NCBI GenBank assembly: GCA_019348265.1
Contig: JAHWJV010000003.1
Coordinates: 1 to 35,741, forward strand
DNA length: 35,741 nt
Reading direction: 5' to 3'
Source: Gemmatimonadota bacterium
GTDB taxonomy: Bacteria; Gemmatimonadota; Gemmatimonadetes; Longimicrobiales; Longimicrobiaceae
The notes beneath the pieces are model-generated. The model was not told the DNA's origin. It made no database searches and worked only from the letters and a program-made list of their open reading frames with translations. The position numbers and the translations under genes are program-made. This document shows positions 1-35,741 of this stretch, piece after piece (position 1 is the stretch's first letter; each line of letters starts with the position of its first letter).

Positions 1-30
1 TGTGCTCATGTCGGGTCGGGTCCTGTCTTG

Positions 31-588
31 TCAGGCCGCGGGTGCGGCTGGGGCCGCCGGCACGTCGCCGGCGGAGTCGGGGGTGGTGGGCGGTGCGAGC
101 GCTGGTGCCGCGGCAACGTGGCCGGGGCAGCAGGCGGTGACGTCGGTGCTGGCCGGGAGGAACCACGGGCAGTAGGAGCACCAGGCGTCGGCGGTCGGAA
201 GGACAGGGAGGGCGGCCGGTCCGATCTGCGCGGTCAGCGCCGCGACGCTGTCAGCGCGCTGCAGGACGTCGAGCGCGACGCCGCGCATCGCCTCCGGCGA
301 GCGGTTCTGGTATCGGATCGTGGTGGTCCCCTCTACCCGCTTGGCCTCGGGGAGGACCCGGACGCGCACGCGGTAGTCGGCCCAGTTTTGCCAGTAGCGA
401 GCGCCCGGGCGACCCGTGGCCGTGCGGGTGCCGCGGGTGACCGCGGCCTCGAATGCCGGAGACGGTACGACCACCTCCGGAACCGGGCGAGGCGCCGCCG
501 CCGCGGCCTGAGTACCTGCCTGGGCGGTCGCGACCGCGGGGCAGAGACCGACCAACAGAGCGCTCGACAGCACGTACCGACGCGACAT
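31..588 (-). CDS. Truncated M1-metallopeptidase N-terminal stub with Cys-rich tail, exported
   Basis: The 185-aa product starts at ATG 588, preceded by GGGAG on the minus strand; the longer 263-aa ORF in the track lacks such a site. Residues 1-24 form a Sec signal peptide ending AxA (VATAQA). Residues about 45-100 resemble the start of exported M1-family aminopeptidases (ARYWQNWADYRVRV, then TTIRYQNRSPEAM). In that family an N-terminal beta domain precedes a catalytic domain with HExxH. Here the catalytic domain is absent. The similarity stops near VALDVLQ and is followed by a Cys/Trp stretch (WCSYCPWF, then ACCPGH) and an Ala/Pro tail. It is therefore not an active peptidase as it stands. 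It may be a domain-only remnant or a new small secreted protein, with the CxxC...CC...H tail possibly binding metal. The family assignment rests on visual motif similarity only. Confidence 0.55.
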   Translation of the reverse strand: MSRRYVLSSALLVGLCPAVATAQAGTQAAAAAPRPVPEVVVPSPAFEAAVTRGTRTATGRPGARYWQNWADYRVRVRVLPEAKRVEGTTTIRYQNRSPEAMRGVALDVLQRADSVAALTAQIGPAALPVLPTADAWCSYCPWFLPASTDVTACCPGHVAAAPALAPPTTPDSAGDVPAAPAAPAA

Positions 589-809
589 TCGCGTTCTCCC
601 GCGTGAGGATGCCTTTGAAATGTGCCAGGCCGGCACCGGAACCAATCGCCCGGAAGTACAGCCATAGGTCAGCCGAATAATGCAAGAACGAGCCCCCGGA
701 CCTGAGAAGGAGCTGCTCCCCGTCCACCCGTAGACGAAACCCTTCGGTGCTGGCACGGAGAGCGCATGCGAAAGGGCGAACCCCACTGCGACAGAGAGGA
801 GGAGATCTC

Positions 810-1262
810 GTGAGCGATGCAACGAGGGGCAGCAAGGCGACGATTCCCTGCGGCGCGTGCGGCAGGCTGAACCGGGTGGACCTCGCGCGGGCGAAGGACG
901 GCCCGAAGTGCGGCGCCTGCAGCCGTCCGATCGCGCTCGACCAGCCGATCGCCGTCAGCGACCAGAGCATGGTGAAGGTTCTGCGGGACAGTGAAGTTCC
1001 GGTGGTAGTCGACTTCTATGCCGACTGGTGCGGCCCGTGCAAGATGATGGCGCCGCTTCTGGACGACCTGGCGCGGGCACGCGCGGGTGAGATCCTGGTC
1101 GCGAAGCTCGACACCGACCGGAACCCGGCCATGGCGTCGCGGTTCAACATTCGCGGCATTCCCAACCTGATCGTCTTTCGAGACGGGCGGGAGGTGGCGC
1201 GCGAGGTCGGGGCGATCCCCCGCCGCCGGCTGGATGCGCTGGTGAATTCGGCAGCCCTCTGA
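810..1262 (+). CDS. trxC: Thioredoxin 2 (TrxC-type) with N-terminal zinc ribbon
   Basis: This is a 150-aa cytoplasmic disulfide reductase. The start is GTG 810, chosen because AGGAGGAG lies just upstream; the ATG-less extension to 747 in the track has no such site. The N-terminus holds two CxxC knuckles (C14/C17 and C34/C37), the zinc ribbon typical of TrxC. The thioredoxin fold follows, with the active site WCGPCK at 73-78 and the cis-Pro loop RGIPNLIVF. E. coli TrxC is 139 aa, so the length fits. TrxC-type proteins act in oxidative-stress defence by reducing protein disulfides. The gene is divergent from the M1 stub across a 221-nt gap in which no further gene is seen. It is followed directly by a GC-rich hairpin terminator. 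Confidence 0.92.
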   Translation: MSDATRGSKATIPCGACGRLNRVDLARAKDGPKCGACSRPIALDQPIAVSDQSMVKVLRDSEVPVVVDFYADWCGPCKMMAPLLDDLARARAGEILVAKLDTDRNPAMASRFNIRGIPNLIVFRDGREVAREVGAIPRRRLDALVNSAAL

Positions 1263-1281
1263 GGTCCAGGAATCAGCGAAG

Positions 1282-1313
1282 GCGCCGGGGAACCGTCCCC
1301 CGGCGCGTTCGTT
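1282..1313 (+). terminator. Rho-independent terminator after trxC
   Basis: The arms GCGCCGGGG (1282-1290) and CCCCGGCGC (1298-1306) form a perfect 9-bp stem with a 7-nt loop, followed by GTTCGTT. It lies 19 nt past the thioredoxin stop codon and before the convergent cupredoxin gene. Confidence 0.75.
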
Positions 1314-1330
1314 CCGCACCTGCCACCGAC

Positions 1331-1774
1331 CTACTGGACGGTCAAGGTACCTACCATCCCGAGCGCCACATGTGGGTCGCACTGAAACGTGTACCTGCCG
1401 GCGGCGAAGTTTACCGGCACCTCGTGGACCTGCCCCGGCGAGGACAGGAAGGGACTGGTTGCCGGCAGCCCGGCCGCCGCGGCCTGGGGATCCCCGGCGA
1501 ACGACACGTTGTGGACGCCGCTCTGCAGGACGAACCGAATGACGTCACCCTTTCGAGCAGTCACCTCCGCCGGCTCGAAGTGGTTCGCCGCCCCGTCCGT
1601 CACCATCTTCACCTCGATCACCCGGCCCGCGGGCGCGCTCGCCGGCGCGCTGGCCGCAGCACCATCGGTGGGTGCTCCCGCCCCCGGCACCGCCTCCGCT
1701 TCCCCGCCGCCGCAGCCGGCGAGAGCCAGACAGAGAGCCAATCCGACCGGTGCCCAAACATATTGCGTCTTCAT
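1331..1774 (-). CDS. Plastocyanin/azurin-like cupredoxin lipoprotein
   Basis: The 147-aa product starts at ATG 1774 with GAGGAGA upstream. Residues 1-21 are a lipoprotein signal with lipobox LAGC (acylated C21). A low-complexity Ala/Pro linker to about residue 50 tethers the domain. The rest is a cupredoxin beta-barrel with all type-1 copper ligands visible: H88 in GVHNVSF, then C132, H135 and M140 in the C-x2-H-x4-M pattern FQCDPHVALGM. Such proteins shuttle single electrons in the periplasm, often to or from cytochromes or oxidases. The redox partner is not in this window. It is convergent with trxC, and the terminator lies between them. An upstream gap of about 150 nt separates it from the 90-aa ORF. 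Confidence 0.88.
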   Translation of the reverse strand: MKTQYVWAPVGLALCLALAGCGGGEAEAVPGAGAPTDGAAASAPASAPAGRVIEVKMVTDGAANHFEPAEVTARKGDVIRFVLQSGVHNVSFAGDPQAAAAGLPATSPFLSSPGQVHEVPVNFAAGRYTFQCDPHVALGMVGTLTVQ

Positions 1775-1921
1775 CACGTCTCCTCGAGAGGTTGGCGAAT
1801 CGCCTCGTCCTTGACCCCTCAAAGATACGCCTGGCTACATTTTGATCAGCCGGTAAGCACCTGATTCGATGTGGGAGTCTTCCCCACACCTCCGTCCTCC
1901 TCGGCCCGACCGCGACACCCG

Positions 1922-2194
1922 CTAAGGCGCCAGCACCAGGGTCGCCGCGCCGGTGACTCCGGGCAGGATGGTCGCCTCGGCCCACCCCGCCGCCAGGTAC
2001 CGCCGCACAACGCACTCCGAGATCCGCTCCGGCAGAGCCTGATGGATCCCGTAGACGAACCGCTCGCCCGGCCGCACCCCTCTCAGAGCACGGTCGATGA
2101 TTCCCTCCAGCCCCTGGGCGAACGCCGCCTCCTCCGGGCTCAACTCCAGGCATGACGCCCCTTCCAGCACCGATCCGCTGGGTCCGATCGCCAT
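1922..2194 (-). CDS. Small conserved-looking hypothetical protein (90 aa)
   Basis: The start at ATG 2194 is supported by a near-perfect Shine-Dalgarno, GGAGGAGGTGACCTG-ATG. The product has no signal peptide or membrane segment. It looks like a compact alpha/beta domain, with an acidic helix (LSPEEAAFAQGLEGIIDRAL) followed by FVYGIHQALPERISECVVRRYLAAGW and a hydrophobic strand. I do not recognise the family. The reading frame is open upstream into the ssb remnant, so the two share one frame. Its position beside ssb and a divergent Rad52-type annealase suggests an origin in a phage or plasmid recombination cassette, which is an inference. Confidence 0.6.
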   Translation of the reverse strand: MAIGPSGSVLEGASCLELSPEEAAFAQGLEGIIDRALRGVRPGERFVYGIHQALPERISECVVRRYLAAGWAEATILPGVTGAATLVLAP

Positions 2195-2381
2195 CAGGTC
2201 ACCTCCTCCGCGACACCGTGGAGGAGCGGGCGATCGAGCCTGGCGAACTGTTCTGGACCGCCACGATCGGCTGGTGGCGATGGATAGCTTCGCCACGGGG
2301 TTCCCTGCCCCCGCGGTGCGAAGCTCCGGGTGGGCGCCCAGATTCCCGATCGAAGTCGCCCGGTTCAAGCTGCGAGAACAT
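2195..2381 (-). pseudogene. ssb: Decayed ssb (single-stranded DNA-binding protein) fragment
   Basis: On the minus strand, an ATG at 2381 preceded by AGGAGAAACG is followed by a reading frame that matches the SSB N-terminus (SRSLNRATSIGNLGAHPELR, then NPVAKLSIATSRSW) only after one extra T in codon 2 is skipped. The match ends near 2261, about 40 residues into the OB fold. The sequence then becomes unrelated Arg/Pro-rich coding that leads in frame into the 90-aa ORF. Normal SSBs have about 110 residues of OB fold plus an acidic tip, both missing here. It is best read as a frameshifted and truncated ssb. Its start region is kept divergent to the annealase gene, the usual partner of an SSB. Confidence 0.6.
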
Positions 2382-2521
2382 CGTTTCTCCTGTTCGTGTC
2401 CACACCGCCGAGATCATGGTGCTGGCGCACTCTCCCGCCGCGCAGTCGCCGGTACATTCTGGTACACCGAACACGCGCCGAAGATCATGGTATCAGCCAG
2501 GAACACCAATCGGGGGGAAGC

Positions 2522-3238
2522 ATGGGAACCAGGGCAGAGGAGCTGCGACGCCTCGCGGAGCCATTCGCTCCAGACCAGCTGGAATGGCGGGTGGGGCGCA
2601 CCGGCAAAGGCGTCCGGGGAGCGTGGGTACACGTGCTGGCGTATCAGACGTCGCGAGCGGTGATGGACCGCTTCGACGAGGTGTGCGGGGTCGAGAACTG
2701 GGCCAACGAATTTCGAGCGGGTCCGGGCGGAGGTGTACTCTGCCGGATCGGGGTGAACATCGAGGGAGCGGGGTGGGTCTGGAAGGAGGACGGCGCGGAG
2801 AACACCAATATCGAGGCGGTGAAGGGCGGCCTCTCCGGAGCGATGAAGCGTGCGGCGGTGCAGTGGGGTGTCGGGAGGTACCTGTACGGGCTCGAGGAGA
2901 CGTTCGGCCTGGTGCACCAGTTCGGGCTGTACAGCGCCGGAAAGGGCGGTGAGAGGTTCCGATGGAACCCTCCTGCCCTCCCGGATTGGGCTCTGCCCGC
3001 CGCGGAGCTGCGGCACCGTGAGCTGCTCGCCTTCATCAAGGCGTACCACAAACGAACTGAAGGGAGGGTGCGGATCGGCGATGCGTGGACCAAGCTAGTC
3101 GAGCTCGTCGGCACGCACGCCGACCTGCTGAAGAGAGACTACTTTCTCGCCCGAACCGTAGCGAAGGCGCTGTCGATCGAGACTGGCGTTCCGCTCGACC
3201 GAGCGGCGATCGACCCGGCGGCGCTACGTGCCGCCTGA
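2522..3238 (+). CDS. Rad52/Rad22 (DdrA/Sak-like) single-strand annealing protein
   Basis: The 238-aa product starts at ATG 2522 after GGGGGAAGC. Residues 35-125 show the Rad52/Sak hallmarks: YQTSRAVMDRFDEVCGVENW, then GGVLCRIGVNI, the WVWKEDGAE turn, and AVKGGLSGAMKRAAVQWGVGRYLY. These proteins form rings on ssDNA and anneal complementary strands. Deinococcus DdrA protects DNA ends, and phage homologues drive recombination. The C-terminal part, about residues 150-238, is helical and unassigned. The divergent neighbour is an ssb remnant, and SSB and annealases normally work together, so the pair was probably one cassette. The intervening 140 nt contains two near-identical copies of GCCGA(A)GATCATGGT. 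The gene ends 7 nt before the convergent RND gene. Confidence 0.82.
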   Translation: MGTRAEELRRLAEPFAPDQLEWRVGRTGKGVRGAWVHVLAYQTSRAVMDRFDEVCGVENWANEFRAGPGGGVLCRIGVNIEGAGWVWKEDGAENTNIEAVKGGLSGAMKRAAVQWGVGRYLYGLEETFGLVHQFGLYSAGKGGERFRWNPPALPDWALPAAELRHRELLAFIKAYHKRTEGRVRIGDAWTKLVELVGTHADLLKRDYFLARTVAKALSIETGVPLDRAAIDPAALRAA

Positions 3239-3245
3239 CGGCCGA

Positions 3246-6200
3246 TCAGTCCCCGGCCTCAGTAACGGCATGGACGCCTCCGATTCCACCTCGGCCCTCC
3301 TCGTGCCCACCGGCCTTTCTACCGCCGCGAACCCTTGCGAACAGGGCATCACGCCAATCGGCGAGGATCTCATACGCGGTGGGGATGACGAGCAGCGTCA
3401 GCAGGGTGGAGGTGAGCACTCCCCCGATGACCGCGCGACCGAGCGGAGCACGGAAGTCCCCGCCCTCTCCCGACCCGATCGCGACCGGGAGCATGCCGGC
3501 GACGAGCGCGAAGGTAGTCATCAGGATCGGGCGGAGCCGAACACGTCCCGCCTCGATGATCGCCTCCCGCCGCTCCATCCCCTCCTCCTCGGACCACTTC
3601 GCGAAGTCGATCAGCAGGATCGCGTTCTTCGCGACTATGCCCATCAGGAGGATGACTCCGATCAAGCTCATCAGGTTCACGGTCGACCCGGTAACCAGCA
3701 GCGCCAGCATCACCCCGATAAGCGACAGCGGGAGCGAGAGCATGATCGCGAACGGGTCGAGGAAGGACCCGAACTGTACCACGAGCACCAGGTACATCAG
3801 CATGATGGCGATGCCGAGCGCGGCTAGAATGGAGGTGAATACTTCCTCCTGGTCCGCAGTCTCACCACCCTGTCGGACCGTGTAGCCGGCCGGGATGTCG
3901 ATGTTGTCGACACGCGTCTGAATCTCGGCGATGACCTCGGAGAGCGGACGTCCCTCGGTGTTCGCCTGTACGCTGATCACCCGGTCCCCATCCAGATGGT
4001 CGATCTGGGCGGGAGAGACGCTCTGCGTGACGCGGGCGACCTGGCCGAGCGGGACGGTCGCGGTCCCCGCCGGGCCTGCGATGGTCAGTGGGAGGGAGTT
4101 GAGGTCCCGCGCCCGGGCGCGGGACTCCGGATCGAGGCGGACCCGGACGTCGCGGGTCTCGCCGGTCGGGTCGACCCAGTCACCCGCGTCGATCCCGGCG
4201 AACGCCGTGCGCAGCGAGTTGGCGACCTGCGCGACCGAGAGGCCGAGCGAGGCAGCGAGCCCGCGCTCGATCTGGACGTCGAGCTCGGGCCGCTGGCCCT
4301 TGGTGGAGAGCCCGACGTCGACCGCGCCGGGAATCTGACGGACCTCGCCCTCGATCTGGCGCGCCAGGTCGTTCAGGACGCGGCTGTCGGGGCCGCTGAG
4401 TTGCACGTCGATCTGCTTCGCTCCGCCGAACCCGCCGGAGGAAATGGATGCCGTAGCCCCGCCGATCGAGCCGAGTCGCTCGCGGATGTCCCGCTCGATC
4501 TCATACTGCAGGCGGTCGCGCTGAGCCTTGGGGACCAGCCGCACGTACACGGTTCCCTCGTCCACCGAGCCCGACTGCCCACCGACGGTGCCGTATGTGT
4601 ACGCGACCTCGTCATAGGAGCGCGCGATCCGCACTACCTCCTCGATCTTGAGCCGGGTGTAGTCCATGTTCGACCCGGGCGGAGCCTCGACGACGACGTT
4701 GAACTCGGAGATGTCCTGCACGGGGAAGAAGCTGCTCCCGACGATGCCTAGAGCGGGCATCGCCAGCGCGGTGAAGAACGATCCGGCGGCCAGCGCCATC
4801 ATCTTCCAGCGGTGATCGAGCGCCCAACCGATCACCTTTTTATAGCCCTCGGCCTGCCGGTCGAACCAGGCGTTGAACCGGTCCAGCTTCCTCGTGATCC
4901 AGCTCTTGTCCTTCTCCTCCTTGTGCGGGTCCGGCCAGTAGGCCGAGAGCATCGGGTCGAGCGAGAAGGAGACGAACAGCGAGACGAGCACCGAGGAGGC
5001 GATCGTGAGCGCGAACGGCTTGAACCACTGGCCCGCCATCCCTTCCATGAAGCCGATCGGCACGAACACGACCACGATGGAGAAGGTGGTCGCCGCGACG
5101 GCGAGCCCGATCTCGGCGGTACCCTCCCGTGCGGCGGTATAGTGGTCTTTCCGCATCTCCACGTGCCGCACGATGTTCTCGCGCACCACGATGGCGTCGT
5201 CGATCAGGATGCCGATGGCCAGCGAGAGGCCGAGCAAGCTCATCGTATTGAGCGTGAACCCGAACGCCCAGACCGCCATGAAGCTGGCCAGCACGGAGAT
5301 CGGCAGCGCGACACCGGTAATGACGGTGGAGCGCCAGGAGTTGAGGAAGAGGAAGACGACGAGAACGGTGAGCAGCGCGCCCTCCAGCAGCGCCTCACGC
5401 ACGTTCGCAACGGAGGTCTCGACGCGCTCACCGGCGTCGCGGACGACGCGGAGCGTTGCGCCTGCCGGAATCGCCCCTTGGATCTCGCGCACGCGCTCCA
5501 GCACCGCCTCGCTGACGGCGGTCGTGCTGGAGTTCGTGGTCTTGGTGATGTCGATCCCGACCGCTTCCTCGTTGTTGTAGAGTGCGAGCGTCCGCGGCTC
5601 CTCCGACCCATCCCGTACGTCCGCCACCTCGCCGAGGCGAACCAGACGCCCGCCAGACTGGGAAACGACGATCTGCTGGAAATCGGCGGGCCCCTGCAGC
5701 CGGCCGCGCAGGCGGATGGTGTGCTCGACCAGGTCGCCGCGGATGCTGCCAACGGGCACGGCGAGGTTCTGGACCTGCAGCGCCTGCACGACCTGGGCGA
5801 TGCTGACACCCGCCGCCTGCAGCGCGAGCGGCTTGATCTCGACGACGAGCTCCCGCTCCACCCCTCCGACCACCTCCACCTCCGCGACGCCCGAGACGCC
5901 GCGAAGCTGACGCGTGATCGCCGGATCGGCGATACGCGTCAGCTCGGCAGCGGTCATCGTCGCGGAGGAGAGGGTCAGCGAGATGATCGGCAGGTCGTTG
6001 GGATCGAAGCGCGTGAGAATCGGCTCCTCCATCTCCTGCGGCAGATCACCCCGGATCTGGGAGATGGCGTCCCGAATATCCTGCGTCGCCTGCTGGACGT
6101 CCTTCTCGAAGTCGAACATGACGACGAGGAGGGCGAAGCCATCGAGCGCAGAGGCATTGATCTGATCGACGCCGCTCAGGCCCGAGATGCTCTCCTCGAC

Positions 6201-6398
6201 CGGGTCCACGACCTCGCGCTCCACTATGTCGGGGGAGGCACCCGGGTACGGGATGGCGACGGAGACGACGGGCGGGTTCACCTCGGGGTACTCGTCCGTG
6301 TCCAGGCTGAAATAGGAGAAGAGCCCGAACACCACGATCGCCAGCATCGTCACCAGTGTGATCACCGGCCGACGGATCGCGAAATCTGAGATCCACAT
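3246..6398 (-). CDS. RND-family (HAE1/AcrB-like) efflux permease
   Basis: The 1050-aa product has the usual length for an HAE1 RND proton/drug antiporter of the inner membrane. It starts [16 protein letters not shown], the typical first membrane helix, and then has two large periplasmic loops. TM4 carries the proton-relay pair in [16 protein letters not shown] near residue 400, and TM10 keeps the partner Lys in [16 protein letters not shown]. The C-terminal tail, after about 1020, is hydrophilic and Gly/Arg-rich. The start is only 4 nt after the tetR stop codon, so the two form an operon with probable coupling. No membrane-fusion protein or outer-membrane channel gene lies in the window, which is unusual for this family. 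Substrates cannot be read from sequence. Convergent with the Rad52-type gene. Confidence 0.93.
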
Positions 6399-6402
6399 GT
6401 GG

Positions 6403-6993
6403 TCAGTCCCTGAAGGAAAGGTCGGCCCTGGCTGAGATCCCTCGGAAGAAGAGCCGGACGTACCGCTCGGCGGCCTCGTCGACGGAGAAAGGATAGCGAT
6501 CGGGCATGACGTCGCGGCCGATCGCGTCGGCTAGAATGGCTCCCATCAGCATCGCGGCGGCGGCCCCCGTGTCCGCATCCGCCGCGATGGTTCCTTGCTC
6601 CTGCAACCGGTCCAGGTAGGAGCGCAGCTCGCGCGCGACCAGCGCCGGGCCCGAACAGCTGCTGGCGCTCACCTCGGGATTCTCCTCGAACTCACCGATG
6701 CTGCGTCGGATCCACGAGCTCGCGGCGTAGAGCTCGCGCAGGTGCCCTGACGCCCAGATCACCAGCTCTGCCTCCGCGTCCCCCGGCTCCGCCGGCAGGC
6801 TGCCGAAGGAAGGCCGCTCCGACACCCGGAAGAGCGCCTCGCGGAGGAGCCGCTCCTTGCAGCCGAACTGCCGGAATAGCGTCACCTCGTTCACCCCCGC
6901 CACTTCCGCGATGCGCCGCGTCGTCGCCCCGCGCGAGCCAGCCTCTGAAAACACCCGGACGGCGGCGTCCAGAATCTTCTCTCTAGCTTCCAT
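6403..6993 (-). CDS. TetR/AcrR-family transcriptional repressor of the RND gene
   Basis: The 196-aa protein has an N-terminal TetR HTH: EKILDAAVRVFSEAGSRGATTRRIAEVAGVNEVTLFRQFGCKERLL, about residues 4-50. The helical C-terminal half would be the ligand-binding and dimerisation domain. It is the first gene of the operon, with the RND gene 4 nt downstream. A perfect dyad (TGCAAG-N6-CTTGCA) 31-48 nt upstream of the start is the likely autoregulatory operator. The expected role, from the family, is to repress its own operon until a toxic ligand binds. ATG 6993 is the only plausible start near the HTH, although the ribosome site is weak. Confidence 0.9.
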   Translation of the reverse strand: MEAREKILDAAVRVFSEAGSRGATTRRIAEVAGVNEVTLFRQFGCKERLLREALFRVSERPSFGSLPAEPGDAEAELVIWASGHLRELYAASSWIRRSIGEFEENPEVSASSCSGPALVARELRSYLDRLQEQGTIAADADTGAAAAMLMGAILADAIGRDVMPDRYPFSVDEAAERYVRLFFRGISARADLSFRD

Positions 6994-7023
6994 GCGCCCA
7001 TGATAAGGAGCGTTCCCGGATCA

Positions 7024-7041
7024 TGCAAGCAAACACTTGCA
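7024..7041. promoter_or_regulatory. Operator-like palindrome for the TetR regulator
   Basis: TGCAAG-CAAACA-CTTGCA is a perfect 6-bp inverted repeat with a 6-nt spacer, 31-48 nt upstream of the tetR start. Size and position fit TetR/AcrR operators. The binding assignment is an inference from location. Confidence 0.65.
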
Positions 7042-7060
7042 CCTACGAGAACGGCTACGG

Positions 7061-7210
7061 GCTATCGGCTATCGGTCATCCGTTCCGTACCCACGATCAC
7101 CTGTTCGCGGCGGCCTCCCAAGCCCGACGGCTAGATCGCCGAAACGACGCTCCCCCGCTCCACGACGGGTGGAGCGGGGGACCGATAGCCGATAGCCGAT
7201 AGCCGATAGC
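7061..7210. repeat. CTATCGG/CCGATAG inverted and tandem repeat region
   Basis: GCTATCGGCTATCGGT at 7061-7076 is the inverse of ACCGATAGCCGATAGCCGATAGCCGATAGC at 7181-7210, which contains four tandem 7-mers CCGATAG. The copies flank the 7151-7181 hairpin, so the whole intergenic RNA could fold into a long stem. No ORF is supported in this gap. Confidence 0.75.
7151..7181 (-). terminator. Strong hairpin terminator after the HhH lipoprotein gene
   Basis: TCCCCCGCTCCA (7151-7162) and TGGAGCGGGGGA (7170-7181) form a perfect 12-bp stem with a 7-nt loop, 30 nt past the stop codon of the gene at 7211. Read leftwards it is followed by GCGTCGTTTCGG, so the U-tract is short. Confidence 0.65.
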
Positions 7211-7747
7211 CTACTTCAGAGTCGTGAAGCTCAGGAGGCGCTCGACCTCGGCCTCATCCACGTACTTGCCGATCTCGCGGCGGAACTGCTCGACGGAGGT
7301 CCAGGGGCGGTACTCCTCGAACTCGTGCGCCATGCGCTCGCCGACGCCGGGGATCAGCTGGATCTCCTCGTCGGAGGCGGTGTTGGGGTCGATGGGCTTC
7401 CAGACGTAGGCGAATACGGAGTCCTTCTGCGCCTCGGTCAGGTTCTGCTGGGTGAGCACGCGGTTCAGGGCGAGGTTGTCCGCATAGGGACGTCCGGCGA
7501 CGATGGCGGAGGCGGCGGCGGGCTGGAGGCGGGCCCGGGTCTGCAGCTCCTCGGCGGCGGCGGTGTTCGGATCGAGGAAGGAGCCAGCGGCCGGAGCGGC
7601 GGGGGTGACCGTCGTTTCCATGGCCGCTGGAGCCGAATCGGCCGCGGCGACGTCGGCCGTCTCCTGGGAGGCTTCCTCGCCGCACGCGGCGAGGGTCAGC
7701 ATAACGCCGGCGACCCCGGCGAAGGCGAAGTTGGTTCGAATCATCAT
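7211..7747 (-). CDS. Helix-hairpin-helix lipoprotein (ComEA-like)
   Basis: The 178-aa product begins with two in-frame ATGs (7747 and 7744). GAGAGGAG sits better for the second, so the true protein may be one residue shorter. The lipobox LAAC places the acylated Cys at residue 22. A Glu/Ala/Thr linker runs to about 55. Two helix-hairpin-helix units follow. The first is degenerate (LDPNTAAAEELQTRARLQPAAASAIVAGRPY) and the second is canonical (IDPNTASDEEIQLIPGVGERMAHEFEEYRPW). HhH repeats bind the DNA backbone without sequence specificity, and ComEA uses them to capture DNA in competence. A lipid anchor with tandem HhH suggests a DNA-binding envelope protein, but no other competence gene is here. 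It sits downstream of the pectin enzymes on the same strand, with a 175-nt gap. Confidence 0.78.
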   Translation of the reverse strand: MMIRTNFAFAGVAGVMLTLAACGEEASQETADVAAADSAPAAMETTVTPAAPAAGSFLDPNTAAAEELQTRARLQPAAASAIVAGRPYADNLALNRVLTQQNLTEAQKDSVFAYVWKPIDPNTASDEEIQLIPGVGERMAHEFEEYRPWTSVEQFRREIGKYVDEAEVERLLSFTTLK

Positions 7748-7922
7748 GTCTCCTCTCGAGTCAGGCGCGAGCCATCAGGGCTCGTGGAGGCGGAAGGATA
7801 GGAGCGGCCGAGCCGCTCTGCAACCGGTGCGCCCCGGACGGTAGTACGCCGGACACAGAGCGGGGGGCAGGACCTTCACCGGCCGGGGGTACGTTGGCTG
7901 GCGAGGGGCGCCCGCCTGGCGA

Positions 7923-8813
7923 TCAGCGCGCGGCTGGCACGTCGGCCGCCCGGGCCGAGAAGTAGCGGGACAGCGGGTCGCCGGGCAGCCCCTTCAACCC
8001 GGCGATCACCAGGCGCGCGCTGAGGGTGGCTCCGGTTAGGCTGGTGTGCGTATGGTCGCGGCCGAATAGCTCGCGGACCCTCTCGGGGCCGATCTTCTCG
8101 TACTCGCGGGCGATGATCTCATGAAGGTCCAGGAAGGGGACCTTTTCGGCCTCCGCGACCTGCTTCGCCCAGCCGGCGTAATCCTTATGGTTCCTAACGA
8201 CGGCGCCGTTCTGCCAGATGTTCCGGGGAACGAGGGAGGCGACGATCGGGGTCGCTCGCGCGGCACGTGTGTCCGCGATGAACTTCCTGAGGTACCACCC
8301 GAAGGAGTGCACGACCTCGTCCTGGCGGGTGAGGAAGTTGTGAATCGCCTCGCTCTCATCGCCCACGCCCTTGATGCTACCCCTGGCACGCGAAGTGTCG
8401 TTCAGCGCGCCACCGTCGTTGTGGCCGAACTGCATGATGACGACGTCGCCCGGCTTCAGCGCCGCCCGAACCCGCTCCCACTGGCCCTGGGTCAGGTACG
8501 TCCGGCTGCTGCGCCCGCCGAGGGCGCGGTTCACGACGTTCACGCGCGTGCTGTCGAAGTACTCGCCCGTGAGATCGCCCCATCCCCACTCGCCGTTCCC
8601 CCCGTTCCCGCTCCCGTTCCGCACCGTCGAGTCACCGATGTAGTAGACGGTCGGCAACACGGGGTTACCCTCCGTCACGGGGGCGCCCGGTGCTGCGGCT
8701 GCGGCAGCGTTCTGCGCTCGGGCGGGTGCGACGCTCGCCGCTCCCAGCAGTAGCGCAATGACGACCGGGAGCCTGCCCGGCAACGAATCGGGTCTCGGCC
8801 GCGTGCGACTCAT
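7923..8813 (-). CDS. Rhamnogalacturonan acetylesterase, CE12-type SGNH hydrolase
   Basis: The 296-aa product starts at ATG 8813, because a signal peptide follows directly (LPVVIALLLGAASVAPARAQ). The track start at 8915 adds an Arg-rich run that does not look like a signal. SGNH blocks are in order: YIGDSTVRNG with the nucleophile Ser, NRALGGRSSRTY with the Gly, MQFGHNDGG with the Asn, and GRDHTHTSLTGA with Asp and His. This layout matches CE12 rhamnogalacturonan acetylesterases, which remove acetyl groups from galacturonic acid residues of rhamnogalacturonan I. It is 37 nt downstream of a second esterase and in line with the PL11 lyase, so the three are probably one operon. The enzyme acts outside the cytoplasm. 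Confidence 0.87.
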   Translation of the reverse strand: MSRTRPRPDSLPGRLPVVIALLLGAASVAPARAQNAAAAAAPGAPVTEGNPVLPTVYYIGDSTVRNGSGNGGNGEWGWGDLTGEYFDSTRVNVVNRALGGRSSRTYLTQGQWERVRAALKPGDVVIMQFGHNDGGALNDTSRARGSIKGVGDESEAIHNFLTRQDEVVHSFGWYLRKFIADTRAARATPIVASLVPRNIWQNGAVVRNHKDYAGWAKQVAEAEKVPFLDLHEIIAREYEKIGPERVRELFGRDHTHTSLTGATLSARLVIAGLKGLPGDPLSRYFSARAADVPAAR

Positions 8814-8850
8814 ATGTAACCTACTGGTGCTCAGGGATTTAGCCACGGTT

Positions 8851-10185
8851 TCAGCTGCCGGCCGGCGTAGGGGATGTCGCCGCCGCGGGACTCGCCGGGA
8901 CACGCCAGCCCTCAACCGGGTCCGGCCTCGCGGGGTCGAACGGCGGGACGTCCCCGACGATGTAGCGGGCGATGGGAAGGCCGCTGGCCCTCAAGCCCTC
9001 CACGACCATCTTCGCGAGCTCGTACGCGCCATACGCGTTGTGATGGGTGTTGTCCTCCAGCGCCCGCTCCTGGCCGGGGAAGGTTCCGGCCGGGTAATGC
9101 ACGAGCGACTTCTTGGAGCCCTCTATGCCGAGCGCCTCGTAGAAGGTCTCGCTCATGGCGTTGAGATCGATCAGCGTCACCTTCTCCTCGCGGGCGGTCT
9201 GCCGCACGGCTTCCGGGTAGTCACCGAGTGTGTTCACGATCTGGCCTGCGGCGTCGAAGTTCCGGCGATGCACGGGGGTGACCAGCACGGGCGTCGCGCC
9301 GCGCGCCCGTGCCTGGCGGATGTAATCCCGGAGCGTCGCCTTGTAGGTGGTGAAGGCATCCAGGTGGTTCGGCCCCGGCTTCTGATCGTTGTGGGCGAAT
9401 TCGATGAACAGGTAGTCCCCTTCGCGCATGAGGCTGAGCGCCTGCTGCAGGCGCTTCTCGGCCGCGAACGCACGCAGCGTCTCGCCGGACTCGGCGTGGT
9501 TCGCGACGACCACGGCGCGTGGCTGGAAGAAGCGCGTGAACATCTGACCCCACGACGCGTACGGCTCCGTCGTCTGGTCCGTCACCGTCGAGTTGCCCGC
9601 CAGGTGGAGCGTGATGGGATTGCGCGCCGGCTCGATGTAGATGGCGCGAACGCTCGGGAGATCGCCATTGAACTCCAGCGTGAGACGCTGGTCCCAGGTG
9701 AAGCTCCCCACTTCGCGGGCGTTAAGCCGGACCGAGTCACCCCCGGGGATGAGAGGCGTGCGAACGTGAACGGTGAAGGTGCGGGTGACGAACCGCCCGG
9801 GCGCGGTGGGGACCGCCTCCAGCATGAGCCGGCGTGCCTCGGCCTTCACCGTGGTGGTCGTCGCCCGCATGGGGTGGCCAAGCTCGACGGTTACATCGTA
9901 GCTGCCCGGCGGGAGATCGGTGGCGAAGACGAAGGGTCGCTCGCTGGAGCAAACGTCGCCCCCGCTGTCCGTCAGCGTGCGGAGAAAGCCGTAGCCCCGA
10001 TCCGCGGAGTAGGCATCCACGGGCCGTAGCGTGGTGGGCGTGATCGGCCCCGAAGCAGGGCCGCAACCGAAAGCCAGCGTGGTCTGACCGCGTTGGGCCA
10101 GAGCCGATGGCGGGAGCGCGAGGCAAAAAGCCAACGCCGCTAATCCCGCTCGTCGCCTGGGCCCCGCCATCAACATCTCGCGCAT
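8851..10185 (-). CDS. Second rhamnogalacturonan acetylesterase with N-terminal beta-sandwich domain
   Basis: The 444-aa product starts at ATG 10185 with GGGAGG 7 nt upstream. A signal peptide (LAALAFCLALPPSALAQ) is followed by a domain of about 150 residues rich in beta strands. It starts FGCGPASG and includes PPGSYDVTVELG, a pattern of galactose-binding/CBM35-like modules found in front of RhgT/YesY-type esterases. The SGNH catalytic domain then begins LAGNSTVTDQ, with NHAESGETLR, FAHNDQKPG and the Asp/His block EDNTHHNAYGAYELA. Block I reads GNST in place of GDS, which is common in this subfamily. It should deacetylate rhamnogalacturonan I like its neighbour, but the extra domain suggests a different substrate length or polymer binding. 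The order lyase, this gene, single-domain esterase, with gaps of 37 nt, supports one operon. Confidence 0.87.
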   Translation of the reverse strand: MREMLMAGPRRRAGLAALAFCLALPPSALAQRGQTTLAFGCGPASGPITPTTLRPVDAYSADRGYGFLRTLTDSGGDVCSSERPFVFATDLPPGSYDVTVELGHPMRATTTTVKAEARRLMLEAVPTAPGRFVTRTFTVHVRTPLIPGGDSVRLNAREVGSFTWDQRLTLEFNGDLPSVRAIYIEPARNPITLHLAGNSTVTDQTTEPYASWGQMFTRFFQPRAVVVANHAESGETLRAFAAEKRLQQALSLMREGDYLFIEFAHNDQKPGPNHLDAFTTYKATLRDYIRQARARGATPVLVTPVHRRNFDAAGQIVNTLGDYPEAVRQTAREEKVTLIDLNAMSETFYEALGIEGSKKSLVHYPAGTFPGQERALEDNTHHNAYGAYELAKMVVEGLRASGLPIARYIVGDVPPFDPARPDPVEGWRVPASPAAATSPTPAGS

Positions 10186-10222
10186 GAGGAAACCTCCCTC
10201 TGGTTCGTGGTGCGTTCGCCCT

Positions 10223-12025
10223 TCAACGAACGCCGAGATAGTAGCTGGTCATTGGCGGCATGTCATAGCCCATCGCCTTGTGCGCGACATCGAGCCGATA
10301 GATCGGGTCCTGCATCAGCGTGACCCGCCGGTCCGCCGCGGGAATGGTCGTGCTGTAGATGCGGAGCTCGCCGTTGGCGAAGGTGATGATCTCCTCGCGC
10401 CAGTCGCCGACCACATCCGCCCAGGACATCACCGCGCCCTCGATCCCCGTCGCGAGAGTCGGCCCCCTCCACTTGGCGACGGTGCCGCGGTGCGCGATCT
10501 CGCGCAGCAGATCCGCATCCCACCAGACCAGCCCCGTCTGCGGCGGCACCTCTCCCGGGATCCTCTGGCCTCTGGCGGTGAAGTAGTATTTGTCCGCCCA
10601 GAGCTCCATCCCGGGGTGGGCGGGGTCGATGTCCGCCACCACGGCGCTGCCGAGCTGGTTGTCGGCCGTCTCCTCGTTGATCCCGAAGATCATGTCGCCG
10701 GTGCTCGCGTCCCAGAGGCTGAAGCCGTTCTTCGGATGCGGATCCTCGTAGATGTAGACGGCCTCGAGACCGGGGCGATCGGGATCGACATCGGTGACAT
10801 ACATCCGGTCGCCGTGACCCATCCCGGTGCTCCACATGATCCGCCCGTCGTTGTCGATGGCGATGGCGCCGTTCAGGATCTCGTCCGCAGGGTCGTCGTC
10901 GATGTTCGCGACTTTGATCGTGTGCTGACCCTGTCCCTGGTAGCGGAAACCTGACGTCTGGTTCGTCCAGTGCCAGGCTTTGCGGAGGGTGTCCCGATGG
11001 AGGAGCCAGGCATCCATCTTCATCAGGCCGTAGGTGCCGCGGGCCGCGAGGACGCTGGGGGTCTTGCCGTCGAGATAGGCGATGGCCATCAGGTTCCGGT
11101 TCATCCGGTTCCCGTAATCGTCGCCCCAATCTCGGACGTTGCCGCGCTCCGGCCATGGCGCGCGGGTGACCTGTCGGCCGGTGAGCCCGTCCCAGATCGA
11201 TAGGTACTCCGGCCCGGTGAGCACCTGGCCATTGGCGTCGCGGGGGTCGCCATCACCCGTCTTGAGCGCAACGTCGGCTTTGCCGTCGCCGCTGAAGTCG
11301 TAGACCAGCATCGGCGAGTACCAGGTGCCCAGCTCGATCGACCAACCGAGGTCGTTCCGCCAGAGGAAGGTGCCGTCGCTCCGGTAGCCTTCCACCTTGA
11401 AGGTGTCGGGGCTCCGGCGCACGCGGCCGGGATCGATGGCGCCGCCGGGACGCTTCACCACGAAGTCGTATTCGCCATCCCCATCGAGGTCGCCGATGCC
11501 GAGCTTGTGAACCGCCCGGGTGTCGAGATCCTCGCGCAGCTTGATCGCTCGGTACGGCAGCTCCGCCGCATTCGCCGCCAGAACCACCCTGCCAGACTCC
11601 GCCTGCTCCGCGCCATTGACCACGGGTCGAACGAACCAGGCATTCTCCCGTGTCAGCCGCGCGGCGGTGTCGATGAAGTCCGTAGTGGTGCGGATCGGAT
11701 CGCGGTTCAGCTTCGTCGCGCGGCCGCCGGCAGTCGCCCGGTACACGTTGAAAGCGATGTCGGAGGGGTCGGTCTCCAGGAGCCGCCAGCCGAGGTAGAC
11801 CGCCTGCGGCCCGGTGCGCATCGCCAGCATCCCGCGCCCGAGCTTCTCCTCGATCCGCGTCTCAGCCCAGCCGAGCACCTGCGGTTGACCGGTGTGGCCG
11901 GCGTTGAGAGTGTAGTAGTCGTAGTTCGGCGGCAGCCCCGTATTGGGCGGGAGCTCGCGCGTTTGCGCGCTCGCCGCCGACGCGGCGGAGACCAACGCGA
12001 GCAGCGCGATCCTCGACGTCTTCAT
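10223..12025 (-). CDS. Rhamnogalacturonan endo/exolyase, PL11-type, secreted
   Basis: The 600-aa product starts at ATG 12025 with GGGAGA upstream. The track start at 12391 runs into the neighbouring gene and is rejected. A signal peptide (IALLALVSAASAASAQ) precedes the PL11 N-terminal beta domain (LGRGMLAMRTGPQAVYLGWRLLETDPSDIAFNVYR). The propeller follows with repeated acidic Ca-binding turns: IGDLDGDGEYDFVVKRPGG, VYDFSGDGKADVALKTGDG, ANIDDDPADEIL, and DVDPDRPGLEAVYIYEDPHP. B. subtilis YesW and YesX are similar in length (about 600 residues). These enzymes cleave the GalA-Rha backbone of rhamnogalacturonan I by beta-elimination and need calcium. It is the first gene of the three-gene set with the two acetylesterases. 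Upstream is a 107-nt gap in which I see no clear promoter. Confidence 0.93.
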   Translation of the reverse strand: MKTSRIALLALVSAASAASAQTRELPPNTGLPPNYDYYTLNAGHTGQPQVLGWAETRIEEKLGRGMLAMRTGPQAVYLGWRLLETDPSDIAFNVYRATAGGRATKLNRDPIRTTTDFIDTAARLTRENAWFVRPVVNGAEQAESGRVVLAANAAELPYRAIKLREDLDTRAVHKLGIGDLDGDGEYDFVVKRPGGAIDPGRVRRSPDTFKVEGYRSDGTFLWRNDLGWSIELGTWYSPMLVYDFSGDGKADVALKTGDGDPRDANGQVLTGPEYLSIWDGLTGRQVTRAPWPERGNVRDWGDDYGNRMNRNLMAIAYLDGKTPSVLAARGTYGLMKMDAWLLHRDTLRKAWHWTNQTSGFRYQGQGQHTIKVANIDDDPADEILNGAIAIDNDGRIMWSTGMGHGDRMYVTDVDPDRPGLEAVYIYEDPHPKNGFSLWDASTGDMIFGINEETADNQLGSAVVADIDPAHPGMELWADKYYFTARGQRIPGEVPPQTGLVWWDADLLREIAHRGTVAKWRGPTLATGIEGAVMSWADVVGDWREEIITFANGELRIYSTTIPAADRRVTLMQDPIYRLDVAHKAMGYDMPPMTSYYLGVR

Positions 12026-12132
12026 TCGTCTGATCTCCCAGGTGCGCGAGGTAAACCTACCATCGGGAGCCGGTCTGCCATGGGGCGGAAGAATGGTACG
12101 TTCGCGCCTCGCGTTGAACGGCGCGGACCGTG

Positions 12133-12699
12133 TCAAACGCGCAGTGCCTTCATCGCCTCCGCCCACCGAAGCAGCTCGGTGAGCATCACCTCGGCCGCGC
12201 GAGCCTGTACCTCGCCGGGGTCGAATACGCCCGACTCCTTGTCCAGGTGCTCGCTGTAGAACGGAATGGAGACTGCCTCCGGGAGCGGCATCATCTTGAG
12301 GGCGGTGAGCACCTGTTTGGTTATCTGCACGCCGCGCAGGCCGGCAGAGACGCCGCCATAGCTCACGAATGCCGCCGGCTTGTACGCCCACTCGTGCATC
12401 AGATAGTCCAGCGCGTTCACCAGCGACGGAGGCGCGCTGAAGTTGTACTCGGGGGTGACGAAGACGAACGCGTCCGCGCGGTCGACGATGGCGCTCCAGT
12501 TTCGAGTATGCTCATGCTCGTACTTCTTCAGCCGCGGATGGTTCGGCTCGTCGAACATCGGGAGGTTCACCTCCGCCAGGTCGACCACCTCGATGTTGAA
12601 CTTCCCATGCTTCCTCGCGAGCTCGAGGAACCAGGCGGCGACGTGCGGTCCCGCGCGGCCGGGGCGGGTGCTGACGATCACGACGTGCAGGTTCAGCAT
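12133..12699 (-). CDS. NADPH-dependent FMN reductase (azoreductase/quinone reductase family)
   Basis: The 188-aa product starts at ATG 12699, 4 nt after the stop codon of the dioxygenase gene, so it is probably translated by coupling; the ribosome site itself is poor. The flavodoxin-like fold shows the FMN phosphate loop STRPGRAG near residue 10 and the isoalloxazine loop TPEYNFSAPPSLVNALDYL near 85. Such enzymes reduce FMN, azo dyes or quinones with NADPH. With the MhqO-like dioxygenase it resembles the mhq/aromatic-quinone detoxification pairs of Firmicutes. The exact substrate is not readable. It ends 108 nt before the rhamnogalacturonan lyase start. Confidence 0.9.
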   Translation of the reverse strand: MLNLHVVIVSTRPGRAGPHVAAWFLELARKHGKFNIEVVDLAEVNLPMFDEPNHPRLKKYEHEHTRNWSAIVDRADAFVFVTPEYNFSAPPSLVNALDYLMHEWAYKPAAFVSYGGVSAGLRGVQITKQVLTALKMMPLPEAVSIPFYSEHLDKESGVFDPGEVQARAAEVMLTELLRWAEAMKALRV

Positions 12700-12703
12700 C
12701 TTG

Positions 12704-13666
12704 TCATCGGTCCGCGGTAAGGGGTTTGAGGCGCGTTTCGATCTCCGCGCGACGGGGTTCCAGAAAGGGCGGCAGCTTGAGATGGTCGCCGTCCAGCGGC
12801 CCGTCCACCTCGAACCCCGGGCCATCGGTGGCGAGCTCGAAAAAGACGCCGTTCGGCTCGCGGACGTATACGGAGCGGAAGTAGTAGCGCTCCACCACAC
12901 CGCTGTTCACGTATCCCAGATCGTCGAGACGGTCGGCCCACTGCTGGACGGCGTCCATCTCGGGAACGCGGAGGGCGAAGTGGTGCACGCCTCCCGCGCC
13001 GTACCGGGCCTGCGGCAGATCCTCGCGCACGATGACGTGCACCTCGGCGTGCGGTCCGCCCGCACCGGCGCGATATACATGTGTCTGATACCGCTCGTCC
13101 TCGGGGAGAGCGTACGAGCGATCGTGCACGAGCCCGAGTCCCCCGGTCCGGAAGCGCTCCGTCGGCTCCCGGGTCGGAACGGTGATTACCGTGTATCCGA
13201 GGCCCCGGACCTGGTGCTCCGCCGATACGGGGCTGTCGCCCCAGGGGAAGGACTCCCCCGCCCCACCGTCATCGACCAGCGACAGCTGAGTGCCCTCCGC
13301 ATCCGCGAAGTCCAGCACCGCGCGGCCATCGCGCGAAGTGATCTGCCCGCGAGCGACGCCGTGCTCATCCAGGCGCGACTCCCAGAACGCTAGCGAACTC
13401 TCCCCCGCGATCCGGAACGTGGTAAGTGAGATGCTGTTGTTGCCGGGCTTCTCCCGCGCGGCCCGCGGGATGTCGAAGACCGTCAAGTCGGAGCCGGGTG
13501 TGCCCGCCCCGTCCCCGAAGAAGAGGTGGTACATGCTCGGCGCGTCCTGATTCACGGTCTTGATGAGTGGACGCAGCCCGAGGATGCGGGTGTAGAAATC
13601 GCGCGACCGGCCGATGTGCGCGCTCAAAGCGCTGACGTGATGCATGCCCGTCAATGCCAGCGTCAT
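12704..13666 (-). CDS. VOC-family ring-cleaving dioxygenase (MhqO-like)
   Basis: The 320-aa product starts at ATG 13666 with GGAGG 5 nt upstream, which excludes the longer track start. Two vicinal-oxygen-chelate repeats are visible. Repeat one begins LTGMHHVSALS, and repeat two begins around GLGYTVITVPT. The expected metal ligands are His in GMHHVS, His in GGVHHFALRVP and Glu in NGVFFELATDGPGF. Length and motifs match B. subtilis MhqO-type dioxygenases (about 320 aa), which open hydroquinone or catechol rings. It is transcribed before the FMN reductase with a 4-nt gap. The likely role is removal of electrophilic quinones, possibly from plant lignin phenolics, which would fit the pectin-degrading context (inference). 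Confidence 0.88.
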   Translation of the reverse strand: MTLALTGMHHVSALSAHIGRSRDFYTRILGLRPLIKTVNQDAPSMYHLFFGDGAGTPGSDLTVFDIPRAAREKPGNNSISLTTFRIAGESSLAFWESRLDEHGVARGQITSRDGRAVLDFADAEGTQLSLVDDGGAGESFPWGDSPVSAEHQVRGLGYTVITVPTREPTERFRTGGLGLVHDRSYALPEDERYQTHVYRAGAGGPHAEVHVIVREDLPQARYGAGGVHHFALRVPEMDAVQQWADRLDDLGYVNSGVVERYYFRSVYVREPNGVFFELATDGPGFEVDGPLDGDHLKLPPFLEPRRAEIETRLKPLTADR

Positions 13667-13724
13667 CCAGCCTCCGGTCGGGAAGGTCGAGTCTCGGAAG
13701 ATCGCCGGCTGGAGACGGTGATGC

Positions 13725-13753
13725 AAGCAAAAGCCGGAAGCGTCGCGCTTCCG
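13725..13753 (-). terminator. Rho-independent terminator after the TIM-barrel isomerase gene
   Basis: CGGAAGCG (13735-13742) and CGCTTCCG (13746-13753) form a perfect 8-bp stem. Read leftwards it is followed by GCTTTTGCTTG, a U-rich tail. It lies 101 nt past the stop codon of the isomerase at 13854 and upstream of the dioxygenase start. A second GC-rich imperfect stem occupies about 13767-13793. Confidence 0.65.
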
Positions 13754-13853
13754 CCGATGCACGAAGCCGCGCCCCGGGTTCGGGGAGCGCGGCTCGACAG
13801 GTGCTGCGACCGATCATATCCGCCGCCTTCGACGCGACAGCGGCCGGGAGGCG

Positions 13854-14726
13854 CTAGGACATCCCCGCAGCGGTGAGCCCCGCCAGGATCCCCCGCATAT
13901 GCGCGAAGGAGAGCATCATCCCCGGAAGCGGATCGTTCGCGTTGATCTCGTATTCGAGGTTCACGTGCCCCTGGTAGCGCATCGCGCGAAGCTGCCTGAA
14001 GAAAGCGGCGACGGGTATGTTCCCTTCACCGACGGCGACCTGGCTGTCGCGGTTGGTGAAATCGGTAAGATCTTTGGCGTGCACGTCGAGCAGGCGCGGC
14101 CCCGCGTCGGCGGCCGCCTTCACGATGTCCGCACCGGCGCGCACGGTGTGCCCGATGTCCATGCATAGCCCCATGTTCGGGTGCATGTTCTGCACGTGGC
14201 GCAGCACGTCGTATGGAGACGGGTAGAACTTGTCTTCCGGCCCGTGGTTGTGGATGGCGACCTTGATGCCGTACTCGCGCGAGAAGCGCTCGATGCGGGG
14301 GAGGAAGGTCGGATTGCCGGTCGCCACGATGAGCGGCATACCCGCGTTCTTCGCGTACTCGAAGTACATGCGGGCCTCCTCGTCCGTGCCCTTCGAGAAG
14401 GTGATGGTCCCGCCGCCCACGATGGTCAGGCCGGCCGCTTCGAACTCGCGGCGCCCCGCCTGCAGCTCGGCCGCGCTGAGTGGGTAGTCGAGGTGGACGG
14501 ACTTGATGTTCACGAACGGGGTGCGCAGCGCTTTGACCATCTCGATCGCTTTGGCGCGCGGGAAACTGCGCAGCGAGTAGCTGGCGACCCCCAGCTTCAG
14601 CGACATGTCCGGAGCGGCGGTCGGAGTTCGGGAGGAGGAGAGCGCCTGCGCGGCCGCGGGGAGCGCGAGGGCGGCTCCACCGGCGGCCGCGAGGAAGGCG
14701 CGGCGTCCCAGGGATTGCTCGGTCAT
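13854..14726 (-). CDS. Tat-exported sugar phosphate isomerase/epimerase-like TIM barrel
   Basis: The 290-aa product starts at ATG 14726 with GGAGAGTC upstream. A twin-arginine signal is clear (LGRRAFLAAAGGAALALPAAAQA), so the protein is exported folded. The domain is of the xylose-isomerase-like AP-endonuclease-2 barrel: LKLGVASYSLRSF, VNIKSVHLDYPLS, VAIHNHGPEDKFYPS, GLCMDIGHTVRAG, LLDVHAKDLT, HVNLEYEIN. The His, Asp and Glu in HNHG, MDIGH and LEYE are probable divalent-metal ligands. Enzymes of this fold isomerise, epimerise or dehydrate sugars. The exact substrate is unknown. It is divergent from a Gfo/Idh/MocA oxidoreductase, and the two families often sit together in sugar catabolism loci. 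Confidence 0.88.
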   Translation of the reverse strand: MTEQSLGRRAFLAAAGGAALALPAAAQALSSSRTPTAAPDMSLKLGVASYSLRSFPRAKAIEMVKALRTPFVNIKSVHLDYPLSAAELQAGRREFEAAGLTIVGGGTITFSKGTDEEARMYFEYAKNAGMPLIVATGNPTFLPRIERFSREYGIKVAIHNHGPEDKFYPSPYDVLRHVQNMHPNMGLCMDIGHTVRAGADIVKAAADAGPRLLDVHAKDLTDFTNRDSQVAVGEGNIPVAAFFRQLRAMRYQGHVNLEYEINANDPLPGMMLSFAHMRGILAGLTAAGMS

Positions 14727-14935
14727 GACTCTCCGGTTCTGGTGGGTGTCCATCTGGATCTCGACCCGACTGCGGACCGCCTCGAGCTTCCGGCCCCCCA
14801 GGTGGTGGGTTGCAGCGGTGGGAGCACTGGCGGCAAAGCGGGCCGGAGCTTAAGCATATGTAGACCCTCAACGGGGGGCAACCGGGCCGCGGAATAGCGG
14901 CGCGCGGAGCGGAAACATTCAGCGTCTGCCAGGCC

Positions 14936-15979
14936 ATGAGCTACCGGATCGGGATCGTCGGCGGAGGGAACATCAGCGATACGCACGCGAGGGCCGCGCT
15001 GGAGATCCCCGGCGTGACCGTGGAAGCGATTTATGGCCAGAATGCCGAGCGGGTCGCGCGGCTGACGGCGCAGTACGGCGGCCGGGCGTACGCCTCGCTG
15101 GAGTCGTTCCTGGACCACCCCGATCTGGACGTGGTGCTGCTGGGGAGCCCTTCCGGTCTGCACGCCGATCAGGGGATCGCCGCGGCGCGGCGCGGCCTGC
15201 ACGTCCTCTCCGAAAAGCCGCTGGACATAGGTACGCAGAAGGTCGACCTGCTGATCCAGGAGTGCGACTCGGCCGGGGTGAAGCTCGGCGTCTTTTTCCA
15301 GGACCGCACCTCGCCGGACATCGCGTGGCTGAAGCGGTTGATCGACGCCGGAGGTCTGGGGGACCCGATTCTCGCCTCCGCGCGGGTGAAGTGGTACCGC
15401 CCGCCGGAGTACTACGCCGGCTCTCGCTGGCGGGGGACCTGGGCGCTGGACGGCGGCGGCGCGCTGATGAACCAGGGCGTCCACACGGCCGACCTGCTGC
15501 TCTGGCTCTTCGGGGACGTCCGCAGCGTGTACGCCCAGACGCGCACGGCGCTGCACGACATCGAGGTGGAGGACACGGCGATCGCCTGCCTCACGTTCGC
15601 AAGCGGCGCGGTAGGCACCCTGGAGGCGACCACCGCTGCCTATCCCGGTTACCCGCGGCGGCTGGAGCTCACCGGGACGAATGGCACGGTGGTGCTGGAG
15701 TCCGACCGGGTGATCTCCGCGGATCTCCACTCGCCGCCGGCCGAAGCGCCGCCGGCGGCGGAAGGGAGCAAGAACGCGAGCGCCAGCTCGGCGACTGTCT
15801 CGGACGTGAGCGGCCACCGGCGGGTGCTGGAGGACTTCCTGTCCTCGGTGACGAACGGCGGTACGCCGGAGAGCGACGGGCGCGAAGGGCGGCGCTCCGT
15901 CGCGCTCATCGAGGCCATCTACGCCTCGGCGCGGACGGGCGCGCCTACGTCGCCGCGCGGCACGGGAAGTACCGACTGA
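14936..15979 (+). CDS. Gfo/Idh/MocA-family NAD(P)-dependent sugar oxidoreductase
   Basis: The 347-aa cytoplasmic protein has a Rossmann dinucleotide loop at the N-terminus (YRIGIVGGGNISDTHARA) and the family LSEKPLDIGTQ motif at about residue 93, which holds the catalytic Lys region. The substrate domain contains GGGALMNQGVHTADLLLWLFG, the conserved Asp/His helix. C-terminal residues from about 255 include a Ser/Ala linker not typical of the core. Family members oxidise or reduce sugar and inositol ring carbons. It starts 210 nt from the divergent Tat-exported isomerase. The shared intergenic region is the likely place for common regulation, but I see no clear operator. The ribosome site is weak (AGG). 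Confidence 0.9.
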   Translation: MSYRIGIVGGGNISDTHARAALEIPGVTVEAIYGQNAERVARLTAQYGGRAYASLESFLDHPDLDVVLLGSPSGLHADQGIAAARRGLHVLSEKPLDIGTQKVDLLIQECDSAGVKLGVFFQDRTSPDIAWLKRLIDAGGLGDPILASARVKWYRPPEYYAGSRWRGTWALDGGGALMNQGVHTADLLLWLFGDVRSVYAQTRTALHDIEVEDTAIACLTFASGAVGTLEATTAAYPGYPRRLELTGTNGTVVLESDRVISADLHSPPAEAPPAAEGSKNASASSATVSDVSGHRRVLEDFLSSVTNGGTPESDGREGRRSVALIEAIYASARTGAPTSPRGTGSTD

Positions 15980-16103
15980 GGTCCCCGCCAAGGATGGACG
16001 GGAGAGGAACCCCCTGCTCCAGTGGGGCAGGCGGGCTGCCGATGCTAGGGTATGCGCCGCCGGCATGCAGCCCGGCGCTCAGCAGCCACCTCGGGTCCCT
16101 GCG

Positions 16104-16949
16104 ATGCGCGCCAGCCTTCCCCACCGCCCGGTACTGATCGTCGCCACGTTGTTGCTCTGCACGCTGCCGGGCGCGCTGGCGGCGCAGTCGCGTTCCAGCG
16201 CGCGGGGTCGCGAGGCGAGCTCAGCTCAGGTGATCCAGAGACGCCTTGCCGAAGCCGAGGCGAGGGAGCAGAAGCGGCTCGCCTGGGCGGCCCGCCGCCC
16301 GGGGATCACCGTCGCTGCCGCGCATGCACCGGAACCGGCGGGCGCGGTCGGTCCGGAGCAGGCTCCCGCGCCTGCGCCTGCGCCCCAGCTCACGCCCGCG
16401 GGGCCTGGAGCACCGGGGTCGGTCAGTGAGACCGCCATCGCCGCTGATCTGCGCTCCCTCGCCCGCTCGATGGGCGTGGAGGAGCGGCTGGACGAGCGCC
16501 GGGTCGTCGCCCTGGCGCCGATGATCGCCGCCGAGGCAGCGCGCTACGCCCTGCCGGCCGCGCTGCTGATCGCCATCATTCAGCTCGAGAGCGAGTACAA
16601 CCCGGATGCGCGATCCCGCGTCGGCGCGACGGGGCTGATGCAGGTGATGCCCTGGTGGCCGCGGGACCTGGGCTATCGGTTCGGAAAGGACCTCACCGAC
16701 GAGTCCACGAACGTACGCTACGGCAGCTGGGTGCTGCAGGACGCGCTGGAGGCCACCGACGGCGACGTGCGGCGCGCGCTGCTGCGCTACAATGGGTGCC
16801 GCACGGGGAGCAACACGCCGGGTTGCTTCAGCTATCCGGACCGGATCCGCCGCCTGGTGGAACGGGTGGCGACCGCTACCTGTTCCGGGCGTGGCTGGGA
16901 AGAATGCGTGGTCGCGCCGCTCCGGAAGTCCCGCACCGAAGCGGACTGA
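16104..16949 (+). CDS. Exported lytic transglycosylase (SLT domain)
   Basis: The 281-aa product is read from ATG 16104. An in-frame ATG at 16065 adds 13 residues with no better ribosome site, so the start is uncertain. Signal peptide: LIVATLLLCTLPGALAAQ. Next is a charged coiled stretch (VIQRRLAEAEAREQKRLAW) and a Pro/Ala-rich linker to about residue 120. The C-terminal domain has the SLT catalytic Glu in IIQLESEYNPDARSRVGATGLMQVMP and the later motif RYNGCRTGS. These enzymes cut peptidoglycan between MurNAc and GlcNAc to form 1,6-anhydro ends in the periplasm. Two pairs of Cys in the C-terminal tail may form disulfides. It ends with a strong terminator. No phage or secretion genes are adjacent. 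Confidence 0.88.
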   Translation: MRASLPHRPVLIVATLLLCTLPGALAAQSRSSARGREASSAQVIQRRLAEAEAREQKRLAWAARRPGITVAAAHAPEPAGAVGPEQAPAPAPAPQLTPAGPGAPGSVSETAIAADLRSLARSMGVEERLDERRVVALAPMIAAEAARYALPAALLIAIIQLESEYNPDARSRVGATGLMQVMPWWPRDLGYRFGKDLTDESTNVRYGSWVLQDALEATDGDVRRALLRYNGCRTGSNTPGCFSYPDRIRRLVERVATATCSGRGWEECVVAPLRKSRTEAD

Positions 16950-16969
16950 CCTGGTCGGCACGCCTTGCT

Positions 16970-17011
16970 CGCAGCCCCGCCGGTCCGCCGACCGGCGGGG
17001 CTGCGACGTTT
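16970..17011 (+). terminator. Rho-independent terminator after the lytic transglycosylase gene
   Basis: CGCAGCCCCGCCGGTC (16970-16985) and GACCGGCGGGGCTGCG (16990-17005) form a perfect 16-bp stem with a 4-nt loop, followed by ACGTTT. It is the strongest hairpin in the window. Confidence 0.85.
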
Positions 17012-17118
17012 CCCCCTGGCCGGACCCGCGCCGCCCTTGCGTGCGCCGGGGCCGCGGACTATCAAATCAATTAGTCCCCGCCGTATCGCGGCCAATCCGC
17101 AGCAATCCCGGAAAGCCC

Positions 17119-18111
17119 ATGTCCATTCGTCGTCGTACCATACGAATCGTGCCCGCGGTGCTCGCCGCGCTGCTCTGCGCGACCGAGGCGAGCGCGCAGG
17201 CCGCGCCCGGCGCGCCGTTCTCCATCAGGCGTGGAGATCGCATCGTCTTCGTGGGGAATACGTTTGCCGAGAGAATGCAGCTCTTCCCGCACTTCGAGTC
17301 GTTGCTGACCACCCTTCAGCCGGGCGACAGCCTCACCTTCCGCAACATGGGGTGGAGCGCGGACGAGGTCGCGCTGCAGCCGCGTCCGCTGAATTTCGGG
17401 GACATGCATTCCCACCTGAATGAACAGCGCGCAGACGTGATCTTCGCGGCGTTCGGGATGAACGAGTCTTATGCCGGCGAGGCAGGGCTCCCGTCCTTCC
17501 GGGTGGCGCTCGACACGCTGCTCCAGGCGATGCAGCGCCGCCGGTACAACGGAGAGACTCCGCCGAGGATCGTGCTGCTGTCGCCGATCGCGCACGAGCG
17601 CGTCGAGCGGGTGCCGCTGGACCCCGCCGCGCACAACCGGCAGATCGCCGCGTACACGGAGGCTATGCGGCAGGTCGCGGCCAGCAGGGGCGCTCACTTC
17701 GTCGACCTGTACACGCCGACGCTGCCGCTGATGGAGAACCGCTCGCTCGGCGACCTCACCATCAACGGGATCCACCTGAACGATCGCGGTACCGAGATCG
17801 TGAGCCGGATCATGGCCCGCGCGCTCGGGTGGTCCGCCCCGGACCCGCTCGCTCCCGCCAGGCGCACAGCAGCCGACGCCCAGCTCACCGCGGCGATTCG
17901 TGACAAGAACCAGCTCTTCTTCTACCGCTGGCGCGCGGTCAATGGCGAGTACATCTACGGGCGGCGCAAGGAGCCGTTCGGCGTGGTGAACTTCCCGCCG
18001 GAGATGCAGAAGCTCGAAGACATGATCGCCGCGCGTGAGAAGGAGATCTGGCGGCTTGCCAGGGCGGTGGCGGGGCGGCCACGCACCGCACGTGCGGGAG
18101 CTGGCCGATGA
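17119..18111 (+). CDS. Exported SGNH/GDSL-type hydrolase of the PVC-dehydrogenase-associated family
   Basis: The 330-aa product starts at ATG 17119, just ahead of a signal peptide (IVPAVLAALLCATEASAQ). The SGNH fold is visible but its catalytic blocks are altered. Block I is IVFVGNTFAERM in place of GDS, block III is FGMNESYAG in place of GxND, and block V is GIHLNDRGTEIVS. This pattern is typical of SGNH proteins next to PVC-type heme-binding dehydrogenases. The C-terminus (NQLFFYRWRAVNGEYIYGRR) is also family-like. Its stop overlaps the next gene start as ATGA, so translation is coupled. A role in processing a carbohydrate ester together with the dehydrogenase is inferred. No substrate is known. 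Confidence 0.82.
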   Translation: MSIRRRTIRIVPAVLAALLCATEASAQAAPGAPFSIRRGDRIVFVGNTFAERMQLFPHFESLLTTLQPGDSLTFRNMGWSADEVALQPRPLNFGDMHSHLNEQRADVIFAAFGMNESYAGEAGLPSFRVALDTLLQAMQRRRYNGETPPRIVLLSPIAHERVERVPLDPAAHNRQIAAYTEAMRQVAASRGAHFVDLYTPTLPLMENRSLGDLTINGIHLNDRGTEIVSRIMARALGWSAPDPLAPARRTAADAQLTAAIRDKNQLFFYRWRAVNGEYIYGRRKEPFGVVNFPPEMQKLEDMIAAREKEIWRLARAVAGRPRTARAGAGR

Positions 18112-19967
18112 GACATCAATCGCGTTTCCCAACTAGCGGTGTGCATATGCGTGACCTGCTGCTCCGGTGCCGTCCGGCCGCCCTGCTCCTGCTGCTCCTC
18201 GCCGCCGCGGAACGCGGTTCGGCGCAGGTGGTCCCGGTGAAGGAGCCGAACTTGGGCGGGCAGATCGACCTCGCGACGCAGGACCCCGCGATTGCGCTGC
18301 AGCGGCTCAAGGCCGCGGAAGGATACGAAGTAAGCCTGTTCGCGTCGGAGAAGAACTTCCCCATCGGCAATCCCGTAGCTCTCGCGTGGGACAGCCGGGG
18401 GCGGCTGTGGGTCTCCACCATGCCGACCTACCCGCACTACCTCCCGGGGTCCCCGCCTACCGACAAGCTGGTCATCCTGGAGGACACGAACGGCGACGGG
18501 CGCGCCGATAAGCACACGGTGTTCGCCGACAGCCTCTACCTCCCGGTCGGGTTCGAGCTGGGGGATGGCGGCGTGTACGTCTCCCAGGCGCCGGACCTCC
18601 TCTTCCTCAAAGACACGAACGGGGACGACGTGGCGGACGAGCGCCACGTCATCCTGCACGGGTTCGGTACGGAAGACAGTCACCACGCGATCCACGCGTA
18701 CACCTGGGGGCCGGAGGGCGCGCTCTACTTCCAGGAAGGCACCTTCGTGCACTCCCAGGTGGAGACGCCGCACGGGCCGGTCCGGCTCTATAACGCGGGC
18801 GTGTTCCGATATGAGCCACGCACCGAGCGGCTCGGCGTCTTCGTCACCTATGGCTTCGCCAACCCGTGGGGACACACCTTCGACCGCTGGGGCCAGAATT
18901 TCGTGGCCGACGCGTCGAACGGAAACAACTACTTCGCGCTTCCCTTCAGCGGGTGGCTGGATTACCCGCAGAAGCACCCGACGATGCGGGTGTTCACCTC
19001 GGTCGTCCGCCCCACGGCGGGCGCGGAGCTCGTGAGCAGCCGCCACTTCCCCGACGAGGCGCAGGGCACGCTGCTCGTGCCGAACAACATCGGCTTCCAG
19101 GGGATCAAGAGCCACAAGGTGGCGCCCGAGGGGTCCGGATTCGTGTCGCAGGAAACGCCGCCGCTGCTGGTTTCCAGCGACATCAACTTCCGGCCGATCG
19201 ATCTGGAGTTCGGCCCGGACGGCGCCCTCTATCTGGTGGATTGGTTCAACCCGCTGGTCGGGCACATGCAGTACTCGCTGCGCGACCCGCGACGTGACGT
19301 ATCTCACGGGCGCATCTGGCGCATCACCTACAAGGGGCGGCCGCTGCTCACCTCGGTCGACTTGACCAAAGTGTCCACGGCGGGGCTGCTCGACCTGCTG
19401 AAGGAGTACGAGGACCGCACTCGCTATCGCGTCCGACGGGAGCTTCGCGAGCGCAACGGCGACGAGGTGCGCCGGGAGCTGGCGAGATGGACGGCAGCCC
19501 TCTCGACCTCGGATCCGGAGTACGAGCACCACCTGCTCGAGGCGCTCTGGTTGCACCAGGCACGCGACATGGTGGAGCCGAGGCTGCTCGGTCGCCTGCT
19601 GCGCGCGAACGATCATCGCGCCCGGGCGGCCGCGACGATCCCCTCGAGGTCCGGGATCGTGCCGACCGCGTTGGAGGCGGCGGTGACGGCGACCCAGCGC
19701 GTGCGCTCGGAGAGGACGGCCTCGACCGCGGCGGCCGGCAGCTCGAGCGTCTCGGGGTCCGGCTCGGCGAAGACGACGCGGGCGCCCGCGCGCTCGGCGG
19801 GCGGCTCGCAGCGCAGCTCGACGCGGAGTTGGCTGACGAGACGGAGCACAACGAGTTGGAAGGGTGGCCATGATCTGGATCTTATCCGCTACGGTCCTGG
19901 TGGGCGTTGGGCTCTGGCGCCGCGCCTCCCGGGAGTATACACGGCGGCATCACGGACGCCGCCCTGA
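18108..19967 (+). CDS. PVC-type membrane-bound dehydrogenase, C-terminally truncated
   Basis: The ORF is 619 aa and starts at ATG 18108, overlapping the SGNH stop (ATGA) with GGGAG upstream; a second ATG at 18147 begins closer to the signal peptide (RPAALLLLLLAAAERGSAQ). Residues to about 505 are a beta-propeller dehydrogenase domain of the Planctomycetes/Verrucomicrobia type: YEVSLFASEKNFPIGNPVALAWDSRGRLWV, DTNGDGRADKHTVF, EGALYFQEG, INFRPIDLEFGPDGALYLVDWFNP. Full-length homologues go on with HEAT repeats and a C-terminal CxxCH heme domain. Here, after NDHRARAAAT, the frame reads out-of-phase antisense of another gene fragment (Ser/Thr/Arg-rich), so about half of the protein is missing and the last 110 residues are artefactual. 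The heme domain is not found elsewhere in the window. Probably inactive or altered. Confidence 0.8.
   Translation: MRHQSRFPTSGVHMRDLLLRCRPAALLLLLLAAAERGSAQVVPVKEPNLGGQIDLATQDPAIALQRLKAAEGYEVSLFASEKNFPIGNPVALAWDSRGRLWVSTMPTYPHYLPGSPPTDKLVILEDTNGDGRADKHTVFADSLYLPVGFELGDGGVYVSQAPDLLFLKDTNGDDVADERHVILHGFGTEDSHHAIHAYTWGPEGALYFQEGTFVHSQVETPHGPVRLYNAGVFRYEPRTERLGVFVTYGFANPWGHTFDRWGQNFVADASNGNNYFALPFSGWLDYPQKHPTMRVFTSVVRPTAGAELVSSRHFPDEAQGTLLVPNNIGFQGIKSHKVAPEGSGFVSQETPPLLVSSDINFRPIDLEFGPDGALYLVDWFNPLVGHMQYSLRDPRRDVSHGRIWRITYKGRPLLTSVDLTKVSTAGLLDLLKEYEDRTRYRVRRELRERNGDEVRRELARWTAALSTSDPEYEHHLLEALWLHQARDMVEPRLLGRLLRANDHRARAAATIPSRSGIVPTALEAAVTATQRVRSERTASTAAAGSSSVSGSGSAKTTRAPARSAGGSQRSSTRSWLTRRSTTSWKGGHDLDLIRYGPGGRWALAPRLPGVYTAASRTPP
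19613..19805 (-). pseudogene. Inverted fragment of a cysteine-desulfurase-like gene
   Basis: The minus strand encodes AERAGARVVFAEPDPETLELPAAAVEAVLSERTRWVAVTAASNAVGTIPDLEGIVAAARA. This is an internal piece of the NifS/CsdA-like aminotransferase class V family, around the segment before the PLP-Asp. No start, PLP-Lys or catalytic Cys region is present. Sequence before about 19805 and after about 19617 does not match the family. The piece (about 190 nt) sits exactly where the PVC-type dehydrogenase ends, and the shared GC-rich string CGCGCCCGGGCGGCCGCGAC lies at the joint. It is a rearrangement scar, not a gene. Confidence 0.65.
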
Positions 19968-19989
19968 AACCGATGGATGGTTCACATGA
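19870..19989 (+). CDS. 39-aa single-pass membrane peptide, first gene of integrase operon
   Basis: This is too short for the ORF track. ATG 19870 follows GGAAGGGTGG. The peptide begins MIWILSATVLVGVGLWRRAS, one hydrophobic helix, and then has a very basic tail (REYTRRHHGRRPETDGWFT), which predicts an N-out, C-in orientation by the positive-inside rule. The stop TGA at 19987-19989 overlaps the ATG of the HTH gene at 19986 (ATGA), a sign of translational coupling and the main support for a real gene. It overlaps the artefactual end of the PVC-type ORF. Function unknown. The basic tail could bind DNA or anchor the recombination complex to the membrane, which is speculation. Confidence 0.5.
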   Translation: MIWILSATVLVGVGLWRRASREYTRRHHGRRPETDGWFT

Positions 19990-20198
19990 ACGATACGCGA
20001 GCGATTGTGCCGGAGCAGCTCTACTCAGCCGCCGAGACCCAGGTGCTACTCGGTCTGCGCCGGCGGAAGTCGGTCTACGAGATCCCGCCGAAAGCGCTCG
20101 TGCCGACCTGGGTAGGGCCACGGCGCGGCAAGAAGATGTTCCGAGGCCAGGACATCCTCTCCTACCTCGAGCGCGGCCGCGGAAAGGCGGCGGCCTGA
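19986..20198 (+). CDS. Excisionase-like winged-helix/HTH protein
   Basis: The 70-aa product is read from ATG 19986; an ATG three codons earlier (19977) is also in frame. The sequence LYSAAETQVLLGLRRRKSVYEI followed by VPTWVGPRRGKKMFRGQDILSYLER has the layout of helix_turn_helix_17/MerR-type excisionases: a helix that picks a site, a wing with Gly and basic residues, and a terminal helix FRGQDILSYL. Such proteins control recombinase direction. It overlaps the integrase start by TGATG, so the two are co-translated. The position before the recombinase supports a Xis-like role. The specific DNA site is not known. Confidence 0.72.
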   Translation: MNDTRAIVPEQLYSAAETQVLLGLRRRKSVYEIPPKALVPTWVGPRRGKKMFRGQDILSYLERGRGKAAA

Positions 20199-21307
20199 TG
20201 GTGTTCAAGAAGAAAGGCCGCTCTAACTGGTACCTATGGCCCACCCTCCCCGGCTTCGGGCGGGTCGGTCCCTGGTCGACCGGGACCGCGAACGAGCGCC
20301 TGGCGAAGGGCGTCGAGCACTTCCTCCAGGACCTGGCGCTCACGGACCCGAGCGCGGTGCGCGGGATCGTCGAGGCGCGGTACTCCCTCCAGGATGCGTA
20401 CATCGCCCAGCGCGAGGGTCGGCTCGCCGAGTTGAAGGAGCGCTCCGGGGATCCGCCGCTCAACGAGGTGATCCGCCGGTTCGAGGCGATGGTGACCGAC
20501 CGCCGGATCCAGGACGGGCTGGAGCAGCTGTCGGCGCTGGCTCCCCGCGGAGCTCGCATGTCGTGGCTGACCCAGCCGAAGAACATCTCGGACGTCTGCG
20601 CGAGCGCGGTGGCCGAGGGTAGGAAGCCGAACAGCGTGAAGCGCTCGCTCTACCGCGCGATCGCGGACCTGCTTGGCTACGAGATCGGAAAGGCGCGGCG
20701 CGCGACGATCATGGCGGACGTGGTGAAGCCCGGCGAGAACGACGCGCGCGACGTGACGCTGACCGCGGAGCAGGCGGCGGAGCTCCTGGAGGCCTGCGAC
20801 GAGGAGATTCGACCGATCATCACCGTGGCCATTCTGACCGGGATCGACCGAGGACCGCTCCTCCGGCTCACGCCGGCGCACGTCGACGTCCACGCCGGCA
20901 CCATCAAGGTACCCGACCGGAAGAGCGCGAGCCGCAGCCGCACGCTCGAGCTCTCCACCGCCGCCCAGGTGATCCTGCGCCAGGAGTCGGCAGGGAAGCG
21001 CGCCGACGAAGCGATCTGGAAGATCAGCGAGCACGCGCTAGGTCGTCGCTTCCGGACCGCGCGTCAGGCGGCGGGGCTCGAGTGGCTGCGGATCAAGGAC
21101 CTGCGCCACGTCTTTGCGACGATGTGGGTGTCCAGTGGCGGAGGGCTGAAGGACCTAGGTGGCGCGATGGGCCACTCGATCAGCGCCACGACGCTCAAGT
21201 ACACGGCGAGCCAGGCGCGAGAGGTACGAACCCAGATGGACCGGGTGGCCCGTGCGCTCCGGCTCGACCGGGCGCATCTTACCCTCGAAAAGGACGGTAC
21301 CGCGTGA
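20198..21307 (+). CDS. Tyrosine recombinase/phage-type integrase
   Basis: The 369-aa product starts at ATG 20198, which overlaps the stop of the HTH gene. Residues 1-120 hold an arm-type/N-terminal region with a short beta start (KGRSNWYLWPTLPGFGRVG). The core-binding domain covers about 120-185. The catalytic domain shows R218 in ILTGIDRGPLLRL, a Lys in GTIKVPDRK, K300-x-x-R303 in RIKDLRHVFATMW, H326 in LGGAMGHSISATTLKY, and the nucleophile Y335. The first box-II residue is Lys where His is usual. Such enzymes integrate and excise mobile DNA. The end is followed by a short hairpin (21338-21353). Confidence 0.93.
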   Translation: MVFKKKGRSNWYLWPTLPGFGRVGPWSTGTANERLAKGVEHFLQDLALTDPSAVRGIVEARYSLQDAYIAQREGRLAELKERSGDPPLNEVIRRFEAMVTDRRIQDGLEQLSALAPRGARMSWLTQPKNISDVCASAVAEGRKPNSVKRSLYRAIADLLGYEIGKARRATIMADVVKPGENDARDVTLTAEQAAELLEACDEEIRPIITVAILTGIDRGPLLRLTPAHVDVHAGTIKVPDRKSASRSRTLELSTAAQVILRQESAGKRADEAIWKISEHALGRRFRTARQAAGLEWLRIKDLRHVFATMWVSSGGGLKDLGGAMGHSISATTLKYTASQAREVRTQMDRVARALRLDRAHLTLEKDGTA

Positions 21308-21436
21308 ACGCGGCATGTTACCCGATCTGTAACCCGGGGCGGAATTATCCGCCTGCTATCAGGGCGAGCGCGGCACGCGGTGTGCCGATGCGAAGGACGT
21401 CCCGTTCCTCACCATCGCCCGCGCCCTCCTACGCTG
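21308..21436. other. Intergenic region with dyads after the integrase
   Basis: Three short dyads lie here: GTTAC-N7-GTAAC near 21317-21333, GGCGGA-ATTA-TCCGCC at 21338-21353, and CGGCAC-GCGGT-GTGCCG near 21373-21389. They may be a terminator or a recombinase binding site. No ORF with ribosome-site support is seen, and no repeat of the upstream scar sequence was found. Confidence 0.4.
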
Positions 21437-21985
21437 ATGACCTCTCTCTTCGACCGCGCCACCTTCCGGGAAGATGGCGAGCTGAACGTCATCATCGAGG
21501 CCCCGAAGGGCAGCCGGAACAAGTACGCCTACGACCCGGACGAGGAGCTGTTCGTCCTCAAATCCGTGCTCCCGGCCGGCGCGATCTTTCCCTTCGACTT
21601 CGGCTTCATCCCCTCGACCCTGGGGGAGGATGGGGATCCCGTGGATGTGCTGGTGCTGATGGACGAGCCCGCGTTCCCCGGCTGCCTGGTCCCAGCGCGG
21701 CTGGTCGGCGGGATCGAGGCCGAGCAGACGGAGCGTGACGGGGCGACGATGCGGAACGACCGCCTGATCGCCGTGGCCGCGAAGTCGTACACGCACCGCG
21801 ACGTGCGCTCCCTGGACGATCTGAACGCCAACCTGATCGGCGAGATCGAGCACTTCTTCGCCTCCTATAACCAGATCCGCGGCAAGCGCTTCGAGACCGT
21901 CGGCCGGGTCGGCGCGGATGGAGCGCTGCAGCGCGTCAAGGAAGCGATCGCCCGCGCCAGCCAGAGAAAGGGAGCCAAGTCATGA
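21437..21985 (+). CDS. ppa: Inorganic pyrophosphatase, family I
   Basis: The 182-aa cytoplasmic enzyme hydrolyses PPi to two phosphates with Mg2+, pulling biosynthetic reactions forward. It shows NVIIEAPKGSRNKYAYD near the start, FPFDFGFIPSTLGEDGDPVDVLVLMDEP (family I metal-binding signature DGDPVDVLV), and NDRLIAVAAKS. ATG 21437 is the natural start, because the family N-terminus matches there. No Shine-Dalgarno is visible, so translation may begin on a leaderless or short-leader mRNA. It overlaps the methyltransferase as ATGA and is the first gene after the integrase module. Confidence 0.95.
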   Translation: MTSLFDRATFREDGELNVIIEAPKGSRNKYAYDPDEELFVLKSVLPAGAIFPFDFGFIPSTLGEDGDPVDVLVLMDEPAFPGCLVPARLVGGIEAEQTERDGATMRNDRLIAVAAKSYTHRDVRSLDDLNANLIGEIEHFFASYNQIRGKRFETVGRVGADGALQRVKEAIARASQRKGAKS

Positions 21986-22755
21986 GCCAGCAGCCGCTCG
22001 ACCCCACCCGCCGCTTCTCCAACCGCGTGGCGGACTATGTCCGGTATCGGCCGAGCTATCCAGACGAGATCGTCACCACGCTGCAGCAGGAGGCCGGGCT
22101 CCATCCCGGCGCCGTCGTCGCCGACATCGGCTCCGGGACCGGAATCTCGAGCGAGCTGTTCCTTCGCCACGGGCTCGAGGTGTACGCGGTCGAGCCGAAC
22201 CCCGAGATGCGCGCGGCGGCGGAGGATTGGCTGGGTTCCGAGACCGGCTTCCACAGCGTCGCCGGAACGGCGGAGTGCAGCACGCTGCCGGACTCGTGGG
22301 TGGACCTGGTGAGCGCGGGGCAAGCGTTCCACTGGTTCGACTGTCAGGCCGCACGTCGCGAGCTCGCCCGCGTGCTGCGGACGGCCGAGAGCTACGTCGC
22401 CCTGTTCTGGAACTCCCGCCGTACGGACGCGAGCCCCTTCCTGGCCGCGTACGAAGAGCTGCTCCTGGAGTTCTCCACCGACTACCGCGAAGTGACCCAG
22501 CGGAATATCGGCGGCGACCAGCTGCGTGCCTTTTTCGGTGGCGACTATCGGAGCCGCGTCTGCCAAACCGAGCAGGAGTTCGACTTCGAGGGGCTGACGG
22601 GGCGCCTGCTCTCGTCCTCGTACGCGCCAGCCGCGGGCGACCGCAACCACGAGCCGATGCTCACCCGGCTGCGTGAGATCTTCGACCGGCACCAGCAGGG
22701 CGGCCGCGTCGGATTCCTGTACGATACGGAGCTGCATTACGGCCAGATCGTATAA
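21982..22755 (+). CDS. Class I SAM-dependent methyltransferase (Methyltransferase_11-like)
   Basis: The 257-aa protein overlaps the pyrophosphatase stop (ATGA) and has AGGGAG upstream. N-terminal FSNRVADYVRYRPSYPDEI is typical of the family. Motif I is VVADIGSGTGISSELFL, motif II is VYAVEPNPEMRAAAE, and post-motif sequence reads VDLVSAGQAFHWFD. The substrate is unknown; related proteins act on small molecules. Co-translation with pyrophosphatase may be accidental. Confidence 0.88.
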   Translation: MSQQPLDPTRRFSNRVADYVRYRPSYPDEIVTTLQQEAGLHPGAVVADIGSGTGISSELFLRHGLEVYAVEPNPEMRAAAEDWLGSETGFHSVAGTAECSTLPDSWVDLVSAGQAFHWFDCQAARRELARVLRTAESYVALFWNSRRTDASPFLAAYEELLLEFSTDYREVTQRNIGGDQLRAFFGGDYRSRVCQTEQEFDFEGLTGRLLSSSYAPAAGDRNHEPMLTRLREIFDRHQQGGRVGFLYDTELHYGQIV

Positions 22756-22769
22756 CGCCGCCGGAGTAT

Positions 22770-22798
22770 TTGCCTGCCCTGTGACGGTCGGCTACCTT
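22770..22798 (+). promoter_or_regulatory. Candidate sigma70 promoter for the Imm8 gene (leaderless)
   Basis: TTGCCT at 22770-22775, a 17-nt spacer, and TACCTT at 22793-22798. The -10 ends 6 nt before the ATG at 22805, so the transcript would start at or near the ATG. The gene has no Shine-Dalgarno, in agreement. Confidence 0.45.
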
Positions 22799-22804
22799 CG
22801 AGCC

Positions 22805-23155
22805 ATGATTCAACCAGAGCTCCGCCACATCGGCAGCCCGAACCTGGAGCCGCCTGCGCTTCCTCCGGACCCCGCCGACTGCGCCGTTCAGTTTTCGGCG
22901 TTGATCGGGCCTCGCGGAGGCGAGGAGGCCGCGGCGTTCACCTTCACCGTCGTGACCGCTGCCCACCTCGCCCGCACGCTCGGGCACACGTGGGGGCGCG
23001 GCTACCTCATCCTGGATACCTTCGACTGGCACATCATCGTCCGAGCGGTCGCGCAGCTCCTCGCCCAGTGCACCGCCGAGACCTGGCCGCAGGTGATGCT
23101 GGAATTGAACAAGGAGCTGGTGTGGAATTCGGATCGGGGGAGGACTGAAGACTGA
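22805..23155 (+). CDS. Immunity protein 8 (Imm8)-like orphan
   Basis: The 116-aa product starts at ATG 22805; upstream codons in the track ORF belong to the methyltransferase region. It shows the Imm8 pattern: start with PELRHIGSPNLEPP, middle AVQFSALIGPRGGEEAAAFTFTVVTA, YLILDTFDWHII, and the end AQLLAQCTAETWPQVMLELNKELVW, where Cys, ETW and a C-terminal Trp are the usual conserved positions. In polymorphic toxin systems Imm8 neutralises a cognate toxin. No toxin, secretion signal or Rhs/T6SS gene lies in the window, so it is an orphan, perhaps an antidote to toxins from neighbours. A promoter-like pair lies directly upstream. Confidence 0.68.
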   Translation: MIQPELRHIGSPNLEPPALPPDPADCAVQFSALIGPRGGEEAAAFTFTVVTAAHLARTLGHTWGRGYLILDTFDWHIIVRAVAQLLAQCTAETWPQVMLELNKELVWNSDRGRTED

Positions 23156-23164
23156 AGACTTCCC

Positions 23165-23395
23165 CTACCTCCTCTGATCCTCTTCCGCTTTGCGCTCCAC
23201 GTCGCGCGTCATCTCGCCGATGGTCTTGTCATGAACCTCGGAGGGAGCGGTGGCTTCCACGCGGTCGGCTTGCGCCTGAAGGGCGTCGCGGTCGCGCTCG
23301 ACCTGGCGCTGGCGCTCCAGGTTCTCCTGATCCTGCGCTGCATCCTCGGGGCGCGGGGTGTGCACGTCACGGTCGGTGCTGTTCGTATCCGCCAT
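23165..23395 (-). CDS. Small hydrophilic charged protein (76 aa), unknown
   Basis: The start at ATG 23395 has GGAGG 7 nt upstream; longer track starts cross other coding. The sequence is almost all charged or polar, with a long heptad-like stretch (QDQENLERQRQVERDRDALQAQADRVEA) predicting a coiled coil, and ends in Lys/Glu/Asp/Arg. There is no hydrophobic core, signal or membrane segment, so it may be disordered or bind a partner. I do not recognise the family. It is convergent with the Imm8-like gene, whose stop lies 9 nt away. Confidence 0.65.
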   Translation of the reverse strand: MADTNSTDRDVHTPRPEDAAQDQENLERQRQVERDRDALQAQADRVEATAPSEVHDKTIGEMTRDVERKAEEDQRR

Positions 23396-23539
23396 CGGTT
23401 CCTCCAGAGCTCGGGTAGGTATGCCTTCGGATGCCCGCAGGGCGCAACATCCGTTCCGGTGCGCGCGACCGCCCGCCGCACCAGCTCCCGGGCTCGGACC
23501 GCAGGCGCCGCCCAACCACATTCCACGGAGTCTTCTGTA

Positions 23540-24640
23540 ATGCGCGACGCCACTCGGGTGATCCACGCCGGGGTGCCCGCACCCGAGCAGGGTACCCCAT
23601 TTCGACGCGGGCCCACCTTCGCGAGCACGTACCACCTGAGCGGCGAGCCCGCGGGAGCGCCGTTCAGCTACGGCCGGTTCGACAATCCGACCTGGGCGGA
23701 TTTTGAGCAGGCGCTCGCCGAGCTGGAGGGGGGGAGCGCCGTGGTGTACCCGTCCGGAATGGCCGCGGTCGCGGCGGTGATGGGATGTGTGTTACGGCCC
23801 GGAGACGCGGTCGTCATGCCGTCCGACAGCTACTACACGTCGCGGGTCCTGGTAGAGGGTTACTTCGCGGCCATGGGGGTCGAGGTACGCACCGCTCCGA
23901 CCGAGGGCGACCAGCAGGCGCAGAAGCTCGAGGGGGCGCGGCTCCTCTGGCTCGAGACTCCGAGCAACCCGGGCCTGGACGTCTGCGACATCGCGCGGCT
24001 GGCCGCGGAGGCGCGACGGCTCGGCGTGCTCGTCGCGGTCGACAACACCACAGCTACCCCGCTGGGACAGCGCCCGCTCTCGCTCGGCGCCGACTTCTCC
24101 GTCGCCTCGGACACCAAAGCGCTTTCCGGGCACAGCGACCTGCTGCTCGGGCACGTGGCCGCGACGGATCCCGACTGGTCGGCTCGGCTGCGGTTATGGC
24201 GAACGCAGATGGGATCGATCCCGGGCCCCATGGAGGTGTGGCTGGCGCACCGATCGCTGGGGACGCTCGACGTCAGGCTGGAGCGGATGTGCGCCAACGC
24301 CCTCGCGATCGCCCGCTTTCTCGCCGAACGTCCCGAGGTCCACCGCGTTCGCTACCCGGGCCTTCCGGACGATCCCGCGCACGGCGTCGCCGCTCGGCAG
24401 ATGAGCCGCTTCGGGCACGTGCTCTCCTTCGAGCTGCCCAACCGCGAATCGGCCGAGCGCTTCTTCGCCGCCTCGCGACTGGTATACGAGGCCACCAGCT
24501 TCGGCGGGCTGCACAGCAGCGCCGAGCGGCGCGCGCGCTGGGGCGGAGACGTCATCCCCGAGGGATTCATCCGATTCAGTGCGGGGCTCGAGGACCCGGA
24601 CGACCTGCTGGAGGACCTCTCCCGGGCGCTCTCGGCTTGA
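23540..24640 (+). CDS. Cystathionine gamma-synthase/lyase family PLP enzyme
   Basis: The 366-aa protein starts at ATG 23540 with GGAG upstream; the 469-aa track version starts too early. It has family features in order: ATRVIHAGVPAPEQGTPFRRGPTFASTYHLS, SYGRFDNPTWADFEQALAELEGGSAVVYPSGMAA, SNPGLDVCDI, VAVDNTTATPLGQRPLSLGADFSVASDTKALSGHSDLLLG with the PLP Lys in SDTKALSGHSD, and a C-terminal YEATSFGGLHSSAERRARW. These enzymes work in transsulfuration (cystathionine, homocysteine or cysteine formation or breakdown). I cannot choose synthase or lyase from sequence alone. No methionine-pathway partner is adjacent. Confidence 0.92.
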   Translation: MRDATRVIHAGVPAPEQGTPFRRGPTFASTYHLSGEPAGAPFSYGRFDNPTWADFEQALAELEGGSAVVYPSGMAAVAAVMGCVLRPGDAVVMPSDSYYTSRVLVEGYFAAMGVEVRTAPTEGDQQAQKLEGARLLWLETPSNPGLDVCDIARLAAEARRLGVLVAVDNTTATPLGQRPLSLGADFSVASDTKALSGHSDLLLGHVAATDPDWSARLRLWRTQMGSIPGPMEVWLAHRSLGTLDVRLERMCANALAIARFLAERPEVHRVRYPGLPDDPAHGVAARQMSRFGHVLSFELPNRESAERFFAASRLVYEATSFGGLHSSAERRARWGGDVIPEGFIRFSAGLEDPDDLLEDLSRALSA

Positions 24641-24665
24641 GATCTTCGGCTGGACGGCGGGTCAT

Positions 24666-24693
24666 TTGCTGCGGTGCGGGGGTACGCTATCAT
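24666..24693 (+). promoter_or_regulatory. Candidate promoter for the DUF4159 gene
   Basis: TTGCTG at 24666-24671, a 16-nt spacer, and TATCAT at 24688-24693, 63 nt upstream of the ATG at 24756. The -10 matches five of six consensus bases. Confidence 0.35.
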
Positions 24694-24755
24694 CCCTACA
24701 GCGCGTCCGCGTTGGAGAGCGTCGTGAGCGGCAGAGCGGAACCCGTGGTGACTGA

Positions 24756-25616
24756 ATGCAAGCCTTTGCCGACTTCGGTCGCCAACCACTCCGGCTGAGC
24801 CGCGTCGCGCGGATGCTCCTCCTGGGCGCGACGCTGCTCGCGGCCGCCAGCCTGGCTGCGCAGGCTCGCGGCTACGGGTACGGCGAGGGTGCCGGCGCAC
24901 CGATCCGCGAGGGGCTGCCGGAGAAGCGCGCCGGCTTCACCTTCTGTCGGCTCCTGTATACCAGCGTCCGCTCGGAGGCCGGCGGCCTGGGCTGGAGCAC
25001 GGATTATCCCGGATCCGACATCAACTTCATGATCCGGCTGTCGCAGTTCACCACGACCCATATCAGCCAGTGGAACGACGGCCAGCCCGGACACGCAGTG
25101 GTCCGGCCATCCGAACCGACCCTCTTCAGCTGCCCCTTCGTGATCATGTCCGACGCCGGCACGGTCGGGTTCAACGACACGGAGGTCGGTCGGATGCGGG
25201 AGTACCTGCTGAAGGGCGGATTCCTCTGGGCGGACGACTTCTGGGGAGAACGCGCCTGGGCGCAGTTCGCCGACCAGATCCAGCGGATCATCCCGGAGTA
25301 CCGGATCGTGGACATCGCGCCCGATCACCCTCTCTTCGCCGCGTATTACACGGTCAAGCGCGTGCCGCAGGTCCCGTCGATCCAGCACTGGCGCCGTAGC
25401 GGTGGCCAGACGTCCGAGCGCGGTGGAGAGAGCGCTCAGACGCACATGCGTGGCATCTTCGACGATGACGGCCGCCTGCTCGTGCTGATGACGCACAACA
25501 CCGATATCTCAGACGGCTGGGAGCGTGAGGGCGAGGACGACGAGTTCTTCTACCTCTTCTCCCCGGAGGCGTACGCCGTCGGGCTGAACGTCGCCATCTG
25601 GACGATGACACACTGA
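24756..25616 (+). CDS. Exported DUF4159-domain protein
   Basis: The 286-aa product has a signal sequence after ATG 24756 or the in-frame ATG 24813 (MLLLGATLLAAASLAAQA). Neither has a strong ribosome site. The DUF4159 domain follows: FTFCRLLYTSVRSEAGGLGWSTDYPGSDINFMIRLSQ, then FSCPFVIMSDAGTVGFNDTEVGRMREYLLKGGFLWADDFWG, HPLFAAYYTVKRVPQVPS and the last segment ending AVGLNVAIWTMTH. DUF4159 proteins are common in bacteria with MoxR/von Willebrand operons and have a Rossmann-like amidotransferase fold; their function is not established. It is 9 nt before the DUF2231 gene, so the two are co-transcribed. The promoter candidate lies at 24666. Confidence 0.88.
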   Translation: MQAFADFGRQPLRLSRVARMLLLGATLLAAASLAAQARGYGYGEGAGAPIREGLPEKRAGFTFCRLLYTSVRSEAGGLGWSTDYPGSDINFMIRLSQFTTTHISQWNDGQPGHAVVRPSEPTLFSCPFVIMSDAGTVGFNDTEVGRMREYLLKGGFLWADDFWGERAWAQFADQIQRIIPEYRIVDIAPDHPLFAAYYTVKRVPQVPSIQHWRRSGGQTSERGGESAQTHMRGIFDDDGRLLVLMTHNTDISDGWEREGEDDEFFYLFSPEAYAVGLNVAIWTMTH

Positions 25617-25625
25617 GGAGAATAC

Positions 25626-26150
25626 ATGGAAGCGAGAGCGAAGCTGTTCGGCCACCCGATCCACCAGATGCTGATCGTCCTCCCGCTGGGTCTCCTCAGC
25701 GGTGTGGTCATCTTCGACGTCATCTACCTGCTGAGCGGCGGCCTGCAGTGGGCGACGATCTCCTACTGGCTCATCCCGGCGGGCGTGGTCAGCGGGCTGG
25801 TAGCCGCCGCGTTCGGGATCGCGGATTGGACCAAGATCCCGCGCGCCACTCGGGCGAAGAGCGTGGGGACGCGCCACGGAGCCGGCAACGGGGTCGTGGT
25901 GGTGCTCTTCCTGGCGAGCTGGCTCCTGCGCGGGAGCCCGGTCGACCGCCCCGGTCTGGTGGCGATCGGCCTCGCGCTGGCGGGTGGGGGCCTGTCGATG
26001 GTCACCGGCTGGCTGGGCGGCGAGCTGGTCGGCCGGCTGGGCGTCGGCGTGGACGATGGGGCGCACCTGGACGCACCCAGCTCGCTTTCCGGCCGCCCCG
26101 CCTCGGGGATGCCGGAGCGCGGCCGCGGCAACCCTCCGCCTCGGCGGTGA
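25626..26150 (+). CDS. DUF2231 multi-pass membrane protein
   Basis: The 174-aa product has GAGGAGAATAC upstream of ATG 25626, an ideal spacing. The start FGHPIHQMLIVLPLGLLSGVVIFDVIYLL is the DUF2231 signature with conserved GHPxH. Four hydrophobic segments lie at about 13-33, 44-64, 84-100 and 108-128. The C-terminal 45 residues are hydrophilic and Pro/Gly/Arg-rich. The function of DUF2231 is unknown; the His in GHPIH might bind heme or metal. It shares an operon with the DUF4159 gene and ends before a hairpin terminator. Confidence 0.87.
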   Translation: MEARAKLFGHPIHQMLIVLPLGLLSGVVIFDVIYLLSGGLQWATISYWLIPAGVVSGLVAAAFGIADWTKIPRATRAKSVGTRHGAGNGVVVVLFLASWLLRGSPVDRPGLVAIGLALAGGGLSMVTGWLGGELVGRLGVGVDDGAHLDAPSSLSGRPASGMPERGRGNPPPRR

Positions 26151-26178
26151 CCTCGCCTCACCCTTGCCCGCCGCCGAG

Positions 26179-26210
26179 CGGACGTTCATGCTATCGGACG
26201 TCCGTTTCTT
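26179..26210 (+). terminator. Terminator after the DUF4159-DUF2231 operon
   Basis: CGGACGT (26179-26185) and ACGTCCG (26198-26204) form a 7-bp stem with a 12-nt loop, followed by TTTCTT. It lies 29 nt past the stop of the DUF2231 gene and 65 nt before the M16 gene. Confidence 0.6.
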
Positions 26211-26268
26211 CCGCAGCGCCTGCTCCAGCAGTTGGTAGCGCCCCCTCATCCTCCATCCAGATGCTCAC

Positions 26269-29136
26269 ATGACCGCGCTTTTCCGTAACGCCTTCGCCGG
26301 AGCGTTTACCTGTGGTATGGTCCTCCTGGCGCCGGCCATTTCGGCTGCCCAGGCCCAGCCAGACGCGGCTGCGGCGGCCGCTGACCAGGCCATCCCGACG
26401 GATCCGACGGTGCGAATCGGGACGCTCCCCAACGGGCTCCGCTACTATATCCGCAAGAACACCGAGCCGCAGAAGCGGGCGGAGCTCCGCCTGGTGGTGA
26501 ACGCCGGGAGCGTGCTGGAGGATGACGACCAGCGCGGGCTGGCGCACCTGCTGGAGCACATGGCCTTCAACGGAACGCGCAACTTCGAGAAGCAGGAGCT
26601 CGTTCGGTACCTTCAGTCGGTGGGGATGCGCTTCGGCCCGGACGTGAACGCGTACACCAGCTTCGACGAGACGGTGTACATGCTCACCCTTCCCACCGAC
26701 AGCGCCAGGGTGCTCGAGACCGGCTTCCAGATCCTGGAGGACTGGGCGCACGGCATCTCCCTCGATTCGGTGGAAGTGGAAAAGGAGCGTGGGGTGGTGA
26801 TCGAGGAGTGGCGCCTCGGTCAGGGCGCGCAGTCGCGGATGCGAGACAAGCAGTTCCCGATCCTCTTCCGCGGGTCCAGGTACGCGGAGCGCCTCCCGAT
26901 CGGCACGCTCCAGAGCCTGCAGACGGCGAAGCCCTCGGCCGTTCGCCGGTTTTACCGCGAGTGGTACCGCCCCGATCTGATGGCCGTGGTCGCGGTCGGC
27001 GACTTCGATCCGGACCGGATCGAGGCGCTCATCCGCCAGCGCTTCTCGGGCATCGCCAGGCCGGCGAACCCGCGGCCGCGCCCGGTCGTCCCCGTGCCCG
27101 ACCACGCGGAGCCGCTGGTGGCGATCGCCACCGACAAGGAGGCGTCGTATACGCTGGTCGGGCTGCTGTACAAGCAGCCGGTTCGGTCGATGAAGACGGT
27201 CGCCGAGTACCGCCGCAGCGTGGTCGAGTCGCTGTACAATGGAATGCTGAACGAGCGCTTCCTGGAGATGACCCGGCGCGCGGATGCGCCATTCGCGCAG
27301 GCGTTCTCGGGACAGGGACGCTTCGTACGGGCGAAGGAGGCCTACCAGCTTCAGGCGGTCGTTCCCGAGACGGGGGTGGAGCGTGGGCTGGACGCGCTCC
27401 TCACCGAGGCGGAGCGCGTCGCCCGGCACGGGTTCACCGCAACCGAGCTGGAGCGGCAGAAGACGAGCGTGCTCCGTTCGATGGAGCGCGCCTACGCAGA
27501 GCGGGAGAAGGCCCCGTCGAATCAACTCGTCGAGGAGTACGTCCGCCACTTCCTGGTGGAGGAGCCCACGCCCGGCATCGCCTTCGAATACGAGCTCTAC
27601 CAGCGCGTCCTGCCGGGGATCACGCTCGCGGAGGTGAACGCCCTCGCGCGCGAATGGCTGACGGACGAGAACCGTGTGGTCATGGTGAATGCGCCCGACA
27701 AGCCCGGCGTCCAGATCCCCGGCCAGCAGGCGCTTCTGGCGGTATTCGGCGCTGCCGAGGGCAAGGAAGTAACGGCGTACGTGGACGCGGTCTCGGACGT
27801 TCCTCTGCTGGTGAAGCCAGCGCGCGCCGGCTCGGTGACGAGCGTTCGGGAAGTGCCGGAGGTAGGGGTCACCGAATGGCGGCTCAGCAACGGTGTACGC
27901 GTCCTGCTCAAGCCCACCGACTTCAAAGCGGACGAGATCCTCGTAACCGCCTACAGCCTGGGGGGCGCGTCGCTGACGGAGGATCGCGACTACATCGCGG
28001 CCCTCACCGCGGGGATGATCGCTACCCAGGCGGCGAAGCTCGGCGAGCTCGACCCCACCGCCCTGCGAAAGAGCCTCGCCGGCAAGGCGGTCCAGGTGGC
28101 TCCGTCCCTCGGGGCCATCGATGAGGGGATTAACGGACGTGCCTCGCCGAAGGATCTGGAGACGCTGTTCCAGCTCGTGCACCTCTATTTCACCGCGGCG
28201 CAGCCGGACACCCCGTCTTTCGAGGGGCTGCGCAGCCAGTTGCGCAGCGTCTACCAGAACATGGCGGCGAACCCGGAGCAGGCCTTCCAGGATTCCGTGC
28301 AGGCGGTGCTCACGCAGCACCACCCGCGCGCCCGTCCGTTCACGCTCCAAACGGTCGACCAGATGGACCTGAACCGCTCCCTGACCATCTACCGCGACCG
28401 CTTTGCGGATGCAGGTGACTTCACCTTTACCTTTGTCGGCAACTTCAAGCCAGAGGAGCTGCGGCCGCTGGTCGAGAGCTATCTCGCTACGCTGCCGACG
28501 ACGGGAAGGAGGGAAACCTGGCGCGACCTGGGCATCGAGTACCCGCGTGGCGTGGTCCGGAAGGAGGTGCGGCGGGGGGTGGAGCCGAAGAGCACCAGCC
28601 GGCTCGTCTTTACCGGACCATTCGAGTTCACCCGCGAGAACCTGCACGCGATGAGCTCGCTGGCCGATATCCTTCGCGAGCGGCTGCGCAACGAACTACG
28701 CGAGGAGCTCAGCGCCACCTATGGCGTCTCGGTGAACGCCAGCGGGGTGAGGGACCCGAAGCCCCTCTACCGGCTGGACATCAGCTTCGGCTCCGCGCCG
28801 GAGCGGCGCGAGGAGCTGACCGCACGCGTGCTGGCGCAGATCGACAGCCTGCGCACGAATCCGCCGTCGGCACAGGAGGTGGCCACCGTCCAGGAGCAGC
28901 AGCGCCGTGCACTGGAGACGAACCGGCGGCAGAACGGCTACTGGCTCAACCTGATCACGTCGTACGACCGTCGCGGCTGGGACATCCGTGAAGCGCTTCA
29001 GGAGGAGGAGCGGGTCTCGGGGTTAGATCCGCGCGTGATCCACGAGGCGGCACGGCGTTATCTCGACACCCGGAACTACGTCCACGCCTGGCTGGTTCCA
29101 GAGACACAGGGCGCGCCGGCTACACCGGCTCGCTGA
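26269..29136 (+). CDS. M16-family zinc metallopeptidase (PqqL-like, two-half protein)
   Basis: The 955-aa exported protein starts at ATG 26269 with a signal peptide (GMVLLAPAISAAQA). The first M16 domain has the inverted zinc motif HLLEH at 93-97 and the third ligand candidate E173 in EKERGVVIEEW. The second half (about residue 535 on, TEWRLSNGVRVLLKPTDF) repeats the fold without HxxEH, as usual, and has LRNELREELSATYGVSVNASG for substrate binding. Family size (about 900-960 aa) fits. Such proteins degrade peptides that enter the periplasm, and PqqL is linked to iron uptake from host proteins. It precedes a small SGNH gene by 63 nt. Nothing indicates the substrate. A long antisense ORF (818 aa) is a shadow. 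Confidence 0.93.
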   Translation: MTALFRNAFAGAFTCGMVLLAPAISAAQAQPDAAAAAADQAIPTDPTVRIGTLPNGLRYYIRKNTEPQKRAELRLVVNAGSVLEDDDQRGLAHLLEHMAFNGTRNFEKQELVRYLQSVGMRFGPDVNAYTSFDETVYMLTLPTDSARVLETGFQILEDWAHGISLDSVEVEKERGVVIEEWRLGQGAQSRMRDKQFPILFRGSRYAERLPIGTLQSLQTAKPSAVRRFYREWYRPDLMAVVAVGDFDPDRIEALIRQRFSGIARPANPRPRPVVPVPDHAEPLVAIATDKEASYTLVGLLYKQPVRSMKTVAEYRRSVVESLYNGMLNERFLEMTRRADAPFAQAFSGQGRFVRAKEAYQLQAVVPETGVERGLDALLTEAERVARHGFTATELERQKTSVLRSMERAYAEREKAPSNQLVEEYVRHFLVEEPTPGIAFEYELYQRVLPGITLAEVNALAREWLTDENRVVMVNAPDKPGVQIPGQQALLAVFGAAEGKEVTAYVDAVSDVPLLVKPARAGSVTSVREVPEVGVTEWRLSNGVRVLLKPTDFKADEILVTAYSLGGASLTEDRDYIAALTAGMIATQAAKLGELDPTALRKSLAGKAVQVAPSLGAIDEGINGRASPKDLETLFQLVHLYFTAAQPDTPSFEGLRSQLRSVYQNMAANPEQAFQDSVQAVLTQHHPRARPFTLQTVDQMDLNRSLTIYRDRFADAGDFTFTFVGNFKPEELRPLVESYLATLPTTGRRETWRDLGIEYPRGVVRKEVRRGVEPKSTSRLVFTGPFEFTRENLHAMSSLADILRERLRNELREELSATYGVSVNASGVRDPKPLYRLDISFGSAPERREELTARVLAQIDSLRTNPPSAQEVATVQEQQRRALETNRRQNGYWLNLITSYDRRGWDIREALQEEERVSGLDPRVIHEAARRYLDTRNYVHAWLVPETQGAPATPAR

Positions 29137-29199
29137 TCCGACCGAACGGGAGCTCGAGGTCGGCCTACCGCTTCATTATCTCCGAGACGCCTGCACCGG

Positions 29200-29829
29200 A
29201 TGTCGCACGTAGTTCTGCTGGGGGACTCGATCTTCGACAACGCCGCCTACGTGGCGGGCGGACCGGACGTGGTGACGCAGCTCCGCGCCATCCTGCCGGC
29301 GGGCTGGCGTGCGACGCTCTGCGCGGTCGACGGCGCGGTGGTTTCCGGTGTGGAACGGCAGCTCACGCGGATGCCAGGGGACGCCACCCATTTGGTGCTG
29401 AGCATCGGCGGAAACGATTCGCTGGGCCACATCGGCATTCTCGATCGGCCGGCGCGCTCCACTGCCGACGCACTCGATCTTCTCGCCGGAATCGGAAGTA
29501 CCTTTGCCGGTCATTACGGCGAGATGCTGGAGGAGGTGCTCGCCCACGGCCTTCCCACCACCGTCTGTACCATCTACGAGGGAGCTCTTCCCGACCCGGC
29601 GCTGCATCGGCGCGCCAGGGTGGCGCTGCACGCGTTCAACGACCCGATCGTCCGCGCCGCGCTCGAGAGCGGCTCCTCGCTGATCGACCTTCGCCTCGTC
29701 TGCAACAATCCGGGCGATTACGCCAATCCCATCGAACCATCGGTGCAGGGCGGCGAGAAGATCGCGCGGGCTATCGCCGCCGCGGTCGGCGTCGGCCACG
29801 GCGGACGGCGGAGCGACGTGTTCAGCTGA
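29200..29829 (+). CDS. Cytoplasmic small SGNH/GDSL hydrolase
   Basis: The 209-aa product lacks a signal peptide. Blocks: VVLLGDSIFDNAAY with the nucleophile Ser, DGAVVSGV with a Gly-containing turn, LSIGGNDSLG with the Asn, and the last block DYANPIEPSVQGGEKIA in place of the normal DxxHP; the catalytic His is not obvious. This form is seen in other SGNH proteins of unassigned substrate. The start at ATG 29200 is set by the family start. The ribosome site is weak. It follows the M16 gene by 63 nt, and co-transcription is possible. Confidence 0.83.
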   Translation: MSHVVLLGDSIFDNAAYVAGGPDVVTQLRAILPAGWRATLCAVDGAVVSGVERQLTRMPGDATHLVLSIGGNDSLGHIGILDRPARSTADALDLLAGIGSTFAGHYGEMLEEVLAHGLPTTVCTIYEGALPDPALHRRARVALHAFNDPIVRAALESGSSLIDLRLVCNNPGDYANPIEPSVQGGEKIARAIAAAVGVGHGGRRSDVFS

Positions 29830-29908
29830 GCCCGGTCGCGAAACCCTCGCGAGGGCCGCTCCGTAGGATTCGGATATCCGATCTTCTTACCCACAGCGCA
29901 AACTCCAT

Positions 29909-30214
29909 ATGGACCAGGACCTCGCACCCATGATCGTGATGGTCACCGCCATTCTGACGACTGGCGGTGTGCTGATCCTGCGCCCGGTCGCCAAGCATCT
30001 CGCCGAGTACCTCCGGAGCCTCACGGAGCAGAGCCGCCTCGGCGCGGGCGGCGCCGTCGCCGAGAACGCGCAGCTCCGCGAGCTGCTTTCCACCGTTGAG
30101 AGCCGGCTCGCGCTGCTGGAGGAGCGGCAGAACTTTACCGAGAACCTGCTGAGCGCGCGTCGCGAGCCGCCTCCGCTGGCTCCGGAGCGGAAGCGGCTCC
30201 CGGTCGAGATTTGA
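29909..30214 (+). CDS. Membrane-anchored coiled-coil small protein (101 aa)
   Basis: The start at ATG 29909 (CATATG) is followed by a single N-terminal hydrophobic segment (MIVMVTAILTTGGVLILRPVAKHLAEYL), then a polar coiled coil (AENAQLRELLSTVESRLALLEERQNFTENLL), then a Pro/Arg tail. Such small proteins, one TM plus coiled coil, recur in related genomes but have no assigned role. Two perfect 12-nt palindromes lie upstream (29844-29855 and 29870-29881). I do not recognise a specific family. Confidence 0.72.
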   Translation: MDQDLAPMIVMVTAILTTGGVLILRPVAKHLAEYLRSLTEQSRLGAGGAVAENAQLRELLSTVESRLALLEERQNFTENLLSARREPPPLAPERKRLPVEI

Positions 30215-30370
30215 CATCGGGAGCTAGCTCCGCGGCCCCGCCCTCCCTCCATGGGGATGTACTTGGCCATGACAGGCGTTGGACCGGCCCCAGCTCGTCG
30301 CCGTGATACCGCGTGCGCACTGGGATCCCCGTCCGCTTCGCCAGGTGGACCGGTGAGGACCCCGGCGGCG

Positions 30371-31573
30371 TCAGGGGGTTCGGATCGCCGGGAGTCGGAT
30401 GATGAAGGAGGAGCCGACGCCCACCCGGCTCTCGAGCTCGAGCGCACCGCCCATCTGTTGAACCAGGCCGTGCGAGATGGCGAGCCCGAGGCCGACCCCC
30501 GGCACACCGGCCGTGCCGGCGCTGCGGTAAAATGGCTCGAAGATGGCCGCCTGCTCCGCTTCGGGAATCCCCGGGCCGCTGTCGGTGACCCGGATCTCGC
30601 CCCAGGCGGCGCCGTCGACGAGCCGCTCGGAGGTGGTGACGGAGATGGCGCCGTCCTGCGGCGTGAACTTCACCGCGTTGCCGATCAGGTTTACGAGTAC
30701 CTGGCGGATGCGTGCGGCGTCGCCCGAAGCTATCACGTCCGCCTGCTTGCCGAGGTGGAGCGTCTGCAGCTTGGCGTCGGAAGCGGGGATCAGCATGTGA
30801 ACGGCCTCACGCGCGACCTCGGCGAGCCGAACCGGCTCGGCGGTGATCCTCACCACGCCTGCGCTGAGGCGAGCCATGTCCATCACGTTGTCGAGCAGGG
30901 AAAGCAGGTGCCTGCCGCTCATGCGGACACGCCCGATCGTCTCGCGTTGTCGATCGGTGATCGGGCCCTGCATCTCCTCCTCGAGAATCGCGCAGTACCC
31001 GTCGATCGCACCCAGCGGGGTGCGGATGTCGTGCGCGAGAGTGGCGAGGGCGCGGTCTTTGGCGCTGGTAGCGCCTTCGCTGGCCCGCAACCGGTCCTCC
31101 AGCTCGATCCGCACCTCGCCCCCGAGCCGGGCGTTCTCCACCGCCACCGCCGCCTGATCCGCGAGAGCGGACAGGAGCGATTCGTCGTCGTCCGTGCACC
31201 CCTGCCGCAGGGCCACGGCCAGCAGGCCCGTGACCACGCCACCGACCACGAGCGGAACCGCGATGAAGTAGTCGTCGGGAACGGCGAGCAGCCCCTGGAG
31301 CCTGCCGATCACCTCGTCCGTCACGGGGGCGCGGAACCGGGCGATCAGCTCCTCGTCGATGCCATGCGCCGCGCGCACGTGGAGGAGCCCCTCCGCGTCG
31401 GCGAGCATGAGCACGGCGGCCGACGCATCGAGGAGCTCGGCGCCGCGCTCGACCGTGAGCCGAGTCACCTGGTCCATCGACGTGGTGTACGTCAGCGCGC
31501 GGCTGATCTCCGTCAGCCTGCGGAGCTGTGCGAAGCCCGGGTCGACGGTCGCGAAAGTGGAGCCTTCGTTCAT
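30371..31573 (-). CDS. GAF-domain sensor histidine kinase (last gene of KaiC operon)
   Basis: The 400-aa soluble kinase begins at ATG 31573, overlapping the KaiC stop as ATGA. Residues 15-150 are a GAF domain (LTEISRALTYTTSMDQVTRLTVERGAELLDA, then YFIAVPLVVGGVVTGLLAVALR). HisKA has the phospho-His H181 in LATLAHDIRTPLGAIDGY. HATPase_c shows N-box NLIGNAVKFTP, G1 DSGPGIP and G2 GVGLGLAIS. No membrane segment is seen, so the kinase senses a cytoplasmic ligand through GAF. Its usual partner would be a receiver with an Asp, but the receiver in the operon carries Glu. See the operon finding. Confidence 0.93.
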   Translation of the reverse strand: MNEGSTFATVDPGFAQLRRLTEISRALTYTTSMDQVTRLTVERGAELLDASAAVLMLADAEGLLHVRAAHGIDEELIARFRAPVTDEVIGRLQGLLAVPDDYFIAVPLVVGGVVTGLLAVALRQGCTDDDESLLSALADQAAVAVENARLGGEVRIELEDRLRASEGATSAKDRALATLAHDIRTPLGAIDGYCAILEEEMQGPITDRQRETIGRVRMSGRHLLSLLDNVMDMARLSAGVVRITAEPVRLAEVAREAVHMLIPASDAKLQTLHLGKQADVIASGDAARIRQVLVNLIGNAVKFTPQDGAISVTTSERLVDGAAWGEIRVTDSGPGIPEAEQAAIFEPFYRSAGTAGVPGVGLGLAISHGLVQQMGGALELESRVGVGSSFIIRLPAIRTP

Positions 31574-32952
31574 TCCAGGATGGAAACGCCAGCCGCGCTG
31601 ATGGCGAACTCGCGGACGCGGCTGTCATGTGCACTGCCGCGCGTTTTGAGCACGCGCAGCTTACGGCGGGTGCGCTCCTCCCCGTCCACCGTGAGCAGCA
31701 CGACGTTGTCGGACAGGTAGCTCATCGCGTTCTGCATCCCGTGCCCCGCGATCGTGTTGCCGGTCGTCTCGAAGTTCAGAACGCTGGTGATGGTGCTCAC
31801 CGCGAAGTGCTGCACCAGCGCGTAAAGGTAGTCGTGCAGGCGTTGCGGATCCGTGGCCGCGCTCGCCAGGTCGCCCAACGCGTCTATGACCAGCCGTCGG
31901 ACGCCGCGCTGCTGAATGCGCCGGAACATGTCGACGATGATGCTGTCGATCTGCAGCTCGACGGGGGACGCGTACACCAGATCCAGGCCGTGCGCCTGGG
32001 CCTGCTCCGGGTCCCCGCCCAGCGCCCGGATGGTCCGAATCAGCTGAGTCGGGTTTTCCTGGAAGTTCATGTACAGCGTGGGCTCCCCACAACGCGCTCC
32101 CTCCAGCGCGAACTGCAGCCCGATCGTCGTCTTCCCCGCACCGGAGGGGCCCGCCAGCAGCGTCGTCGTTCCGCGCCAGAGCCCTCCGTCCAGCATCTCG
32201 TCCAATCCCTGGATTCCGGTGGAAATCCGCTCCGTCGCGGGCTCGTAGCCCTCCGGCATCCGCGGGCTGACCAGTCTCGGGTAGACGTCCAGGCCCGAGC
32301 TGGTGATGCGGAAGGCGTGCGCTCCCTCCAGGTAGCGGCTCCCGCGCAGCTTGTACACGCGGAAGTAGCGCTCGTCGCGGTTGCCGAGGCGTCGGCGTGA
32401 AAGCTCGACGATTCCGTCGGCGACCGCGAACTCCGGGTAGAGGAGGATGTCCTCCTCCGTGTATTCCCCCAGCAGAAATGCGGTGGTTCCGTATGCCGTG
32501 AGCAGTGCCGTCATCTCGTAGACCATGCGGCGCCGCTCGGCAGCGGATGGGGCCAGGTCGTGGACCGCCTTGAACGAATCGATGACGATGACCTTGGGAG
32601 AGAGCGTCTTGATGGCAGCGTGGAGCAGCGGGATCAGCGCGCCGGCTCCCTCCTTCGCCAGCTGCGGCCCCACATCCTCGTAGATCACCTGAGTACCGAG
32701 CTTCGTTTCGTCGAAGAAGCCGAACCCCTGCAGGTAGCGAACGACCTTCTCCAGCGGCTCCGACAGCGTGGTGAAGTACAGGATCGGCCGGTCGTCACTG
32801 GCGTTGTGGAAGATCAGCTGCTCGGCGAAGATCGTCTTCCCCGAGCCAGGATGCCCCATGATGATGTTGATGGAGTTCGACGGGAACCCACCGCCCAGGA
32901 TGTGGTCGGCTTCGGGGTTGCCCGCGCTCATGCGCTCGGTGTTGTCGTCCAC
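31570..32952 (-). CDS. KaiC-like double-domain RecA/RAD55 ATPase
   Basis: The 460-aa product is read from GTG 32952, which has AGGAGAGAG just upstream; ATG 32931 and GTG 33000 are in-frame alternatives. The 611-aa track version covers the receiver gene and is rejected. Domain one: ILGGGFPSNSINIIMGHPGSGKTIFAEQL (Walker A) and KVIVIDSFKAV (Walker B). Domain two: DEMLDGGLWRGTTTLLAGPSGAGKTTIGLQFALEG and RRLVIDALGDLA. The positions that hold paired catalytic Glu in cyanobacterial KaiC read FTTLSEP and NFQENP here. KaiC-like proteins outside cyanobacteria act as ATPase switches in signalling. There is no KaiA or KaiB. It sits between a receiver and a kinase, with the stop of the former and the start of the latter overlapping or tightly spaced. 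Confidence 0.9.
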   Translation of the reverse strand: MDDNTERMSAGNPEADHILGGGFPSNSINIIMGHPGSGKTIFAEQLIFHNASDDRPILYFTTLSEPLEKVVRYLQGFGFFDETKLGTQVIYEDVGPQLAKEGAGALIPLLHAAIKTLSPKVIVIDSFKAVHDLAPSAAERRRMVYEMTALLTAYGTTAFLLGEYTEEDILLYPEFAVADGIVELSRRRLGNRDERYFRVYKLRGSRYLEGAHAFRITSSGLDVYPRLVSPRMPEGYEPATERISTGIQGLDEMLDGGLWRGTTTLLAGPSGAGKTTIGLQFALEGARCGEPTLYMNFQENPTQLIRTIRALGGDPEQAQAHGLDLVYASPVELQIDSIIVDMFRRIQQRGVRRLVIDALGDLASAATDPQRLHDYLYALVQHFAVSTITSVLNFETTGNTIAGHGMQNAMSYLSDNVVLLTVDGEERTRRKLRVLKTRGSAHDSRVREFAISAAGVSILE

Positions 32953-32984
32953 CTCTCTCCTGGAGCTGACGCGGCGGTCCGGAA

Positions 32985-33401
32985 TTATTTCGACGCCCAC
33001 TGTTCCTCCAATGCTCCAATGGGGTGCGCCGCGATCAGCTGTTGGACCGCCGACAGAAAGACCGACTCGACCAGCGGCTTGCGCAGGAACAACTTCGCTC
33101 CGGCCTCCGACGCGCGTGCACCGGCGGCGAGAATGCTGAAGACTAGAACCGGGATGTCCCGCGTGGCGGGGTTCTCCTGCAAGCGGCGGCTCAGCGCGAG
33201 ACCGTCGATCTTCGGAATCAGAATCTCCGTCACGACCAGCAGCGGCCGAATGGCGAGCGCGCGCTCGAGTGCGGCTTCCCCGTCGTCGACGAACTCGACG
33301 GTGAAGCCGGCCTGGTTCAGAAAGTAGCTCTGCAGATCGCGGACGCTCTGACTGCGCTCCGCGATCAGGATTACACGTGAATCTGGATGCTGATCCTGCA
33401 T
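32985..33401 (-). CDS. Atypical response-regulator receiver domain with Asp to Glu change
   Basis: The 138-aa single-domain protein starts at ATG 33401 with GAGGAGG upstream. It has receiver beta-strand patterns VILIAERSQSVRDLQSYFLNQAG, LLVVTEILIPKIDGLALSRRL, IPVLVFSILA and LFLRKPL. The position that should be the phospho-acceptor Asp is E59 (VVTEILIP), and the acidic pocket is reduced to E15. S89 and K108 are kept. Glu at this place often mimics the phosphorylated form, so it may be constitutively on or phosphorylation-independent. It is the first gene of a three-gene operon (receiver, KaiC, kinase) and lies 32 nt before the chosen KaiC start. Confidence 0.85.
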   Translation of the reverse strand: MQDQHPDSRVILIAERSQSVRDLQSYFLNQAGFTVEFVDDGEAALERALAIRPLLVVTEILIPKIDGLALSRRLQENPATRDIPVLVFSILAAGARASEAGAKLFLRKPLVESVFLSAVQQLIAAHPIGALEEQWASK

Positions 33402-33596
33402 CCAACCTCCTCAGACGGAGAGTTGCCCGACCAGCGTGAGACAGGGAGGGGACGGACCGGTGCGGATAGAGCCGCCGAGCATCGGATGCAACATGCGCGC
33501 CCTGCTCCGGCCCGTGGGGATTGTCCCGCGCTCGACACTATCGCAGTTTGTGCGCGGGTCTTGGAGCTTGTACCCCACTCTTCCACCTTCGCTTCA

Positions 33597-34289
33597 ATGT
33601 CCACCTCCACGCGCGTCTTCCTGGTCCGCCACGGCGCCACGATCCTCACGGCGGAGGACCGCTTCGCCGGCTCGAGCGACGTTCCGCTGGCCGACTATGG
33701 TCGAGATCAGGCGCAGCGGCTGGCGCTACGTCTGGCCGGGGAGGCCGTCGCGGCGGTGTATGCCTCGCCGTTAGGGCGAGCGGTGGAAACGGCGCAGATC
33801 CTCGCCCGCCCGCACCGACTCGACGTGAGGGAGCGCTCCGAGTTGCGCGAGATCTCGCACGGCCGCTGGGAGCAGATGACGCGGCAGGAGGTGGAGGCGG
33901 AGTACCCGGAGGAGGTCGCCGCCTGGGACGACGATCCCTTCACCTTCGCGCCCGCCGGCGGCGAGTCCGGCCTCGCCGTAACCTCTCGCGCCCTGCCGGC
34001 GTTGATCGACATCGTGCGGGCGCATCCGGGCGAGAACGTGATCGTGGTCTCCCACAAGGCGACGATCCGGCTGCTCCTGAGCCTGCTGCTCGGCTTCGAT
34101 CCCCGACGCTATCGCGATAACCTTGACCAGAGCCCCGCCGCGTTGAACATCGTCGACTTCCGCAATCCCACGCGTGCGCGACTCACCCTGTTCAACGACA
34201 CCTCGCACTACGCGGAGGCGGGGCTCGCCATACCGGCCGTCCCTGGCGCGCGCCTCTCGAAGTGGTGGGATGACCTGCCTAGCGAGTAG
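33597..34289 (+). CDS. Histidine phosphatase family protein (phosphoglycerate mutase-like)
   Basis: The 230-aa product is read from ATG 33597. The track start at 33387 has no coding support and overlaps the divergent receiver start. RHG motif with catalytic His is VFLVRHGATILTAEDRFAGSSD, and the second His is in VIVVSHKATIRLLLSLLL. Between them, ASPLGRAVETAQILA and ELREISHGRWEQMTRQEVEAEYPEEVAAW are typical of cofactor-independent-type phosphatases such as GpmB or CobC. The substrate is a phosphorylated metabolite, not assignable. No leader ribosome site is visible. It is divergent from the receiver operon, with a 195-nt gap. Confidence 0.88.
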   Translation: MSTSTRVFLVRHGATILTAEDRFAGSSDVPLADYGRDQAQRLALRLAGEAVAAVYASPLGRAVETAQILARPHRLDVRERSELREISHGRWEQMTRQEVEAEYPEEVAAWDDDPFTFAPAGGESGLAVTSRALPALIDIVRAHPGENVIVVSHKATIRLLLSLLLGFDPRRYRDNLDQSPAALNIVDFRNPTRARLTLFNDTSHYAEAGLAIPAVPGARLSKWWDDLPSE

Positions 34290-34292
34290 CCG

Positions 34293-34451
34293 TTCTCCCG
34301 CGGCGAGCTCCAGAAGGCCGGGAAGAAGCCCGACCCGGGGAAGTCGTGCGTGCGCTTCCGCTAGCTGGGGTGACCTCCCGCTCGAATCGATGGGTGGCCC
34401 GTAGCGAGCATCACCCCGAAAGAGTACATCGCGAGCTACCAAAGAGCCGGG
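34293..34451 (+). pseudogene. Decayed DUF1801-domain gene, C-terminal part
   Basis: Reading across frames gives GELQKAGKKPDPGKSCVRFR, then DLPLESMGG, then VASITPKEYIASYQRAG. This matches the end of DUF1801 proteins (GKSCVRFKKLDDLPL, then a VxxITPEEYIARYE-type tail). A TAG replaces the expected Lys codon after CVRFR, and at least two indels occur between 34365 and 34401. The 5 prime part is missing because the phosphatase gene ends 4 nt before. The remnant is non-functional. Confidence 0.6.
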
Positions 34452-34732
34452 GTGGGTGAGGTAGGGGTTCTCCCCACGCGCCTGGGAAGATCCCAGCAAA
34501 TCGTCTACCTCGAGATCGATGGCGTGTTGAGCGTCGACGAGGTTCGGACCTTTCGCCAGCGGCTCCAGAGCGACCCGGGTGGTCGGAGCCGTTCGGGCGA
34601 CTCATCGATGCGCGGGAGGTGTCACCGCACGTCGCTCCGGCCGACGTCCGCCGCCTCGCCGATCTCGCCCGGCTCGTGCAAAAGCGCGGGCTCGGCGATC
34701 TCCGAGCCCGCGCGTGGTGTTTCCGGGACGGC
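34452..34732 (+). pseudogene. Frameshifted STAS/SpoIIAA-like gene fragment
   Basis: Frame one reads LGRSQQIVYLEIDGVLSVDEVRTFRQRLQSD. A second frame goes on PGWSEPFGRLIDAREVSPHVAPADVRRLADLARLVQKRGLGDLRARAWCF. Together they resemble small SpoIIAA/STAS-like proteins. The frames join at 34572-34577 if one C is added to GACCCGGG, so a single deletion (or sequencing error) breaks it. The C-terminal end is lost at the convergent DUF892 gene. Family assignment is by motif memory only. Confidence 0.5.
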
Positions 34733-35227
34733 TCAGGCCATGAGCTTCGCGAGCGTTCGCGGGGCAACCTGCTCCAGGAAGCTGGCCATGGCTTCCTCTT
34801 CGGCCAGGCTCTCCTTCAGGATGCTGGCGCACTCCTTGTGCCCCAGAACGTTCGCCATAGCGATCGCGGTGCGGTACGCGGCGATCTCGTAATGCTCGAC
34901 CCGCAGGCCGGAACCGAGGTCGAACGCCTCGAGTAGCTGCTTCGAGGGCTTTTCCTCGGACTTGAAGGAGTCGTGCTCCTCCTTCAGCCCGATCGCCGCC
35001 TCGCACTTCTCAGCTTTGGCCTTCTCGCCGATCGAGGCGAAGGCCTTCTCGAGCCGCTCGATCTGCACGGCCGTCTCCTCGACATGCTTCTCGAGGCGCG
35101 CCTTCACCTCCGGGTCGTTCGTCTCCCGGATCATCGTCTTCGTGGCCGTGGTGAAGCGCTTCTCGGCATAGAGAAGGTCAGCCAACTCGTGCTTCAGCAG
35201 GTCCTTGGGCTCGGTCATTTCCGCCAT
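34733..35227 (-). CDS. DUF892 ferritin-like protein (YciE/YciF family)
   Basis: The 164-aa product starts at ATG 35227 with GGAGATGG upstream; the longer track start is not supported. Sequence shows four-helix features: KDLLKHELADLLYAEKRFTTATKTMIRETNDPEVKARLEKHVEETAVQIERLEKAFASIG, then LGSGLRVEHYEIAAYRTAIAMANVLGHKECASILKESLAEEEAMASFLEQVAP. Glu and His residues spaced along helices (ELADLLYAE, EKHVEET, EHYEIAAY, EEEAM) match metal-binding positions of the family. YciF-like proteins are induced by general and osmotic stress; their reaction is not proven. It is convergent with the STAS remnant. Confidence 0.9.
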   Translation of the reverse strand: MAEMTEPKDLLKHELADLLYAEKRFTTATKTMIRETNDPEVKARLEKHVEETAVQIERLEKAFASIGEKAKAEKCEAAIGLKEEHDSFKSEEKPSKQLLEAFDLGSGLRVEHYEIAAYRTAIAMANVLGHKECASILKESLAEEEAMASFLEQVAPRTLAKLMA

Positions 35228-35373
35228 GATACCATCTCCGGGTCGGGTAGTAAGAAACTCGTGGGGTCGGGCTCCGTGCAAAGACCTTGCCCGCGACGGC
35301 TCATTTTCAGCCGCCCGGGAAGCGATTACATTCGGCTCGCGCGCTCGTTCCCTTCCCCGCTCGATAGGGCCTG

Positions 35374-35741
35374 ATGAATCTCACACGACGGCTCGCCCTC
35401 GTCGCTCTGGCGTTCCTGGGGGCATGCTCGGATGGGCCAAGCCACGGGACCGTCTATGGGGACGCGTTCCTCGTCGCGGACGTCGGAGAGGAGGTGAATC
35501 TGCGGGGGCTCTCCGTGCACCTGGTGGCGGAGCTGGAGGATCAGGACTCGACACCGCGGGTGGAGAACCTGGACACGATCCTGGCGAACATCTGCGTGCA
35601 GCGGGACCGCTACATAGGCCGTGCGCGAGCGAGCGCCGAGAAAGGAGGAGCGGCCGCCGTGGATTCGCTCCGCGTCCTGACGCTGGACGCATACGCCCGA
35701 GGGTGGCGCGCGCGGAGCCGTCTCCTGGAGGGTGTCGTGCG
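35374..35741 (+). CDS. Lipoprotein, 5 prime part, cut by window edge
   Basis: ATG 35374 opens a frame that stays open to the window end (122 codons), so it is not in the ORF track. The signal LALVALAFLGAC ends in a lipobox, with acylated Cys at residue 17. The following GTVYGDAFLVADVGEEVNLRGLSVHLV starts like a beta-rich carboxypeptidase-regulatory-type domain, then the sequence is helical and basic (VQRDRYIGRARASAEKGGAAAV). The function is unknown. It is divergent from the DUF892 gene by 146 nt. Confidence 0.72.
   Translation, partial: MNLTRRLALVALAFLGACSDGPSHGTVYGDAFLVADVGEEVNLRGLSVHLVAELEDQDSTPRVENLDTILANICVQRDRYIGRARASAEKGGAAAVDSLRVLTLDAYARGWRARSRLLEGVV

Follow-up and report, generated by a model that had tools for sequence, protein, structure and literature searches.

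A 2011 survey described operons in which kaiC is paired with a histidine kinase gene (HK) without kaiA or kaiB, noted kaiC genes in the vicinity of genes for receivers and proposed an hourglass for Ramlibacter (PMC3164672). In archaea, KaiC-like proteins are regarded as hubs of signal transduction (Makarova 2017, cited in PMC5847659); KaiC-REC fusions are known in Methanosarcinaceae, and six archaeal genera have a receiver joined to KaiC in one protein. Pseudo-receivers of KaiA and CikA act as partners of the KaiC system in cyanobacterial clocks (PMC12632262), and Synechocystis KaiA3 has a receiver-like N-terminus in which the Asp is mostly kept (PMC11372060).

We analysed a stretch of 35,741 nt from a Gemmatimonadota bacterium (contig JAHWJV010000003.1), referred to as the window, which encodes a receiver (REC), a KaiC-like protein and a soluble GAF histidine kinase (GAF-HK). 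The arrangement resembles Rta_04330/Rta_04340 of Ramlibacter, where KaiC is followed by a soluble HK without KaiA or KaiB (PMC3164672), but here a receiver precedes KaiC, the HK carries a GAF instead of an RtaNt domain and KaiC lacks the catalytic E318. A sequence-only reading of the window had suggested a self-contained ATP-driven switch or timer; the idea of an hourglass timer in a KaiC-kinase operon without KaiA and KaiB was already published in that work. The tie of a KaiC-family ATPase to receiver and kinase genes is shared with the archaeal hubs; in contrast to these, the genes are separate, the KaiC has two domains, about ten bacterial phyla are involved and the receiver lacks its Asp. 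As in KaiA, CikA and KaiA3 a receiver-like domain would act on the KaiC system, and the Asp is also missing in KaiA and CikA (PMC12632262, PMC11372060); however, REC has no KaiA-type C-terminal domain, KaiB is not needed and the KaiC of the window has no KaiA-binding tail. Glu at the phospho-acceptor position is known from plant PRRs and Ascomycota Rim15 (PMC12632262), whereas REC is a stand-alone bacterial protein encoded with KaiC. No description of the receiver-linked KaiC clade or of MerR-REC-KaiC operons was found in the open-licence papers searched.

Operon structure and conservation in Gemmatimonadota

The three genes are located on the minus strand from 33401 to 30371 and overlap at their ends. 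REC (32985..33401, minus strand; Pfam Response_reg, 1.2e-14), a stand-alone pseudo-receiver of 138 aa, is preceded by a Shine-Dalgarno-like GGAGG at 33406..33410 (minus strand). The KaiC-like double-domain ATPase (31570..33000, minus strand; 476 aa; PF06745, 2.1e-69) starts with a GTG at 33000, consistent with the N-termini of its orthologues; a second Shine-Dalgarno-like GGAGG is found 5' of this codon at 33005..33009 (minus strand), within the REC gene, with which kaiC overlaps by 16 nt. The KaiC stop and the start of GAF-HK (30371..31573, minus strand; 400 aa; GAF, HisKA and HATPase_c matches) share an ATGA overlap. The upstream neighbour is divergent (a histidine phosphatase, likely start 33597, plus strand) and the downstream neighbour convergent (29909-30214, plus strand), so gene orientation marks the three genes as a complete unit. 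The three-gene signalling operon and its coordinates were thereby confirmed, and the Pfam domains agree with the sequence-only reading, which had recognized three tightly spaced genes on one strand for a receiver, a two-domain KaiC and a GAF histidine kinase. Scanning of the window for sigma-70 promoters and terminators led to no match above chance, which says little in this phylum, and a search for Rfam families and tRNAs in the window was negative. Further genes of the window encode an M16-like protease (26269-29136, plus strand; judged by eye), a GDSL hydrolase (29200-29829, plus strand), the histidine phosphatase (33597-34289, plus strand) and a DUF892 protein (34733-35281, minus strand), for none of which an operon link was seen.

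The earlier reading had suggested searching for the same gene order in Gemmatimonadota and their relatives, and it was found to be conserved well beyond the phylum. Within Gemmatimonadota, REC-KaiC-GAF-HK was detected in every locus with sufficient contig reach, in four families and with one exception (L167), and the order recurs with KaiCs 55-90% identical. None of five flanking genes of the window had a match in the orthologous loci, indicating that the operon and not the region is conserved; since the order recurs without a match to the tested flanking genes, the operon is not a chance cluster. The exception L167 (G281:C33:151000-158500) is a second copy of the module that appears to be decaying: its receiver is intact and of the Glu type, but a frameshift splits its KaiC and the kinase is missing. 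Across samples of about 395 genomes each, the strong KaiC matches (all >570 bits, the next at 455) form a group apart from weaker paralogues and fall in receiver-carrying genomes. The genome of the window itself encodes three more KaiC paralogues with two domains, located close to genes for histidine kinases (L040, L041 and L042; contigs C23, C564 and C6), with no receiver immediately upstream within the stretch seen. In two Gemmatimonadota a second, convergent KaiC-HK pair abuts the REC-KaiC-HK operon (L053:8652-11134 and L056:6460-9184), so that two KaiC systems lie tail to tail.

Active-site residues of REC and KaiC

Alignment of REC with CheY placed Glu59 (GAG, 33227-33225) at the D57 phospho-acceptor site and Arg16 at that of D13, so that Glu-Arg stands in place of the acidic D12 D13 pair, while the T87 and K109 sites are Ser89 and Lys108. 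The AlphaFold model (pLDDT 91.2) had RR468 as best Foldseek match (1.2 Å). REC therefore has a receiver fold without key catalytic residues, as in a pseudo-receiver (PsR), and with Glu59 and the Glu-Arg pair it is not a canonical response regulator, which would carry a phospho-acceptor Asp and an acidic pair. From its residues, REC is predicted to be unable to use the normal Asp phosphate chemistry. Its proposed blindness to phosphorylation is supported by the missing Asp, and the phosphosite is Glu in all aligned KaiC-paired receivers of Gemmatimonadota and in most of those across the linked clade, with an Asp as second acidic residue in none of the readable sequences. As several relatives in the clade (Actinomycetota, Obscuribacterales) keep the phosphosite Asp, phosphorylation is possible in parts of it. 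The Arg of REC at the D13 site might be likened to CheY D13K/Y106W, which is reportedly a constitutively active form. Glu at the phospho-acceptor position can partly mimic phosphorylation in many regulators (PMC12632262). Three other explanations were rejected: a decaying or inert gene by the conservation of the Glu, Ser and Lys sites and of the gene pair across phyla, a KaiA orthologue by a fold search that ranked ordinary receivers first and by the lack of a KaiA Pfam match, and a sequencing error at the Asp codon by the recurrence of this Glu in dozens of genomes.

GAF-HK has intact N, G1 and G2 boxes and His181 (codon 31033-31031) and is thus a histidine kinase, although not of the SasA type, as its N-terminus is a GAF domain instead of a KaiB-like domain and no KaiB family was matched. 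Co-encoded with a receiver, it could be thought to form an ordinary two-component pair in which the kinase phosphorylates REC and KaiC is a bystander, but this is extremely improbable with a receiver that has no acceptor Asp and an Arg in the Mg pocket, and in a clade whose Asp-type receivers are without adjacent kinase.

The KaiC of the window belongs to the KaiC superfamily (PF06745), with two ATPase domains that each preserve Walker A and the trans K/R residues of the inter-subunit fingers, and its model (AlphaFold pLDDT 91.7) matched KaiC 7s65 in Foldseek. It remained far below the NCBIfam equivalog cut-offs for circadian KaiC (227.9 bits vs 408 for NF006799 and 135.6 vs 546 for TIGR02655). 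The catalytic Glu pairs EE of circadian KaiC are replaced by S-E in CI and Q-E in CII, with Q314 at the catalytic E318 site (E318Q) and S80 at the E77 site, the latter being assigned less certainly from a gapped alignment. S427-Y428 is found at the S431-T432 phosphosite dyad, the A-loop is missing, and the protein stops where the KaiA-binding C-terminal tail would start. Comparison with other KaiCs revealed E318Q in 53/58 receiver-linked proteins but only in 6/25 unlinked ones, and replacement of T432 in 58/58 linked proteins, none with a Thr there, whereas the Mg-binding Glu (E319) and the K/R fingers are conserved. As E318 activates T432/S431 and E318A KaiC shows no phosphoryl transfer (PMC2777353), the KaiC of the operon looks unable to phosphorylate itself.

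These residues bear on two further explanations. An hourglass timer, with a kinase that reads out a cycle of KaiC phosphorylation as proposed earlier for Ramlibacter KaiC-HK pairs (PMC3164672), would be in line with the pairing of KaiC and HK in genomes that lack KaiA and mostly also KaiB, and with the Ser at the S431 position in 54/58 linked KaiCs; it is nevertheless very unlikely given E318Q, the loss of T432 and the missing A-loop and tail, and KaiCs without both phosphosites probably cannot sustain a cycle according to the survey in PMC3164672. A signalling hub with a fully active KaiC ATPase that remodels receiver or kinase complexes is quite unlikely as well, the catalytic positions E77 and E318 being changed. 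Near each active site, however, a further Glu is conserved (E179, which corresponds to E183 of S. elongatus, in 57/58 linked KaiCs, and E411, a Thr in S. elongatus KaiC, in 53/58), and together with the conserved fingers this means that ATP hydrolysis is possibly retained via another Glu.

KaiA was not detected in any of the 15 operon-bearing genomes searched (that of the window and 14 related ones), while the S. elongatus control was found. KaiB gave no match in the genome of the window (a weak negative, as it is 72% complete) and in 9/14 relatives, including genomes 98-100% complete, whereas four relatives had clear matches above the cut-off and one a sub-threshold match. The claim of a set without KaiA and KaiB thus fits 15/15 genomes for KaiA and 10/15 for KaiB and fails for KaiB in the four with clear matches. 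These absences argue against a KaiABC-type oscillator. A self-contained timer, as put forward in the sequence-only reading, is not supported, given E318Q and the lack of T432, A-loop and KaiA tail; with these features and the absences it is unlikely that KaiC runs a clock by phosphorylation or is itself the target of a phosphate transfer. The suggested targeting of KaiC by the kinase is likewise not supported, as the kinase-fused receivers of relatives keep the canonical Asp and offer the kinase an ordinary target.

The receiver-linked KaiC clade

A scan of a genome collection led to 79 KaiC loci, a census that is biased as the scan patterns were derived from this KaiC group. REC was found directly upstream in 58/58 full-length KaiCs of one clade from about ten phyla (support 99/93; on one side of a single branch in 100% of 200 bootstrap trees), and one branch (99/93) sets them apart from the 19 other KaiCs of the careful tree, which have no REC directly upstream. 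Most loci originate from metagenome bins, with Ramlibacter rhizophilus, four Kribbella, Pseudonocardia acidicola and Halopolyspora algeriensis as isolates. The divergence of REC correlated with that of KaiC (r 0.78, 54 pairs; permuted maximum 0.16), as did that of HK (r 0.89, 21 pairs); correlated divergence would, however, also arise if the genes were merely inherited together and their products did not touch. The clade is split into one part with stand-alone receivers, mostly of the Glu type, and another of Actinomycetota and one Chloroflexota member with MerR-REC fusions. The former contains a nested, mostly Obscuribacterales group with Asp, pointing either to a reversion to Asp or to losses that occurred independently. 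Viral contigs contained no relative of REC, and on plasmids just two distant KaiCs (34%) were found. In the cyanobacteria Moorena and Acaryochloris and in planctomycetes, tandem KaiC genes consist of a copy with the same QENP motif followed by a FEE-type, long-tailed copy (L104, L106, L107, L108, L109 and L118), and those with QENP branch as sister to the receiver-linked clade.

Judged from gene order and phylogeny, the true conserved core is the REC-KaiC pair, inherited as one unit. The fixed set of three genes claimed before thus stands for Gemmatimonadota, where the order is kept, but has to be narrowed to two genes elsewhere, as the kinase is missing from many REC-KaiC loci of other phyla and is therefore optional. 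The pair occurs in culturable Ramlibacter rhizophilus, Kribbella and Pseudonocardia acidicola and is accessible to experiments, and its recognition helps to distinguish KaiCs that are probably no timekeepers from branches that might be.

Proposed function and exchangeable partners

As REC-KaiC is the invariant element, the likeliest function lies between these two proteins, and with a receiver without Asp and a CII domain without catalytic Glu the signal is probably passed by binding that depends on the nucleotide state of KaiC. We therefore favour a switch that probably senses energy and bypasses phosphorylation over a clock; that the operon encodes a switch for energy state or a ligand, based on a KaiC-receiver pair that works independently of phosphorylation, has about an even chance of being correct. 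KaiC would form a hexamer loaded with ATP whose CII turns over slowly or not at all, its nucleotide state would decide whether the receiver is held or released, and the Glu and Arg substitutions would push the receiver toward an active-like shape. Where a GAF kinase is co-encoded, as in Gemmatimonadota, several Myxococcota and some Proteobacteria, it may then be regulated by the KaiC-receiver assembly; the kinase would sense a cytosolic ligand by its GAF domain and phosphorylate another, ordinary Asp receiver of the cell. Such a target is available, as hybrid kinases in third position (L068, L084 and L169) carry a C-terminal receiver with canonical Asp, so that in some relatives the target may be the receiver fused to the kinase itself.

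With a complete downstream context, HK follows KaiC in 21/33 Glu-type but 0/18 Asp-type loci, as detected with a custom-built profile and counted irrespective of phylogeny. This restriction to Glu-type receivers would also be expected if the Asp-less REC docked on the DHp of the histidine kinase and kept it off, with KaiC merely tuning. RR468, whose fold REC shares, has been solved in complexes with a histidine kinase, and the PsR of CikA inhibits autophosphorylation within CikA (PMC12632262). We nevertheless consider the kinase an unlikely target of the receiver, since many REC-KaiC pairs have no adjacent kinase, yet every receiver with E<=1e-30 in the class survey adjoins a KaiC.

For a switch at the KaiC-receiver pair, a kinase or a MerR domain would be an exchangeable output or input. 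In the part of the clade formed by Actinomycetota and one Chloroflexota locus, Pfam showed MerR-REC fusions for 12 proteins (10 + 2), and the other members were assigned from protein length and placement in the tree. The MerR DNA-binding domain of the receiver could lead to direct transcription control as output in Actinomycetota. A tentative generalization, somewhat less than evenly probable, would be that the KaiCs of this widespread clade, dead as kinases, read the ATP state and act without His-Asp phosphotransfer on a receiver blind to phosphorylation, in Actinomycetota by directly controlling a MerR transcription factor; if true, this would represent a signalling route from KaiC to a receiver that circumvents such transfer. 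Other KaiC neighbours in the clade include GAF-SpoIIE and GAF-HD proteins, and in Kribbella MerR-REC-KaiC is followed by AAA-LuxR type regulators (L099, L105, L110 and L126; Pfam-checked in L099 and L105).
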